Shown here one piece after another: positions 1 to 64,000 of a stretch of 64,000 nt of DNA. The notes beneath the pieces are model-generated. The model saw only the letters and a program-made list of their open reading frames with translations. It was not told where the DNA came from and did not search any database. The stretch covers positions 124,001 through 188,000 of the forward strand of contig OZ025867.1 in the NCBI GenBank assembly GCA_964019425.1, given 5' to 3'. This stretch comes from Flectonema sp. DT1601. Taxonomy: Eukaryota > Euglenozoa > Diplonemea > Diplonemida > Diplonemidae. The translations under genes were made by a program, and so were the position numbers. Position 1 is the first letter of the stretch, and every line of letters begins with the position of its first letter.

Positions 1-875
1 GCTACATTGTAGTCAGAATTGACTTAAACACTTTATTCGATCTGCAGCTGGATATTGATTCTTTCTCCATAAGAGATGCTATTTTAAGATATGCTGCGTC
101 AACAACTCGGAAAAGACACAATGCATTTCCTCTAAAACCACAACACATTCCAAAAGAACAAGTCTCTGCAAACACTCTTCACATTTATCCTTACGACACA
201 ATGAAGGACAAACTACTGCATAATATTCAAAAGATTTTGACTCACCTTCCTGGTATTGTTGTTGCTGGATTGGCTGGTATTAAACGTGCGGTTGTTAGTT
301 CGTTTAAAGAAGAAAAGTATATGGTCTCTGAAAAGCAAGCGACTGGAGAATATAAACAAATTGAAAAGAGTAAACGACACTATAAATTGTTAATTGAGGG
401 AGCTGATCTGTTGGAGGTTTGTAGCATTCCAGGAATTGATTCTGAGAGGTCGTTTTGTAATCATATTGCCGTCACTGAGAAGGTTTTGGGAATTGAAGCT
501 GCTCGCTTGATGATCATTCGTGAGATTAGAGGAGTTATGGGATCCTACGGACTAGCCATCGATATCCGACACGTTATGCAGTTAGCTGACGTTATGACTT
601 TTAGAGGAGAAGTATTAGGTATCACTCGATTCGGAATGCAAAAAATGAGAGATTCAGTAATGATGTTGGCATCATTTGAAAAAACAACCGACATCCTCTT
701 TGATGCTGCCGCCCATAGCAGAAAAGACGACAAGCTTGGAGTATCAGAAAAAATCATCATGGGTGCCCCTATTAAACTCGGTACAGGACTGTTTAAATTA
801 CTACACAGCGTTGAAACCGTAAAGGAGCGACGAACTCCGAAACCGCTATTCAGAACACCAACTCTATTTGGTTGA
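1..875 (+). CDS. RPC1: RNA polymerase III largest subunit (RPC1), C-terminal part
   Basis: The reading frame is open from the window edge (codons from base 3) to TGA at 873-875, so only the last ~290 residues are seen. The product is the largest catalytic-core subunit of nuclear RNA polymerase III, which transcribes tRNA, 5S rRNA and U6 genes. The C-terminal segment is recognisable from family knowledge: IDIRHVMQLADVMTFRGEVL, GITRFGMQKMRDSVMMLASF, EKTTDILFDAAAHSRKDD and VSEKIIMGAPIKLGTGLFKL correspond to the conserved clamp/cleft end of RPC1 (DIRHVMLLADLMTYKGEVLG, LMLASFEKT, GVSECIIMG, GTGLFKLLH in animals). There is no heptad CTD, as expected for Pol III rather than Pol II. The tail ends in a short poorly conserved TPKPLFRTPTLFG. 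No intron is visible in this part. Confidence 0.95.
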   Translation, partial: YIVVRIDLNTLFDLQLDIDSFSIRDAILRYAASTTRKRHNAFPLKPQHIPKEQVSANTLHIYPYDTMKDKLLHNIQKILTHLPGIVVAGLAGIKRAVVSSFKEEKYMVSEKQATGEYKQIEKSKRHYKLLIEGADLLEVCSIPGIDSERSFCNHIAVTEKVLGIEAARLMIIREIRGVMGSYGLAIDIRHVMQLADVMTFRGEVLGITRFGMQKMRDSVMMLASFEKTTDILFDAAAHSRKDDKLGVSEKIIMGAPIKLGTGLFKLLHSVETVKERRTPKPLFRTPTLFG

Positions 876-1703
876 TCTTATGAACCATAAGTTAGGTTTC
901 CTGTATTCATATTTTCTGTGACCGGTTGGACACTGATTCCTCGGACAGAGAGTTTGCAGATTTCGCTTAGAGTCATCTGGTCTCATATTTACAATCATAT
1001 AACAAAAAAAAAAAAAAAAAAAAAAGGAAAAAAAAAAAACTTTTCGAAAAAACAGAAAGAAGGAAGAAAGCAAAAAAAACAAGAAAACAAAAACAAAAAA
1101 ATCGTTCCCTATTCTTCCCCGTAGGTCATCATGTACAGCGCGCGCGCACCGACAATAGTGTTTTTTTTTAAAAAAAAAATTGTCACTGAACCAACCACAG
1201 AAAATGAAAAAATAGTTTTTTCATTTTTTTTTTTTTTTTTTTTAAATTGCGGATTTAACTGCATATGATCACAACAAAAAAAAAAAAAAAAAAAACGGTG
1301 TTAAAAAGAAAAAGAATAAGAAGAAAAGAAACCAACAGCAAAAGTGGGTTTTATCGGTGTCAGCGCGCCTTGCATGCATTGTTCAGAAATATTGTTCTAA
1401 CGGAATTAATTAAAACAACCTTTATTGTATTACAGCAACAATCAAAAGCGTTAGAGTCGAATGGTAGTTTGTGAGTTGTTAAACCTTTATGATATGATAT
1501 GATATGTTATGTTATGATATTAATTTTATTACCAGGTTCCACCCCCTCCCCCATCCCTCCCGCAACTACCTTCTCGGTAGTAAAAGGGATTAAGGGGTAG
1601 CTCAGGTTCGGATCCCCTCCCCACTAATCCGTCTACAGTTCCCTTATAAGCGATCGATTCTTAAGTAACGTGTTGCCGGGAGGGCTAGGCAACCTCTTTC
1701 TGA
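876..1703. other. intergenic, homopolymer-rich
   Basis: No gene is supported here. There are several A or T runs of 10 or more bases, a GATAT-type pentanucleotide microsatellite at about 1487-1520, and a GC-richer stretch at about 1530-1700 just before the CNOT10 start that may hold its promoter and 5' UTR. Confidence 0.6.
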
Positions 1704-3986
1704 ATGACAGGCAGCAGGGACGTTGCGAAGGAGGCGCACTCTCGATTCCTATCGAGGAACTATGATCAATGCCTTGCGTCTCTTCACTCATTACTGTCGA
1801 GCACACCTAGAGGCGATTTAAAAATTCAACACAACGTTGCTATTTGTGAATATTTTAAAGGAGGATGTCAGGAATCTGGAAAGTTTGCCAACGATTTGGA
1901 GAAGTTGGGAAAAAGTTTAGACCGAGAGAAAAAGATAGAACACTTGAACAGTATCGCAGCTGTAAAAAAACTTGCAACTCAGCGAATGCAACAATACCGT
2001 CCTCTTTGCTTAGAGTTTGAAGGCCACGAATACGTTCGTTTTAATGAGGCTGTTGTTTACTTTTATCAACGGCAATACAATGAAGCATTAGAGAGGTTGA
2101 TCCCAATGTTTCACAACGAAAAACAAGTCACAAAAGTACTACACGTTCGAGTTATTCTACTCCTGTTGAGCTGTACTTTAGGACAGTACAACAGGGAAGA
2201 CGCTGTCATCACAAGCAGAGTGAAGACATTGATAAAAAAATTAAGTGAAAATAAAGATTTTATTGCTCAACATGAGAAAGACGAGACAGCAGATGCGACT
2301 CCTGGTACACGTCGGCTAAGACTACGAGCACACGCATTGTTGTTGTCTGCTCACTACGAAGCAGTTCAAGGTAATGCCGCAGACGCTCTTCGACTGTTAT
2401 CGGAATACCGTACTCAGAACCCTGACCAAAGTGATTGGTGGCAATCTGTTGTCTACTTAAACAATCTTGCCATCCTCCACCTTGGAATCGGAAAACCTCA
2501 TCTAGCATCTCTGTATCTCTCAAAAGCATTAAAAACATACGAGACCTCACACCCTAAGGACACTGGTATGAGCTCGTATCCTTCTATTGCTGCAGTCTAC
2601 TACAATAATGGTCTTTCGTGTATGTTGAGAGGTCATTATATACTTGCGTACAAGTCATTCACTGCTGCAACACCGCTTTTAAAAGATGTATGTTGATTCC
2701 CCCCTCCCTTCTCTTTTAATTGTTTATTTTAGAAACACAACAACAACAACAACAGACACCAACATTATGGCTTCGCCTAGCTCAGTGTTGTATGCGCGAA
2801 TATGATAGCAAGTTGCGTTCAGAGCAGGAAAAAGCTCACAATGAGAAGATGGATGGATTAAAACAACAACCAGAATCACCAGTACCTCAGAGAAGACTTG
2901 TTTACTTACCAACTAGAGAGATGGTCACTCCAGTTGGTGTTTCAGATTCAGGTGATGAGATGAATTTAATCTTCGCTGACAAGTGTTTAAGAAATGCTCA
3001 CTACTTACTACTTCGTAAACACCGAGGAAGGAAGGGTACAAAGTTAGATGATGAACAAGATGAAAATAAAGAAGAAGACGAAGACTTTCCGGAAGAAGGT
3101 GACGGTCAGCTTGAAGAATCTCAACTCCACGCTGCGGCAGCAGAAGACGGTCACCTTGCGTCTGTGTTGCAATCACTTTATAGTAATATGGCTTATGTTG
3201 CTTTATGTCTACAAAATACTTCTGTTGCTTTAGCAACCTGTCAAAAACTACTCTCACTTCAATGTATTTACAGAGAACACAAACTAGTCTGTCTGTCTTA
3301 CACTGTTGAAGCACTTTGTAAGTTAAACAGGTCACGTGAGGCGTTAGAGCTCCTTAATAAGCAAAACCTTCAAGATTTAATTACTTCGGTATGTGTTATT
3401 GGTTTTGACAAGAAAGGAAATTACAGTCAAGATACGGACATCAATAATAACAATAAAACTAAAACAGAACAAAGCCCCTTCATGTCTAACACTACAGTGT
3501 GGAGGGATACAGGGACATGCTCATACCATTTGCTCTACTGATCTTCCGTCGTTTGTGACGCGTCCTATTCACATGGGTTCGTCTAAGGTAGACAGGAATA
3601 AATTACTGTATGTGATTATACTTAGATAAGGTTGTCTCTCATACTCTCTTTACAATAACATTAATAAATAAAAAAAAACAGTGATTCTCACACCATGGCT
3701 TTGTTTACTAACTTATGTGTTGTTCACATTATGAACGGCAGCTTCAGTCGTGCCCAGCAGTGCCTCAATCAATTCCAAAGTGAGGAACATCCGATGGCAG
3801 AACTCCTGCAGCTTTACCTCTTCCTTGCTATGGGTAATATGGTATGCGTTGTTTTTTTTTATTTTTTATTTGTGAAAAGGAGTGAGTTTCAACTTTACCA
3901 AACCTACTTAAAAACAGGACGATGCTGTTGGTAAGCTCAATAGTAACCCTACTCTGCCTAAGTGTTATATCACAACAGAAGAGTAG
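1704..3986 (+). CDS. CNOT10: CNOT10 homologue, CCR4-NOT complex subunit 10 (5 exons)
   Basis: I derive join(1704..2687, 2756..3388, 3513..3607, 3682..3841, 3918..3986), 646 aa; every junction is GT-AG and keeps phase. CNOT10 is a TPR-type scaffold protein of the CCR4-NOT deadenylase complex, where it pairs with CNOT11. Family-typical stretches: an N-terminal TPR region (AHSRFLSRNYDQCLASLHSL, QHNVAICEYFKGG), the central VYYNNGLSCMLRGHY and TPTLWLRLAQCCMRE (animal PRLWLRLAECCI), DKCLRNAHYLLL, and a C-terminal pair of TPRs (MALFTNLCVVHIMNGSFSRA, PMAELLQLYLFLAMGNMDDA). An acidic insert lies near nt 3045-3110. The third exon (3513-3607) is small and was placed because it alone joins exons 2 and 4 in frame. 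Length is somewhat below the ~740 aa of animals. Intron 1 has two candidate acceptors (see findings). Confidence 0.88.
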
Positions 3987-4535
3987 GTTGTGTGTCTTTT
4001 GTTAGGAAAAGGTTATATTTGTTGCTGTTGGACAAGTGAGCCCGTCAAAAAGTTAATAAAAGTATTGAAGAAAATTGACGGTTGCGAGAACGGAAAAAAA
4101 AAAAAAAAAAAAAAACCAGTTACAAACAAAATCATATAAGAAAAAAAAAAAAATCGCTGCTTATCTCTTTGCCAATTTTTTTTTTTTTTGTTTTTTTTTA
4201 TTTAGTGTGTTAAGATATAGTGTTTCCCCCTTTTGCTTGTGTTCCCCCTGCATACGATTTAATATAAGAAAGCGAATAGCGACAAGTCGCTTTATTCTAT
4301 CTCTTCCTTTTAATTTCCACCGCCCACTACGGTGAAGGCAGACTATTTCTGCACCATAAGTTCATTCGGTCCCAACTTTTGCTTTTTATCTTATTTTGTT
4401 TGGGGGAAACAGAGGGAATGGGGGGTGAAAAGTAAAAAAAAGAAATAGAATGAAGGAAAAAAAAAAAAAAAAAAAGGATGTGTGTTCCTCATTCGTAACT
4501 TCTGACGTCGAGATTCTTTAATGAGGAGGAGAAAA

Positions 4536-4580
<45 letters not shown>

Positions 4581-4994
4581 TCATTGGTTGAATGTTAGTT
4601 GGGACTGAAGGTGAAAGAACTAGAAGGAAAAAATGAACGAAAAAAAAAAAAAAAAAAAACTTTTTTTTTATCTTTACGCTTTCTTGGTTTTATTTTTTAT
4701 ATTTTTTTCCCCCACATCCTCACAATTTGGTTTTTCATTCCTGGTCTAGCTGCCGGGCAGCGGAAAAAAAAAAAAAAATTAAAAAAAAAAAAAAAAAAAA
4801 TCTTTTACTTTAGTCGTACTTTTACTCGGTTCGGAACTTTTCACTCACAACACTTTAGAAGGAAATGTAATTTATTTTATTCTACACAGGAATCACAGTA
4901 GTTGCGAGTGTTTTTATAAATCACACAAGAAACCTCTAAAATAGTTCTTATTACTGTTTACTTTGGTTTACCCCACATCAGTGTCGAAGTTAAT
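3987..4994. other. intergenic, long A and T runs
   Basis: No gene is supported. The stretch contains about ten homopolymer runs of 12-35 bases (for example about 4540-4574). Apparent ORFs here are only Lys/Phe homopolymers. A pyrimidine-rich tract ending in CAG at 4979-4981 lies 13 nt before the next start codon. Confidence 0.55.
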
Positions 4995-6009
4995 ATGGGA
5001 GCCTGCTGTGGTGGTGGAGGAGGTCAGGCCAGAGACGAGGAAGACCAAAGGTACGTCAACATTCTTATAAACCAACTGGCGACCAAAGAAGAAAACAAAA
5101 AAAAAAGAAACAAACAGAGCACGTAAAAGAACAACCGGCCCGCAGCATGGAAGAAAGACAGGTAAGTCTCCTGGTAAAAAAAAAAGAAAAAAAAAGAATA
5201 AGGGAAGAAAAAAGAAAAAAACCTCATTCGTTGCGGTATCACCCATTGGAAATACTATTCAGAATAGATGTTTCACAGGGTTGAGTGCAACTGTTCCATG
5301 CATTGGTATTCTAAAGAATACAATTGCGATCACTGACACTGATGTCAGTAGTAAAAAGGTCCGCATGACAGAACCTGAGCAAGCTGAGGAAATCCAACCT
5401 GTGGAGCCTGTGGGTAGAATTGAAAAAGCGAATAATGTTCATCGTTCACTTCAGTTAACTGAAGTGAACAACAACCGTTTTCCCTCCCCATCAAAACCGA
5501 ATAATACCTTTACAGGCACTTCAAGAGTCAGCGCTTCCGCGTCGGCACCAGTCCCTCCACAGGGAGACGAAGGTAATCAAAGGGGTAGAACAACTGGTGG
5601 AGTGCCCGCTAACCCTAATGAAGTTCGAAGTAATGTTGCCGCTGCTGCTATCGCAAGGCAGACTGCTGCCCCATCGGGTATGTTATTATTGTAAAAAACA
5701 GATCGATACAAAGTCTGTTAAACATCATTTCACAAACAGGTGTCTCATCCGAAACCGCTGCAAAACTAAAAGATAAACAAGAAAGAGATGAACTACACGG
5801 AAAGATAGAGTATGCAACATATTGATGTATTGGTGTATGAGTTAAGAATGAAAAAAAAAAAAAAAAAATAATAATCATAATCCAGAAATCTGGCCTTCCG
5901 GTTACGAGAAGATGTTCCTATCGCTATTCGCAGTAGGGAAACACCGTTAGGGAAGATTCGCAGTTATAAGACTTATCTTGAACAGAAATGTCGAGAACAG
6001 GGAAAATAA
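4995..6009 (+). CDS. predicted N-myristoylated/palmitoylated small protein (5 exons), function unknown
   Basis: In-phase GT-AG model: join(4995..5050, 5118..5161, 5279..5677, 5740..5809, 5886..6009), 230 aa, ending in TAA. The N-terminus MGACCGGGGGQARDEEDQ has Gly2 for myristoylation and Cys4/Cys5 for palmitoylation, so membrane anchoring is likely (inference). The middle (exon 3) is low-complexity, rich in Pro, Ser, Thr and Asn. The C-terminal 65 residues (ETAAKLKDKQERDELHGKIE, then NLAFRLREDVPIAIRSRETP) are charged and probably helical or coiled-coil. I recognise no family. The phase agreement over four introns and the lack of homopolymer in the exons argue that it is a real gene. The small exon 2 (44 nt) is the least certain piece. 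Confidence 0.6.
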
Positions 6010-7340
6010 TATATAGTCGTCATTGTCAATAGCAGGAGACCATGCTGCATTTACAGTTGCCTGTATTCTCCTGTCTATGATTTACTGTTGTGAGCCAAAC
6101 ATTTGTCATTTTGTATTGTTGTTTTACAAACAATTTTTTTTCGTTTTTTCTCTTTTTTGCAATTAATTCCTAGTTCAGAGATTTGTTATCTAATTTGGGA
6201 TGGTTGACTTCCTTTAGAATTATAGTGCTCAACGCTCAACTGGTCGGGAACGAAGATTAGGTTTCTCTCTCTTCGACTTCCACCAAAAAAAAGCTTTACA
6301 CATATTTTTTTGATTTTTTTGATTTTTGATTTTTGATTTTTTTTTGAGCATGAAAAAAAATATACATAGTTGACTGTCTGTCAGCAAATGCTTTTTCCAG
6401 CCCAAAGATATTCTTGTCGGCATAAAAAAAGCAAAACAAAATAATAATAGAAGCACCCCCCTGCAATAATGTTTTTTTATTTTTTAATTTTTTTATTTCA
6501 AGAAACTGATTCTTCTGGCTTCTCTTCGTCTGTTATAAATATTAAAAATAATTTTTTTCTTTTTTTTTTCTTTGCCAAGCTGCCTTCCGTAATTATTTTA
6601 TTATTGATGTGCTTCCCTACGACATTTCTGATCGATGAAATCAAACGGAAATATCAAAGAAATGGTGCATCTAATTAAAGTAGTGTGTGTCAACCCCTAA
6701 ATAAATAGCACTCCCTGAATAGAGTACTGTGGTTCTTTAAAAAAAAAAAAAAAAATAAAATAAAGAGTAAGGATACAGTAGAGGTAAAAAAAAACAAAAA
6801 AAAAAAAAAGAGGACAAAATAAATAAGTTCCATCCAATTCAATTCAATCTCTTAGCAACGGCACTTGAGACTTCTCAGGTGCTACTTAAAGTAGGGTGTT
6901 GGGGTATGTAGGTTTTGTTTTGTTTTTTGTTTTATACTGTTCTGGTAGGTCTAACTCTGTTGAGCATCTCATTCTGCGAATGCAAGCTTGTATTGACTGA
7001 TATCTGGTGATGGAATAAATGATGGCCTTAACATTAAAGAAAGCTGGGATTGATATTACCGTAGGAAGTGGTGCCTCTGATGTCACAAGAGAAGTCTTTC
7101 CGATGATGAACTCTTCCTCGTTGGGTATTTTAATATTCAACATCTTATTAAATTATCAATTTCCAGTCTGAGTGTTGATTTGCGGGTTTTTGGTTGGCTT
7201 ACTGCTTAATGTTCAACTCACTATGCAGATTTTTGTCTTTTAGTTGTTTTATGCGAAAGACTCTAGTTATTTTGTTTATTTTTTTTTGTGTGTTGGTTTT
7301 TTAAAATGCTTGATTTACCTTTTTTTTTTTTTTTTTTTTT
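6010..7340. other. intergenic
   Basis: Mostly A/T homopolymer runs. The only compositionally gene-like patch is the minus-strand ORF at 6886-7143, listed separately. Confidence 0.5.
6886..7143 (-). CDS. possible small ORF or exon, unknown
   Basis: An 85-codon minus-strand ORF (MLNIKIPNEEEFIIGKTSLV...) with mixed amino-acid composition and no homopolymer through most of its length, unlike the surroundings. The end (QYKTKNKTKPTYPN) becomes low-complexity. No family is recognised. It would be the only gene on the minus strand in the window. It may be an exon, a decayed copy or chance. Confidence 0.2.
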   Translation of the reverse strand: MLNIKIPNEEEFIIGKTSLVTSEAPLPTVISIPAFFNVKAIIYSITRYQSIQACIRRMRCSTELDLPEQYKTKNKTKPTYPNTLL

Positions 7341-7461
7341 GTACCGACGTAGTCGGAGAAGAAACCATTCAGATTGAAAGCCGATATTTCTTATGGTTTC
7401 ATGATTTATTTTCCCCTGTGCCGACAGGATTTTGTCTGCGTTCAACGAAATTTGTTTTTAA
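7341..7461 (+). mobile_element. short inverted-repeat element, family A, copy 1 (3' end lost)
   Basis: Starts GTACCGACGTAGTCGGAGAA, followed by AACCATTCAGATTGAAAGCC and a GACAGGATTTTGTCTGCG stretch. The same order of blocks occurs at 22571-22699 (reverse), 36588-36644 (internally deleted) and 38118-38242. Full copies end with AAGGCTAATCTGGATGGTT, which is the inverted repeat of AACCATCCAGATT near the start. No coding capacity; it resembles a MITE of about 130 bp. Confidence 0.55.
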
Positions 7462-7791
7462 AAAAAAAAAAAAAAAAACTTGAAAAAAAACAAACTAACA
7501 AAATAGGACTACATATGTTACTGACCGACGTCTGCTGTTTTCTCTTACTGTGCCCGTTGATATTTCGCAATGTTATAGAAGTTTTCGTCATTTTGGTGTG
7601 TTTTCTGTGATTCAGTCGTCTAATAAGTATACGAGATAACCGACCGTGTATATTATTTTTTTCTTTCCCCCTTACACAGGAATATTATTATGATTCACTC
7701 TATTTTTTAATTGATGTACAAAAAAAAAAAAAAAAAAAAACATTTAAAATATCATTTTCCTCCTCATATTCAACAGAATGCATGTATGAGA

Positions 7792-8169
7792 CTTGTTATC
7801 GATACCTTGTTATCGATACCTTGTTATCGATACCTTGTTATCGATACCTTGTTATCGATACCTTGTTATCGATACCTTGTTATCGATACCTTGTTATCGA
7901 TACCTTGTTATCGATACCTTGTTATCGATACCTTGTTATCGATACCTTGTTATCGATACCTTGTTATCGATACCTTGTTATCGATACCTTGTTATCGATA
8001 CCTTGTTATCGATACCTTGTTATCGATACCTTGTTATCGATACCTTGTTATCGATACCTTGTTATCGATACCTTGTTATCGATACCTTGTTATCGATACC
8101 TTGTTATCGATACCTTGTTATCGATACCTTGTTATCGATACCTTGTTATCGATACCTTGTTATCGATAC
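7792..8169 (+). repeat. 14-bp minisatellite, 27 perfect copies
   Basis: The unit CTTGTTATCGATAC is repeated 27 times without a visible mismatch (378 bp). Each unit holds the 8-bp palindrome TATCGATA. Because 14 is not a multiple of 3 and the + strand lacks stops, all three + frames are open and read the same 14-residue peptide repeat. The array ends 72 bp before the aminotransferase ATG, so it lies in the promoter, a 5' UTR or a 5' intron. There are no spacers, so it is not a CRISPR array. Confidence 0.97.
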
Positions 8170-8241
8170 TTGTACTCGTTGTTGTTAGTTTCAAGTTGCT
8201 TTATTAGTATTTCAAGTTACTCTCTATTTTTTTCCATCAGC

Positions 8242-9135
8242 ATGTTGAGACTGAAAGGAATCAGTCGGAGGTTAGGATCAAGAAACATGTCAACGATAAA
8301 TATGAAAGAAGAATTTATAAAAGGAAGAGGTGGAATGGTAACTGACGGATGCTTCACAAAGGGATTCAGTGAACTGATAACATCGAAGGATATTGATTGT
8401 GTCGTGTATGAAGTGATTCGAGTTTTTGATGGAAAACCGCTTTTCTTAGCTGATCACATAAACAGATTAGAAGCTTCGTTACAACACTCAGGATGTTCAA
8501 CTGTTAGTTCTACTGCTGTTGCTGTTCTCACTGCAACTGAGTCGGTTAAAAAATTAGTTGACCTTTGCAATCTTAGGTATCAGAATATTAAAATACTATT
8601 AATACCTTCAGAAGATCCATGTAAACCCCCAAAAGTTATAGCGTATCCAATAGAGAGTTTTTATCCACCCATGTCGCATTACAATAATGGTGTTAAGGCT
8701 TCATTTTTACGTCATGAACGAAAGAATCCAAACGCAAAAGTAGTTGACGCTTCTTTAAAAAAAACAATGTCTAATGCAATGACAGACGGTGTCTTTGAGC
8801 TACTTCTCGTTAATGATGATGGTAAAATCACAGAGGGAAGTCGTAGTAATGTTTTTTACATAAAACATAATTGTGTTTATACTGCTCCTGATTCGTTGGT
8901 ATTACAGGGTATTACTCGGTCTCGTATTATTGAGTTGTGTGAGTCTCTTTGTGTTAGAGTTATTTATCAGACTCTCCCAGTGAAGGATTTACTCGAGGCT
9001 GATGCAGTTTTCATCTCTTCAACTTCTAACGGTATTCTCCCAATTGGAATATTGGAAGGACGTCATTACGACATTCGTTCTTGTGAAACGTTGAAAATAC
9101 TAATGAATGCGTTCTTCGCTAAAGAAATGCTTTAA
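8242..9135 (+). CDS. PLP-dependent class IV aminotransferase (branched-chain/D-amino-acid/ADC lyase fold)
   Basis: 297 aa, single exon. I chose ATG 8242 (MLRLKGISRRLGSRNMST) because the open frame upstream is only the minisatellite. A pyrimidine tract plus CAG ends one base before this ATG. Fold-type IV signatures: CVVYEVIRVFDGKPLFLADH with INRLEASL near residues 55-85; Lys166 in the NAKVVDASLKK segment at the spacing expected for the Schiff-base lysine, about 20 residues before the conserved GVFELLLVNDDGKITEGSRS-NVF block; and a C-terminal STSNGILPIG loop. The family transaminates branched-chain or D-amino acids or splits aminodeoxychorismate; the substrate cannot be fixed from sequence. The Arg/Lys-rich, acid-free N-terminus could be a mitochondrial presequence (inference). 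Confidence 0.88.
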   Translation: MLRLKGISRRLGSRNMSTINMKEEFIKGRGGMVTDGCFTKGFSELITSKDIDCVVYEVIRVFDGKPLFLADHINRLEASLQHSGCSTVSSTAVAVLTATESVKKLVDLCNLRYQNIKILLIPSEDPCKPPKVIAYPIESFYPPMSHYNNGVKASFLRHERKNPNAKVVDASLKKTMSNAMTDGVFELLLVNDDGKITEGSRSNVFYIKHNCVYTAPDSLVLQGITRSRIIELCESLCVRVIYQTLPVKDLLEADAVFISSTSNGILPIGILEGRHYDIRSCETLKILMNAFFAKEML

Positions 9136-9802
9136 AATTTTTTTCACTGAAAAAAAAAAAAAAAAATATATTTTTTTTTTATTCTTCTTTGTTTTTATGT
9201 CACAGCGTGTGAAATAATATTTCGTAAAGTAACTCCGCAACAACAATTACTACTTTCGAGAAATCGACAGAGGCAGTTGTTCTTGTTTAACCGACTATGT
9301 CAAAGCGTGTGATTGTAATTTTTTTTTTTTTTTTGATTTTTTGATTATTGTAGTTCTCTATTATTGAGCAATCAAAAAAAAAAAAAAAAAAGAAAAAAGA
9401 AAAAAAGGACGTAGTAAAGCAGCAAATAAACAAGGCTGCGAGATTGCGCGTTTTTTTTTAGTGTGTCTTTATTTTCTGTTGCATTTAAGAAGTATGTGTG
9501 AGAGATAATAATAATGTTGGGCAGCACATGTACACAAACAAACTGTTAACACTCTATTATGTTACGGATGGTAAGCCAATTATTCTTATTCTTATTATGT
9601 TGTTTTTTGCTTTTTTTTTTGTGCATTTGCTTTTTTTTTCCTGATTTAAAGTCCTAACCACACACAAAAAAAAAAGGGTAAAGGGGTCTTTCCTACACAA
9701 ATAGTTTCAGAACTAACCATTCATTACAAAATCCAAAATGGCTGTAAACCGTCCAGTTCGATCCTGGGTGAGGGCATTTTTTTTTTTTCCTGATTTTTTT
9801 TT
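9136..9802. other. intergenic, A/T runs
   Basis: No gene is seen. A fragment AATGTTGGGCAGCACA at about 9512 recurs at about 45898, so some dispersed repeat is present. A T-arm-like CCAGTTCGATCCTGG at about 9752 is isolated and not part of a foldable tRNA. Confidence 0.45.
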
Positions 9803-10222
9803 CAGGTTGGACTTTGTACGGGGAGGTTGGCTTTTATTAGTGGCTCCCCCCCCTTGGGGGGGGTTGGGGGGGGGGCTTGCGTCCCGCCAAGAATTTGGCG
9901 GACGCAAGCCCCCCCCTTGCACTCTTCCCCAGCTTAACATCCATTAGTAGCAAACTTGTTTTTTCAGGTTGGACTTTGTACAGGGGAGGTTGGCTTTTAT
10001 TAGTGGCTCCCCCCCCTTGGGGGGGGTTGGGGGGGGGGCTTGCGTTCCGCCAAGAACTTGGCGGAACGCAAGCCCCCCCTTGCACTCTTCCCAGCTTAAT
10101 ATCCATTAGTAGCAAATTTGTTTTTTGAGGTTGGACTTTGTACGGGAGAGGTTGGCTTGCGTTCCGCCAAGTTCTTGGCGGAACGCAAGCCCCCCCTTGC
10201 ACTATACTCCAGCTTAATACCT
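9803..10222. repeat. tandem array of 162-bp units carrying long palindromes
   Basis: Units start at 9803, 9965 and 10127 with CAGGTTGGACTTTGTAC (GAGG in the third); the third is internally shortened. Units 1 and 2 contain a C8-TT-G8 hairpin. Each unit contains a 35-36 bp palindrome beginning GCTTGCGT and ending ACGCAAGC (9875-9909, 10038-10073, 10155-10190). That of unit 2 is extended by flanking G7/C7 to about 48 bp. Unit 2 has AA and unit 3 has TT at the palindrome centre. The G/C content is far above the neighbourhood. Confidence 0.9.
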
Positions 10223-10254
10223 ATTCTGGGTGAAAAAATCCGGTGAAAAAAAAA

Positions 10255-10318
10255 TGACGTTGGTCGGGATTGAGCCTGGGCGTCGGGTATCCAAAGTCAG
10301 TGCTCCCTCCGCTGAACC
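10255..10318 (-). pseudogene. tRNA-like remnant (Pro-UGG-like anticodon loop)
   Basis: Read on the minus strand: GTTCAGCGGAGGGAGCAC resembles a D-arm, CTGACTTTGGAT resembles the 5' side of an anticodon stem with a TTTGGAT loop (anticodon TGG), and GGCTCAATCCCGACC resembles a T-loop. The 3' anticodon stem (ACCCG) and the T-stem do not pair properly, so it is not a functional tRNA. It could be a decayed tRNA or the tRNA-derived head of a SINE. Confidence 0.35.
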
Positions 10319-10733
10319 CAAAAAAAAAAAAAAAAAAAAAAACCTTTTTAAATGCATCAGAATAAAGTAAACGTTTTTCAGCTGCACCTGAGAGAAAAAT
10401 TTCAGATCGTGCGCATGTCCTTTCTGGTTAGTTAGTTTTTTTTTTATAATATCATTTTTTTTCCAACCAGTCGTCAAAAGCAGTGAGGATTCTTCTTATC
10501 CGAAAAAAAAAAAAAAAAAAAAAAAAAATCATTTTATTGTAATCTATGCTTAGAGCGGGGTTCTGTAATTGATCTGCTTTTCACTGGTGTTGTTCTGTTT
10601 AGTCATCTTCACCTCAACTAACTCTTTTTTTTTTTTTTCTCTTGTTGTTGGAATTTTGCACCTTCCTTTTTATTCTTTTTGCTTATTATATTGCAGTAAG
10701 AATGCTTAGCAAGATGTTAAATTTTTTTTTTGG

Positions 10734-10766
<33 letters not shown>

Positions 10767-10845
10767 TTCGTGCATTGCCAGGTCTAAAATTATAAAATAA
10801 ACGAAACACTGCAGCTCGATGGGTCTTTCCTCACATGAAACAGAA

Positions 10846-11115
10846 ACCGCACTAATTTCCAAATCTGCAAAAAACTGCACTAATTTTTCCACGCAGTAAT
10901 ATTTCCACCGCACTAATATTTCTGCTCAGAAGTGATTTTTTTTCCAGCTGCATTTTTCTGCTGGTGCCTTACACAGCAAAAAAGCAACCAATTTTTTTTC
11001 TACCACCAAGTGGAAAAAACCGCACTAATTTTTCCGCGCAGTAATATTTCCAGTTGCAGTAATATTTCCCCGCAGTAATTATTCAGCGCAGTAATATTTC
11101 CAGTTGCAGTATTAC
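10846..11115. repeat. degenerate tandem repeat of about 16-18 bp (GCAGTAATATTTCC type)
   Basis: About ten imperfect units of the form CGCASTAATATTTCC occur, best seen at 10890-10915 and 11022-11115. The array lies upstream of the HPS1-like gene. The interval between 10319 and 10846 is otherwise A/T runs. Confidence 0.6.
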
Positions 11116-11383
11116 AACACATTTGTGTTATCTAAGTTATACTGAAAGATTAGAGACTCTGATTCTATTCTGGCTTCTCATTGAAAGAAAAAAAACAAAC
11201 AAAAAAGAGAGAATCCCTCAGACCGATGTCTCTTTTGTAGACATTAGTCTCTGCTAAATCTTTCATACAACTGGATTGGACTTGTTTGCTGGAAATAAAA
11301 GCTTGTTTTATTTTTTGTATCTATTTTGGTTTATTATTTTATTTTTAAAGGTCCTCCCCCCCTTCCCCTTCACCACCTCTACA

Positions 11384-14300
11384 ATGAGGGTAATCATGGT
11401 GGCTCATGAGTGTGGAGTCCCGCAATGGTATTGGGAAGCAGCATCTCCTACAGAAGCAAGACAGGAGCTGGAAGCATCACAGTTTGGTGTTTGTGAAAGT
11501 GCGAAAACTTCAAAAGCAAACACAATCAAACTGTTGGAGGATGGAATTGAAAATGAAAAAATCCAAACCGTCAGTGAGGCGATCATCAGAACTCACCGGG
11601 CAGTTGATTTACAAACACAAGTTGAAAATATGGCTCACGAAATTCAACCAGAAGATCTACCAAAGGCAGAGGATGCAGTATCTGAATTAACAAACAGACT
11701 CAAAGAAGAGAATTTCCTAACAAACTTATCACAAAGATGTGCATGTGATGCCCTGGCTCTCGAATTAGAAGACCCTTCTGATTTTATTACTTCGTTGGAA
11801 CCTTATGTTGAGTCGGACGATTTTCAAAATCCACCGAAACTATTTGATAACACGCTGACCGCATTAGTTCGATTGATATGCGCTGCACACGTTATGACTA
11901 AAATAACGGTTAGACAGAACCAAGTAAGAAGTTGCCTTCCAAGATTAGCGTCAACCGAATCGTATTTAAGTAGATCTGGTGAACTCCCTCACGCAAATAT
12001 CGTATCATTCGGAAAACTGATATGCGCTGTCGACAGAGTACATTGGAAGACTTCAGTCCGTACGAGAGACGGTGTTATAATGGATGATAATAACGTGTTT
12101 TTCGCTGTTGCATCTGACGAAGGAGAATCCCCTGCTGTACTTCGACTTCTTTCAGGTGTTGTAAGAGAAGCAACAGCGATGGTGACTGGAAATGTTTACA
12201 GAGTCGGTACTACTAATTATGAACCGTTTTCACCACCTCAACCTGCTCTCGGATGTATTATAAGGTCAATTCTTAAGAGTCAAGATGACATAGATTCCCC
12301 TGCGATGGCTACTCAAGGAGTTCAATGTGTTCATGAATTCATGCCTTACATATCATCTGATAGAGCGAATAGTCAAATGGGTGGTTTCGAATGCTCAGCA
12401 GTTCAATCAACATTTCTTGATAAGCTCTCTTCAGCCTTGGGTGAGGATAATGCTGAACCTGTATTTTCATTTTCGGCAGCGACATCGAACCGTCCTGATC
12501 GTGATTTGGTTCATTGCCTTGTGTTTGTTAATGGGAAATTAGCTTGTTGTCACACGAAGAAAGGTATTTTTTTTTTTTTTTTTTTTTTTTTCTTTTTTTT
12601 TTTTGCATTTGTAAGCACAGTATATAAGTCACAAAACAAACCATCAACGAGTGTTATATTACAAAACCAAAACAAACCAAAAACAACAAACAACAGGTAA
12701 CGCCCAACTCAGTTCAACAGATGTGTATCTGTTGGCTGCCTATGTCGAGGGACTGTTTGTTCTTCAGGATGGTAAGTCATACGATCCAGGTCAAGGTGCT
12801 GCATGGGATCCTCTAGCACCTGAAAACCTCACAAGTAAGGGAAATACTCGACCCAAATTAGAGCAAGTCATAGAAGCAGAGAGAATCCTTGCAAAGTACG
12901 ATACCTATGAACGTATCACCAGAACTAATTACGGTTACAAGGAAGGTATCATAAAGGCTAGACTTGAAACATTACAAAGACAACACGCATTTGAAGAAGG
13001 AAGGAGACTACGTGAAGCGTACAAGGTTTTAGTTTCCTACGGGAGGTACACATCTCAGGAAAATGTTAATAATGATTCTGAGATTGACAGAACAGAAGAA
13101 AAGAACGCGAATGACGATGATGACGAAGAGGTACCAGATAGAGAATTTGCACCTCACCAACAAAGGTCTCGTGTGACTACGAACTTAGCATCTTCTCTAG
13201 TCAGACCCCTCTCTCCTTCAGTTGCTCTTTCTGGTCCTGTCCGCGCTGCTTATGATGAGTTTCGTAATCATCAATCAGGTCATCGAACTGCTTCTCCTCC
13301 GGACTCTGTCGATTCTGAACCAGCAGCTCATGCTCCAGGTTTGTGTTTCTTTTGGATCCCTTTCTTATGTTTGAGACTGGCGGAGTTATTGTTATTATAG
13401 TGATGAAAGTATAAGTTTTGTTATTATGTTTGACTCCTAATAAAACACAACAGGTACTCGATCAACACTACCTGCGAATACGAAACCGTTGAGTAGTCTT
13501 CCGGGAACTCCTGTCACGCAGACATCGAATGCTAGTTTTGCTGGACAGCAGAGTGAGTTTGGAAAACACCAACAAGCAGTGCAGCAACCACAACAGCAGC
13601 AGCCGAGACTTCCGTGTTTGCGGACTTTGTGGTTGCATAATGGTCCAGGAAGTGATCGAAAACCATATTCTGTATATTGTGACTCTCTGGGTAACACATA
13701 CCAAGATGATCCCAACGACGAATCGGAGAATGCTACCGACCCCAACAAACAGGCGGAACTAAAGTTTTCATCCATACGAATTTGCCTCGTTGAAGACATC
13801 CCAAAGATAGGTAAAGATCAGTATAGTCTGGGTCCTGTAGATGAGACCAAGTCTAGAATGCTTCTCATTCGCGAGGAACTCCGACGAAAACTAAGTCCTC
13901 TGGTTGACTTCTTAACGACTATTGAAAAAACTCATTTTAACTTAGTTGGAGGACCTTACATGGATAGGTGTCCTGGATTGATGCATTTTATTTTTATAGA
14001 TAGAACGAATCACAACAGGATAACAAATCCTAGAATACTACCAATGAGACCGTTAGAAGGTGTTGAGTGTAAGAAAGGATTTATGCAGTTTACGGCTGCT
14101 CAACAAAGAGCTACCGAGATGGGATTATTTCCAAAGGTTTGCATCTTAATAAACAGTGCACAGCAATTAGTTGCGAAAGGTTATACGGAATCTCTTTGGG
14201 GAGGGTCAGCTACACAATATTATCATAGAATATGGGTTGAGGCTGATGATGAAGAAATACCTATTGACCCACCCCTCCTACACGTAATTCAAACCCGACC

Positions 14301-14475
14301 TTGGGCGATAAGAGATCATCTTGAAGCGATAAACTCACGTGACGTGTCGAGGAGAAATATTCAATGCTTCGAGTTATACGTGATGTATATTGGATTGTTA
14401 TCTCCTGAGGCCATTCAAAAAAATAATCGGCAGCTTCTCTCGCTGATATTGCCGTCACACAATAGGTCGGATTGA
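11384..14475 (+). CDS. HPS1: HPS1-like protein, BLOC-3 subunit (3 exons)
   Basis: join(11384..12563, 12697..13338, 13454..14475), 947 aa; both introns are GT-AG and join G|GT codons in phase. In animals HPS1 with HPS4 forms BLOC-3, a guanine-nucleotide exchange factor for Rab32/38 on lysosome-related organelles. Homology is clearest in the C-terminal third: CPGLMHFIFIDRT (human FPGLVHFIYVDRT), the VAKGYTESLWGG...YYHRIWVE block (human LQKGYTTLLFQ...YFLWFE), and NIQCFELYVMYIGLLSPEAI (human VRCYELLALHLSVIPTDLL). DRDLVHCLVFVNGKLACCH followed by a STDVYLLAAYVEGLFVLQDG segment across the first junction looks like a longin strand-helix unit. The N-terminal ~390 residues are long and unlike animals, and exon 2 ends in an acidic, Ser/Pro-rich linker. 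HPS1 identity is inferred from remembered family sequence, not from a search. Confidence 0.75.
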
Positions 14476-14887
14476 TCTGTTTTTTTTTTTTTTTTTTTTT
14501 TTTTTTGTGTGAGAGAAAAAAAAAAAAAAAAAACTGCTGCTGCTTCTCTTCATCTACAGAACTGGTATTATTAGTGAATATAACGACAAATGTTTGTATC
14601 GTTTTTTTTCATGTGTTCCCCGTGTGTGACCAAAAATTTGATTTTTTTTTTTTTTTTTTTCGCGACCACGTTTTTACGTTTGGGATTAGTTTACTGTGTA
14701 TTCAAAGTACTTCCAAAACACTTTCTTCATCTCCCTTTCAGGAATATGGAATACTCAGTTAAGCATCACACCTAGTCACTGTATCTAAAAACTAATGTTA
14801 AATTATCGTTCTGTTGTTTTCGTACAGTCCTTAACGATACAATACATAGTTTCACTCTTTATCATTTTTAGGTAGATAGACACAACG
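14476..14887. other. intergenic with a fragment of the 260-bp repeat family
   Basis: T and A runs, then at about 14763-14830 a diverged piece of the dispersed repeat (GTCACTGTATCTAAAAACTA, AATGTTAAATTATCGTT). A TTTTTAG acceptor-like site at 14866-14871 lies 16 nt before the F-box ATG. Confidence 0.5.
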
Positions 14888-15950
14888 ATGGAGATACTCA
14901 CGTGTGATATCGTCGGAGATGTGTTAGGTTGGTTAGACAGGTCTGATTTACTTAAATGCAATTTAATTTCCAAACGAGTTTTTAATTTGATAATTGAAAG
15001 GGGACTGTGGAAGAATATATTTAAACAATGGTGTGAAAAAGATAACAATTGGGTAATGCCACCCGACGGTACAGTCGAACCGAGTGATTGGATGAAATAT
15101 CATTCTCAATATTCCAGAGAGCTTGCGAATCCTGTTTGTATCAGAAAACGATCAATCATATCTCGAAAATACCGATGGAGAATAGGATCGTTAAATACTA
15201 AGTTGGAAGGCCATAAGTCAAAAATAAAATCTGAAAACATTCTATTCAGCTATTCAGAAATGATTAACAACACTATCGTACATCGTACTTTAAATTGGGA
15301 AATTTTTATTCAAAAATTACCAAAAGAAAACCATCGTCAATTCGGGATATTTATATCTCAACAGGGACAGGTGAGATGCTATTTTTCATTAGCGACTCTA
15401 AGTCATGATTACTCACCAAAACATCGTTTTGATGCTGAAAAGACTTTTCATGGTGATAATCCTCAACACACTGCATGTGGTTGGATCTTTCCTATTGAGT
15501 CATTAACCACCCCCGACATGACAATAATCGAATTCGATGTAACAATATTCCCGACGGAGCTCAATTGTGTTAATCTGTTTTATGATTTAATTGCATCTGA
15601 AACAACTGAAGATAGATTAAAAAGATTTTTAGTATCAGCATTGGGTGAATTCGCAACCCACCACGCATCAAATAACAACAATGCAAAGAAATATATTCAA
15701 GTCAACAATGGTGGACCACTCCCTCTTGTTAGAGTCTTTGAAGATCCTGCCACCAGTCAGGAACTTAAAACAGCAGTTGCTGGTTGTTTATGGAATATCC
15801 TTGATACGTCAACGATGTACATGGAATGGTGTGTGTTGGAAAGAATTATCTATTCAGCTTGTAGATCTTTGATTGATGTATTGTTTGATCAAGATGAAGT
15901 AATTGAAGCTAAAGAATCAACAGCAAACTGCACTGATGAGGTGTGTACTG

Positions 15951-15989
<39 letters not shown>

Positions 15990-16804
15990 TTGTTGTTGTT
16001 ATTTTAAAAAGAATGCTAGTGACGTGGGTGGAGTAGAGTCTTGTTTTATTTTGGAGCGCAACATTTTCGGGCTGCCCACAGAACACCCGTCAGGAGGCAA
16101 CTTGAACTCGGCTTACAATTTTAAAGACTACCGGTCTTCTCAGATAGAATTCCAGCAGACAAAGAAAAGTAAAAGAACTGTACTAGCATGTTGGTTTCTT
16201 CCCGGCATTTAAAAAAAAAAAAACGCAAACAGGATCTTTCTGATATCAATTTCTGTCATCCAGATGATCAACCCTCATTATCACACGATTCATCAAAGAC
16301 TTCACTTGTGAATTCTCTGTGTGGATTGATGTGGAATGTCCCTACTACTCCAGAGAACAGGTTTGTTTTAATATTTATTTTTGTTTTTTTTTTAAAAAAA
16401 AAACACATCATTCAACTCATATCACCAAATAATTATAATCACAAAACAGGAGCCTACTTACTCGAAACAAGAGTTTCTTTGTAGCGCTTGCTGGAGTACT
16501 TTCCAATAAAAAATATCAGAGGTCACACATTTGTTGTCTTCACATACTAACGACCCTAAAAGTTCACGGAAGTCTACCGCAATCTTATAACGATAGGTTC
16601 TCTGCATACTTACGTGCGTATCTCGAGAAGAATGAAAGCCGTCGTGAAGTTCCCCACAGTGAAGTTGGAGTCGCTCTCAGTTTACGTGATGTCGCAGAGT
16701 TCTTTCTTCCGTTGGTTTTGTCAGATAATTTGGATTGTATTTCTTTTGGTAAATGGGCAGTCTCTGTGTTCTACTTTAAAAGTGTAGATATTTATAATTC
16801 TTAA
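14888..16804 (+). CDS. F-box protein with helical repeat-like C-terminus (3 exons)
   Basis: join(14888..15940, 16233..16360, 16450..16804), 511 aa, phases 0 and 2 respected, stop TAA. Residues 1-45 (EILTCDIVGDVLGWLDRSDL, LKCNLISKRVFNLIIERGLW) match the F-box pattern, so it probably acts as substrate adaptor of an SCF ubiquitin ligase through SKP1 (family knowledge). Residues ~120-240 are a beta-rich region with no family recognised. The segment from ~250 on (VSALGEFATHH, ELKTAVAGCLWNILDTSTMY, VNSLCGLMWNVPTTPENRSL, LTRNKSFFVALAGVLSN) looks like armadillo/HEAT-type helices. Intron 1 contains a T28 run and a copy of a dispersed repeat. The final 20 residues could end differently if GTAAAT at 16751 is a donor. 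Confidence 0.75.
16112..16210 (+). repeat. dispersed repeat inside F-box intron 1
   Basis: This copy (AGACTACCGGTCTTCTCAGA, ATTCCAGCAGACAAAGAAAAG, ending TTCTTCCCGGCATTT) is clearly related to 16990-17095. A shorter tail (AGCATGTG..TTCTTCCCGGGATT) lies at about 40195-40219. It is non-coding. Confidence 0.6.
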
Positions 16805-18009
16805 AGGTGTTTGGCTGATTTAGTCTCCCCCAAAAAAAATGTTATTGGGTTTTTTTTTTTCTTCAAATATTACAAAATTAATAAATAAATAACCGGCCCT
16901 CACACACAGAAGAGTGGGTGTGACAATGTGAATGCTGAAGAAATGTCTGTCGCGTTGTTAAGGTGTACCGTAGTAAGGAATTGTATTCAGTTTACACTTT
17001 TGAAGACTGCCGATATTCTCATCTGGAATTCCGGCAGACAAAGAAAAGCAAGGAAACTGCCGGAATGTGTTTTTCTTCCCCGGAGAACAGTTTCCTCTGA
17101 GATTGCTAAAGGAAGGGGAAAAAAAAAAAAAAAAAAAAAAATCTGAAAGGAGTTCGTTTGTCTTGATTACTACTGTAATTATGTACGTTAATTGTTTGAA
17201 GGTTTCCTAATTATTTTTTTTAAAAAAAAAGAAAAAAAAAAAAAAAAAAAAAAAAAAATACTAACCCTCACTTTGGTAATTTAATATCCTACCCACTTAA
17301 TTTTCGTTTCGGACCCTTAAATAACTTAATAAAAATAAAATAAAATAAAGAAAACTTTTAATCTGTTTGTGCGAACAAAAAGAAAGATAACAAAAAGGTA
17401 GAAAGAATGAAACATTACCTATGATCTATGTGGGCAATGTGGGCAATATGTGTACAAACGATTTTTTTTTCCCCCTCTTTTTCAGTTTTGTTTTGGATTT
17501 GACGATTGTTTTACTTGGAGGGGGGGAAAAAAAAAAAAAAAAAAAAAGGAAAACTGCTGGTGAAAGTTTCCCGAAGAAGAAGGATTCCCGCGGTTGTGCG
17601 TTACCTTAATTCCCACCTGTTTTTTTTTTTTTCCTTCTTTTTTTCTTTTTTTTTTGACACGGCCCCGTTAAAGTATACCAAATGTGTGTCTTCTTTCAGG
17701 ATCGTGTTTTATGTGTTGCCTACTTTGCAACTCCATTCCCTTTTTCTCGGAAATTGGTTGCTTTCAGTTTTGACCATTATTTCGTTTGTGTAATTATTTT
17801 AAGAATGTTTTTTTTTAAAATTTTTTTTTTTTATAAAACTTTATTTATTTTTCCAACAGACAGCAAAAAAAGGTAGTTTAAAATAAATCAATTGATTAAA
17901 GGGTTCCCCCTGAGAGACAAGACAACCGCCACACTTTTCTACATTCATTATGGAAAAATGCTTTAGTGGGTAGTGCGCTACGCATCAAACACGATTATAA
18001 AAGTACTTA
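16805..18009. other. intergenic, second copy of the CCGGCAGACAAAG repeat
   Basis: Contains the repeat copy at 16990-17095 (AGACTGCCGATATTCTCATC, ATTCCGGCAGACAAAGAAAAG) and many A/T runs. No gene is supported. Confidence 0.5.
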
Positions 18010-18385
18010 AATGAAGTCCCCAAAACTTATTGACGCTGAGCTAAGATTAAGATTAAGATTCCACTAGCACTCATAATATACAGCACATTCCCTTTGCTGA
18101 GGAGGGCAAACGCAATGAGTAGGACAGGCCTGACACCGCAGTGTCCCCCTTACTTTCTTCTCTGAAGAAGGCTGGGTAAGGGGAATGGTCCGAGGAAGGA
18201 TCTTTTAATTTCAGCCCGAAACCATCCATTATTTGTTTATTGTCCTACAAATTTTTGCGTTTGCGTTTGCGTTTGCGATTGATTTTTTTTTTTTTTTTTT
18301 TTTTGATTGACTGATAATTATTAAAACTAACTATTCCGTTTGTGTTAAATGGAACAGCAGAACACAACGTGTGTTTTTTTTTCTC
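18010..18385 (+). repeat. dispersed repeat family C, copy 1
   Basis: Ordered blocks: AATGAAGTCCCCAAAACTTA; ACTAGCACTCATAATATACAG; GAGGGCAAACGCAATGAGTA-GGACAGGCCTGACAC; CCCGAAACCATCCATTATTT; and GACTGATAATTATTAAAACTA. The same order recurs at 38977-39600, where about 270 bp is inserted between the second and third blocks. Parts occur at about 40008-40100 and 26300-26410. A TTTGCG hexamer microsatellite sits at 18253-18280. No coding capacity. Confidence 0.6.
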
Positions 18386-18590
18386 GTTTTTTAAAAATAC
18401 TTATTTTTTTTAATAAAAAAAAAAACACTTACTTTTTTTTTTTTTTTTTTTTTTTATTACCCCCATTCTTTTTTTTTTAATGGGAAAATGGGATTATTCT
18501 CGGCTCAAACCTAATAAAAAAAAAAAAAAAATAACTATTTTCTTATATCAGTTCACCAACAAAAAAAAAAAAAAAAAAAAATTGAATAAA

Positions 18591-21500
18591 ATGAAAGGGA
18601 GTAATCGAACGGAGGGAAACACACCTCCAGAAACCCCAAAGACGCCTCCAGGCAGACACAGATCCATAAAAACGGGAATGACTGACGAGCAGATTGTTGA
18701 TAAAGAACTTCGACTTGTTAATTGGATTGTTGATTACCCAAAAGTTTGGATAGGAAGCTGTTTTATTATGTTCTTGATCTTAACAATTATTGGTTTTGTT
18801 GTTGTTGGATTTAAGATTTCAGATCAAGAAATGGCTGCTCGTTATGACTGGAGGACAGAACGACGTGATGCCGTTCACAGAATGAGAGAAGCCATCGAAG
18901 AACAACCCAACGGTATAAATAAACCTAACACTCCAAGGGAGCTTATCAGAACTGAACAGATATCTTCTTTTCATTTTATTTATAACAATGACGATGACCA
19001 CGTCTTTACTGTTGCGATTGCTCAGTTTATGAAACAAACTGAAGATAGACTTCTAGCAGACCCTGAATACAGCAATCACTGCATGATTCAGTGGCTACCT
19101 GGAACAGCGAAGTGTCCCGGAATGGACTGTCCATGGTACCGCACCAACTGGGACTACACAAGAGGAGCTCCTATGGTAGATGGCTCGCAAATGATTTGTT
19201 CTCCACCCACATCACTTGCGTATTATTTTTACAACACGAGACTGGCGATAAATATGCCGATTTTACAAAATGGAGAAGAATTCTACACGGAATGTAATCT
19301 ATCAACTAACTACACGTGGTGTGTTAATAACGCTGTACCTGTCTACTTGACTCAACTAGCCAATGGCAGGACTTATACTGAAAACGCAGCAGACATTGAA
19401 AACGGAGGAATTGAACCAACTCAACTACAGATCGATGCGTACATTGGCTATGCAGCTCTTGCGAGATCAGAGATGGTGTGGTTAAATATCTTCTTTGATA
19501 AGACATATGGTAATCCACCAAAACCAAACACATGTACATCAACAAGAAGTAAAATAGATTTTGGAGGACCACGTGAATTAGTGAACCCGACAAGATATGC
19601 ATCAACAAGATGTCAGTTACAAACTACTATCGCGACGTGTGAACAAGTTGTTGGATGTTCTTGGACGGAGTACGCAGGAATTCGAATGAACAGAACTGCT
19701 TGTCAGCCAAGTCAATACAACTATGTGAGTGCACTCCAAGAAGGTGATATCAACGAGGATCAAGTCGATGACTTCGGTAAGTGGGCGAAAGACTTCACAT
19801 CATTCTTTGAAGATAGCAGTGGTCCTGACACAGATTTATACTTCTTCGCCAACGGAGTTCTCTTTGACAGATTTCTTGAAATTGTTGCGAGAGATTCCTT
19901 ACTGGCAATTCTTTCATTCTTGTTTGTTTATTTATACCTTCAGATTCACACTGGTTCATTCTTCTTAGCGACTCTTGGTATGATTCAAGTAATTATGCCA
20001 TTCTCAATGGGTTACTTTGTGTACAGAGTTGTGTTTCAAATTAAAGCCTTTTACGGATTGTCGTCATTGGCGTTGTACATCGTACTCGCCATTGGTGCTG
20101 ATGATATCTTCGTCTTCATGGACAATTGGGTTCAGGCTGGAATTCGACCAAGAGCTGATAACTGTACTTATATCAAAGGAAGAATGGCTCATGCTTGGAA
20201 GATTGCTGGTACTGCGATGGGAATCACTTCTATGACAACAATGGCTGCTTTCATCGCGACAATGACGTCTCCGTTGTTAGAAATCGGATTGTTTGGGTTG
20301 TTCGCTGCTATTTTAGTATTCTTCGATTACTTGTTGGTTATGACGTTCTTTGCTGCTGCTGTTGTTATTCATCACCGTAACTATGAACATACAATTGGGT
20401 GTTGTTGTTGTGGAAATACTCTTGCTGGAGCATGGTGTAACTGCTGCACATGTTTCTCAACTGTATTAAATGAAGGCAATGAGAACGCTGTAGTAATCGC
20501 TCCTGATGTTGATGATAAGTGTAGCAGCAGTAGTTCCAGCAACGGAGTTTTTACTGTTCCTCCAAGACCTAAGATCGAATGCATGCAAACAATGCTTGTA
20601 GAACCTCGCAGTTGTGAAACTCTCGAGGATGCTCGTCAGAAATTAGGAACCTCACTTGATATTGGTACAGGTGGTCCTACTACTACAGCCATCCCTTCAC
20701 CAGATCATAAGGAACAGTTGCATAACGCAGTTGCACAGGATCCGACTTTCAAGTATTCTCGTATTGTTGGTATTGTTCTTCTCGTGATTGCTATTATTCT
20801 TTATGTATCTGGATTCGCAAGTTTACAAAGTGATCACAGTACTGGTTATGATAAAGTACTCACTTACAGCGCTGTGATTATCTTCGGGCTAATTACATTC
20901 AATGCTGCAATGAATGCGTTTAAAACTGCTCGTGATAGACGTGTTGAAATTGAAGGGAATTCACCAACAGCTTCAAACTTTATGGTGACTCACATGGCAC
21001 CGTTTTTATCTGGAACGAGTGGGATTGGATCTCGTTGGTTTATCAGAATTATACCTGGAACAATATTACTAGGTGTGTGGGTAGTGTTGGTTATCCACGC
21101 ATTCAAGCTTGACTACACCAGTAAGAATGAACAGTGGCTTCCTGATTGGCATCCATTACAAAGGTTTATGGATTCTTCAAAAGATGACTTTGTTGCGACT
21201 GATACCGAAAAGGTTCAGAGTGTTCAGATTGTGTTTGGTATGAATGTTCATGAGCCAATTGATAGGTCAGGAACAGATAAATACGACACTGCTGATAAAG
21301 GAAAACCTGTGTTCTCAGAATGGTCAACAAAACAATCGGATTTATCATCTGAACAGTTTCAACAGTTTTTACTCGGATTTTGTGATCACATTCTCGAGAC
21401 AACCTCCGCAGGTATGCCACTTCAGAGAACGATGATCAACGCACGTTCCGACCCTAGACAAGGACTTGGTGATCAAAATTGCTTTATAAGGGGACTGAAA

Positions 21501-22529
21501 GTTCACGTTGAAAATTTAGGAGGGGTTTTTCCCATCCCCCAAAATAACTATTTGTCAACGGTATGGGAATTCTCAAAGGAACAGTCTCAAGAAAAACAAA
21601 TACTCGCACCGTATGAACAATTCTATGACAAGGTTATGTTTAAATTTGAAAATGGAAACGACCAAGATCCGACAGGTATAGAAGCCGTGCTGTTGGAATT
21701 TAACACAACTTTAAAACGATTTGGAAATGCCTACGATGAAATCACAGATTGGTTTGGTGCTTGGGAAGATTACATGGACGGTGTAAAGATTCAACAATAT
21801 CCATATCAACAATCATTTCCGATTGCCTCAACTACATGGTCAGGTCGTATCCTTCATTCATCTGATGTTTGGGTATGGATGAGAACACAATACTTATTAG
21901 TAAGCGGTGCCATCACTGGAACATTAGCAAGTCTGGGTCTCGCTACTTGTATAATTTTCTTAGCCACGTTAAATGTAATTATTGCTTTGTTTGTACTCCT
22001 TGAACTGTGTGGTGTCGTTGGAAGTACGTTAGGTCTAACCTACCTCTTAGGATGGGAATTAGGTATGGTTGAATCAGTTAGCATTACCATATTAGTTGGG
22101 TTATCTGTTGATTATGTTGTTCATTTTGCTGTTCATTACGGACATGTTAGGGTTCATTCAAAGTCTGATACTGGCCCAAGTGAACGTCAGCGTCGAGTCC
22201 ATGAAGTAGTTTCTGACATGGGTCCGACAGTTCTCGGTGGTGCCGCGACATCTATAGGTGCGTCATTAGTTTTAGTTTGTACTTGGATTCAGTTCTTTTA
22301 CAAATTTGGTATCATTTTTCTTCTGACCATTTTATTTTCATATCTGTGGGCTATGTTCTTCTTCTTACCGATGTTGTCTTTCTTTGGACCAGAACAAGAA
22401 TTTTTAAGTTTACGACCTCTCCTCGCAAAATGCTTACCAAGCTGGTTTGGAGACGAAACCAACCAGGTGGCCGACGGAGTCGTCGATCCCGAAGAAGAGA
22501 TGAAGACAAAGGAAGAGGATTTGAAATAG
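18591..22529 (+). CDS. Dispatched/Patched-like RND transporter with sterol-sensing domain, paralogue A
   Basis: 1312 aa, single exon. ATG 18591 was chosen because the open frame upstream is only Lys homopolymer. Layout of the Patched/Dispatched superfamily: cytosolic N-terminus, TM1 ~52-76, a large Cys-rich extracellular loop (CPGMDCPWY), a TM2-TM6 sterol-sensing block from ~430 (LAILSFLFVYLYLQ) with the proton-relay-type motif GADDIFVFMDNW at ~501, a second loop, and TM8-TM12 with GLSVDYVVHFAVHY at ~1169. Acidic residues in both TM4 and TM10 are the RND signature, so an ion-driven lipid or lipoprotein exporter of the plasma or endomembrane is expected (family inference). A Cys cluster (CCCCGNTLAGAWCNCCTCFS) at ~604-623 may be palmitoylated. 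The C-terminus is acidic (PEEEMKTKEEDLK). The stop is TAG, with no readthrough-like context. Confidence 0.9.
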   Translation: MKGSNRTEGNTPPETPKTPPGRHRSIKTGMTDEQIVDKELRLVNWIVDYPKVWIGSCFIMFLILTIIGFVVVGFKISDQEMAARYDWRTERRDAVHRMREAIEEQPNGINKPNTPRELIRTEQISSFHFIYNNDDDHVFTVAIAQFMKQTEDRLLADPEYSNHCMIQWLPGTAKCPGMDCPWYRTNWDYTRGAPMVDGSQMICSPPTSLAYYFYNTRLAINMPILQNGEEFYTECNLSTNYTWCVNNAVPVYLTQLANGRTYTENAADIENGGIEPTQLQIDAYIGYAALARSEMVWLNIFFDKTYGNPPKPNTCTSTRSKIDFGGPRELVNPTRYASTRCQLQTTIATCEQVVGCSWTEYAGIRMNRTACQPSQYNYVSALQEGDINEDQVDDFGKWAKDFTSFFEDSSGPDTDLYFFANGVLFDRFLEIVARDSLLAILSFLFVYLYLQIHTGSFFLATLGMIQVIMPFSMGYFVYRVVFQIKAFYGLSSLALYIVLAIGADDIFVFMDNWVQAGIRPRADNCTYIKGRMAHAWKIAGTAMGITSMTTMAAFIATMTSPLLEIGLFGLFAAILVFFDYLLVMTFFAAAVVIHHRNYEHTIGCCCCGNTLAGAWCNCCTCFSTVLNEGNENAVVIAPDVDDKCSSSSSSNGVFTVPPRPKIECMQTMLVEPRSCETLEDARQKLGTSLDIGTGGPTTTAIPSPDHKEQLHNAVAQDPTFKYSRIVGIVLLVIAIILYVSGFASLQSDHSTGYDKVLTYSAVIIFGLITFNAAMNAFKTARDRRVEIEGNSPTASNFMVTHMAPFLSGTSGIGSRWFIRIIPGTILLGVWVVLVIHAFKLDYTSKNEQWLPDWHPLQRFMDSSKDDFVATDTEKVQSVQIVFGMNVHEPIDRSGTDKYDTADKGKPVFSEWSTKQSDLSSEQFQQFLLGFCDHILETTSAGMPLQRTMINARSDPRQGLGDQNCFIRGLKVHVENLGGVFPIPQNNYLSTVWEFSKEQSQEKQILAPYEQFYDKVMFKFENGNDQDPTGIEAVLLEFNTTLKRFGNAYDEITDWFGAWEDYMDGVKIQQYPYQQSFPIASTTWSGRILHSSDVWVWMRTQYLLVSGAITGTLASLGLATCIIFLATLNVIIALFVLLELCGVVGSTLGLTYLLGWELGMVESVSITILVGLSVDYVVHFAVHYGHVRVHSKSDTGPSERQRRVHEVVSDMGPTVLGGAATSIGASLVLVCTWIQFFYKFGIIFLLTILFSYLWAMFFFLPMLSFFGPEQEFLSLRPLLAKCLPSWFGDETNQVADGVVDPEEEMKTKEEDLK

Positions 22530-22570
22530 TTTTTCTTTTTCAACTTGAAAAAAAAAAAAAAAAAAAAAAA

Positions 22571-22699
22571 ACCATCCAGATTGGATTTACCTTATGTTTC
22601 ATCGAACACAGACAGAATCCTTTTTTACGGTGAAATACGTCCTGACCATAAGAAATGTTGGCTTTCAATCTGGATGGTCTTCTCCGACTACGTCGGTAC
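22571..22699 (-). mobile_element. short inverted-repeat element, family A, copy 2
   Basis: Begins ACCATCCAGATT and has CAATCTGGATGGT near its other end, then TCTCCGACTACGTCGGTAC: the reverse of the copy at 7341. It lies 41 bp after the stop of paralogue A, in its likely 3' UTR. Confidence 0.65.
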
Positions 22700-23716
22700 A
22701 AAAAAATAAAAAAAAGATGCGCGTTTTCCTGTCAAGTTACGTTGTTTTATTCTGACGACCTATACTAGCTGGTTGTAGAATAAAGCGATTTTTTTTTTTT
22801 TTTTACCAATCAAAAAAAAAAAAAAAAAAAAAAAGAAAAGAAAACAAATTCCTCACCACGTATTTAAACATGTTTCTCGTAATGCTGAGTGTATTGTTTT
22901 TATTGTCCTCCCCCCCCCCCTTTCCCTATAGAAATATTTTCTTTAAGAAACTAAGACTACCTACTTGGTTAATTATGTTGTTGTGTCGTGCTTCTTTCCA
23001 GTGATAGCTTTCTTCTTGTCCTTTACTGTGTGGGGGGAAGAGTGGGACATGAAATCAGCGATACCTATGTTATGGTGACCTCATACACAGATACGAATTG
23101 TTGTGTACAAATGCTGAGTTGTTTCCCACTCCTTTTTTTTTTTTATTTTATTTTTTTAAAAAGTTTTTATAACATTCACCAGACTAACACTTTGTCTCCA
23201 GTTCGACCAATTGCTTTCTTACCAAGGCCTTCTACTAACTACTATGTTCTTATCAAGCTTTCACGCAATACGTTTTTTTTTCCCTAAAAGCAAAGCCTAG
23301 TCCCTTACTGCTACAGCAAAAATGTATTTTTTTTTTTTTTTTTTTTGAGTGCTAACGTGACTCGTCACAATTCGATACGGTTTCTGTGGTTTTCACTCTT
23401 TTCTGTCTTCCTTATTGCGTGGTAGTTTTGGGTACTGGATTTGTTTTTTTTTATAAATTTTTTTTTTTTTTTTTATTATTCTTTTTTAAAATTCCCCTCC
23501 TCCTCTCGGGGTTTTGGCCGAATCTTAATTTAGTTTTTAGCCCAGTTTCACGTTGCTTGATATTAATTACAATATGAAGCTTCTGCTCTCCTATTATTCC
23601 TTTTTTCTAAAACATGTGGAGCAAGAAAAAAAAAAAAAAAAAGAGTAAAAACTCTCATCTTGTGACATTCAAGCAAACAGTAATAATTACGTGTCTTGTC
23701 GGTGTATTACTTCCGA

Positions 23717-23751
<35 letters not shown>

Positions 23752-24540
23752 ATAGATCTCTAGTAGTGTTTTCATAATCTTATTTTTTTCCCTGAAATAT
23801 ATTTATTGTTTAACAATAGACAGACGCGTTCTGAGATATTATTTTCGGTATCTGCAGATTGTTGCTTCTATGTTTTTGATGGTGATGATATATTTCTGGC
23901 AATCAGTAACATGGGATCTTCTCTGACCTTCACTTCATTTGGTATGAATTTTCTAAGATTGTTTTCGGAAGGTTTGTCTCTTCGCGACTTACATGATTAG
24001 GGTAGAGAAACTTGGCAGCAATACTTAATTTTTCTTTCGCTTCAAATTTATGTAGTTGCTTGCTGATTTTTTTCCCCCCTTTTTTTTTTTTTTTTTTTTT
24101 TTTTTTCCCCCCTTAAATTTTGTTGTTTTAAAAAAAATTTGTCCACTAATTCTTTCTGCCCTAACTATTTCTATTTTGGATTTATTTCTTATATCAAATT
24201 ATTTATAACCCGTTTGAGAATAAAAAAAAAAAATAAAAAAACAAAGCTCTAACCGTTGTGAGGTTTCTCTTTTCCACCCCTCCTTTCTTTACAGAACATG
24301 GGACGCTCAACCTGATGGTACGTGGTCCTCGAATTACCAGATTCGACAACGTCTTCTGGTCAATAAGACAAAAAGAAAATAGTTTTCTCTTTTTATGTTT
24401 TTTCTTTTTTTCCAAGCGTAATTATTCTTTGATTAACAACTACAAAATATTTTTTTTTTTCAGCCAAGTACTTGATATTAATTTTGTTTTTTAATACTTA
24501 AAATTGTTACTGTTTTTACCCCCCTTTGAGTTTTTTTTAT
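22700..24540. other. intergenic, homopolymers and repeat pieces
   Basis: No gene is supported. A 64-codon ORF at 23806-24000 has mixed composition but no recognised family. At about 24352-24530 there is a repeat (CAACGTCTTCTGGTCAATAA; AAGTACTTGATATTAATTTTG; TTGTTACTGTTTTTAC) that recurs at 52805-52985, partly at 63133-63165, and at the window end. Confidence 0.5.
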
Positions 24541-24815
24541 TATGAGCATGACACTTAAAGTAACTACTTTCCAGTCCTGCAAACTGGAATGACTCAGTCT
24601 CAACATTTGATTGACTTACTTCTACACCATAACTGATGAGAGAGAATAGAGGTAAAGAGGTATATGGATTACTCTCGAAACCTAAATAGTTACTTTACTA
24701 TGCTAAGTTGCGCATCACCCTTAGTCACTGTATTTAAAACTAATGTTAAATTATCTTTATGTTTATTTGATACAACACAGTTGTAATTTTTACAAAATCG
24801 AACATACATCCCCCC
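24541..24815 (+). repeat. dispersed ~260-bp repeat (LTR-like), solo copy
   Basis: Contains CCAGTCCTGCAAACTGGAAT, GACTCAGTCTCAACATTTGA, GGATTACTCTCGAAACCTAA, TAGTCACTGTATTTAAAACT and ends ACAAAATCGAACATACATCC. It is nearly identical to 49221-49479 and 51594-51869, which flank the ORF at 49592-51511 in the same orientation. Here there is no ORF, so it may be a solo terminal repeat. Confidence 0.65.
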
Positions 24816-26931
24816 TTTGAGCTTAAGAATGCAGTATCAAATTAACCCCTTTTCTTTGGTTTTGTCATCTTGGCTGCAATTACGTTTTTCTTTATTTTTT
24901 ATTTGTATGTCGTTGTGTTATTCAATTCTTGTCATAATTATTATTATTACTTTTTTTTTAAATTATCGATTTTTTTGTTTTCTTGAAGAGCAACTTTGAC
25001 CTTTACATTCAAGGAACAAACAAAACAAACAAAAAAAAAAAAAAAGGTGTTGGCAGCAACTGGAAAATAGTTTCACGCGTAAAATGGACAACAACAAAAA
25101 AAAAAAAAAACTGCTGGGGTGTTTGCGTGCTTGATGCGTTGTAGTAGGTAGGCATTGGCTAGTGTTGACTTGGTATTTCGTCATTCGTGGAGGGAAAAAA
25201 AAAAGATTGAACGAAGCTATTATTTTTTGTTACCCCTCCCCGTTGTCGATCTGTTGTTCAAAAAACTCTATTGACCCTCATCGGCAGTCATCAGTTTCTT
25301 GACTTGCTATTTTTGATGTGGTTTTATTTTAAAAAATTATTTCATTTGTAAATAAAAACTACTATCGACATACATTAGTCATCCATTGCGAGTTCTCAAT
25401 TCACGAATGTGCTTGTGTGCCTTGGAGAGATTATGTCGTTGTGTAGTTATGCTCTGTTTCTCTCGTTCTTCCCTTTTTTTCTTTTCTTTTTCAATTTTTT
25501 TTTTTTTTAAAAAGAAGGTTGCCGCAGTTAAAATTATAATAAAACATTTTTTGTTTTATTTATGATAATACTCCTACGACTAGACTATATTTTTTTTTTT
25601 TCTTTTTCTCCTCCCTTCGTGTTATGTGGGGTTGGTGTCGTCCATTTCGTGTTTAATGATTAATATTTTTTTCATATAAATCACTAGCTATGCAATAGAG
25701 ACTTCCTTCTGATAGAAGGTAGTTTTTACAGCAAGACGACACATTTTTATTTTATTTTTCTCTTTTCTCTTTTTAACCTCCCAATTGCTTATTTAAGTTG
25801 AATCTAATTTGTGTCTTTTTATTTTTATTTTTTTATTTTTGTAGATGGCTTTTCTGCAAAATATCTATTTCCTTGCTGTGATCATCTTCAATTTTTTTTT
25901 TATATTATTATTTCATGTACTGAACTCGTCTACTGCACAAAAGAGTGCAGCTTTCCAGGGTAATTGTCCCTGTCCCCGCTTGATGCATTTCAAGGGACAA
26001 TCACTCCTTCAAAAAGAGACGACTACGTCATCCAGGGGCCAGTGGACATGGTCGACAGGATCGTCACTGTGTTGCTACTTCAGTTCTGTCAGGGGAATGT
26101 TAATGACTTCTCGGTGCGGAACAACGATTGCAAAAAAAAAAAAAAAAAAAAAAAACCTCCACCTAATATTGTCACTGAGCCTTGTTGGACTCGCTAACTA
26201 ATTACAACGTGTTTTTTATAACTTTTCATTTCCTTTTTTTTTTTTTTTTTTTTTTTAAAATATTTTTGATTTAGTGCACTATCTTATAATAAACTCATAT
26301 TATAGCTACAGATGAAGTCATTAAAGAGGGAAAAGCAGTATAAGATAATGGCTCCTGAAACTACGTGCAAACGGTGTTTTATAGAACAGCAGAACAAATG
26401 TGTTTTTTATAAGCCTTATTTTTTATTTTTTTTAAAAAAAATATTTTGATGTAGTGCAACTATCTCATAACTTAGCTCTCTCTCTCTCAGGTGAGATGCA
26501 TCTGACTGTTGAGAACCAAAGTGGAGGGACAGATATATTTTTTTTTTTTTCATCTAGGAAAATCTTCTTTTTTTAATAGAGGGAAAAAAATAAAAAAATG
26601 AGATGAATTTTATTTTTATTTTTTTTATTTTCCATTCTGTTGCGTTCGTTGACGACAACAAAGAAAAAAAAAAAAAAAAAAACTTAACGACTGTGTGATG
26701 CCCAAACACAACCTGTTTACTCTCTCGGTTGACTTTTTGATCAACTGTTTTTTTTTTTTTTTTTAAATTATTTGTTCTTTTCCCTTTGTGATATTTTCGT
26801 TATACTTTTTTTTTTTTTACTTTTTCACATCAGCATTACCATGATCAAGAACTACCGAAGTGATCTTAGAAGTGATTTTTTTTTTTCTTTTTTTTTTTCT
26901 GTTTATATAATTCATTCATCTCCTCTCAGTA
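24816..26931. other. intergenic between the two Dispatched-like genes
   Basis: Homopolymer-rich. A mixed-composition ORF at 25964-26197 (PVDMVDRIVTVLLLQFCQGN) is noted in findings. At about 26205-26480 a ~190-bp unit (TTTTTTATAA...GTAGTGCAACTATCT...) is duplicated in diverged form. A pyrimidine tract ending CTCTCAG at 26929 lies 2 nt before the start of paralogue B. Confidence 0.5.
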
Positions 26932-29900
26932 ATGACTTTGGCACAGGGTTATTACGAAAACCCTGGGGGAGGGTTGCAAACAAATGCAGGACCTGCTTGT
27001 GAGATGAACCAACAGCAGTTTGGTAAACAAGCTATTTCTGACGGAATACCAGATGAGATCTCACCAAAGGGAAGACATCGTGATGTTAATTGTGGAATGA
27101 CTGATGAAGAGATCGTTTCTAAAGAATTAAGAGTAACGAACTTCATAGTTGATTACCCAAAGACTGTATTGGGATGCTGTGGACTTGCTTTCTTTGTGTT
27201 GACTGTCATCGCATTCGCAGTCATCGGGTTTAAGATCAGCGGCTCAGAGCTACGTGACAGAAATGACTTTCGCAGTCAACGTAGCGATGCGTACGATGAG
27301 TTGGTCGATTTGATTGATGTTCAACCGAATGGGTTACCTGTCTCTAATGCTGGAGATAATGAAGAGTTGCTTAGGGTTAATTCACTCGCATCATTCTCAT
27401 TCATCTATCACGGTGATGGTAAAAACGTTTTCACCGCAGACAAAATTGCTTTCATGAGAACTGCGGAACAACATCTTGAAAACGATGACGAGTTTAAAAA
27501 CCATTGCGTCTTATCCTGGATACCTGTTACTGCAAAGTGTCCTGGGTATGACTGTCCTTGGTACCAAGAAAACTGGGACTACACTGGTGCTAATCCTATG
27601 CATGGCAGTAAGTTGATATGCTCCGCAAACTTTTATTCAATTTCTTGGATTATGTTCAATACTCGTATTGTACATCCGACACCTGTCGATGTTAACGGTG
27701 ATGAGCTTTATAATGTTTGCGATTTAAAAACTGATTTAAACACCTGTATAAATAATGGTACACTCGCATATATAGCGTTGTTGAATACCGGAGAGACTTA
27801 CGATCAGAAGAGGGTAAAAGTTGAGGGAGGAGGTATCGCACCAACGGATGATGAAGTTTTGAGTTTTATAAAAATATTTGACAGGTTGAGAAGGCTTCCA
27901 AACTATTCGTATTTAACTCCCTTCTTTGATAAACAATTTACAAACAACTCTTTCACCAAAGATGATCCTAGGTACTACGATTCGTACGTAACTAGATCGA
28001 GGGTTGCTTTCGGTGGACCAATCGAAAAGACTGATCCAAAAAACATCAATCCACCTTGTCAGACTCGTTCTGTGAATGACTGTACTGAAGGATGTCTTTG
28101 GTCTTCTCAAGCTGGAGCAGAATTAGACCAAACTGGATGTATCCCAAATCAATATGTCGAGGCAGGAGATAGAGATTCGGATGCCCAGGAGGATCAATTG
28201 TCAGATTTCACCAAATGGGGTAAAGATTTTACAAACTTCTACGATGATATTTCAGGTCCTGTTGACGTCTTGTACACAGCTAACGGAGTCACTTTTGAAA
28301 AATTCTTAGAAATCATCATGAGGGATGCAATGCTCGCAGTCATTTCTTTCGTTTTCGTATTTTTATACCTTCAAATCCACACCAATTCATTCTTCTTGGC
28401 AATGCTTGGTATGATTCAAGTCATTATGCCATTTCCGATGGGTTACTTCATGTACAGAGTTGTGTTTCAGATTGAAGCCTTTTACGGATTATCAACATTG
28501 ACTTTATACATCGTACTCGCCATTGGTGCTGATGATATCTTCGTCTTCATGGACAATTGGGTTCAGGCTGACATTAAGCCAAGAGCTGATAACTGTACTT
28601 ATATCAAAGGAAGAATGGCTCATGCTTGGAAGATTGCTGGTACTGCGATGGGAATCACTTCCGTAACGACAATGGCTGCTTTCATCGCGACAATGTCATC
28701 TCCGTTGTTGGAAATCGGATTGTTTGGGTTGTTCGCTGCTATTTTAGTATTCTTCGATTACTTGTTGGTTATGACGTTCTTTGCTGCAGCAGTTGTACTG
28801 TACCATCGTAATTATGAAAACACGATTGGATGTTGCTGCTGTGGTACCACAACACTTGGGAAGTTCTGTGACTGCTGCACCTGTTTCTCAGTATTAGAAA
28901 TTGGAGGCCATCCAACAGATGAGTTGGCTTGCATGCAATCACGACTATCAGCTCCGAGAACCTTTGAAACTATTGATGAAGCGAGAGCAGTTCTTGGACC
29001 ACTACTCGATCATACTGTGAAGGGATCTCCACAAAAGGAACAGGCTATGTTTGATCCGGAGTCTGTGAGATCAATCATCCGCCCGATGAATATTTGCTTC
29101 TATATTTTATTAGTAGCATCCGTTGCCTTATACTTAGCTGGATTCATTGCATTGCAAACTGACCACAACAGTGGTACCGGCTTCATAAAGTGGGTCCTGT
29201 TACTGATCATCGCATTAGCATTATTCTGTGCATCTCTTAATGCGTATAAGTCAGCAACAACGAAGAAGAATTCTCTTAAAGAAAGGTTTGATGAACCAGG
29301 ATTAATGGCTAAACATGTAGCACCATACCTGTCAGGAAGTAACGGTAAACCAGTTATATATAGAATGATCCCATCGTTCATCTTGGTTGCTATTTGGGTT
29401 GTTATGGTCATCCAAGCGGCTAAGTTACATCCGACTACAAAGAACGATCAGTTTTTACCTGACTGGCATCCAGTCCAGAGATACATGAACTCAGCTCATA
29501 ATGACTTCCCTAGTAATACTCAGGATTTCGTCTGGGGGGTTAATGTTGTGTTTGGACTCGATTCGGAAGACCCGATTGATCGAAGTGGAACTAACAAATA
29601 CGAGTCGGATGAGAAGGGAGTTCCAGTCTTTACAAACTATCCAACAAAGCAAACAGATTTATCATCGACGCAATTTCAAAATTTTGTAGTTGCTCTGTGT
29701 GATGAGACTCTGAAGCGTTCATTGACTGTTCCGGATACGTATTTACAGAGAACGGGTGTTGGGTCTCCACCTGAGGATCAGAATTGTTTGATGAAAAACT
29801 TTGCTGAATTTCAAAAAGAAAATAACAGAACTTTTCCAGTTCCTCCAAACGAGTTCTTGTTGTCGATGTGGAACTTTACGTCAGCTCAGAGTAGAAGAAA

Positions 29901-30786
29901 GAATATCGAAAGAATTCAACCATTCGAAACAGTTCATAACAAGGTGTTGTATGATTTTGGAAATGGAAATGGAAATGATCCAACAGGTATCAAAGCTGTA
30001 TTCCTTCAGTTCAACACTACTTTAAAACAATTTGGAAATCCTTACGAAGATATCGTCGACTGGTTCGATTCTTGGGACGATTGGCTTTCTGAAATTAAAA
30101 CGCGAAAGGCTCCCTGGGTCCAACAAATATATCCAACGTCATCTGACTTTCCATGGGAAAGTGGAATGATTCACACAAGTGGTATCTGGGTGTGGATGAA
30201 CACTCAAAAACAACTTGTCAGCGGAGCAGTCACGGGTACAATTATTTCATTGGGATTGGCGACGTTTATTATCTTCGCTGCGTCGTTGAATATTATTATT
30301 GCTGTCATTGTATTTGTTGAGTTGGTTGGTGTTGTTGGTTGTGTCTTGGGGACTGCATCCCTTCTAGGCTGGGAACTTGGTATGATAGAAAGTGTCAGCA
30401 TCACAGTACTAGTCGGGTTGTCAGTAGATTATGTTGTTCACTTTGCAGTACATTACAATCACGTTAAGGTCGGATCTGGTAGCAACACTACTACTGAAAG
30501 ACAGAGAAGGGTTCATGAGGTCATCGCTGATATGGGACCCACAGTCCTCGGCGGTGCCGCAACATCAATGGGTGCAGCTATGATCTTATTGTGTACTTGG
30601 CTGCAGATATTTTATAAGTTTGGTATCTTCTTCTTGTTCACGATCTTGTTTTCATACTTTTGGGCAATGTTCTTCTTCCTTCCACTTATGAGTATCTTTG
30701 GTCCGCAGAATGAATTCATGTCATTACGACCAGTGTTAGCTAAATGTTTTCCAAAGTTCTTTGCTAAAGAGGAGACGTCGGATTGA
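26932..30786 (+). CDS. Dispatched/Patched-like RND transporter with sterol-sensing domain, paralogue B
   Basis: 1284 aa to a UGA stop, single exon. ATG 26932 follows CTCTCAG by 2 nt. Same architecture as paralogue A: GRHRDVNCGMTDEEIVSKEL near the N-terminus, TM1 at ~76-100, the CPGYDCPWY extracellular motif, a sterol-sensing block with GADDIFVFMDNW (~531), a Cys cluster (CCCCGTTTLGKFCDCCTCFS, ~632-651), and TM10 GLSVDYVVHFAVHY (~1162). It most likely exports or moves lipids or lipid-linked cargo at a membrane (family inference). It arose with A by tandem duplication; a 280-bp stretch around TM4-TM6 is ~96% identical at DNA level while the rest is far more diverged. The UGA is followed by CGG, a hairpin and an in-frame extension (next two entries). 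Confidence 0.92.
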   Translation: MTLAQGYYENPGGGLQTNAGPACEMNQQQFGKQAISDGIPDEISPKGRHRDVNCGMTDEEIVSKELRVTNFIVDYPKTVLGCCGLAFFVLTVIAFAVIGFKISGSELRDRNDFRSQRSDAYDELVDLIDVQPNGLPVSNAGDNEELLRVNSLASFSFIYHGDGKNVFTADKIAFMRTAEQHLENDDEFKNHCVLSWIPVTAKCPGYDCPWYQENWDYTGANPMHGSKLICSANFYSISWIMFNTRIVHPTPVDVNGDELYNVCDLKTDLNTCINNGTLAYIALLNTGETYDQKRVKVEGGGIAPTDDEVLSFIKIFDRLRRLPNYSYLTPFFDKQFTNNSFTKDDPRYYDSYVTRSRVAFGGPIEKTDPKNINPPCQTRSVNDCTEGCLWSSQAGAELDQTGCIPNQYVEAGDRDSDAQEDQLSDFTKWGKDFTNFYDDISGPVDVLYTANGVTFEKFLEIIMRDAMLAVISFVFVFLYLQIHTNSFFLAMLGMIQVIMPFPMGYFMYRVVFQIEAFYGLSTLTLYIVLAIGADDIFVFMDNWVQADIKPRADNCTYIKGRMAHAWKIAGTAMGITSVTTMAAFIATMSSPLLEIGLFGLFAAILVFFDYLLVMTFFAAAVVLYHRNYENTIGCCCCGTTTLGKFCDCCTCFSVLEIGGHPTDELACMQSRLSAPRTFETIDEARAVLGPLLDHTVKGSPQKEQAMFDPESVRSIIRPMNICFYILLVASVALYLAGFIALQTDHNSGTGFIKWVLLLIIALALFCASLNAYKSATTKKNSLKERFDEPGLMAKHVAPYLSGSNGKPVIYRMIPSFILVAIWVVMVIQAAKLHPTTKNDQFLPDWHPVQRYMNSAHNDFPSNTQDFVWGVNVVFGLDSEDPIDRSGTNKYESDEKGVPVFTNYPTKQTDLSSTQFQNFVVALCDETLKRSLTVPDTYLQRTGVGSPPEDQNCLMKNFAEFQKENNRTFPVPPNEFLLSMWNFTSAQSRRKNIERIQPFETVHNKVLYDFGNGNGNDPTGIKAVFLQFNTTLKQFGNPYEDIVDWFDSWDDWLSEIKTRKAPWVQQIYPTSSDFPWESGMIHTSGIWVWMNTQKQLVSGAVTGTIISLGLATFIIFAASLNIIIAVIVFVELVGVVGCVLGTASLLGWELGMIESVSITVLVGLSVDYVVHFAVHYNHVKVGSGSNTTTERQRRVHEVIADMGPTVLGGAATSMGAAMILLCTWLQIFYKFGIFFLFTILFSYFWAMFFFLPLMSIFGPQNEFMSLRPVLAKCFPKFFAKEETSD

Positions 30787-30816
30787 CGGGGTAGGGTGGC
30801 GCTCCAAGCGCCATCC
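30784..30816 (+). promoter_or_regulatory. candidate stop-codon readthrough signal (UGA CGG plus 3' hairpin)
   Basis: UGA at 30784-30786 is followed directly by CGG. After a 7-nt spacer there is a hairpin: GGGTGGCGCT (30794-30803), loop CCA, AGCGCCATCC (30807-30816), 10 bp with one G-U pair. UGA-CGG with a stem-loop about 8 nt downstream is the known type II readthrough architecture of several plant viruses and some cellular genes (established knowledge). Activity here is inferred. Confidence 0.6.
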
Positions 30817-31038
30817 GACAGCGCTGCCAGTGAAATGAAGGCACTCCCAGCTTCGAACATGTACGCTGTTAACCCGCAACCTCTGCAGCCTCTGCAACCT
30901 CTGCAACCACTTCAGCCTTCAAGTCAGCAGCAGGGTTATATTCCACCTGGTTATCAGCCTCCACCTACAAACGGTTACCTTGGTTTTACCATGGGATATC
31001 CTGCTGCATCAGCACCTCCGAATGTGGGTAGGCTTTGA
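30787..31038 (+). CDS. in-frame C-terminal extension of paralogue B (predicted readthrough product)
   Basis: 83 codons in the same frame as paralogue B, ending in TGA at 31036-31038. The sequence is proline/glutamine-rich with PLQ repeats (codons 32-44 of the tail) and a tyrosine-proline tail. PPGY at tail residues 53-56 (nt 30943-30954) is a PPxY motif, the ligand of WW domains such as those of NEDD4-type ubiquitin ligases. The tract has balanced composition and no homopolymers, unlike intergenic DNA here, which argues it is coding. Alternatives: a separate small ORF (no ATG until codon 17), or a tail reached by an unrecognised splice. Paralogue A has no such tail. Confidence 0.55.
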   Translation, partial: RGRVALQAPSDSAASEMKALPASNMYAVNPQPLQPLQPLQPLQPSSQQQGYIPPGYQPPPTNGYLGFTMGYPAASAPPNVGRL

Positions 31039-32756
31039 GATCCTCGTCGTTACTGTTCTCTCTCCAAAAAAGGAAGGAACCAATATGAACAAAAACGTTC
31101 AACTTACGTAAATAAGAAAAGAATGGTTGCGTGAAGTGGAATTATTTTTTTCTTCTAGAGCTGAATGAACTTTTTTTTTTTTTAAAAATTTTTTTTAAAA
31201 AAGAATTCGAGTAACTTTCTCTTTAACTTGAATGCGATCACAGTACGGTCGCTAGAGATGGTACAAGTTTCTGCTTACCTGAATTGTCGACCTCTCCCTA
31301 ACCTATTATTTCTTTGTTAGACTTTTTTTTTTGTTGTCGACTTTTTTTTTTTTTTTATTACAATATTCACCTCGTGATGAATCGAATATTATTGTTTCTT
31401 GTTTTTTTTTATTTATTTTTCTACTGACGCTCGTTACAGGCTGTTTACCAGAAAAAAAAAAAAAAATGATGTGGATTTTTGGGAGAATTTTTTTTTTATA
31501 TACATAAAATCCACATCAGTCGCTGCATAAAATTTTTATTGTAACAAAATTTGTTAATTCATTTATTCTTAAATTTAAATCATCCGTACCTTCTGTCCCC
31601 CCAGCACACAATTTATTTTAAAAAAATTCAAAAAAATTACTGATAAAGTTGTGTCCGAAAAAAGTTTAATATTATTCTTAATTCATTTTTTCTCTCTCCC
31701 CTCCCCGTTTTTTTGGGGGGGATGTTTTTTTTTGTTGTTGTTCCCCATCTCTGGTAAACAGTTCGAGGAGTGCACTATTGTAACGACAAATTGCCTTTTT
31801 TTTTCCCCCCCCTCTTTTTTTTTCCATTATTTTATAAAAAAAAACTATGTGGAAAGGTGTATTTTTCTTTTCCTTAAAGCAATCTTCTTTTTCTTTGTTA
31901 TTTTATAGCTAAACAAAAAAGTGTGGATTTGCATTCTGGTTGAAAATTAGCAGTTCAGTGACACATTCATATGCGTCACTGTCTTTCCGAGAAACACCGT
32001 GAAAGTGTTTCGTCGTCCACTCCTTCCTTTTCATAGTTTTTTCTTTTTTTTTGGTTGAGAAAACAGAACGAAAAAAGGGAAGGAGGAAGAAAAGAAAAAA
32101 AAAAAACAAAAACTCACACAAGTCCAGGTTACGAACATTATTCCCCACATTTCAACTGGTTCATATGATATGTAGGAGATAACACTTTCCATTATATATA
32201 TCTGGTGATTTCTGAGGGAAAGAATGAAATAAAAATTTTAAAAAAAAAACGGTAATTAATTAACATTTTAGCGCTGTCTAATATCTAATTTAAGAGAACA
32301 CACAACATCAAACAATTACAATTATAAGGAGTGGTGTCCGAGAACTAGGTTCTGTCTCTGTTCCCATTGATCATGCAGCACTGCTGCAAGACCATTTGGT
32401 GCACAATTTTTGTTTCTTATTTTTTATGCCAGTTCAAAATTTTCTTTTTTGTGAGTGTATTCGTTGAGTTGTGTGTCAAGAGGTTTAAAAAAAAAAAAAA
32501 AAAAAAAATCCCGGAATAAATTTATCTATTCCTTTTTGTAACGTAACTACAGACGATAATTCGTTGGTCATCTTTCTTTTCTTGTTCTTTTTTTTTTTTT
32601 TTTTTTTTGGTGGGGCAGTAAATTGCTTGCAATAGTAAAGCCACTATTTTCTTTTTTTTCTTATTTATTTATTTATATATATTTTTTTATATATGTGTAG
32701 TCTCAAGTAACGCACAATCGGAAATTACAACGCTATTTTTAGCAGAAGAAACGACA

Positions 32757-32800
<44 letters not shown>

Positions 32801-33692
32801 TGGTTATTGTTTTTATCTCCCGAGTTCTTTACATTTAGTCGAAGGCAGACGCCTTGTCTGCCAGTTTTTCACTCGTTAATTATCATAAGTTTGATAGGTT
32901 GGTGTTTTTCGCTTATCACATTTCCCATCGTAGATTGTTTTGCGACGTCTGCAGAGGGGTTTATCTTTCCTTTACTAACATTACTGTTAATCGACTGTAT
33001 CATAAATTACTTATTGTTTATATTAAAAAAAAACAGTTAACACCCACATTATCTTTAGCAAAAATCTTTTCCCCTTCCTCGTTTTATAACTGGCGTAGCA
33101 GTTTGAATTGGCAGCAGCAGCAAACCTGCTTTTGTAAATTCATTCTGTTGGAGAATAATTAGAGGCAGCAGCCAATTCCATTTTTTCTAACTCGCTTTAT
33201 CGACTTTCCTTTTCCATCTTCTTGCCTTTGTTCTTTTTTTTTTTGCGTTTCCTTTTCTGTTCAGCATTGGGAAGTTAGAAAACTGATTTCTTTTTTGTAT
33301 CCTTCTACGTCACGTCGAGTTACATTAGAAATACAAATTGTTTTCTATGGGGAAAAAAAAAAAAAACTGCCGAGGGTTTTTGCGGCAAAAACGAGAGAAA
33401 GAAAAAGAGCTCTGCCTTTATAGGCAGCTTGTGTTGCTCGCTTCCCTGTTCCTACTTCAAGACTGTTCTTATTAACAATCTCGTAGGTTGTTGCTACGAT
33501 CTCTATTTATGTTTCTGATGTCGTGCAAAACTCTCTTCTTGGTGATCTCTAAAGTCTGCTTATCAGTGAAAGCTCTATTAGTTTGAATGGATTACTCACT
33601 GATTAAGTTTCCCTGTATTCGAGTGTTGGGCTCTGGCTGGTAATATGAGATTTGTTAGCATCTGTGGTTGTGAAAGATAGTTTTGTGGGGAG

Positions 33693-33723
<31 letters not shown>

Positions 33724-35186
33724 GAGGGGCGGGTTGTGTTGCCGAGAGGGAACGACAGGGGAAAAGAAAAAAAAAAAAAAAAATGTAGGTTCTCGTCCCC
33801 CATCATTTTGGTACTCTAGCAGTGAGAACCTTTGTCCGAATACACTGTTTTAAGTGAGAAGAGTAACTGTCTGTGTTTTGTCTCTTCCTGGAGTTTCAAA
33901 TTTCTTACAGCGCGTTCGCTCAAAAGCCCATAAAAGTATGCCTTGGAATCATTTATTTCAATCCAATCAGAAAACAAAGATTGCCAAGGATCTGATTTTG
34001 GCAAACCTTATTCCGCTAACTACCATCCTTGCTACTGAAAGAAAATCAAAAAAAAAAAAAAAAAAAAAAAAGAATGATGCATGTTCATGTTTCTAGCTGC
34101 CTAAGTTTTTCTTGGTTCCCGAAATTGTATTTTGTTATCTTTACTTTGAGAGAGGCTTGTCTTGTGACTCCAGGGATGTGATTTAGTATTTACAAGTGGA
34201 ACAGTCCATTTGTTGATATAATCAGTCAAAAAGCGTGTTTGTCCTGGGATCATGATAGAAAGAGCAATGCAGCAATACTTAAACCCCGTAGTTTTGCATG
34301 TTTTTGTGAGAACTCTCTGCTTCAAACAACAACAAGAAAAAAAAAGAGAAAGAAATACTGATGGGAATCATGTTGACTTAACTCCTCTCTGCTTTTTTTT
34401 TATATATTTTTATTTATTTATTTTATTGTTTTCCAACTACCTGCTAAGGGTTGCTCTCTCTGTTTCTTTTTATTTTCTAAAAAAAAAATAAGAAGATGAG
34501 GAAGACTGAAAAAAAAAAAAAAAACCAACAAAAAACTAATATTTCAAGTGTGGCTGTAGGAACAAATTATCCTCAGCCACAAACGTTACTGCTGTATTGT
34601 TGAAGAAGTGGGCTTGAGTTTAAAAAAAAAAAAAAAGCCTGATCAATATACGATGGTAGTGTCCCCAATTAACAGTTCGTATTTATAGTAAGGACTTGTA
34701 AAATGAGGAAAAAAAAAAAAGAATCGAAACTCACATTTTCCTCTCTCTTTTCATGACTTGTATACTTTCATAGGATAGAAGGGAAAAGAGAGGGGGAAAG
34801 AATGTGAAAAAGAAGAAAAATAAAATAAAAATAAAAACCATTATCACCTGATTCTAGAACTTGATAGCAGCTATCTGCTAGTTATTCATTGAGAGGATTT
34901 CAGTTGATTTTTGGTTTTTTTTTTAAATTTATTTCCTTCCTTCCTTCTTCTTTTTTTTTTTTTTTTTTTTTTGTTTACATAAAAACATTTCCCATTCACC
35001 CTTTCTATCACTCTAACTTACTTACTGTGAGGTTTGCCCTTTGTCAATCATTTCCAACTTTGTGCAACCTACCTCTGCGTATTTCTCTTAATCAAACTTT
35101 CAATTTGTAAACATAAAATCATTTTTTTCTCTCTTCAGCCAACACAATAATTGTGTTATTTATCATAGGGTCCATTCAGCTTGAAG
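31039..35186. other. 4.1-kb intergenic region
   Basis: Dominated by A/T runs (including about 37 A at 32760-32798). A small hairpin element is at 31467-31518. Mixed-composition patches at about 33840-34050 and 34100-34320 give short ORFs on both strands with no recognised family. No gene is supported. Confidence 0.5.
31467..31518. repeat. short hairpin element (TGATGTGGATTTT inverted repeat)
   Basis: TGATGTGGATTTT at 31467 and AAAATCCACATCA at 31506-31518 are perfect inverted repeats separated by about 26 bp. It lies ~430 bp after the readthrough tail and could also be a 3'-end RNA structure. Confidence 0.6.
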
Positions 35187-36274
35187 ATGGCGATCGACCG
35201 AACAGCCTACGCAGCCAGAATTAGGATGACGTTGATATTAATGTTGTGGGGAGCGAGTGCTTATTTCGTTGCGAGGTTGGCGATGGAATACGATGAAACA
35301 GGCAGTAAGGAAAAGGTCTCTGTTGAAATTGAAAAAAAAACTGAATTGGATCCGCCGTGGATTTGGATAAGCAAACAAATCGGTTCGAAAAACTGTCAAC
35401 TTGTTCTTGACAATTGCAACTACTTCAGACAAGATAAACCTGCGGTAGTGTGCAATGACGCTATCGTTACAGTAAACTGGACAGCTGCACAGGCTGAAGG
35501 AAATCTACTGCATGCTAAGAAAATGAGAGAGTTAGGAGGAGGAATGGTGTCAGCTTTTGATGAAGTTGAGTTACTATTTTATATTTCTGATCGCACAACT
35601 GGTGAGGTCGTACCCAGTTCCGAACTCATCAAAACGTGCTTTGAACCGTCTGATTCGGCAAATTTCAAAAATGGTATCGTTCCTGGTGTTGCTTCAATCG
35701 CCACAGCAGTTCCTATAGGTGACGACAGTGTTATAAAGGCTTTATCTATTGGTGCAGACCCACCTGATAGATCAATTGGTACACCACTATGGCTTGGGTT
35801 AGGAAACTTAGCATCATTAAGTTTTTCGCTTCAGCAAGAAGTGTTTATTGATAACTCTGTGAAAAACACGACGCTGTACGCTGTTACACAGATGACAAAA
35901 CATCCAATTAACCTTTTAGAATTTCACGTTAATCCGGCAACGTTTTCAGTTTCGGTAATGAAACATCAACCAGGGCAGAGTTTATTAGACCTTCTCGGAT
36001 CAATATTCGGTTGGCTCGGTGTTTTAACTGGTGCTTGTATTTTATCCCTCATTGACATGGCAGCATCTACAATCTCACGGTACAGGGATGCTCATAGTAA
36101 GTGGAGTTCTAAGCAAGATCCTCTTGTCGATGAGGATATAGAAAAATCCATGTCTCCTTTTTTCAATCCGGAAAAGCAGCTTCAAGCAGAACAGCAGCTG
36201 GCTGCGCTCAAGGAAGAAGTTGCAGCTCTAAGAGCAATGGTGATGTTTAGGACACCGCAGACATTTTCAATGTG

Positions 36275-36275
<1 letters not shown>
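35187..36275 (+). CDS. two-TM membrane protein, DEG/ENaC-like topology (tentative)
   Basis: 362 aa, single exon, ATG 35187 in a good context (GAAGATGG); acceptor-like AGs lie 7 and 18 nt upstream. TM1 is at ~12-33 (LILMLWGASAYFVARLA), followed by a ~220-residue probably extracellular region with several Cys (NCQLVLDNCNYF, VVC, KTCF) and NxT/S sites. TM2 is at ~258-283 (GSIFGWLGVLTGACILSLID), and the C-terminal tail has an Ala/Glu/Leu coiled coil (QLQAEQQLAALKEEVAALRA). The topology and the IFGWLG-x3-GACILSLID segment resemble the second membrane segment of DEG/ENaC channels (GGLLGLFLGxS..L..xE), with GAC at the G-x-S filter position. That assignment is inference from one segment; P2X-like or an unrelated two-TM protein is possible. 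Confidence 0.65.
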
Positions 36276-36308
<33 letters not shown>

Positions 36309-38711
36309 TAAGGAGAGCCCTTCTTTTGTTTATTGTCAGATAAATATCGGCGTTTCCTTTTCTCTAATCGTCTTCTTTTGCTGAGGAGTTACTTCTTCTC
36401 TCCCCCTTCTTTTCTTTCTTTCCTTTTTTTTTTTTTTGATAAAAAGCTTTAGGTAAAAACGTTCCCACATTATTTTGTGATAGGAAACGGCAAAACCCCT
36501 CAACCTAAAGTGTTCCCTGATGACTTCTAACTCGAATGTATCAAACGCAGCCTTTTTTTTTTTTTTTTTTTTGTTGTTGTTGTTGTTGTACCGATGTAGT
36601 CGGAGAACTGCTTTCAACGAAATATAAGGCTAATCTGGAAGGTTTTTTTTTTTCCTTTTCCTTTTCCTTTTTTTTTTTTCTTTTTTGGATATTTTGTATT
36701 TCCAAATTTGATATTAGTCGGAAGGGGGGGGAGGTGCAGTCTGATTCAGTGCTGTCCTATCTTAGGCCATGAAGTGAAGCAGAGCCGTAACCTGAAATAG
36801 GTTACTGGTCCATGACTAAAACGGGTAAATAATAGATAGGAATAGAACATCGTTAAATGGTGGATACATTCTGTTTCGTATTCTTTTCCCCCTCCTTCCC
36901 TCCCTCCCACAACTCTTTTTCGAAAGGTAAAAGATAAGCGTTCCTGCTGTCTGTAGTTATCGACTCTGAGAAAAAAAAACAGTCTTGCAGATTGGCATTA
37001 ATTCGTATTTTGATCTGGTCATGTTTCGGTTTTTTTTTAAAAATCTTTTCTTTCGTGGTATGGTGGTATTGGACATGTGATTATTTCATGAATAAATGTT
37101 TTTATGTAGAATAGAAACTACTTTTTTTTGTTTTCGACTTATTAAACTCTGGGTAAGGTGGACAACACCGGGAATTGATCCTTCCTGACAAAGTTATAAA
37201 CACAATCCCTGTGATTGGGTCCTCTGCTGGTTTGGGTTAAGAAAGGGGAAAGACGACTCCAGCTGATGAAGGAGAACTCGCACCCATTTCAGTAAAAAGA
37301 GATAGAACTCTGCTGATCGAATAGAAAATATGTGCCAACCCGTCCTGGCGAGCTCCGATGGACATTAAAAAAAAAAAAAAATCGGTCCTTTTGAAATAAA
37401 ATTTCGATTCATCCAATAACGGGATGATGAGGGAAGTCACCCAACACAGCAGAGCGTTGTTGATCTGCGGTCGTTTTTAATTTTTTTTATTATTATTTTT
37501 TGAAATATTTTATTTCAAAAAAAATCCAATTATTTCGAGTTCTTGTCTTACGAATGATTTTTTTATTTATTTTTTTTTTATGATGGCTTTCCACCGATAC
37601 AGCTAATTAATACGAACTTAGAGATGTTACAAGTCTCATATGTGAAGATAAATGCTGTGAGGAAGCTCATCCAATTTTTTCTTTTCTTTCTCTCTCTTTT
37701 TATTAGTAGACAACAAAAACAAGTACGAACCTTTTTCTTTTCCCTCTCAAACTGGTGATTGGGTTCAAAAAACAGGTTCCAAATCTGTTTTTTTTTTCAT
37801 TTTGATAAAATCGTTTGGTTCTCTCTTTTTTTTTTTTTTTTTTTCCCCATAAAAAAACTATTTTTTTAAGAAAAGTAGTTACTTATGCACTATTTTTAAG
37901 TATTTTAGGGTGTTTTTACATCTCTCAAAAAGTCGTTGTTTGGGATAAGAAACAGGTTAAGAATGCGTTTTTGATATTTCTGGTAACCATTGCCTGTCTA
38001 TTGTGATTGGGAAGATTTAGTCTACTTTTTTTTTTTTTTTTTTTTTAATATATGAAATGTAAAAAAAAATTATTTAACACGATTGTAATTTTTTTTCCCT
38101 TCTTCTTTTTCTTTTTTTACACCGATGAAGTCGGAGAAAAAAAAAAACTATTCATATTAAAAGCTGTTGTTTCTTATGTGTCTATCCTGTTCGCCAGTAA
38201 TACTGTCTGCGTTCAACAAAATAGAAGGCTAATCTGAATGGTTTTTTTTTTTTTTTTTTTTTTTTTGTTTTTTTTTGGACACGGCGTCGGTGTAGTGCGT
38301 TCGGTCTATTCCATCTCCCACTTCCCCTTACGAGTACAAATGATAACAAGTACACGTTGTTTCTTTGATTGGTTATTTTTTATTTCTGGTACCTTTTTCT
38401 CTCATTTTTTTTTTTTTTTTTTTTGATTTGTTATTTTTTTTTTTTTTAGACGCTTATTATGTTACGATTCCTTTTTTTTTTTTTTTTTTTTTTTTTGTTG
38501 TGTTTATTTCTTCAATATTTAGTTTCGAGTAGTAGCTACCTGTCTTGTGAGCAAAAGACACAAAGCTTTAGTCTTGTGGCGGCATATTGTTGTCCGCCCA
38601 GTGCTTTAGTTCTGTTCGTATCCATCACTTAAGATCATGTGTTGAACTTGTGACCCTAAAAAAGGAAAAAAAATGAAAAACAATGAAAAAAAAAAAAAAA
38701 ATGAAATGGGG
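36276..38711. other. intergenic with family A elements and a diverged copy of the ~500-bp repeat
   Basis: Family A inverted-repeat elements lie at 36588-36644 (deleted inside) and 38118-38242. At about 37050-37240 there is a diverged copy of the repeat at 46549 (CTCTGGGTAAGGTGG; GATTGGGTCCT). The phrase CCTGGCGAGCTCCGATGGA at about 37344 recurs at about 39957. No gene is supported. Confidence 0.5.
38118..38242 (+). mobile_element. short inverted-repeat element, family A, copy 4
   Basis: ACACCGATGAAGTCGGAGAA at the start, CTGTCTGCGTTCAACAAAAT inside, and GGCTAATCTGAATGGTT at the end: full-length order of blocks, more diverged than copies 1 and 2. Confidence 0.55.
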
Positions 38712-38869
38712 AACCCCTAATTCCGCACAAAGTTTTTAAAGTTTCTCTACACAAATGGTGTTCTCAGCCTGGGAAGTATTTACTGGCTGCATGCAAAGTC
38801 CTGGGGATGGGTCGTCTAGTTTTTTTTGAAATCTGAAACTTTGAAATCTTTTTCGCAGAATTAGGGGTT
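38712..38869. mobile_element. MITE-like element, family B, copy 1 (158 bp)
   Basis: Terminal inverted repeats AACCCCTAATTCCGCA and GCAGAATTAGGGGTT, then subterminal AAAGTTT/GAAACTTT. A larger relative with AATTCCGCACAAAA ends lies at 60301-60764. No ORF. Confidence 0.65.
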
Positions 38870-38976
38870 ATCTAAGTGAAAATAATCAATTTTTTTTTTT
38901 CGTTTTGTTTTTATTTCTTGCGTCGAATTTTATTATTCAAAAAAAAAAAAAAGAACTGTACTAGTTACTGTGAGTT

Positions 38977-39600
38977 ACCTAGCACTCATAATATACAGTA
39001 ACGTTGGATTAATAGTAGTTAGTTTAGGGTCTACCGGTGGCTCTGGCCTTGTGCGATATACTGCACCCAGGTGCCGAACGAAACGTCTTCGTACGTCTGG
39101 CGGTGCCGTGAGACTCGTCACATCCATAGAATACCGTCTGAGCATGAGTGGAAACCTTTTTTATTTTTCATTATTTATTCCCCATAAACATAACTCAGCC
39201 CCACTCATTTTGTTGGTATCCCGCGTTACTGATATTTATTATAGGGAGACTGTGTTAAATGGTAAAAGAAATAACCATGTTGACGTGGTCCCTTGGCTGA
39301 GAAGGGCAAACGCGATGAGTAGGACAGGCCTGACACCTCAGTGTCCCCCTTACTTTCTTTGCTGAAGAGGGCTGGGTAAGGGGAATGGTCCGAAGAAAGA
39401 TTGTTGAATCTTAGCCCGAAACCAACCATTATTATTTATTTGTTGTCCTACGAACTTTTGCATTCGATTGAATTTTCCCACCCTCTCTGCTGCTGACAGT
39501 CAAGATTGTCGGAGAAATTGTTGTTCCTTTGAGCTTGAAAATGCAGTATCAAATTACCTCTCCCCTTCTTTTGACTGATAATCATTAATACTAACTACTA
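38977..39600 (+). repeat. dispersed repeat family C, copy 2, with internal insert
   Basis: Shares with 18010-18385 the blocks CTAGCACTCATAATATACAG, GGGCAAACGCGATGAGTA-GGACAGGCCTGACACC, GCTGGGTAAGGGGAATGGTC and CCCGAAACCAACCATTAT. About 270 bp at 39000-39285 is absent from copy 1 and includes a GC-rich tract (about 39030-39130). Confidence 0.6.
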
Positions 39601-39626
39601 ACTAACTGCATAAAGCGAAAACAAGG

Positions 39627-39926
39627 ATGACTCACTTTATTGTTGCGCTAGTCTCATTTGAGTCCATGATCATCCGAGACATTCTTAAAGGCACAAAATA
39701 TTTAAGACTCCCTTTCGATCATTTTGACAAGATGTACCAAACTACAGAATATAGTTTCCATATGATACCATTAAAAGCTCAGACTGATATGGATGTTACA
39801 ATGACACCTGCGAATATAGGACCTTTGATGGTATGCGAGGATAAAATAAAACGGAAATTGGATGACGACTCATCCATTAACTCGACTGTAATAGTGAAAC
39901 GACCAGACGTCAAAAATTCAAATTGA
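39627..39926 (+). CDS. hypothetical 99-aa protein inside repeat-rich DNA
   Basis: ATG 39627 to TGA, 99 aa, mixed composition (MTHFIVALVSFESMIIRDIL...), no homopolymer, ending in a charged tail (CEDKIKRKLDDDSSINSTVI). It follows directly on repeat family C and is itself followed by repeat pieces (about 39955-40100). It may be a fragment encoded by, or captured in, a mobile element. No family is recognised. Confidence 0.35.
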   Translation: MTHFIVALVSFESMIIRDILKGTKYLRLPFDHFDKMYQTTEYSFHMIPLKAQTDMDVTMTPANIGPLMVCEDKIKRKLDDDSSINSTVIVKRPDVKNSN

Positions 39927-40219
39927 GCAAAAGCAAATAAACATTGCTAGCCCTATCCTGGCGAGCTCCGATGGATTTTTATCTTTGAACGATAGCAACT
40001 TCAACATAGAATGAAGTCCCTTAGAACTTACTGATGAAGGCCCAAAAAGGGACAAGTAGTATAAGATTAAGGCCTGAAACTACATATTCTATTACCCTCT
40101 GATGTTAGGAAACTGCAGAAATGAATACTTTTCTTTTATTGATCTCTACTTTTCTTATTCTCACTTTTCTGTTCTAAAATTAATGATACTAACTAGCATG
40201 TGTTTTCTTCCCGGGATTG

Positions 40220-40252
<33 letters not shown>

Positions 40253-43200
40253 GCTAATTATTTCGGATGTGGCGGGAGGCCCACTTTTTGAAAATAGAAG
40301 AACCCCGTAATCGAAAATCATTAACAAAAAAAAAAAAAAAAAACTCTGAAACCTCGGTACACCAAAGATGCCATTGCCACTGAAGAAATCAAAGCGTTAC
40401 TGTTTTTGCACTGTCAAAGTTCCACCCCCATGTGAATATCGCTGCATTTGTTAGCTCACAGATTTATTTCTCGGCTCATTTCTCGATTCGCTTGAAGTTG
40501 CGACGAATAAATACTTCTCAACTTTAAAGCACTTCGTTTCTTCATTGTGAATTATGACATCTTTAGATACTTGTTTTAAAATTAATCCCCCTTTTTGTTT
40601 TTTAATGTTTCCTGGTGAGTTTTTTTTCTTTTTTTTTCTTCCCCCATACCTTAATTGGTATATCGGTAGATTCTTTTTATTTAAATGAAAAGCTTATCAG
40701 CGTATCAGGCTATTGTGGTGGCCAGTGGATTGATGTTTCTGTTGCTGTCTACCAGCTCTGCGACTTTGAAATAAAACATCATTGTACTCACAACATTGGT
40801 GTGAGTTGTTATCGTTTTTTTTCTCTCTCTTTTGGTTAACTTTAGTAGTTCTTGTTGCTAATGGGGCTGTTGTTATTTATAACTCGAAAGAAAAAAAAAA
40901 AAAAAAAAGAAAAAAAAAAATACATATGACGCGTATCAAACTTATATTTTTTTTTTCCACAAATGTGATACGAATAATGTGTGATTACTATTACAAAGAA
41001 TCGCTAAAAGGAGTTTTTCCTTTCTACTTTATGTATCCTCTAATTCTGCCGTGATCGATAATGAAAACAAGATGAACTGAAATGATAAATTCATCTTGAA
41101 AGTTCGGGGGATATGGAATTTTTTTTTTTTTTTTTTTTGTTCAAAGATTTTTAAGCACCCATATAATAAAAATAAAAAAAAAATATAATTTTTTATAACA
41201 CCTTCCAAAAAAAGTTATCTCTCTTTTATTTTTTATTATTTTTTTATTTATCGTCATATCATTTTCCTGGAAAGGTGGAAAGCTACACCATGACAATCCT
41301 AAGAAGATTAAGTGGTAATTACGTTGCTGTTGCTTGCTCTGTTGGAATTCTTTAGTTTTGCTGTATCAGAAATGCTCAGTACGCAATGGTTTGGACTTTC
41401 TTAAACGAGTACTTTTTCGTTTACTTTATATCTCAATTTCTTTTTTAAAATTGAAATCAATAATACTAATCTATCGCAGTGTAGATGGATGGTATCTGTG
41501 TTGAAACAACAATGATGACCACTTATCGAAACGTATGTTTCTGTTTCCTATCGAGGAGCAAATTTAATCTTTTCTGGCTGCTTATGATTGTAGTTCAGTA
41601 TGCATTTTTGCAAAGTATTGTAGTTGCTTGCTTGCTAAAGAAATTGATTTTTTCTTTTTTCACCTCTTTTTTTTTTCTTTTTCACTCAATTCATTTTTAT
41701 CTAATAAATAATAATAAATTATCCTTACTTTTTCGACAAATGATATTTTTATTTTTTGCACAAAAAAATTAATTTTTTTTAAAAAAAACACAAGTGAAAT
41801 TATCAAATATTGGAAGAGATTCGGAAACAAAAAGTAGTGAAGATATCTCCCCTCTGTTTTTTTTTTTTTTTTTTTTCCCTTTCTTTTTTCTTTCTTCTCT
41901 CGATCACACCCACCAAAATATGATTTCTTTTAAAAGTATCCTTATGCGTTAAAAAAGCTCAACGTTTTTCTTCTTCTTTTCTTGCCCCCATTTGGCTAAC
42001 CATATTCATTTATTTATTTCATTTCGACTTAGTTCCCTGCTAGTATACCGGACAAAGTGGAAACATTGAGGTCGTGGATCTCTTGATCTAGTATGCCTGT
42101 GTCGAAACTAATAAAATAGTCCCCCCTCGGGATTAGTTTCATCCTTCTGGTATTGAGGACCCTCGAAGAGCTACCCGATTAATAATAGCCTGAAACTACG
42201 TTTTTCTGCAGGTGTACTTCCGCGGTGGTATCCGGAATAGGAATGACGCAACAGATGTATCGGTGTTTTCACTATCTTATCTTGTTTTCTCAAAATGCAT
42301 TTTTTTTTATTTTTTTTTTTTATTAATCTCGTATTCCAACTAACCACTGTGAACTCCTGTGCAGTAATGATACGATGGAAAATGTAGAGTTAACGTTCCT
42401 ACCAAAAGTGATACTTTTGTGAGTCCGTTTTTTTTTTTTTTTTTTTTCCCTCTCAATTTTTAGCCGTTTAAAAAAGCCCTTATATGGGCTGATTGCATCG
42501 TTAAAAACGGATGTGTTTGTTATTATTTTTAATTATTTTTGCTCTGTCGTTCATCTTCCACTAACCTTGTTTTTTTTTATTTTATTTTTTTATTATGGTT
42601 ATTGTTATGCAAACATAACGCCTATGGTTGCTGTGATAAGGTTCTTTCATAGTTTGTTGCAATTAAATGAGACGATCACCTCTCTAACTTCTTTTTCGCT
42701 ACTCCGATGCAGAATAAGTTAAAAAAAAAAAAATAAACAATTTTTTTTTTCTTAAACAGTTTTTTTTATAATACTGTATTAGGAATTATTCTTGTGAGGA
42801 GAAAGTCTACGAACCTCTTTTTTTTTCTTCTTCTTCTTTTTTTTTTTTTTGTACCCTTTTTCCAGCGGTCGAATTTCAAGAGAATTATTCCTGTTTTGCT
42901 AACTAACTGGTACCGTATTCGATGGGATCAGGCAACACACGTTGTTGCCATTAAACCAAAACAGTCCTAACAAGATTAGGTCTGCTTACATTACTGTTGC
43001 ATCACAGCTCTTTAGAGTTAAATACTGCTCCTAGTTTGGTGTATAAGTGATGTGCAATATGTAAGTCTACATCTATCATATTAATTGTCACTAGCTTTGC
43101 TCTTGGGAGAGATAAACCTCCTGTTATAAATTCTCTTTATTGTTAATGTTATTGTTTGTTCTTTACAGGATATCACAAATGTGTTTACTCGAGGGAAAAA

Positions 43201-43342
43201 AGTTAATCTAAGTGTTGTATATTATTCATGTTTATTTTATTTTTTTTTTCCTCCTCCCAGAGAATTAAGGAACAAAAAAAAAAAAAAAAAAAAAAAAAGG
43301 TTCCCTATTTTAATACTACAAAAGGGTTGAATATGAACTAAT

Positions 43343-43382
<40 letters not shown>

Positions 43383-43389
43383 TTAAACA
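39927..43389. other. 3.5-kb intergenic region
   Basis: Repeat pieces at 39955-40220 (AATGAAGTCCCTTAGAACTT; GCCTGAAACTACATATTC), another GCCTGAAACTACG at about 42190, then A/T runs up to the T- and A-rich leader of the kinase gene (A40 just before 43380). No gene is supported. Confidence 0.5.
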
Positions 43390-45546
43390 ATGGGATGTTC
43401 AGTTTCTAAAGTGGTTGTTACCAGAGATCATTATTACGCCGCTGCGAAGCCAAACGGATTCACCATTCACAACATACTAATTGAGGGTGGAATTAAAAAA
43501 GATAACAAAGGAATAATAAAAGAACTACACAACTACAAAATGGGTTCTTGCATAGGTCAAGGAGCCTTTGGAGAGGTTTATAGATGTTGGAATTTACTGG
43601 AAAAATCAAATTTACATAAAAATGGAACTCCGGGAGCTGTAAAAATAATAAAAATGCAAAAAAATTATATCAAAGAAATATCGATCCTCTCAAAAATAAA
43701 TCATCCGAATATAGTTAGATTACCTGAGTATATTGAAGACCCAGATGAGAAGGTACTCTATCTTATCATGGAGTGCCTGGGATCTGTTTTATGTAGTTGC
43801 TCACCCACCGGAGTTTTAAACGAATCCCCTTGGCATGAATCAAGAGCAAGAATGTATTTCTCACAACTATTCGAGTCTCTGGAGTATCTTCACACAATGG
43901 ATATCGCCCATAGAGATATAAAACCAGAAAATATTGTATTCACCCAGGATCGAACTAGCGTGAAATTAATCGACTTCGGTGAGTCTAGACACTTCAAAAC
44001 CGGTGATGACAGCTGTAAGCAAACCACTGGCACGCCTCAATATCACAGTCCGGAACTAGCTGTTGGAACAGGTGCTATGAATAGTGATAAAGCAAAGGAT
44101 GTGTGGTCTTTGGGAGTTACTCTTTATTTAGTTTTAGTTGGAAAAATTCCGTTTGGAGAAGGTGAGCAGAATCAATTGACTCTTTGGGAAAAGATTTCTC
44201 AAGATTCTCTGACATTTCCAAAAAACGGTCCACAATTATCACAAGAAGCAACCATCTTACTAGGCAAACTACTTGAGAAGAACCAGACTCTCAGAATAAC
44301 TCCCTCAGAAGCAAAAGACTCGAGCTGGATTACTGGTTTTGAACACGCTCCGAGACTTACAAACGTCGTTACTAACACAACAGTAGTCGAATATCCTTCA
44401 GTTGATTCACTGGAGATGAGTGGAACAACTGAATTAGTAAGTTCCTGTACACCTTTAGTTATAGATAGAAACCCTGGATGGAAATCAATATCAAAAACTA
44501 CAGACGCCAACTTATCAACACCACATACGAGTTCTATTGCCAGTCCTGTTCAAAAAGGTATTCGTGGGATTAAGAAACATATTTTTAGTTCACTTGAGGG
44601 TAGTGATAGCCTTGGTCATTCTCCAAGTAGTCCTTTGTCGTCGTTTAATTCAGAGAGTCCTAGTGCCGTTAGTTTAACGACTACTAGTTCGAGAAGGACT
44701 TCGTGTAATCATTTACCTAAAACTCCAAAGATTATGACTGTTGTATCAATACCAGCTCTTCATCATGAGAGCACCACGAGTACTCCAACCAACGCTGATT
44801 CCGTGAATTCAAGTCCGAATAGTTCGCCACGTGGAATGGCAGAAAGAACACCTGTATCTGATATTCTAACCATCGTCAGCCAAGATTGCCGATCAAAAAT
44901 CAAAATTCTCGTTGTTGACGATGATTTTCACCAACGTAACATCATTTCCAGAATGATGAAAGACCTGATTAAACCTCAAGTAGGAGTCACCTGCACTATT
45001 GACACCGCTGAAGACGGTGATGAAGCTGTCCGTGCTGTCTTAGACAGTAAAGAAGAACCTTATTCCTTAATAATACTTGACATTCACATGCCGAGAGTTA
45101 GTGGTATCGCTGCATCAATGGATATTAGAGTAGCTGAACAGCAATATGGACGTCTTGAAGTTCCTATTTTTGGAATTACATCAGATCCTTCTAAAAGTCT
45201 GAAAGACTTATGTAGAAAGGCAGGGATGCAAGCGTTACTAATGAAGCCTATTCTCCCAGATGTGTTGAGAGATATATTACAATGGACAAATATTCCTTGT
45301 AACAGGGATATTAATGATGTTTTCACTGCTACTAACGGATGGCATTCAAGTTGTAAAAAACACATTGAAAGATGTCGAGCCAGAGGATCAGCTACACCAA
45401 ACATCGATTGGTGGTACACGGTAGATTTCGATGACGACAGTAGTCTTTCTAGTGATTCTCCAAAGTCGAAAGTGCTTCCTCCTATTCTTCCACCTCCAAG
45501 TTTGACAAAGCGGTCACTTCAGCTTAGACAGGCCAATTGGACATAA
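43390..45546 (+). CDS. Ser/Thr protein kinase fused to a response-regulator receiver domain, predicted N-myristoylated
   Basis: 718 aa, single exon. N-terminus MGCSVSK has Gly2 and Cys3 for myristoylation and palmitoylation (inference). Kinase domain ~49-314: P-loop GQGAFGEVYR (56-65), AVKII with Lys85, KEISIL with Glu96, catalytic HRDIKPEN (174-181), DFG (195-197), a TGTPQYHSPE activation-segment end (213-222) and DVWSLGVTLYLVLVGKIPFG. All catalytic residues are present; it looks CAMK/LKB1-like. A Ser/Thr-rich linker (~320-500) follows, then a CheY-type receiver at ~505-635: KILVVDDD (D510, D511), phospho-acceptor Asp564 in LIILDIHMPRVSG, Thr597 in FGITSD and Lys619 in LLMKP. A 70-residue tail with a Pro patch ends it. 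No histidine kinase is seen nearby, so any phosphodonor must be encoded elsewhere. Confidence 0.92.
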   Translation: MGCSVSKVVVTRDHYYAAAKPNGFTIHNILIEGGIKKDNKGIIKELHNYKMGSCIGQGAFGEVYRCWNLLEKSNLHKNGTPGAVKIIKMQKNYIKEISILSKINHPNIVRLPEYIEDPDEKVLYLIMECLGSVLCSCSPTGVLNESPWHESRARMYFSQLFESLEYLHTMDIAHRDIKPENIVFTQDRTSVKLIDFGESRHFKTGDDSCKQTTGTPQYHSPELAVGTGAMNSDKAKDVWSLGVTLYLVLVGKIPFGEGEQNQLTLWEKISQDSLTFPKNGPQLSQEATILLGKLLEKNQTLRITPSEAKDSSWITGFEHAPRLTNVVTNTTVVEYPSVDSLEMSGTTELVSSCTPLVIDRNPGWKSISKTTDANLSTPHTSSIASPVQKGIRGIKKHIFSSLEGSDSLGHSPSSPLSSFNSESPSAVSLTTTSSRRTSCNHLPKTPKIMTVVSIPALHHESTTSTPTNADSVNSSPNSSPRGMAERTPVSDILTIVSQDCRSKIKILVVDDDFHQRNIISRMMKDLIKPQVGVTCTIDTAEDGDEAVRAVLDSKEEPYSLIILDIHMPRVSGIAASMDIRVAEQQYGRLEVPIFGITSDPSKSLKDLCRKAGMQALLMKPILPDVLRDILQWTNIPCNRDINDVFTATNGWHSSCKKHIERCRARGSATPNIDWWYTVDFDDDSSLSSDSPKSKVLPPILPPPSLTKRSLQLRQANWT

Positions 45547-46548
45547 TTAGCAACCAGAGTGATTTGATAAATTTTACGTTTTGATATTTAGTCACTGTGA
45601 TGCGCTTGACAAAGCGTTTCACTTCTGATACTGTCTTTGGAAGATAACAATGTAAAGCCGCAAGATCACCATTGTCATAGAAATTCTTGTCTTGCTGTAG
45701 TCTTTATCGATCCCAGAGCCAATACGTGCTAACTGATGAATATGGATTATATTATTTTCTATTTTATATAGTCGTTTGTTTGCATTAAAAGAGCGATGAC
45801 ACTCATCACGTACTGTGTATTTCGTGTGGGTGATGCACTTTTTTTCATTTTCTTTTTTTTTTTTGCATTTACCAAATATTGTAAGAACGAAAAAGAATGT
45901 TGGGCAGCACACGTAAACCTCCTTTAGCTTTATCAGTTTAAGTCGGTTTACGGTTTCGTGCACAAACAAAACTCACAAAATATCGAAAGTAGATATCACA
46001 AGAATTCGACTGGTCAACTGTCGAGGTGCCTGATATCCCGGAAGGGGCGCATCCGACAGGAACAAACCAAACAAAACATCGCAGTGTTATATTACTATTT
46101 TCTGTATAGTTTTAAGACAAAGCCAATTCTTTTTCCCATAGAGAGAGAGTTATTAGCTGCAAGCTTGGCCTCTCGTTTTTTTTTTTTTTTTTTTTTGTTT
46201 TTTTTTTGTTTTGTTTTTCGTGGTGTTGTCACTTGCCGGATGGTTTGATCGGCAACTGATTGACCGACGACCATGTGAGGTATTTCAATGCATAGATTGA
46301 CAAAAGGTATTCACCACCTTGGAATGCTCTTTGACCCGTTTTATCTTCTTCACGTTTAGAAGAAGCAATTCCATCACACACTACAAGAGTAACCCGGAAT
46401 GATATTTAGCCCCCCCTTTTTTTTTTTTTTTTGGGAGATTGTTGTCCCTTAACCAACCTGCCTTAGCGCTTTTAGTAAATTAGTGAGTCGGGTTGTGCAC
46501 AAAAGATAAGAAATTATTTATTCTCTCTCTCGTTGATTTCTCTATTTT
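45547..46548. other. intergenic
   Basis: Contains the fragment GAATGTTGGGCAGCACA and AAGTCGGTTTACGG (about 45895-45960), related to about 9512 and about 55125. No gene is supported. Confidence 0.45.
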
Positions 46549-47040
46549 GGTCCGGCACAGTTATGACCTTAAACTGACTGTCATCTTGCCTGATCCTTTT
46601 GGTTTTCATTTCTTGCTGAGTGATATGGCTATGTGCTGCCCAAATCTTTTGTGGTACATTTCTAAAGCTTTTCGGTAAGCCCACAGTACACTTATAATGC
46701 TTTGGACAGCTGGGGGTGAACGATCCTCGGTACTGTTCCGGGGTTTTCTATTTTCTTTCGTGGAGTGGCACATGTGGTCGTATTATAAAGAAAGATGTAT
46801 ATGAAAGAAAGAAGATTTTTTATTTTTTTCACCTTCCCCCCACTCCCAGATCATTTCTTTTTTATTTTCTTTAGTTGTTTACAACCTGTTAGCCTCTGGG
46901 CAAGGTGGAGGCTGGAAGTCGATCACTTCCAGCCAATACTATGAAACTACAATCTTCGCGATTGGGTCCTTACTGATGCGGGCTACCCAGACCCCTCGTA
47001 GTCATCAGTTTGTATTTTGCTAACTAAACTAAACTAAACT
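46549..47040. repeat. ~500-bp direct repeat, copy 1
   Basis: Starts GGTCCGGCACAGTTATGACC and ends AACTAAACTAAACTAAACT. Copy 2 at 47718-48223 is nearly identical, differing by a few substitutions and a ~10-bp insertion. It includes CTGGAAGTCGATCACTTCCAG, an 8-bp-stem hairpin. Diverged relatives are at 37050-37240 and 49040-49190. Confidence 0.85.
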
Positions 47041-47153
47041 ATTTTCTTTCTTTCCCACCACGCCTCATTTAAAGTTACGTCTCTTTTTTTGTTTTGTTTT
47101 TTTGTGCCTCGGGCGATGTATGGGGGCCCCAAAATACACCAGCAGTAAGCTGG

Positions 47154-47187
<34 letters not shown>

Positions 47188-47717
47188 AAATACAAAAGTT
47201 TCCGATCTTACATTTCGCAAACTTTTAGAAAGAATAAAGTGTACCTGATGCTCTCTTTAGTTTGCCGCATCAGCGATGTCCAATATGTAATGTAGTGGAC
47301 TCTTTATGTATCTTAGAGGGAAATTATTTGCGATTCAAATTCGAAAAAAAGAAAAGAAAAGAAAGAAAAACTGTCTAACCTTTCGGCGGATTTTATAGAA
47401 AAAAACAGATGTGCTAATGACCCGGGTTTTTGTTAAACTTTTCATATTTTCAGCATGTCTGATCCAACAGAAGGATGCTCTTACGAGTATTTCCTTCTTC
47501 TATTAGCTATTTAGGGAGTGAGGGAGAGGGAGGAGGGAATATTATTATTTTTACTTTATTCCTGATAGCTACATATTTATTTTGCTGCTAAGGGACCGTT
47601 GAGAAAAAGCTCTGTGAAGCCTTCTCGGATTTCTTTTTTTTTTTTTTCAGTTTCTTATTTTATTTTTATAAGTTTTTTTTTTTTTTTTTTGGTTTTGTTT
47701 CCTCCTCATCTGGTTTA

Positions 47718-48223
47718 GGTCCGGCGCAGTTATGACCTTAAACTGACTGTCATCTCACCTGATCCTTTTGGTTTTCATTTCTTGCTGAGTGATATGGCTA
47801 TGTGCTGCCCAAATCTTTTGTGGTGCATTTCTAAAGCTTTTCGGTAAGCCCACAGTACACTTATAATGCTTTGGACAACTGGGGGTGAACGATCCTCGGT
47901 ACTGTTCCGGGGTTTTCTATTTTCTTTCGTGGAGTGCGGGCATATGGCACATGTGGTCGTATTATAAAGAAAGATGTATATGAAAGAAAGAAGATTTTTT
48001 ATTTTTTTCACCTTCCCCCCACTCCCAGATCGTTTCTCTTTTATTTTCTTTTGTTGTTTACAACCTGTTAGCCTCTGGGCAAGGTGGAGGCTGGAAGTCG
48101 ATCACTTCCAGCCAATACTATGAAACTACAATCTTCGCGATTGGGTCCTTACTGATGCGGGCTACCCAGACCCCTCGTAGTCATCAGTTTGTATTTTGCT
48201 AACTAAACTAAACTAACTAAACT
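47718..48223. repeat. ~500-bp direct repeat, copy 2
   Basis: Same order and orientation as copy 1, 1169 bp downstream. The spacer (47041-47717) has A/T runs and no ORF. Either a recent segmental duplication or two insertions of one family. Confidence 0.85.
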
Positions 48224-49220
48224 GGTTTTCACATCTTGAATACGTTTTATGAGCGAAAAGAGAATCGTGGCAGCGTAACGCTAAACACCTTTTCTTTATA
48301 GGTTTGTTTCCAGTTGCGCATAAACAAAAAAACAAAGTGTGAAAACCATTAAATGAAGTTGTGTTAAATTTTAACTTTTTTTCACTCCCCTCCCCATTTA
48401 TTCACTAGTAGTGCGCTACGAACTAGTTAACAGAGATAAGAATATATCTTTTTTTTTTTTTATATGAACATTATAATTAAGTAACTACTGCATTACCTTT
48501 AGTCACTGTATCTATGAACAAATATGATGCAATTCATTTCTATTGTAAGTACAAAATCGAACAATTATCCCCCGTTATCTCCCCTTTTAGTTGCAACTTG
48601 CTTCGTCTCAGAATTGTGTACCTCAGGGTAGGTCTCATTAATGATTAAGCCATCACTTTCTTTACGATCATCGCGTGTTATGTGATGATCGGTTATACGG
48701 GTGATGAGAACCTTAACTAGATTGTGGTGTCTAGTCTCCCTCTCTTTTTTGAAGCAAACCTTAGTGTTATATTGTTTAATTGTGATCTCGTGGTGAAATT
48801 AGCTTCCGTTGGTTTGGTTATTCTTCATTCCCCCCTTTTTTTCTTTCTTTCATTCTTTTCGTTGTAGCGATGACTACCGTATTCCCTTTACCCTTTTCGT
48901 ACTGAACTTTGACCGTGGTGCACAGGCCCACAATACATTCATAGTTATGATGAGACTTTATGTAAACTGACTCGTATTTTCTCACTTTTTTTTTCCTAAA
49001 GTCTTTCTTATGTTTGTGGTATTGTTGATACTTCAGTCTGGTCCGGAGCTGTCAAGACCTGAAGCCGACTGTTTTATCTGAGCTTCTTTTTGATTCTATG
49101 TGTTATAGACTACATCCCCTTATAATTAATGCTTGGGACAATTATGTGGTGGTATTAAGCAGATGTGATTATTTTATGAAAAAAAAAACAATTTTATTTA
49201 TTTTACTTTACTTTATTTTC
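48224..49220. other. intergenic with diverged repeat copies
   Basis: A diverged member of the 260-bp family lies at about 48405-48575 (TAGTGCGCTACGAACTAGTT; CTTTAGTCACTGTATCT; ACAAAATCGAACAATTATCC). A diverged member of the 500-bp family lies at about 49040-49190. No gene is supported. Confidence 0.5.
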
Positions 49221-49479
49221 GGAATGACTCAGTCTCAACATTTGAATGACTCAGTCTCAACATTTGATTGACTTACTTCTACACCATAACTGATGATGAG
49301 AGAATAGAGGTAAAGAGGTATATGGATTACTCTCGAAACCTAAATAGTTACTTTATTATGCTAAGTTGCGCATCACCCTTAGTCACTGTATTTAAAACTA
49401 ATGTTAAATTATTTTTATGTTTTTATGATACAACACAGTTGTAATTTTTACAAAATCGAACATACATCCGCCCCCCCCC
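49221..49479 (+). repeat. 260-bp repeat, upstream copy flanking the ORF at 49592
   Basis: GGAATGACTCAGTCTCAACA is present twice at its start, then the same blocks as at 24541-24815, ending ACAAAATCGAACATACATCC followed by a C9 run. Its left end lacks the CCAGTCCTGCAAACT block found in other copies. It is roughly 97% identical to 51594-51869 by eye. Confidence 0.7.
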
Positions 49480-49591
49480 TTTTGCACTGGCAATAACAGA
49501 GTCACCAGCAAAGGATAATTCCACAACAAAAACTACAGAAGTGGAAATTAAAAAATTCACGGACGAGGAGGATGTAACAGATCTTGAGACA

Positions 49592-51511
49592 ATGATTTCG
49601 GCAATCGAAAAAGCGGACAAAATGAAGCCCATATCGACACCGGGAAAAGTCAATAAGAGAGAGATAAGGGCCGTATCACCACCAAAGATATGCCAGGATA
49701 ATATACCGACCCTGTACATATCGCCGATGGTGAAGATACCACCATTACCAGTACTACTATCACCAGTGTTACCAAGACCATCAATAATTCCAATGACAAT
49801 ACCAATAACGATACCGAAGATAATAAAAATGGAACCTTCGGTAATGCAAAAAATTATATCGCTACCATCAAATAGTTTTCAGAAGACGCTAGTCACTGTA
49901 AATAATGCACTTACGGTAGCCCCACCAGCAATCCCGACATTGATGCCAGCAACGATTTCAAAGGTATCACAATTGGCACCGCCGACTGTACTTCGAAAGA
50001 AGACACAAGTCATTGCAAATGATGAACTCACACAGGTCCCGCCGATAATTCCAACAATGATACCAACACCAATTACAAATTTATCACAATCGACACCGTC
50101 AATTGTACTTCAAAAGAATACACAAGTCAGTGCGAGTGATGCACTTACACAGGCCCCGCCGATAATTCCAACGCTGATGCCAGCAAGGATTTCAAAAATA
50201 TCACAATTAGCACCGCCGACTGTAATTCAGAAGAAAACACAAGTTATTGCAAATGAGGCACCTACAATGGCCCCACCTGCAATCCCAACGTTGATGCCAG
50301 CAACGATCTCAAAGGTATCACAATTGGAACCTCCAACTGTACATCAAAGTGTGATTCAATCTATGAAAACGATACAATTACCGATTGTATCACCATTGGA
50401 TCTGGATCATAATGATGTGGATATGATCGATATGCCGTCACCAGCAACAGTACAACTGGATACGGACACTGACATGGTAATGGAAACTATGTCACCAGAG
50501 ACGCAGGAATCACCGGAGCATAGGTATGCTGGCTTAATGACTCCATCCAAAGACAGGATGGAGTCACCACCAATAACTCCGATTAAGATTAAGACTCCAC
50601 TGAAAATAAAGACGCCTCTGAAGATCGAAACTCCGACTAAAATAATTCCACAAACCCAACAAGCATGTTGGGATGGAAAGAACCTCGAATTAATACGAAG
50701 TTTGTCAAAAGAAAGACAGTTGGAGAAAATAGTCACCACATACAGACTAAGATCAACTACACCACAAACAGTAGCCAGGAAGATGGAAACACCACCTACT
50801 GTAAGCAGTAAAGCCACGAATTCCGGAACAACAATACCGATTACACCACAAAAGGTATCAAGAGTACTAACATACACAGATACAGAGAATATCGGTAAAA
50901 CTTGCAAATATTGCAATAAATCCTGGAAGTCATTTATTGACCATATCAATAAATGTGGAATATTCAGAGCATCAAAAGAATATCCAACATATGTTGATGA
51001 AGATGATAACACTTCATTTACGGTCACTGAATACAAAACGGATCCTCGAAATAGTATTGTAACTGTTACAAAAGATGAGACAGAAACTCATATGTTATCT
51101 ATCAAAAAGAATGGCAAGTTGGCAACACAAACGGTCGCTGATGAACCAGAGAGAAGCAGTAACAAGAGACTGAACTCACAGAGTCCAATGCGAATTGTGA
51201 GAATCAAAAAATACCTGAGCAACCGGAAAAGGCTTAAAAATGAGTGTACTGAACATAAGTTGGCACAGAAAATGAAACTTAAAGAAGTACAAAAACAGAA
51301 ATTAGCAAAGGGAAAGGAAAAGAAGAAACTGAAATTGGTAAAAAGACTCAACTCGCAGAGTCCAATGAGACCGATGCTCAGAAGAAATACTCGAAAGAAA
51401 AGAAGCAAACAAGATGAACATGATTCTTCAGATGATATGAGTATTTCACAGAGATCTTCAACTCCAGATATCCCTGATGCTAAGGAACAATTATCAGACT
51501 TTGATAATTAA
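49592..51511 (+). CDS. repeat-flanked Pro/Thr-rich protein with C2HC zinc finger, probably element-encoded
   Basis: ATG 49592 is the first in-frame ATG, but the frame is open and looks coding from about 49484 (ITESPAKDNSTTKTTEVEIK) into the end of the upstream repeat, so the true start may lie in an upstream exon. From the ATG it is 639 aa and the frame looks whole. Four tandem 39-aa repeats (unit like TQV-IAN-x-L-T-x-APPIIPTLMPA-ISK-SQLAPPTV) lie at nt ~49880-50345, followed by a Lys/Thr/Pro tract (KIKTPLKIKTPLKIETPTK). A C-x2-C-x9-H-x3-C finger (CKYCNKSWKSFIDHINKC) lies at ~50900-50955. The basic C-terminus has a duplicated KRLNSQSPMR motif. Like-oriented 260-bp repeats lie on both sides, and the end of the ORF (ACTTTGATAATTAA) recurs with the repeat at about 59590. 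A gag-like or accessory protein of an LTR-type element is one reading; a captured host gene is another. Confidence 0.6.
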   Translation: MISAIEKADKMKPISTPGKVNKREIRAVSPPKICQDNIPTLYISPMVKIPPLPVLLSPVLPRPSIIPMTIPITIPKIIKMEPSVMQKIISLPSNSFQKTLVTVNNALTVAPPAIPTLMPATISKVSQLAPPTVLRKKTQVIANDELTQVPPIIPTMIPTPITNLSQSTPSIVLQKNTQVSASDALTQAPPIIPTLMPARISKISQLAPPTVIQKKTQVIANEAPTMAPPAIPTLMPATISKVSQLEPPTVHQSVIQSMKTIQLPIVSPLDLDHNDVDMIDMPSPATVQLDTDTDMVMETMSPETQESPEHRYAGLMTPSKDRMESPPITPIKIKTPLKIKTPLKIETPTKIIPQTQQACWDGKNLELIRSLSKERQLEKIVTTYRLRSTTPQTVARKMETPPTVSSKATNSGTTIPITPQKVSRVLTYTDTENIGKTCKYCNKSWKSFIDHINKCGIFRASKEYPTYVDEDDNTSFTVTEYKTDPRNSIVTVTKDETETHMLSIKKNGKLATQTVADEPERSSNKRLNSQSPMRIVRIKKYLSNRKRLKNECTEHKLAQKMKLKEVQKQKLAKGKEKKKLKLVKRLNSQSPMRPMLRRNTRKKRSKQDEHDSSDDMSISQRSSTPDIPDAKEQLSDFDN

Positions 51512-51593
51512 AAACACTTTCTACATGTATTGTAGAAAAGTGCTCCACTAGTAGTGAGCTACGAACTAGTAACAGCAAAAAATATGTTTTTTT

Positions 51594-51869
51594 TATTTAT
51601 GAACATGAAACACAAAGTAACTACATTCCAGTCCTGCAAACTGGAATGACTCAGTCTCAACATTTGACTGACTTACTTCTACACCATACTGATGAGAGAG
51701 AATAGAGGTAAGAGGTATATGGATTACTCTCGAAACCTATAGTTACTTTAATATGCTAAGTTGCGCATCACCCTTAGTCACTGTATTTAAAACTAATGTT
51801 AAATTATCTTTATGTTTTTATGATACAACACAGTTGTAATTTTTACAAAATCGAACATACAACCCCCCC
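51594..51869 (+). repeat. 260-bp repeat, downstream copy flanking the ORF
   Basis: Complete block order from CATTCCAGTCCTGCAAACTG to ACAAAATCGAACATACAACC followed by a C7 run. The ~80 bp between the ORF stop and this copy (CACTAGTAGTGAGCTACGAACTAGT) also occurs before the diverged copy at about 48405, in part at 61165-61195, and weakly at 59640. Confidence 0.7.
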
Positions 51870-52084
51870 TTTTTTTTTTACTAGCATACATCTTGTTTCT
51901 TTTATTTGTTCTTGTTTTCATAACAAGGAAAAAAAAAAAAAAATCTGGACGTGTATAAAACAGGAATTCAACATATGTCACTTGATGACTGTTGACTCTT
52001 GCTGTCACTAAGTTATAAAAATAAGTGTTCGAATAGCCTCATTATTTTATTCAGTTCATTTGTAAAAGTTTTCTGCTTCGACCC

Positions 52085-52370
52085 CCCCTTAGTCACTGTC
52101 TAAAACTAGAGTTAAATCATCGTTATGTCGTTTTTATGATACAATACATTTGTATTTTACGCACAAAATCAAACAGTTAGCCCCCCAAAAGAAAGGGGTA
52201 ATTTTTCAAAATAATAGGGGAAAGTAGGAACAAACTGTATCCTTAACAGATGTTAAACTATTATGTTAACGCGATACAAAACAATCGTATTTTACAAATT
52301 CAAACATTCAACCCCCCAAAAGAAAGGGGTAATTTTTCAAAAATAGGGGAAAGTAGGAACAAACTGATAG
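52085..52370 (+). repeat. tandemly duplicated 3' part of the 260-bp family
   Basis: Two diverged copies of the TTAGTCACTG...TTAAAC...GATACAA...ACAAAxTCxAAC part, each followed by the same ~55-bp sequence beginning CCCCCCAAAAGAAAGGGGTA (52181 and 52312). Confidence 0.7.
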
Positions 52371-52399
52371 CTTACAGTGAAAAGGACGCTATTCGTTAA

Positions 52400-52522
52400 G
52401 AAAACGCCGTAGTTTACCCAAAGTGTCGACAAGATGCGGAGAAAATTCGCAAACGCGCAATAAAAATCTTTTCTGGCCCAAGAAACAAATATAATTGTTC
52501 CTGTGGCTTCTCAATGTTTTGA
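52400..52522 (+). pseudogene. possible coding fragment, Cys-containing
   Basis: A 40-codon open stretch ending in TGA (ENAVVYPKCRQDAEKIRKRA, then IKIFSGPRNKYNCSCGFSMF), with mixed composition and CSC/C pairs suggesting a metal site. There is no start codon and no partner exon is found. Family unknown. Confidence 0.2.
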
Positions 52523-53623
52523 AATCTTCACTTCTATTTTTCACTGCATAGCTGCTACTCACATAGGCCTACGGATACGTGATTTAATCGCTGCGCCTTT
52601 TGACAGGTAACGTCGACATAAAACGTAGTGCACGTATTAACCCTCCCTTGCCTTTTTTTTTTTTTTTGTTGTCTTTCTTTTAACCTGTCCCTGGTTGAGT
52701 TATGCTTTTGTTGTTTCTTTCATTTATTTTTTCCCTTTCCACTATCTCTGGTTAGTAACACTTTCACGGGGACAACCCTTGATTTCAGCTGTATGGTCTT
52801 TTTTCTTTTTCCCCCATCCGCTTTTAATATAGTTTTCTCTTTTTATGTTTTCTTTTTTTCTAAACATAATTTTCTTTGGTAGCAGCTACAAATATTTTTC
52901 AGTCAAGTACTTGATATTAATTTTGTTTTAAATACCCTAAAGTTGTTACTGTTTTTTACATTGTCAAAGTTTCACCCCCCTTCGACTTTTTCTTTACCAT
53001 CACCATCTTCTTCTTGCTGCCTTGCTTAAACTTTGAGTTTAGCCTATGTAATCTCAGGCTCTCTATTCTCGAAACTACTTGCTTCAGGTAAAGAAAGAAA
53101 GACGTATCCTGATCGAAGTAGATACCCGCACATTTCTCTCTTTCTTTCATTCTTTCTTTCTTTCTCTCTTTCTCTTCTCTCAAGTGCCCTTTTGATGAAA
53201 AGAGGCTTAAGGGTGTTGCTGTTCAAGGCCGCCTGTTTTTATTTACGTTGGTTAGAGAATGGCAGATAAAAATGAAAATAACGGGGGCGGAGGGGGGGGG
53301 GAAAAAAAAAAATAATAATAATGAAAAAATCCACTTACACAGCCTGATATTTACACAGCCTGATGTTTAGGAAATTGCGTTCTCAATGAAATAATATTTT
53401 TTCTTTCAAGGAAAACAATATCCTGCAGTAGTGTTTTGAGGTGACGAGGGGGGTAACTTGATACCAATATTAAATGGAAAGCAACTTGAAACTGGCAAAA
53501 ACGAGAATAGGGTTCGGCCAAACCTGGGGGGGAAAGAAAGTTAAAAATATATATTTTGGTTTTTAATATCGCATTCCAGTTCATTATGTTCTGCAGATTT
53601 CAAAAATCACAAAACTCAACAAT
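52523..53623. other. intergenic
   Basis: The repeat at 52805-52985 (TTTGGTAGCAGCTACAAA; AAGTACTTGATATTAATTTTG) matches 24352-24530 and the last 20 bases of the window. A CTTTCTTTC-type tract lies at 53135-53185. A CTGCAG acceptor-like site at 53597 lies 26 nt before the next ATG. Confidence 0.5.
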
Positions 53624-54517
53624 ATGGAAAACGCAGCAGTACTCGGAATTGAAATTGTAGCAGCGACTGCTGAGAGGAGGTTCGATGACAAATCAGAAGT
53701 AGAAGGTAAAGTTGTAATTCGAGACAATCAAGAACTTATTGATAAGACTACCAGCATTCGTCATGACTCGAGAGCCGTTTTGAATCAACTCGGAGGAAGT
53801 CTCCACGACTCAAGTGTCGACTTACGTGTTAAGAAATCATTCGATAACGGACTAGATGTAGAAGCCACACCTCTACTAGTTGAGGGAATCACTTTATGTG
53901 AAGAACGAGAATATCCAAAAGCAATGCGGGTTCTTCGTAAAAACAAAGAGATCCCCGGCACAGTTAACTGGTGTCGAACAGTTCTGTATTCCAGTTATGC
54001 GACATTTTTCCATTGTTCGAAGTTATATTTCCTCAACAAAGATCTTCAAAAGGAAGAAACAGCAAAATGCTGTGGCGGCACAACCGAAAAATATTCCGAA
54101 CTAGCTGAAGAAATGAGATTACTGATCAGACAATCACTAAAAGATTGTCATGAAGTTGCTGGGACTATCTTAGATGCAGATGAGAGTGTCAAAGGAGACG
54201 AATTAGATTTGATTTGTCAAATGTGTTTTTCAATCATGTCATTAGGAAATGCGTACGGTTTACAGGACGATCAATTTTTAGACCACGCATTGGGACTCGC
54301 AGGTGTCTGGGCATACAAGAGAAACACAGTTCTCGCACATACCGAAAAATCCATGCTAGAATCGAAGCGAATGGAAGATCCATTAAAAAGAATTACTGAG
54401 ACCATGGAAGGCTTATCAAAGGATATTAAAAAACTCGGTGACAATGTCAAAGGTCAGGGAAGTACTGCCGCTACAATATCGAATGTAGCTGTGTCTGTGC
54501 TCACTTCGGCTCTCTAA
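53624..54517 (+). CDS. hypothetical protein, 297 aa
   Basis: Single exon, ATG 53624 (MENAAVLGIEIVAATAERRF) to TAA. Mixed composition, no homopolymers, so probably a real gene. Predominantly charged and helical. A Cys pair (AKCCGG) lies at ~147. It ends in a heptad-like stretch (RITETMEGLSKDIKKLGDNV) and a hydrophobic C-terminus (AATISNVAVSVLTSAL). No signal peptide and no clear TM. I recognise no family; the KAMRVLRKNKEIPGTVNW and LDHALGLAGVWAYKR segments resemble helical repeats only loosely. Confidence 0.7.
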   Translation: MENAAVLGIEIVAATAERRFDDKSEVEGKVVIRDNQELIDKTTSIRHDSRAVLNQLGGSLHDSSVDLRVKKSFDNGLDVEATPLLVEGITLCEEREYPKAMRVLRKNKEIPGTVNWCRTVLYSSYATFFHCSKLYFLNKDLQKEETAKCCGGTTEKYSELAEEMRLLIRQSLKDCHEVAGTILDADESVKGDELDLICQMCFSIMSLGNAYGLQDDQFLDHALGLAGVWAYKRNTVLAHTEKSMLESKRMEDPLKRITETMEGLSKDIKKLGDNVKGQGSTAATISNVAVSVLTSAL

Positions 54518-54640
54518 GTAAGGTCCTTTCGGATCATTCGTTTTAGTTCGTTACATCTTCACGATAGAGTGGTTTTAACTTTTTATTTGTTTTCTATTGT
54601 TGTCGCAATTTCGAACATTCTTTCACACGCGACTCTCGCA

Positions 54641-54675
<35 letters not shown>

Positions 54676-54885
54676 GTGCTCTTCTTCTACCAGAACTTTC
54701 GATGCTTTCTACATGCAGACGAAACTGAGGTTTTCATCATAGTTTTCGCAATATGAGAATTGTCTTACGCTAATCGCATTGGTGTGTATTTATCCATTGT
54801 GAGCCCGCTTAGCTGCTGTTGAGTTTGCCGTTACTCTCACAGTACATCATTGATAATGTTTTAGTGGACTAACTTGGTAGAAATT

Positions 54886-54925
<40 letters not shown>

Positions 54926-54994
54926 ATAAATAATGCGTTGCCTCACCCATCCTTTTCTAAATAATATTTCGGATATTCCTCAAAGCTTGTTATC

Positions 54995-55034
<40 letters not shown>

Positions 55035-56821
55035 ATAAATGGCAAAGGTACCATTTCTTCTAAATATTCCATCTAAACAAGAAGTGATTGTCATTGTGTA
55101 TTTAACAAACCTGCTTTTAGCTTTCGGTTAAGCCGATTTACGGATCTTTTGTATAGTTTGAGTTAAAACAATTTTTTTTTTTTTTTTTTTTTTTTACTTT
55201 ACCCTGCCTCACCACTTCAAAAAAGCTAGGTTAATCATAATATTTTGTTGAATCCTTAACAAATAACCAACCTCGTTGCATTGAATTTGGCATCGATTTT
55301 TTCCATGTATTTTTTTTCGTTGTACCTACCTTACCCATTCCTGCTTTTTATAGGATTGTTCGGTAGAAAGAGAATTGTGGCAGCGTAGCTAACCTATTCC
55401 CCTTATTAGGATTTTGTGAAAAAAAGTAAAAAAAAAAAAGTAAAAAAGTGAAGTTAGCCGATTCCTTTTTTTTTCTTTTTTTAATTTCGGGAAGAAATCA
55501 TGCTGGGAGTTCTTTTGCGCCTCCTGTCGTGGTTTTGTGGGCAGGTATATTCTAACTCTCCACTCACACACGACATGCTCATTTGCTTTTCTGGCCCTAG
55601 TATGCTTTTTGAAGACATCGTCACCATCCCGGTAGACCTTGTTGAAAGAATTACCTCTGTTAACTTATCACTATTCCGTGTGACTCTGGGTAGAGAAGTA
55701 TTTCACCGACGGGGTGTGATTGCAACGTGTTAACGAGATTACGATTTTTTTTATAAATTTTTCTTTTTTTCTTAATAGCTCCCTCTCTTCCCACCCCATC
55801 CACCTCCCATCACTAGCTGAGCAATCACCGTTATCCTTTGCAGGCATTCATCGTGTGGTAATGAACAAAGATTTTTTCTTCCTCCCATTTCCCACTTGAA
55901 ATTAGGGACATTGCACATTGTTATTTTTTTCTTTGGCAAGTGAAAAATTGAAATCATATCAATGACAAACGTTAATTGTTTTTCTGCACTTGATTTTCTC
56001 CCTCGCCTTTTTTCTTGGGTATGTATCAAAGTGGTTATTTTGTCTAAAAAATATTTTTATATTGATCTTGGTCATGTACTGAGGCAGTCATCTTTTTTTT
56101 TTTTTTTTTTATTTACACTTTTTCCCCCTCCTGCCCTAGGGTTGTTTACCGTTAGATTGAGTCTCGGCCATTACACTTCTTGCGCATAAATTTCTCGACT
56201 CGTTCATACAACGTTGTAGTGATGTTTTATTTACATTTTTATTTCCACTTAATGGTTGTGATGCAACACATATTTTTACGTAATTCCTTTAGTTGGATTG
56301 TTATCATAGATTACTGAATGTTTAATTTAGTTAACCCTTGATACAATATTATATTTTTATGTCTTTATAAATTTATTCAAACATTTCAGCCCCTTAGTCA
56401 CATGTATTTAAAACTAATGTTAAATTTTCTTTATGTTTTTATGATGCAACGCAGTTGTAATTTTTACAAAATCGAACATGCATCCCTCTCCAAGGATGAA
56501 TGCTTGCGATCCTTTTTGTTGATGTTGGAATTAAAACTATTTCATCGGTTGTCATTTATGCCTCCTGATTAGTTTTGACTTTGTAAGGGACAAAAAAGAA
56601 ATCAGAGTCCAAAAAAAAAAAAAAAAAACTTCCCTTCTTTATACAATATTGATAATGGTATCTTTTTTTTGTGTTTATTTTTCTTTTGTTCTTCACACAG
56701 GTAGATAAAAACTTAAAGAGGGTTGATTACCATTATTGTTGTTGAATTCGTCACTTAAAAAAAAAAAAAAAAAAAAAGCTTAGTTAATTCCTTCCAAACA
56801 GCCGTTTTTTTAGCATAAATA
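54518..56821. other. intergenic, T-run-rich
   Basis: Four T runs of 30 or more bases. Fragments are shared with other parts of the window: GAGAATTGTGGCAGCGTA (about 55370, also about 48262), and the 260-bp family 3' part at 56394-56482. An ORF at 55500-55733 is noted in findings. An acceptor-like TTTTTTTAG at 56812 lies 9 nt before the PSP1-gene ATG. Confidence 0.5.
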
Positions 56822-57589
56822 ATGACATCGTTTCTCAACAATGTTCAGTTTAAGTGGGGGAGGACTGAATTGTTCACAAGTACTACCACTGCTGAATATG
56901 GTGAACACGTCATGGTTGAATCTGAGAACAAGGGATTTGATTTAGGAGCTGTGATATCTTGCAAAGAATTAGACCCGACTGATGAGAGCTCAAAAAACCT
57001 AAAGAAAATCTTCAGATTCGCAACATCGGAAGAGTCAGAGTATTGGGAAGGTGAAGTCGTAAAGAGGGAAGTCAGTGCGAGGATAACTGCAAACACCATC
57101 CTCCCTGAGAATAGTACGAACATAAGAGTTATTCACGCTTCATACACATTTGATGCGACTATGTTATATTTACACTACGAACCTTCCGGTGGTAGTATTA
57201 ACCTCTCTCCTTATATGAGTGATTTAAGGAAAGCATTTCCTGAGAGTGAGGTGAGAATGACAATGTTGGAGTCAAAGAAGGAAGAGAAAACAACTCCACC
57301 ACCGATGCCTTTTCCAAGACAAGCACCTCCAACAGCTTCGAATTTTGGGTACAAGTACCCTAACATGTATGCAAAGCAGGCAATGGCTAGACAGTATCAT
57401 CAGGCAGATCAACTTGACTATGAATGCGACATGGCTTTTATGCGTATGGTTTGCAATCGCGGACATCGTCGCGTCATGTCAAGCGATTCTTCGCACTCAA
57501 ATTGGTCCGATTCTGACTACGATATGATAGAAATGGTCTCGCCAGCATTCTACTCTCCGAGGGTTCCTCCTCCTACGGCCTGCTACTAA
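56822..57589 (+). CDS. PSP1-domain protein
   Basis: 255 aa, single exon. Residues ~8-147 match the PSP1 C-terminal domain pattern: VQFKWGRTELFTS, YGEHVMVESENKGFDLGAVIS, KKIFRFATSEESE, a helical EVVKREVSARI, then IHASYTFDATMLYLHYEPSG and LRKAFPESEVRM. The family pattern is V.F..G..Y...........GD.ViVET..G.DLG.V, then K.I.R.AT..D, then YTFD...L.FYF and FR.LV.dL...F..RIE. PSP1 was named from a yeast suppressor of DNA polymerase mutations; bacterial and protist homologues have signalling or RNA-linked roles that remain loosely defined. The C-terminal ~100 residues are low-complexity: Pro-rich, then acidic Ser/Asp/Tyr (SNWSDSDYDMIEM). Confidence 0.88.
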   Translation: MTSFLNNVQFKWGRTELFTSTTTAEYGEHVMVESENKGFDLGAVISCKELDPTDESSKNLKKIFRFATSEESEYWEGEVVKREVSARITANTILPENSTNIRVIHASYTFDATMLYLHYEPSGGSINLSPYMSDLRKAFPESEVRMTMLESKKEEKTTPPPMPFPRQAPPTASNFGYKYPNMYAKQAMARQYHQADQLDYECDMAFMRMVCNRGHRRVMSSDSSHSNWSDSDYDMIEMVSPAFYSPRVPPPTACY

Positions 57590-59518
57590 AATAATGGTTA
57601 CATAAAGTAGATTGCCGTTATTCATGTCGTGGGTTTTAAAAAAACCCTATGCGACAAACTTGCGATGTGTGGTAGTCATCAATGGGAAAAAATAAAAAAA
57701 AATAGAAAAAAAATAATAACAGCATGCTGAGTTCGTATTGGGGGACAAGTCTGGCGCCAGCACCTAATTCCAGCACCACCTACTCAGTTACGAAAAAAAA
57801 GAAAAATCCGCCAAAACATAAAAAATGAGAAATACTCTGAACGACACTCTGTTTTTTCCATTAAGGTACTTTTATTTATGAATAGATTTTCCGGTTTCGC
57901 AAATTTTGCCGAGTAGTAAAAATGTGTACAACGTTGCCGATTTTTATTTTGTTTTATTGTTTTTTTTTTTTTGAATAACTTGAAAAACGCAATCTGAAAA
58001 AAAAAAATTAAAACAAGAGCGAAATATCTTTTTCTTTTTCGTCTTGTTCTTGTTCTTGTTTATTTTCTTTGTTTTTGTTTCGTCTTCGATGTAAAAATGT
58101 TTTTTTTAGAAACGAACAAAAAAGTTAGCGGCACGGATAACTTCTTCGTGTACACAAAACCCTAACTAACAAAACGCAGCGAGGAAAAAAAAAAAAAAAA
58201 AAAGGGAAAAAACTACACTTGTTGTCAACACAAAGGTTTCCAACCGCTCAACTTTTTTCATACAAAAAAGAAAAATGCTAAAATAAACAAGCATGACCGA
58301 AATTAATATAATACTCTTCCCTCTCGGGGTCTGTAGTGTTTCTCAGCAAGGCATCTTTTTTTGTAGTTAAAATTTCGGAAACTTTTGTGTTTGGAAACAA
58401 AGTTTTTTCACAACCAAAAAAAGAAAAAAAAAAAAAAAAGAAGAAATATTAACATTGCATGTAATTGTAATCTCATCTTTATTTTTTTTTTTTATATAAA
58501 AATAAAATATTTTTTTATGTTAATTTTTCCTTTGTACCCCTTTTGTAGGAGAATTCTAAAATAATGTGGAAATGAATGGTCTTTGAAAATAAAAGTACTC
58601 TTTTTTTTTATTTCCTTCAAAGGGGTACACATGTGTTAATCTTTTTTTTTTTTAAAATAAATTTGCTACACAAATCGTAATTGCAAAAAAAAAAAAAAAA
58701 AGAAACCTTGAAACGAAATGGGATTACTTTGTCGAAAGTCGTCTTGCGCAAGAGTTTTTGTCACCAAGTCTAAAACTAAATTAAAATATATTTCTTTTTT
58801 CCTTCTTTTCTTTGCTTCTCTCTTAATATCGATTTAATAATCAATAATAACGACTCATTATTTTTTTTGTTTTTTTTCCCTCAATAAGTTTCTTTTTTTT
58901 AAATATTTTTGTTTGCTAATGTAACCTTCACCCCTTCTTTTTTGCTGAGCTACCCTACAGCAAAAAAACACAAACTAAAACACTATTTTTTTATTAATTT
59001 TTTTTTCCCTACTCCACTTCATTTTTCCCCCCATCTCAATCTTGGTTTATTTATACTCTATGGGAAAAAAAAAAAAGAAAAAAAAAAAAAATGCACTCTT
59101 CAGCTACACCTGGCTGGGAAAGTAAAATGCATAAACTCGCGTGCTGGAAAGAAACTATGCTTCTGTGTTTAACGAAACTGGCTGTGCGATTAGCGGCAAT
59201 GTATTTTGTTCTTTGTGACATTGTGACTTTTTTTTTCTTCTTTTTTTTTTTTAAAAAAAAATATATATTATGGTTGTTATGATTTTGACTTTTGCATGCA
59301 AATAAGAAAATTAAATAATAATTAGAAAAAAAAAAAAAAAAAAAAAAAATAACACAAAAGTCAGCGTTCCCCTTATCAGAAGCCTCGAGGGGGGGGTGTA
59401 AATATTAAAAATGCAAAATAATTGTCTGAAAATCCCTCTGCGGGTTGCCAGGTATCGATACTCCTTTTTATATGTTTGGTTTATCTTCTTGCAATGAGTC
59501 ACCGAATGTTCGGATCTC

Positions 59519-59554
<36 letters not shown>

Positions 59555-59814
59555 AATTATGTTTGTATTGCGTGACTTCGAAGACAGACTTTGATAATTA
59601 AACACGTGACAATTTAATTTTTGCATTCATTGTAGAAGGGAAAAAGGTAGTTGTGCTATGTCTTTTTTTTTTTATTATTATTATTCACAAACACAGTGAA
59701 AGTAGCCACACTCACTTCCTTGCTGGATGATGAGAGTACTTTCGAAAACTTGATAGTTACTTCAAAATATTATTAATTTTGATGCAATGCAGTTTATATT
59801 AAAACGATTGGATG

Positions 59815-59849
<35 letters not shown>

Positions 59850-60300
59850 TTTCTTTTGGGGGGATGGCCTGACAGATATAACTGGATAAGCGATCCCGTG
59901 TTATATAACATCCAATCGTCGTTGAGTTCTTTGTACCACCTCATCACCCTTAAACCAACTTTTCACATAATAAATAAGTCTTGTATAGGATAGGCTTACT
60001 GTTTTTAGTAGGAAAAAAAAAAAACAAAAAAAAAAAAATAACGTGCAAAAACCTTTATTAAGGTTCGTACACAAAAAAAAAAAAATGAAAACTGGGTTTC
60101 AAAAAAAAATATTCTGAACATTTTGTCCTGTTGTTGGGTTTACTTGTCCTTCTTCTTGCTTACTCTTCTTTCCCACCTTAGAAAGTCATCAGTCATCAGT
60201 CAACAGACTTGATAATCTACTGAACTTTCTTTCTTAACATTTGTTTTAACAAGAAAAGAAAAAAAAAAAAAAAAAAAAGAAAAGAAAAAGAGGGAAACTG
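57590..60300. other. intergenic
   Basis: Homopolymer-rich. It holds an inverted-repeat element at 58519-58640 and, at about 59585-59800, a diverged piece consisting of the last bases of the ORF at 49592 (ACTTTGATAATTAA) plus its downstream region. No intact gene is supported. Confidence 0.5.
58519..58640. mobile_element. small inverted-repeat element (TGTACCCCTTT ends)
   Basis: GTTAAT...TTTGTACCCCTTTTG at the left and CAAAGGGGTACACATGTGTTAAT at the right are inverted copies about 70 bp apart. No ORF; only one copy is seen in the window. Confidence 0.5.
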
Positions 60301-60764
60301 GAATTCCGCACAAAATTTTTCAAAATTCCAGATTTCAACACAAAGTTTGAAAAAAAACCGCCAAGCTCTCTCCACACAAAAACTCTACATTTTCAACCAG
60401 CCTCCAAGTTTCTGTAAATCACAGACGGGTTGGGCTGTGTATCTGGAAGTCTTACTGAGTACACAAAGTACGGTTTGTGGATCACCTCACGGAGAACTGA
60501 TCACGTCGTTCTAACTGAGTTTCCTGGTGAAGACTGTTTCTGACAGGTGCATTGAACAAGAACGAAAACAGGGCACGAAACTTTAATGATACTCCCTCAG
60601 GATCCTCAGCAATCCAATGGTACTAAGCACCTGGACTGACGGTTTCCTAAAGAGGAATTTTTTGAGGGGATTAAAAAAATATATATATCATTGGTGGCTG
60701 GTGGGGGTTTTTTTTTTTGAAACTTTTTGTGTTGATATCAAAAGGTAAACTTTTGTGCGGAATT
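60301..60764. mobile_element. MITE-like element, family B, copy 2 (464 bp)
   Basis: Ends GAATTCCGCACAAAA and CTTTTGTGCGGAATT are inverted repeats. Subterminal TCAACACAAAGTTTGAAAAA and TTTTTGAAACTTTTTGTGTTGA pair as well, giving about 60 bp of inverted ends. The GC-balanced interior has no long ORF. Shares its ends with 38712-38869. Confidence 0.7.
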
Positions 60765-61424
60765 AAAAGTTTTCCCAAAAAAAAAACAAAGACGAAAAAA
60801 ATAAATAAAGAACAGATGTGTGATACAGATTGACTTTCAAATTGCTTGGGAATTATTTTTATTTTACATTTTATAAATCTTATTTCATTTCTGGAATTCG
60901 TACTATCGGTACCTGTATTCAGAAAATGGGGAGGGAAAAAAATAAAAAATAAAAGTACTACGACCCATTGTATTTTATTTTTTGTTTTTATAAACTGTAG
61001 AGACAGAATAGTTTGTACTTATTCATGCGAAATTATTTTTTTTTGTGTGAATTTGTATGCCTTGAACGTCAGAAAATTCGTTTGTTGGAAAGCTCCTCTA
61101 ATTATGTGACTCTAATCGGGTCAGTATTCTAAATATGTAAATGCTATTTTTTTTAGTCTTTTGTCATCACCGGTAGTGTGCTACGAACCAGAAATATTTT
61201 CATTTTTTTTTTTTTAAATTTATTTATTTATTTATTTTGCAAAAATAGTTTTTTTTTTCCATTTTTCTCAAATTTTCCTTTAATATTTATTTGATTTTTG
61301 AAAGTGTGTAAAAGAAATACTATTTTTAAGCTGCAACGGGATACAGGGTATGGAGGGCGCTCAACTTGTAGTCCCCCATTTGACAGCACATACGTTTTTT
61401 TATATTTTAATAAAATAAATAAAA

Positions 61425-61679
61425 AGTAACTACACTCCAGTCATGCAAACTGGAATGACTCAGTCTCAACATTTGACTGACTTACTTCTACACCATAACT
61501 GATGAGAGAGAATAGAGGTAAAGAGGTATATGGATTACTCTCGAAACCTAAATAGTTACTTTAAAAGGCTAAGTTAAGCATCACCATAGTTCACTGTATC
61601 CTTAACAGATGTTAAACTATCGTTATGTTAACGCGATACAAAACAGTTGTATTTTACAAATTCAAACATTCAATCCCTC
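61425..61679 (+). repeat. 260-bp repeat, solo copy
   Basis: CACTCCAGTCATGCAAACTG to TTCAAACATTCAATCC; the 3' third is of the variant type also seen at 52240-52316 (ATCCTTAACAGATGTTAAAC). It is bracketed by CCCCCATTTGACAGCACATA (61373) and CCCTCATTCGACAGCACATA (61675). Confidence 0.65.
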
Positions 61680-62253
61680 ATTCGACAGCACATATGGGAC
61701 TTTGTAGATACCAACTGTTGGTCACTTTTCATTGCAACTAAATTTGGCCGAACCCCATATTCGATTTAGCCAGTTTCAAGTTGCTTTATATTTAATCATC
61801 GTATCTGGTTATTCCCTTCTCGATCCTCTTATTCTTTTTTTTTTTTTTTTAAAAAAATAAAATAATTAATCAGTTTTTGTGTTTTTTTTTAAACTTGTGT
61901 GTCTTGACAGATATTCGGGGAAATAATATTATTCTCCCGCCATAGATCTCGAAAGTAGCATTTGTTCTCAATAAGAAATATCCTATTTTTTACTGAAAAT
62001 GTGATAAAAGAAAAGGATTCTTACAGATAGTGATATTTTTCTTTTTCTTTTTTTTTTTTTTTTTGCTCTCCTCTCCGGGAAAAAAAAAAAAAAAAAAAAA
62101 AAAGAACTCTTTTTTTTTTTATATTTTATTTTTTTTATATTGTCATCCTACACAATTGTAACTCTTCGCTACAAAGGACAGCATCGTATCCTGAAAACAG
62201 CAGTGAAATTATTCCTGTTGTGAGCAGTAGTAGTCTGAACTGTCCCCCCTACA

Positions 62254-62366
62254 AGCTAAGTCGCGCATCACCCTTAGTCACTGTATTTAAAACTAATGTT
62301 AAATTATCGTTATGTTGTTTATGATACAACACAGATGTAATTTTTACAAAAACCGAACATACATCC
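62254..62366 (+). repeat. 260-bp repeat, 3' part only
   Basis: Begins CTAAGTCGCGCATCACCCTT and ends AAAACCGAACATACATCC. It is bracketed by CCCCTACAAGCTAA and CCCCTACAAGTTAA. Confidence 0.65.
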
Positions 62367-64000
62367 CCCTACAAGTTAATTATGTTCACGTACCACTGTG
62401 AGTTATTTCGCAATCGTGTACTATGCCGCTGACAGTAGAGAATTGGTTATGTGAGATGTCAATATAAAAAAGTATTGCCCATTCATTGCAGAGAAAAGTT
62501 ACTTGTGGTTGACAGTTCTTATTAAGCAGTCAGGGACGTGCTATTTTATTTGCAAATTCCATAGAGAACAGTCCTACTAACTGGAAGCTTTGGTAGTAAT
62601 AGGTTCTTATCTGGAACAAATAAAAAGAAATATTGGCAATGAGAAAAACCCTTTTAACATTTTTTTCTTTCTTCTCTGAGTGTGTATTCTCTTATCGGTG
62701 GTTGATTTTTTTTTTTTTTTTTTTAAAATTCTTTTTATTTTGAAATATAGAAATGAACTTTTTTTTTCCGAACTGAACTATTTAAGCCATGTTTGTTTTC
62801 CTATGCAATTGGAATCTTCCAAGCGTGTCTTGGCTTAATTTCTTCTCCTTCCTCTCCACCTCTTTCTCACTTCTTCTCTATCTTCTGTCATCTACGCCAG
62901 ACTAATATGTCTCAACGTTACTGTGTTTTTTTTTTTGTGTGCTTAAGCAATCTAGATCAGTAAAAAAACTGATCTGTTGTTTCCACCCTGATAATGCAAA
63001 TCATTGATGCGCAACTAAACAATGGGTATTTTATTTTATGTTTATCAACGACAATAGACTTTAGCAGAGACACTCCCTGAGCTGGTTTGGGGGGGAGCGT
63101 TTTTTTTTTTTTTTCTTTCCGCAATAGATGTCCGTTCAACGTCTTCTGGTCAATAAAAGATAAAAGAGATATCAGTCAAAAATTATTTTTTTTGCGACCA
63201 ATGAGCAAAGTTACACAACACGTTATTCCTGCTCGATATTTTTTTTTTTTTTTTTTTTTTTTTGGAAACGTGGAGGGTGCGTGATCTAACAAAAATAGGC
63301 AGAGGGATGCACTTCTTTTAAACATAAGGATGGTACTGCTAAATAGAGATAAACGTCTCTTTTACAGGATTTCCTTAATGGTACTACTTAATGATAAATA
63401 TTAATCCCAGACCTGGAATGGAAGGATCGAGAAAAATCAGAGTAAAAAAAACCCTTCATTTTACTTTTTTTTTTTCCCCTTCCACCTGTCCTCAAATGAT
63501 TTGCACCAAGAACTAACTAACCAACCCAGTTCTTCTCACAGGGAACCAGAGCCTCACTCAGGATATCACCGAATGGTCTCAAAGTAATGACTGGTGGTAA
63601 CAACCTGCTAAGTACTCTTTAATATATTTTTGCTCGATTTTTTGTTCTCTGGATTCTGCTGGACCAGCAGTGTCACAGTAGACCCTTCGATTAATTTTTA
63701 GTTTTAGTACTTGTCCACGGTTGAGCTGATTCGGTAAACTACAAGAATTTCTTTTCTCGGTTTAGGTGACAAGCACGCGATGCCAACCTCCCGATTTCGG
63801 ACGGAAATGAACCGAACGATGCGGCACATTAAAATGCCGCTTCGATCGGAGTTTTTACTTTTTTTTTTTTTTTTTGAAAAGAATTTTCAATTGTCCAGAA
63901 TTTGGTCGCAAAAAAAAAAATAATAATTTTGACTGATATGTATTTCCCTTTTATGGTTTCCTTTTTCTAAACGTACCTTGTCTTTGGTAGCAGCTACAAA

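Follow-up and report, generated by a model that had tools for sequence, protein, structure and literature searches.

At the 3' end of a Dispatched-like gene of the diplonemid flagellate Flectonema sp. DT1601, a UGA codon is followed by CGG, a stable hairpin and a long open stretch in the same frame. This raises the question of whether the UGA ends the protein or is read through by some ribosomes into a C-terminal extension. We analysed the locus within the window (the whole stretch of DNA under analysis, 64,000 nt) and searched the genome assembly, which comprises 89.5 Mb in 92 contigs. The features concerned are as follows.

18480..22529, + strand: tandem Dispatched-like paralogue, closed by TAG at 22527-22529, with neither signal nor tail
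26932..30786, + strand: Dispatched-like RND/sterol-sensing-domain protein, 1284 codons up to the UGA (Pfam, PDB, translation)
30777..30821, + strand: GT...CAG stretch of 45 nt with 7-nt complementary ends, a rival reading in which excision would drop the UGA in frame
30784..30786, + strand: UGA stop, putatively leaky (sequence; same aligned end in the relative P0003)
30787..30793, + strand: CGG (30787-30789) and the remainder of the 7-nt spacer (sequence)
30794..30816, + strand: 10-bp hairpin with CCA loop, putative readthrough stimulator (folding energy, rarity)
30787..31035, + strand: 83-codon tail rich in P, Q, G and Y, putative readthrough extension (codon likelihood; motifs common to relatives' C-termini)
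30832..30849, + strand: EMKALP, motif common to relatives' C-termini (EM in 13 of 24 relatives)
30943..30954, + strand: PPGY, PPxY-like, not conserved (none of the 9 long tails of relatives has PPxY)
31024..31038, + strand: C-terminal VGRL and terminal UGA at 31036-31038 (compare SGRL in P0014, SGML in P0017; L at the end of 6 of 9 long tails)

The gene and its paralogues

The protein encoded upstream of the UGA matched the Pfam families Sterol-sensing (1.2e-18) and Patched (2.7e-14), and its best solved relatives in the PDB were structures of Dispatched 1 (E 7.1e-41). By its sterol-sensing domain and these nearest solved relatives, the predicted product is a Dispatched/Patched-type RND protein. 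Among named relatives, those nearest are the Diplonema papillatum proteins annotated "Protein dispatched" (P0019, P0022 and P0023), at 53-56% over the C-terminal 185 residues. The main ORF ends in ...KFFAKEETSD, followed by UGA. The start of the tandem paralogue was placed at an upstream ATG, which may be too early. The six nearest Dispatched-like paralogues, namely five elsewhere in the genome and the tandem copy, were checked for a tail, and all are single ORFs that lack one. The first-pass annotation, which had called the gene Dispatched-like and the tandem copy free of both signal and tail, was right on both points.

Three closely similar Dispatched-like genes also stand in tandem at G000:C1:425,200-440,500 (L025-L027); two end in TAA and one in TGA, and their 3' flanks differ. 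Elsewhere in the window, a single ORF (43390-45546) combines a protein kinase with a response-regulator receiver domain. By eye, a tandem repeat encodes YRYLVIDTLLSIPC-like units in two overlapping frames (7611-8207 and 7711-9135), one of which continues in frame into an aminotransferase-like ORF.

The hairpin behind the UGA

Type II readthrough signals combine UGA with CGG or CUA, often with an RNA structure that begins roughly 8 nt downstream, according to the accessible text of PMC3542737. At this locus, UGA is followed directly by CGG, and the first paired base lies at +8. The hairpin has the arms GGGUGGCGCU-CCA-AGCGCCAUCC and 10 pairs, one of them G-U. The coordinates and anatomy that had been read by eye from the DNA (UGA-CGG, 7-nt spacer, 10-bp hairpin at 30794-30816, 83 open codons) are all correct, and the type II assignment made from them fits the definition as that text gives it.

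Folded alone, the 23-nt hairpin reached -17.0 kcal/mol (z -5.3), and 0 of 200 shuffles were equally stable. Wider folding windows diluted the signal, with z -2.9 for 42 nt (2/200 shuffles), -2.3 for 54 nt (5/200) and -2.0 for 121 nt (12/200). No equally stable structure was found at +5 to +12 behind 40 other ORF ends, which were those of ORFs of at least 250 aa from sampled loci of the genome; the best value among them was -7.1. Moreover, 23-mers folding as well as the hairpin numbered 0 in 20,000 from seven coding ORFs and 1 in 20,000 from the window. The hairpin is an exceptional outlier against this sample of the genome.

Within 30777-30819, AGCGCCATCCGAC repeats GTCGGA and TGGCGCT perfectly in inverted orientation, parted by 14 nt that contain the UGA; this arrangement hints at a possible origin of the hairpin by a template switch. 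Two ORFs of different genes in the window end in the identical nine bases TCG GAT TGA (14467-14475 and 30778-30786), and only the Dispatched one has CGG and the hairpin behind it.

Coding character and ancestry of the tail

Between the UGA at 30784-30786 and the next in-frame stop, UGA at 31036-31038, lie 83 sense codons. Dinucleotide shuffles of the GC-rich tail stayed open in 130 of 2,000 cases, and openness by itself is weak evidence for a coding tail. Scored against noncoding DNA, the tail gave +21.9 nats in frame, with -9.2 and -23.3 for the two remaining forward frames; the reverse strand reached +8.7 at best, with 3 stops, and the 3' flanks of five genomic paralogues gave -21 to -46, with 4-8 stops. 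When the null was given the base composition of the tail itself, the tail's frame scored only -3.5, yet this was the highest value among the six frames. By these statistics, the in-frame extension looks coding-like in a single frame, in agreement with the normal composition that the first-pass annotation had ascribed to it.

We then compared the tail with the uninterrupted C-termini of 24 relatives, four of which are paralogues of this genome. In 13 of the 24, EM stands 23-34 residues behind a conserved RP anchor; with readthrough, the distance in the window is 35, just beyond this range. Nine relatives have tails longer than 50 residues, several of which are rich in P, Q, Y and G, and six of the nine end in L. 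P0014 has the C-terminus RVGTLEVPTEMEAKVLPAS...SGRL and P0017 has RVGSLADQQEMDAKALPE...SGML, while the window's tail behind the UGA reads RGRVALQAPSDSAASEMKALPAS...NVGRL. Among 200,000 shuffled tails, EM..K.LP occurred near the start in 3, a G[RM]L end in 118 and both together in 0, for motifs that were chosen after looking at the data. In whole-tail alignments, only P0017 (15/500 shuffles as good) and P0009 (20/500) stood out; 12 of the 14 comparisons were not significant, which leaves motifs and position as the basis for proposing homology. A search with the tail by itself found no homologues.

On these grounds, the tail is likely homologous to the C-termini of the relatives. Its coding-like codons, together with EM..K.LP and the G-x-L end common to some relatives, suggest that what the UGA interrupts is probably an ancestral C-terminus. 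The tail had earlier been regarded as an added module; the match of its motifs to uninterrupted C-termini indicates that it is probably an old C-terminus that was cut off. In one relative, a single Trinity gene has an isoform with a long tail (P0014) and an isoform with a short end (P0010), suggesting that the tail may be optional there, or misassembled.

The tail contains one PPGY and one YLGF (YxxPhi); of the 9 long tails found in relatives, none has PPxY and two have YxxPhi. The domain matches listed include 66 for WW and 25 for HECT, and the nearest WW-HECT spacing among them on any contig, compared by eye, was about 17.8 kb; therefore, no NEDD4-like (WW-HECT) gene was seen. A role as NEDD4 substrate is not supported, since PPxY is not conserved and the matches listed contain no WW-HECT gene. 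The proposal that PPGY addresses the protein to NEDD4-type ligases thus finds no support here.

Stop position in the closest relative

The closest relative, P0003, comes from a relative's transcriptome and is 77% identical overall and 84% identical over the last 185 residues. Its record name is that of a Trinity transcript with a complete ORF. P0003 ends ...RCFPRVFGKNDNTD, in register with ...KCFPKFFAKEETSD of the window, at the same residue and without an indel, and like the window's main ORF it has no EM. Since this transcript-derived protein ends at the same residue, a stop is probably present there in the relative's mRNA, and is probably old. If the stop is common to both, the tail stayed behind it throughout their divergence. 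The comparison with orthologues suggested by the first-pass annotation, made here between protein sequences, gave a common end position.

P0005, P0008 and P0009 were omitted from the tree, as they look like copies of the genome's own paralogues from another assembly; by eye, their C-termini match L024, L023 and L025, respectively. P0001, the same gene as P0007, was also omitted. Branch lengths near P0003 are unreliable because P0004 looks like an assembly chimera carrying the N-terminus of P0003.

Candidate introns across the UGA

We scored every in-frame GT/AG pair whose donor lies in 30601-30785 and whose acceptor lies in 30787-31034, taking as reference 12 introns of this genome, themselves scored leave-one-out. 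The best pair removing the UGA scored -4.4 bits, while the 12 known introns scored 15 or more each, and an equal or better pair was present at 257 of 300 random coding places. These scores rule out a canonical GT-AG intron (U2-type; GTNTG donor, A-rich CAG acceptor) over the UGA. The 16 introns read in the genome are canonical, with GTNTG-type donors (one GTATT) and A- or CA-rich CAG ends; they were found by eye in gapped genes (without L039 and L043) and form a small sample that leans towards GT-AG. Their G/GTATG donors are like those of three of four Diplonemidae, and their A-rich acceptor is like that reported chiefly for D. japonicum (PMC12621601, accessible part). By the nearest named relatives and these intron features, too, the organism is very probably a Diplonemidae-type diplonemid.

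The main rival, to be taken seriously in this lineage and overlooked by the earlier reading, is a structured noncanonical intron, which we consider unlikely. Such an intron, for example 30777-30821, would hold both the UGA and the hairpin; all mRNAs would then encode ...KEET-AASEMKALPAS..., and the tail would be constitutive. Introns with paired GC-rich ends are known from diplonemids and euglenids, and those of hemistasiid diplonemids are mostly of this kind, with median lengths of 37 and 91 nt in two species, in the portion of PMC12621601 that is available. The candidate shares with these noncanonical introns its shortness, its GC-richness and its complementary ends near the junctions. It runs from GT to CAG, its 45 nt are a multiple of 3, and its removal takes out the UGA and creates no stop. 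Its ends, GTCGGAT and ATCCGAC, form a 7-nt complementary run that was equalled in 13 of 20,000 shuffles. Furthermore, several relatives encode an uninterrupted tail.

In contrast to the hemistasiid and euglenid introns, however, the candidate starts with GT and ends with AG, and every intron read in this genome is canonical. Diplonemidae introns are 97-98% GT-AG (PMC12621601), and none of the unconventional kind was detected in D. papillatum (PMC10161547), according to the accessible text of both sources. The splice-site score of 30777-30821 is -9.7 bits. No copy of the stretch, such as a mobile element would leave, was found elsewhere in the genome at up to 3 mismatches. The transcriptome-derived P0003 still stops at the UGA position, and excision would put EM at 20, outside the 23-34 of the relatives.

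Neutral persistence of the tail

The UGA may instead be an ordinary stop that truncated the protein, with the tail a 3' UTR that has not yet decayed and the hairpin incidental. Most paralogues have their C-terminus close to where the short form ends, and many relatives have short tails. Simulated neutral change kept the tail open in 59-37% of cases at 0.05-0.1 substitutions per site without indels and in 32-11% with indels; at 0.5 substitutions per site, the probability of an open tail fell to 0.03, and to 0.0001 with modest indels. A tail left untranslated behind an old stop would thus be prone to decay. These distances were assumed, and the real neutral distance between the window and P0003 may differ. 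We nevertheless regard an ordinary stop as decidedly improbable: P0003, 23% different, has the same end position, so that the stop is probably old; the tail retains its frame and the family motifs; and the most stable hairpin among the ORF ends compared sits exactly at the type II position.

It is very improbable that the tail is a separate small protein of 67 codons, beginning at the ATG at 30835 and made available by internal spliced-leader trans-splicing (CAG ending at 30821) or by reinitiation. In D. papillatum, essentially all mRNAs carry a spliced leader (PMC10161547, in its accessible text), and the CAG ends 13 nt ahead of the in-frame ATG. However, the frame is open right up to the UGA and not merely from the ATG, the segment is fused to the transporter in relatives, and the acceptor lacks the A-rich tract of the genome's cis-introns.

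UGA decoding in the genome

UGA terminates 11 of 41 long ORFs, some ORFs ending in introns. Among kinase-domain matches, taken from the best 130 of 635 candidates, 5/132 had internal stops; UGA was present in two, both of which are canonical introns. Internal stops were absent from the 19 ABC matches scored (of 153 candidates). The kinase, ABC, TCP-1, HECT and WW matches listed, which are the best-scored candidates, have few internal stops, with UGA in the two kinase rows only. The TCP-1 and HECT rows with internal stops carry UAA, and the TCP-1 introns were used in the splice-site set. No UCA tRNA was found among the 20 tRNAs read, which came from 63 scored matches out of 4699 candidates, and neither of the two tRNA-Trp(CCA) genes has a short anticodon stem, both having the ordinary 5 bp. 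These surveys gave no indication that UGA serves generally as a sense codon.

SECIS elements were sought in the window at gathering scores and in 30500-33500 at E up to 5, and none was found; we therefore reject selenocysteine at the UGA. That the UGA encodes selenocysteine or a generally reassigned sense codon is scarcely credible: the only eRF1 detected is altered at NIKS, GTS and Ser70, but a SECIS is lacking, UGA among the best-scored kinase matches is confined to two canonical introns, the ABC matches are stop-free, 11 of 41 long ORFs end in UGA, and the 20 tRNAs read include no UCA tRNA.

Besides Pelota, one eRF1 gene was detected, outside the window (L029:1411-2766; G000:C35, about 630,593-631,951). 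Stop recognition by eRF1 involves the GTS, Glu55, NIKS, Ser70 and YxCxxxF motifs, as described in the accessible text of PMC12153298. Compared with human eRF1, the protein has TATSIKS for TASNIKS and Ala in place of Ser70, and its GTS loop is changed and one residue longer; YxCxxxF, Glu55 and GGQ are conserved. In Blastocrithidia, the Ser70Gly change of eRF1 has been linked to UGA readthrough (PMC12153298, same part). The preprint PMC12440015, in its available text, describes S67 (yeast numbering, equivalent to Ser70) as critical for reading UGA and likens the Blastocrithidia change to the S67A of ciliates in which UGA is sense. The same position is thus altered here, as far as these texts go. 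Unlike in Blastocrithidia and those ciliates, UGA still looks like a usual stop in this genome, and the anticodon stem of tRNA-Trp is 5 bp in both genes. The altered eRF1, with Ser70 replaced by Ala and the other changes, may weaken the reading of UGA and so add to readthrough.

Discussion

Our analysis points to type II programmed readthrough, turning an old tail into a minor isoform, as the best reading of the locus, and we consider it rather probable. The observations in its support are the exact type II layout, the extreme hairpin, a coding-like tail in a single frame, the motifs of the family and the end position of P0003. The Dispatched-like transporter of this flagellate would formerly have ended in a cytosolic tail rich in P, Q and Y, and UGA, CGG and a very stable hairpin 8 nt downstream would now part the tail from the body of the protein. 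We infer that most ribosomes would stop at the UGA and release the 1284-residue form, and that a minority, aided by the hairpin, would insert a near-cognate amino acid and produce a form of about 1368 residues with the ancestral C-terminus (EMKALP ... VGRL). The tail would probably affect how the transporter is sorted or how stable it is; we do not favour a WW ligand.

The interpretation offered by the first-pass annotation stands in part. The Dispatched-like identity, the type II layout and the coding-like tail were sound, and a canonical GT-AG intron is excluded; the addressing to NEDD4 is not supported. Its minor isoform by readthrough remains our best reading, although it had overlooked that P0003 stops at the same residue and that eRF1 is altered.

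The same layout occurs in tobraviruses, furoviruses, pecluviruses, pomoviruses, some alphaviruses and coltivirus VP9, in which UGA-CGG (CUA in others) is followed by a stem-loop about 8 nt 3', as the accessible text of PMC3542737 describes. In contrast to these viral cases, the signal here lies in a cellular, nuclear diplonemid gene, its structure is a compact 10-bp hairpin, and readthrough is predicted. The extension resembles an ancestral C-terminus rather than an added domain. Readthrough genes of Drosophila, mammals and Arabidopsis, as portrayed in the literature available in part, have a leaky stop and a C-terminally extended minor isoform, as we propose here; our case, unlike those, is predicted from the nucleotide sequence of one species.

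A broader scenario, speculative and rather unlikely, is that the diplonemid lineage reads UGA weakly. Its sole eRF1 would have lost Ser70, the asparagine of NIKS and the GTS loop, UGA would be drifting from a stop to a conditional sense codon, and the Dispatched site would be one of a class of genes whose ancestral C-terminus is under translational control.

We found no report of translational readthrough in diplonemids in the literature as far as its text is accessible, and no paper on dispatched in diplonemids. If the 45 nt were spliced instead, the locus would harbour an intron of the hairpin type, unlike the canonical introns otherwise read in this genome. If programmed readthrough is true, diplonemids, which are among the most abundant marine protists, would possess a cellular gene with type II readthrough, and the locus would exemplify how a stop can confine a tail to a minor isoform under regulation. 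Combined with the altered eRF1, the locus would offer a testable case of a lineage that reads UGA in a relaxed way, beside the kinetoplastid Blastocrithidia, which has reassigned UGA.
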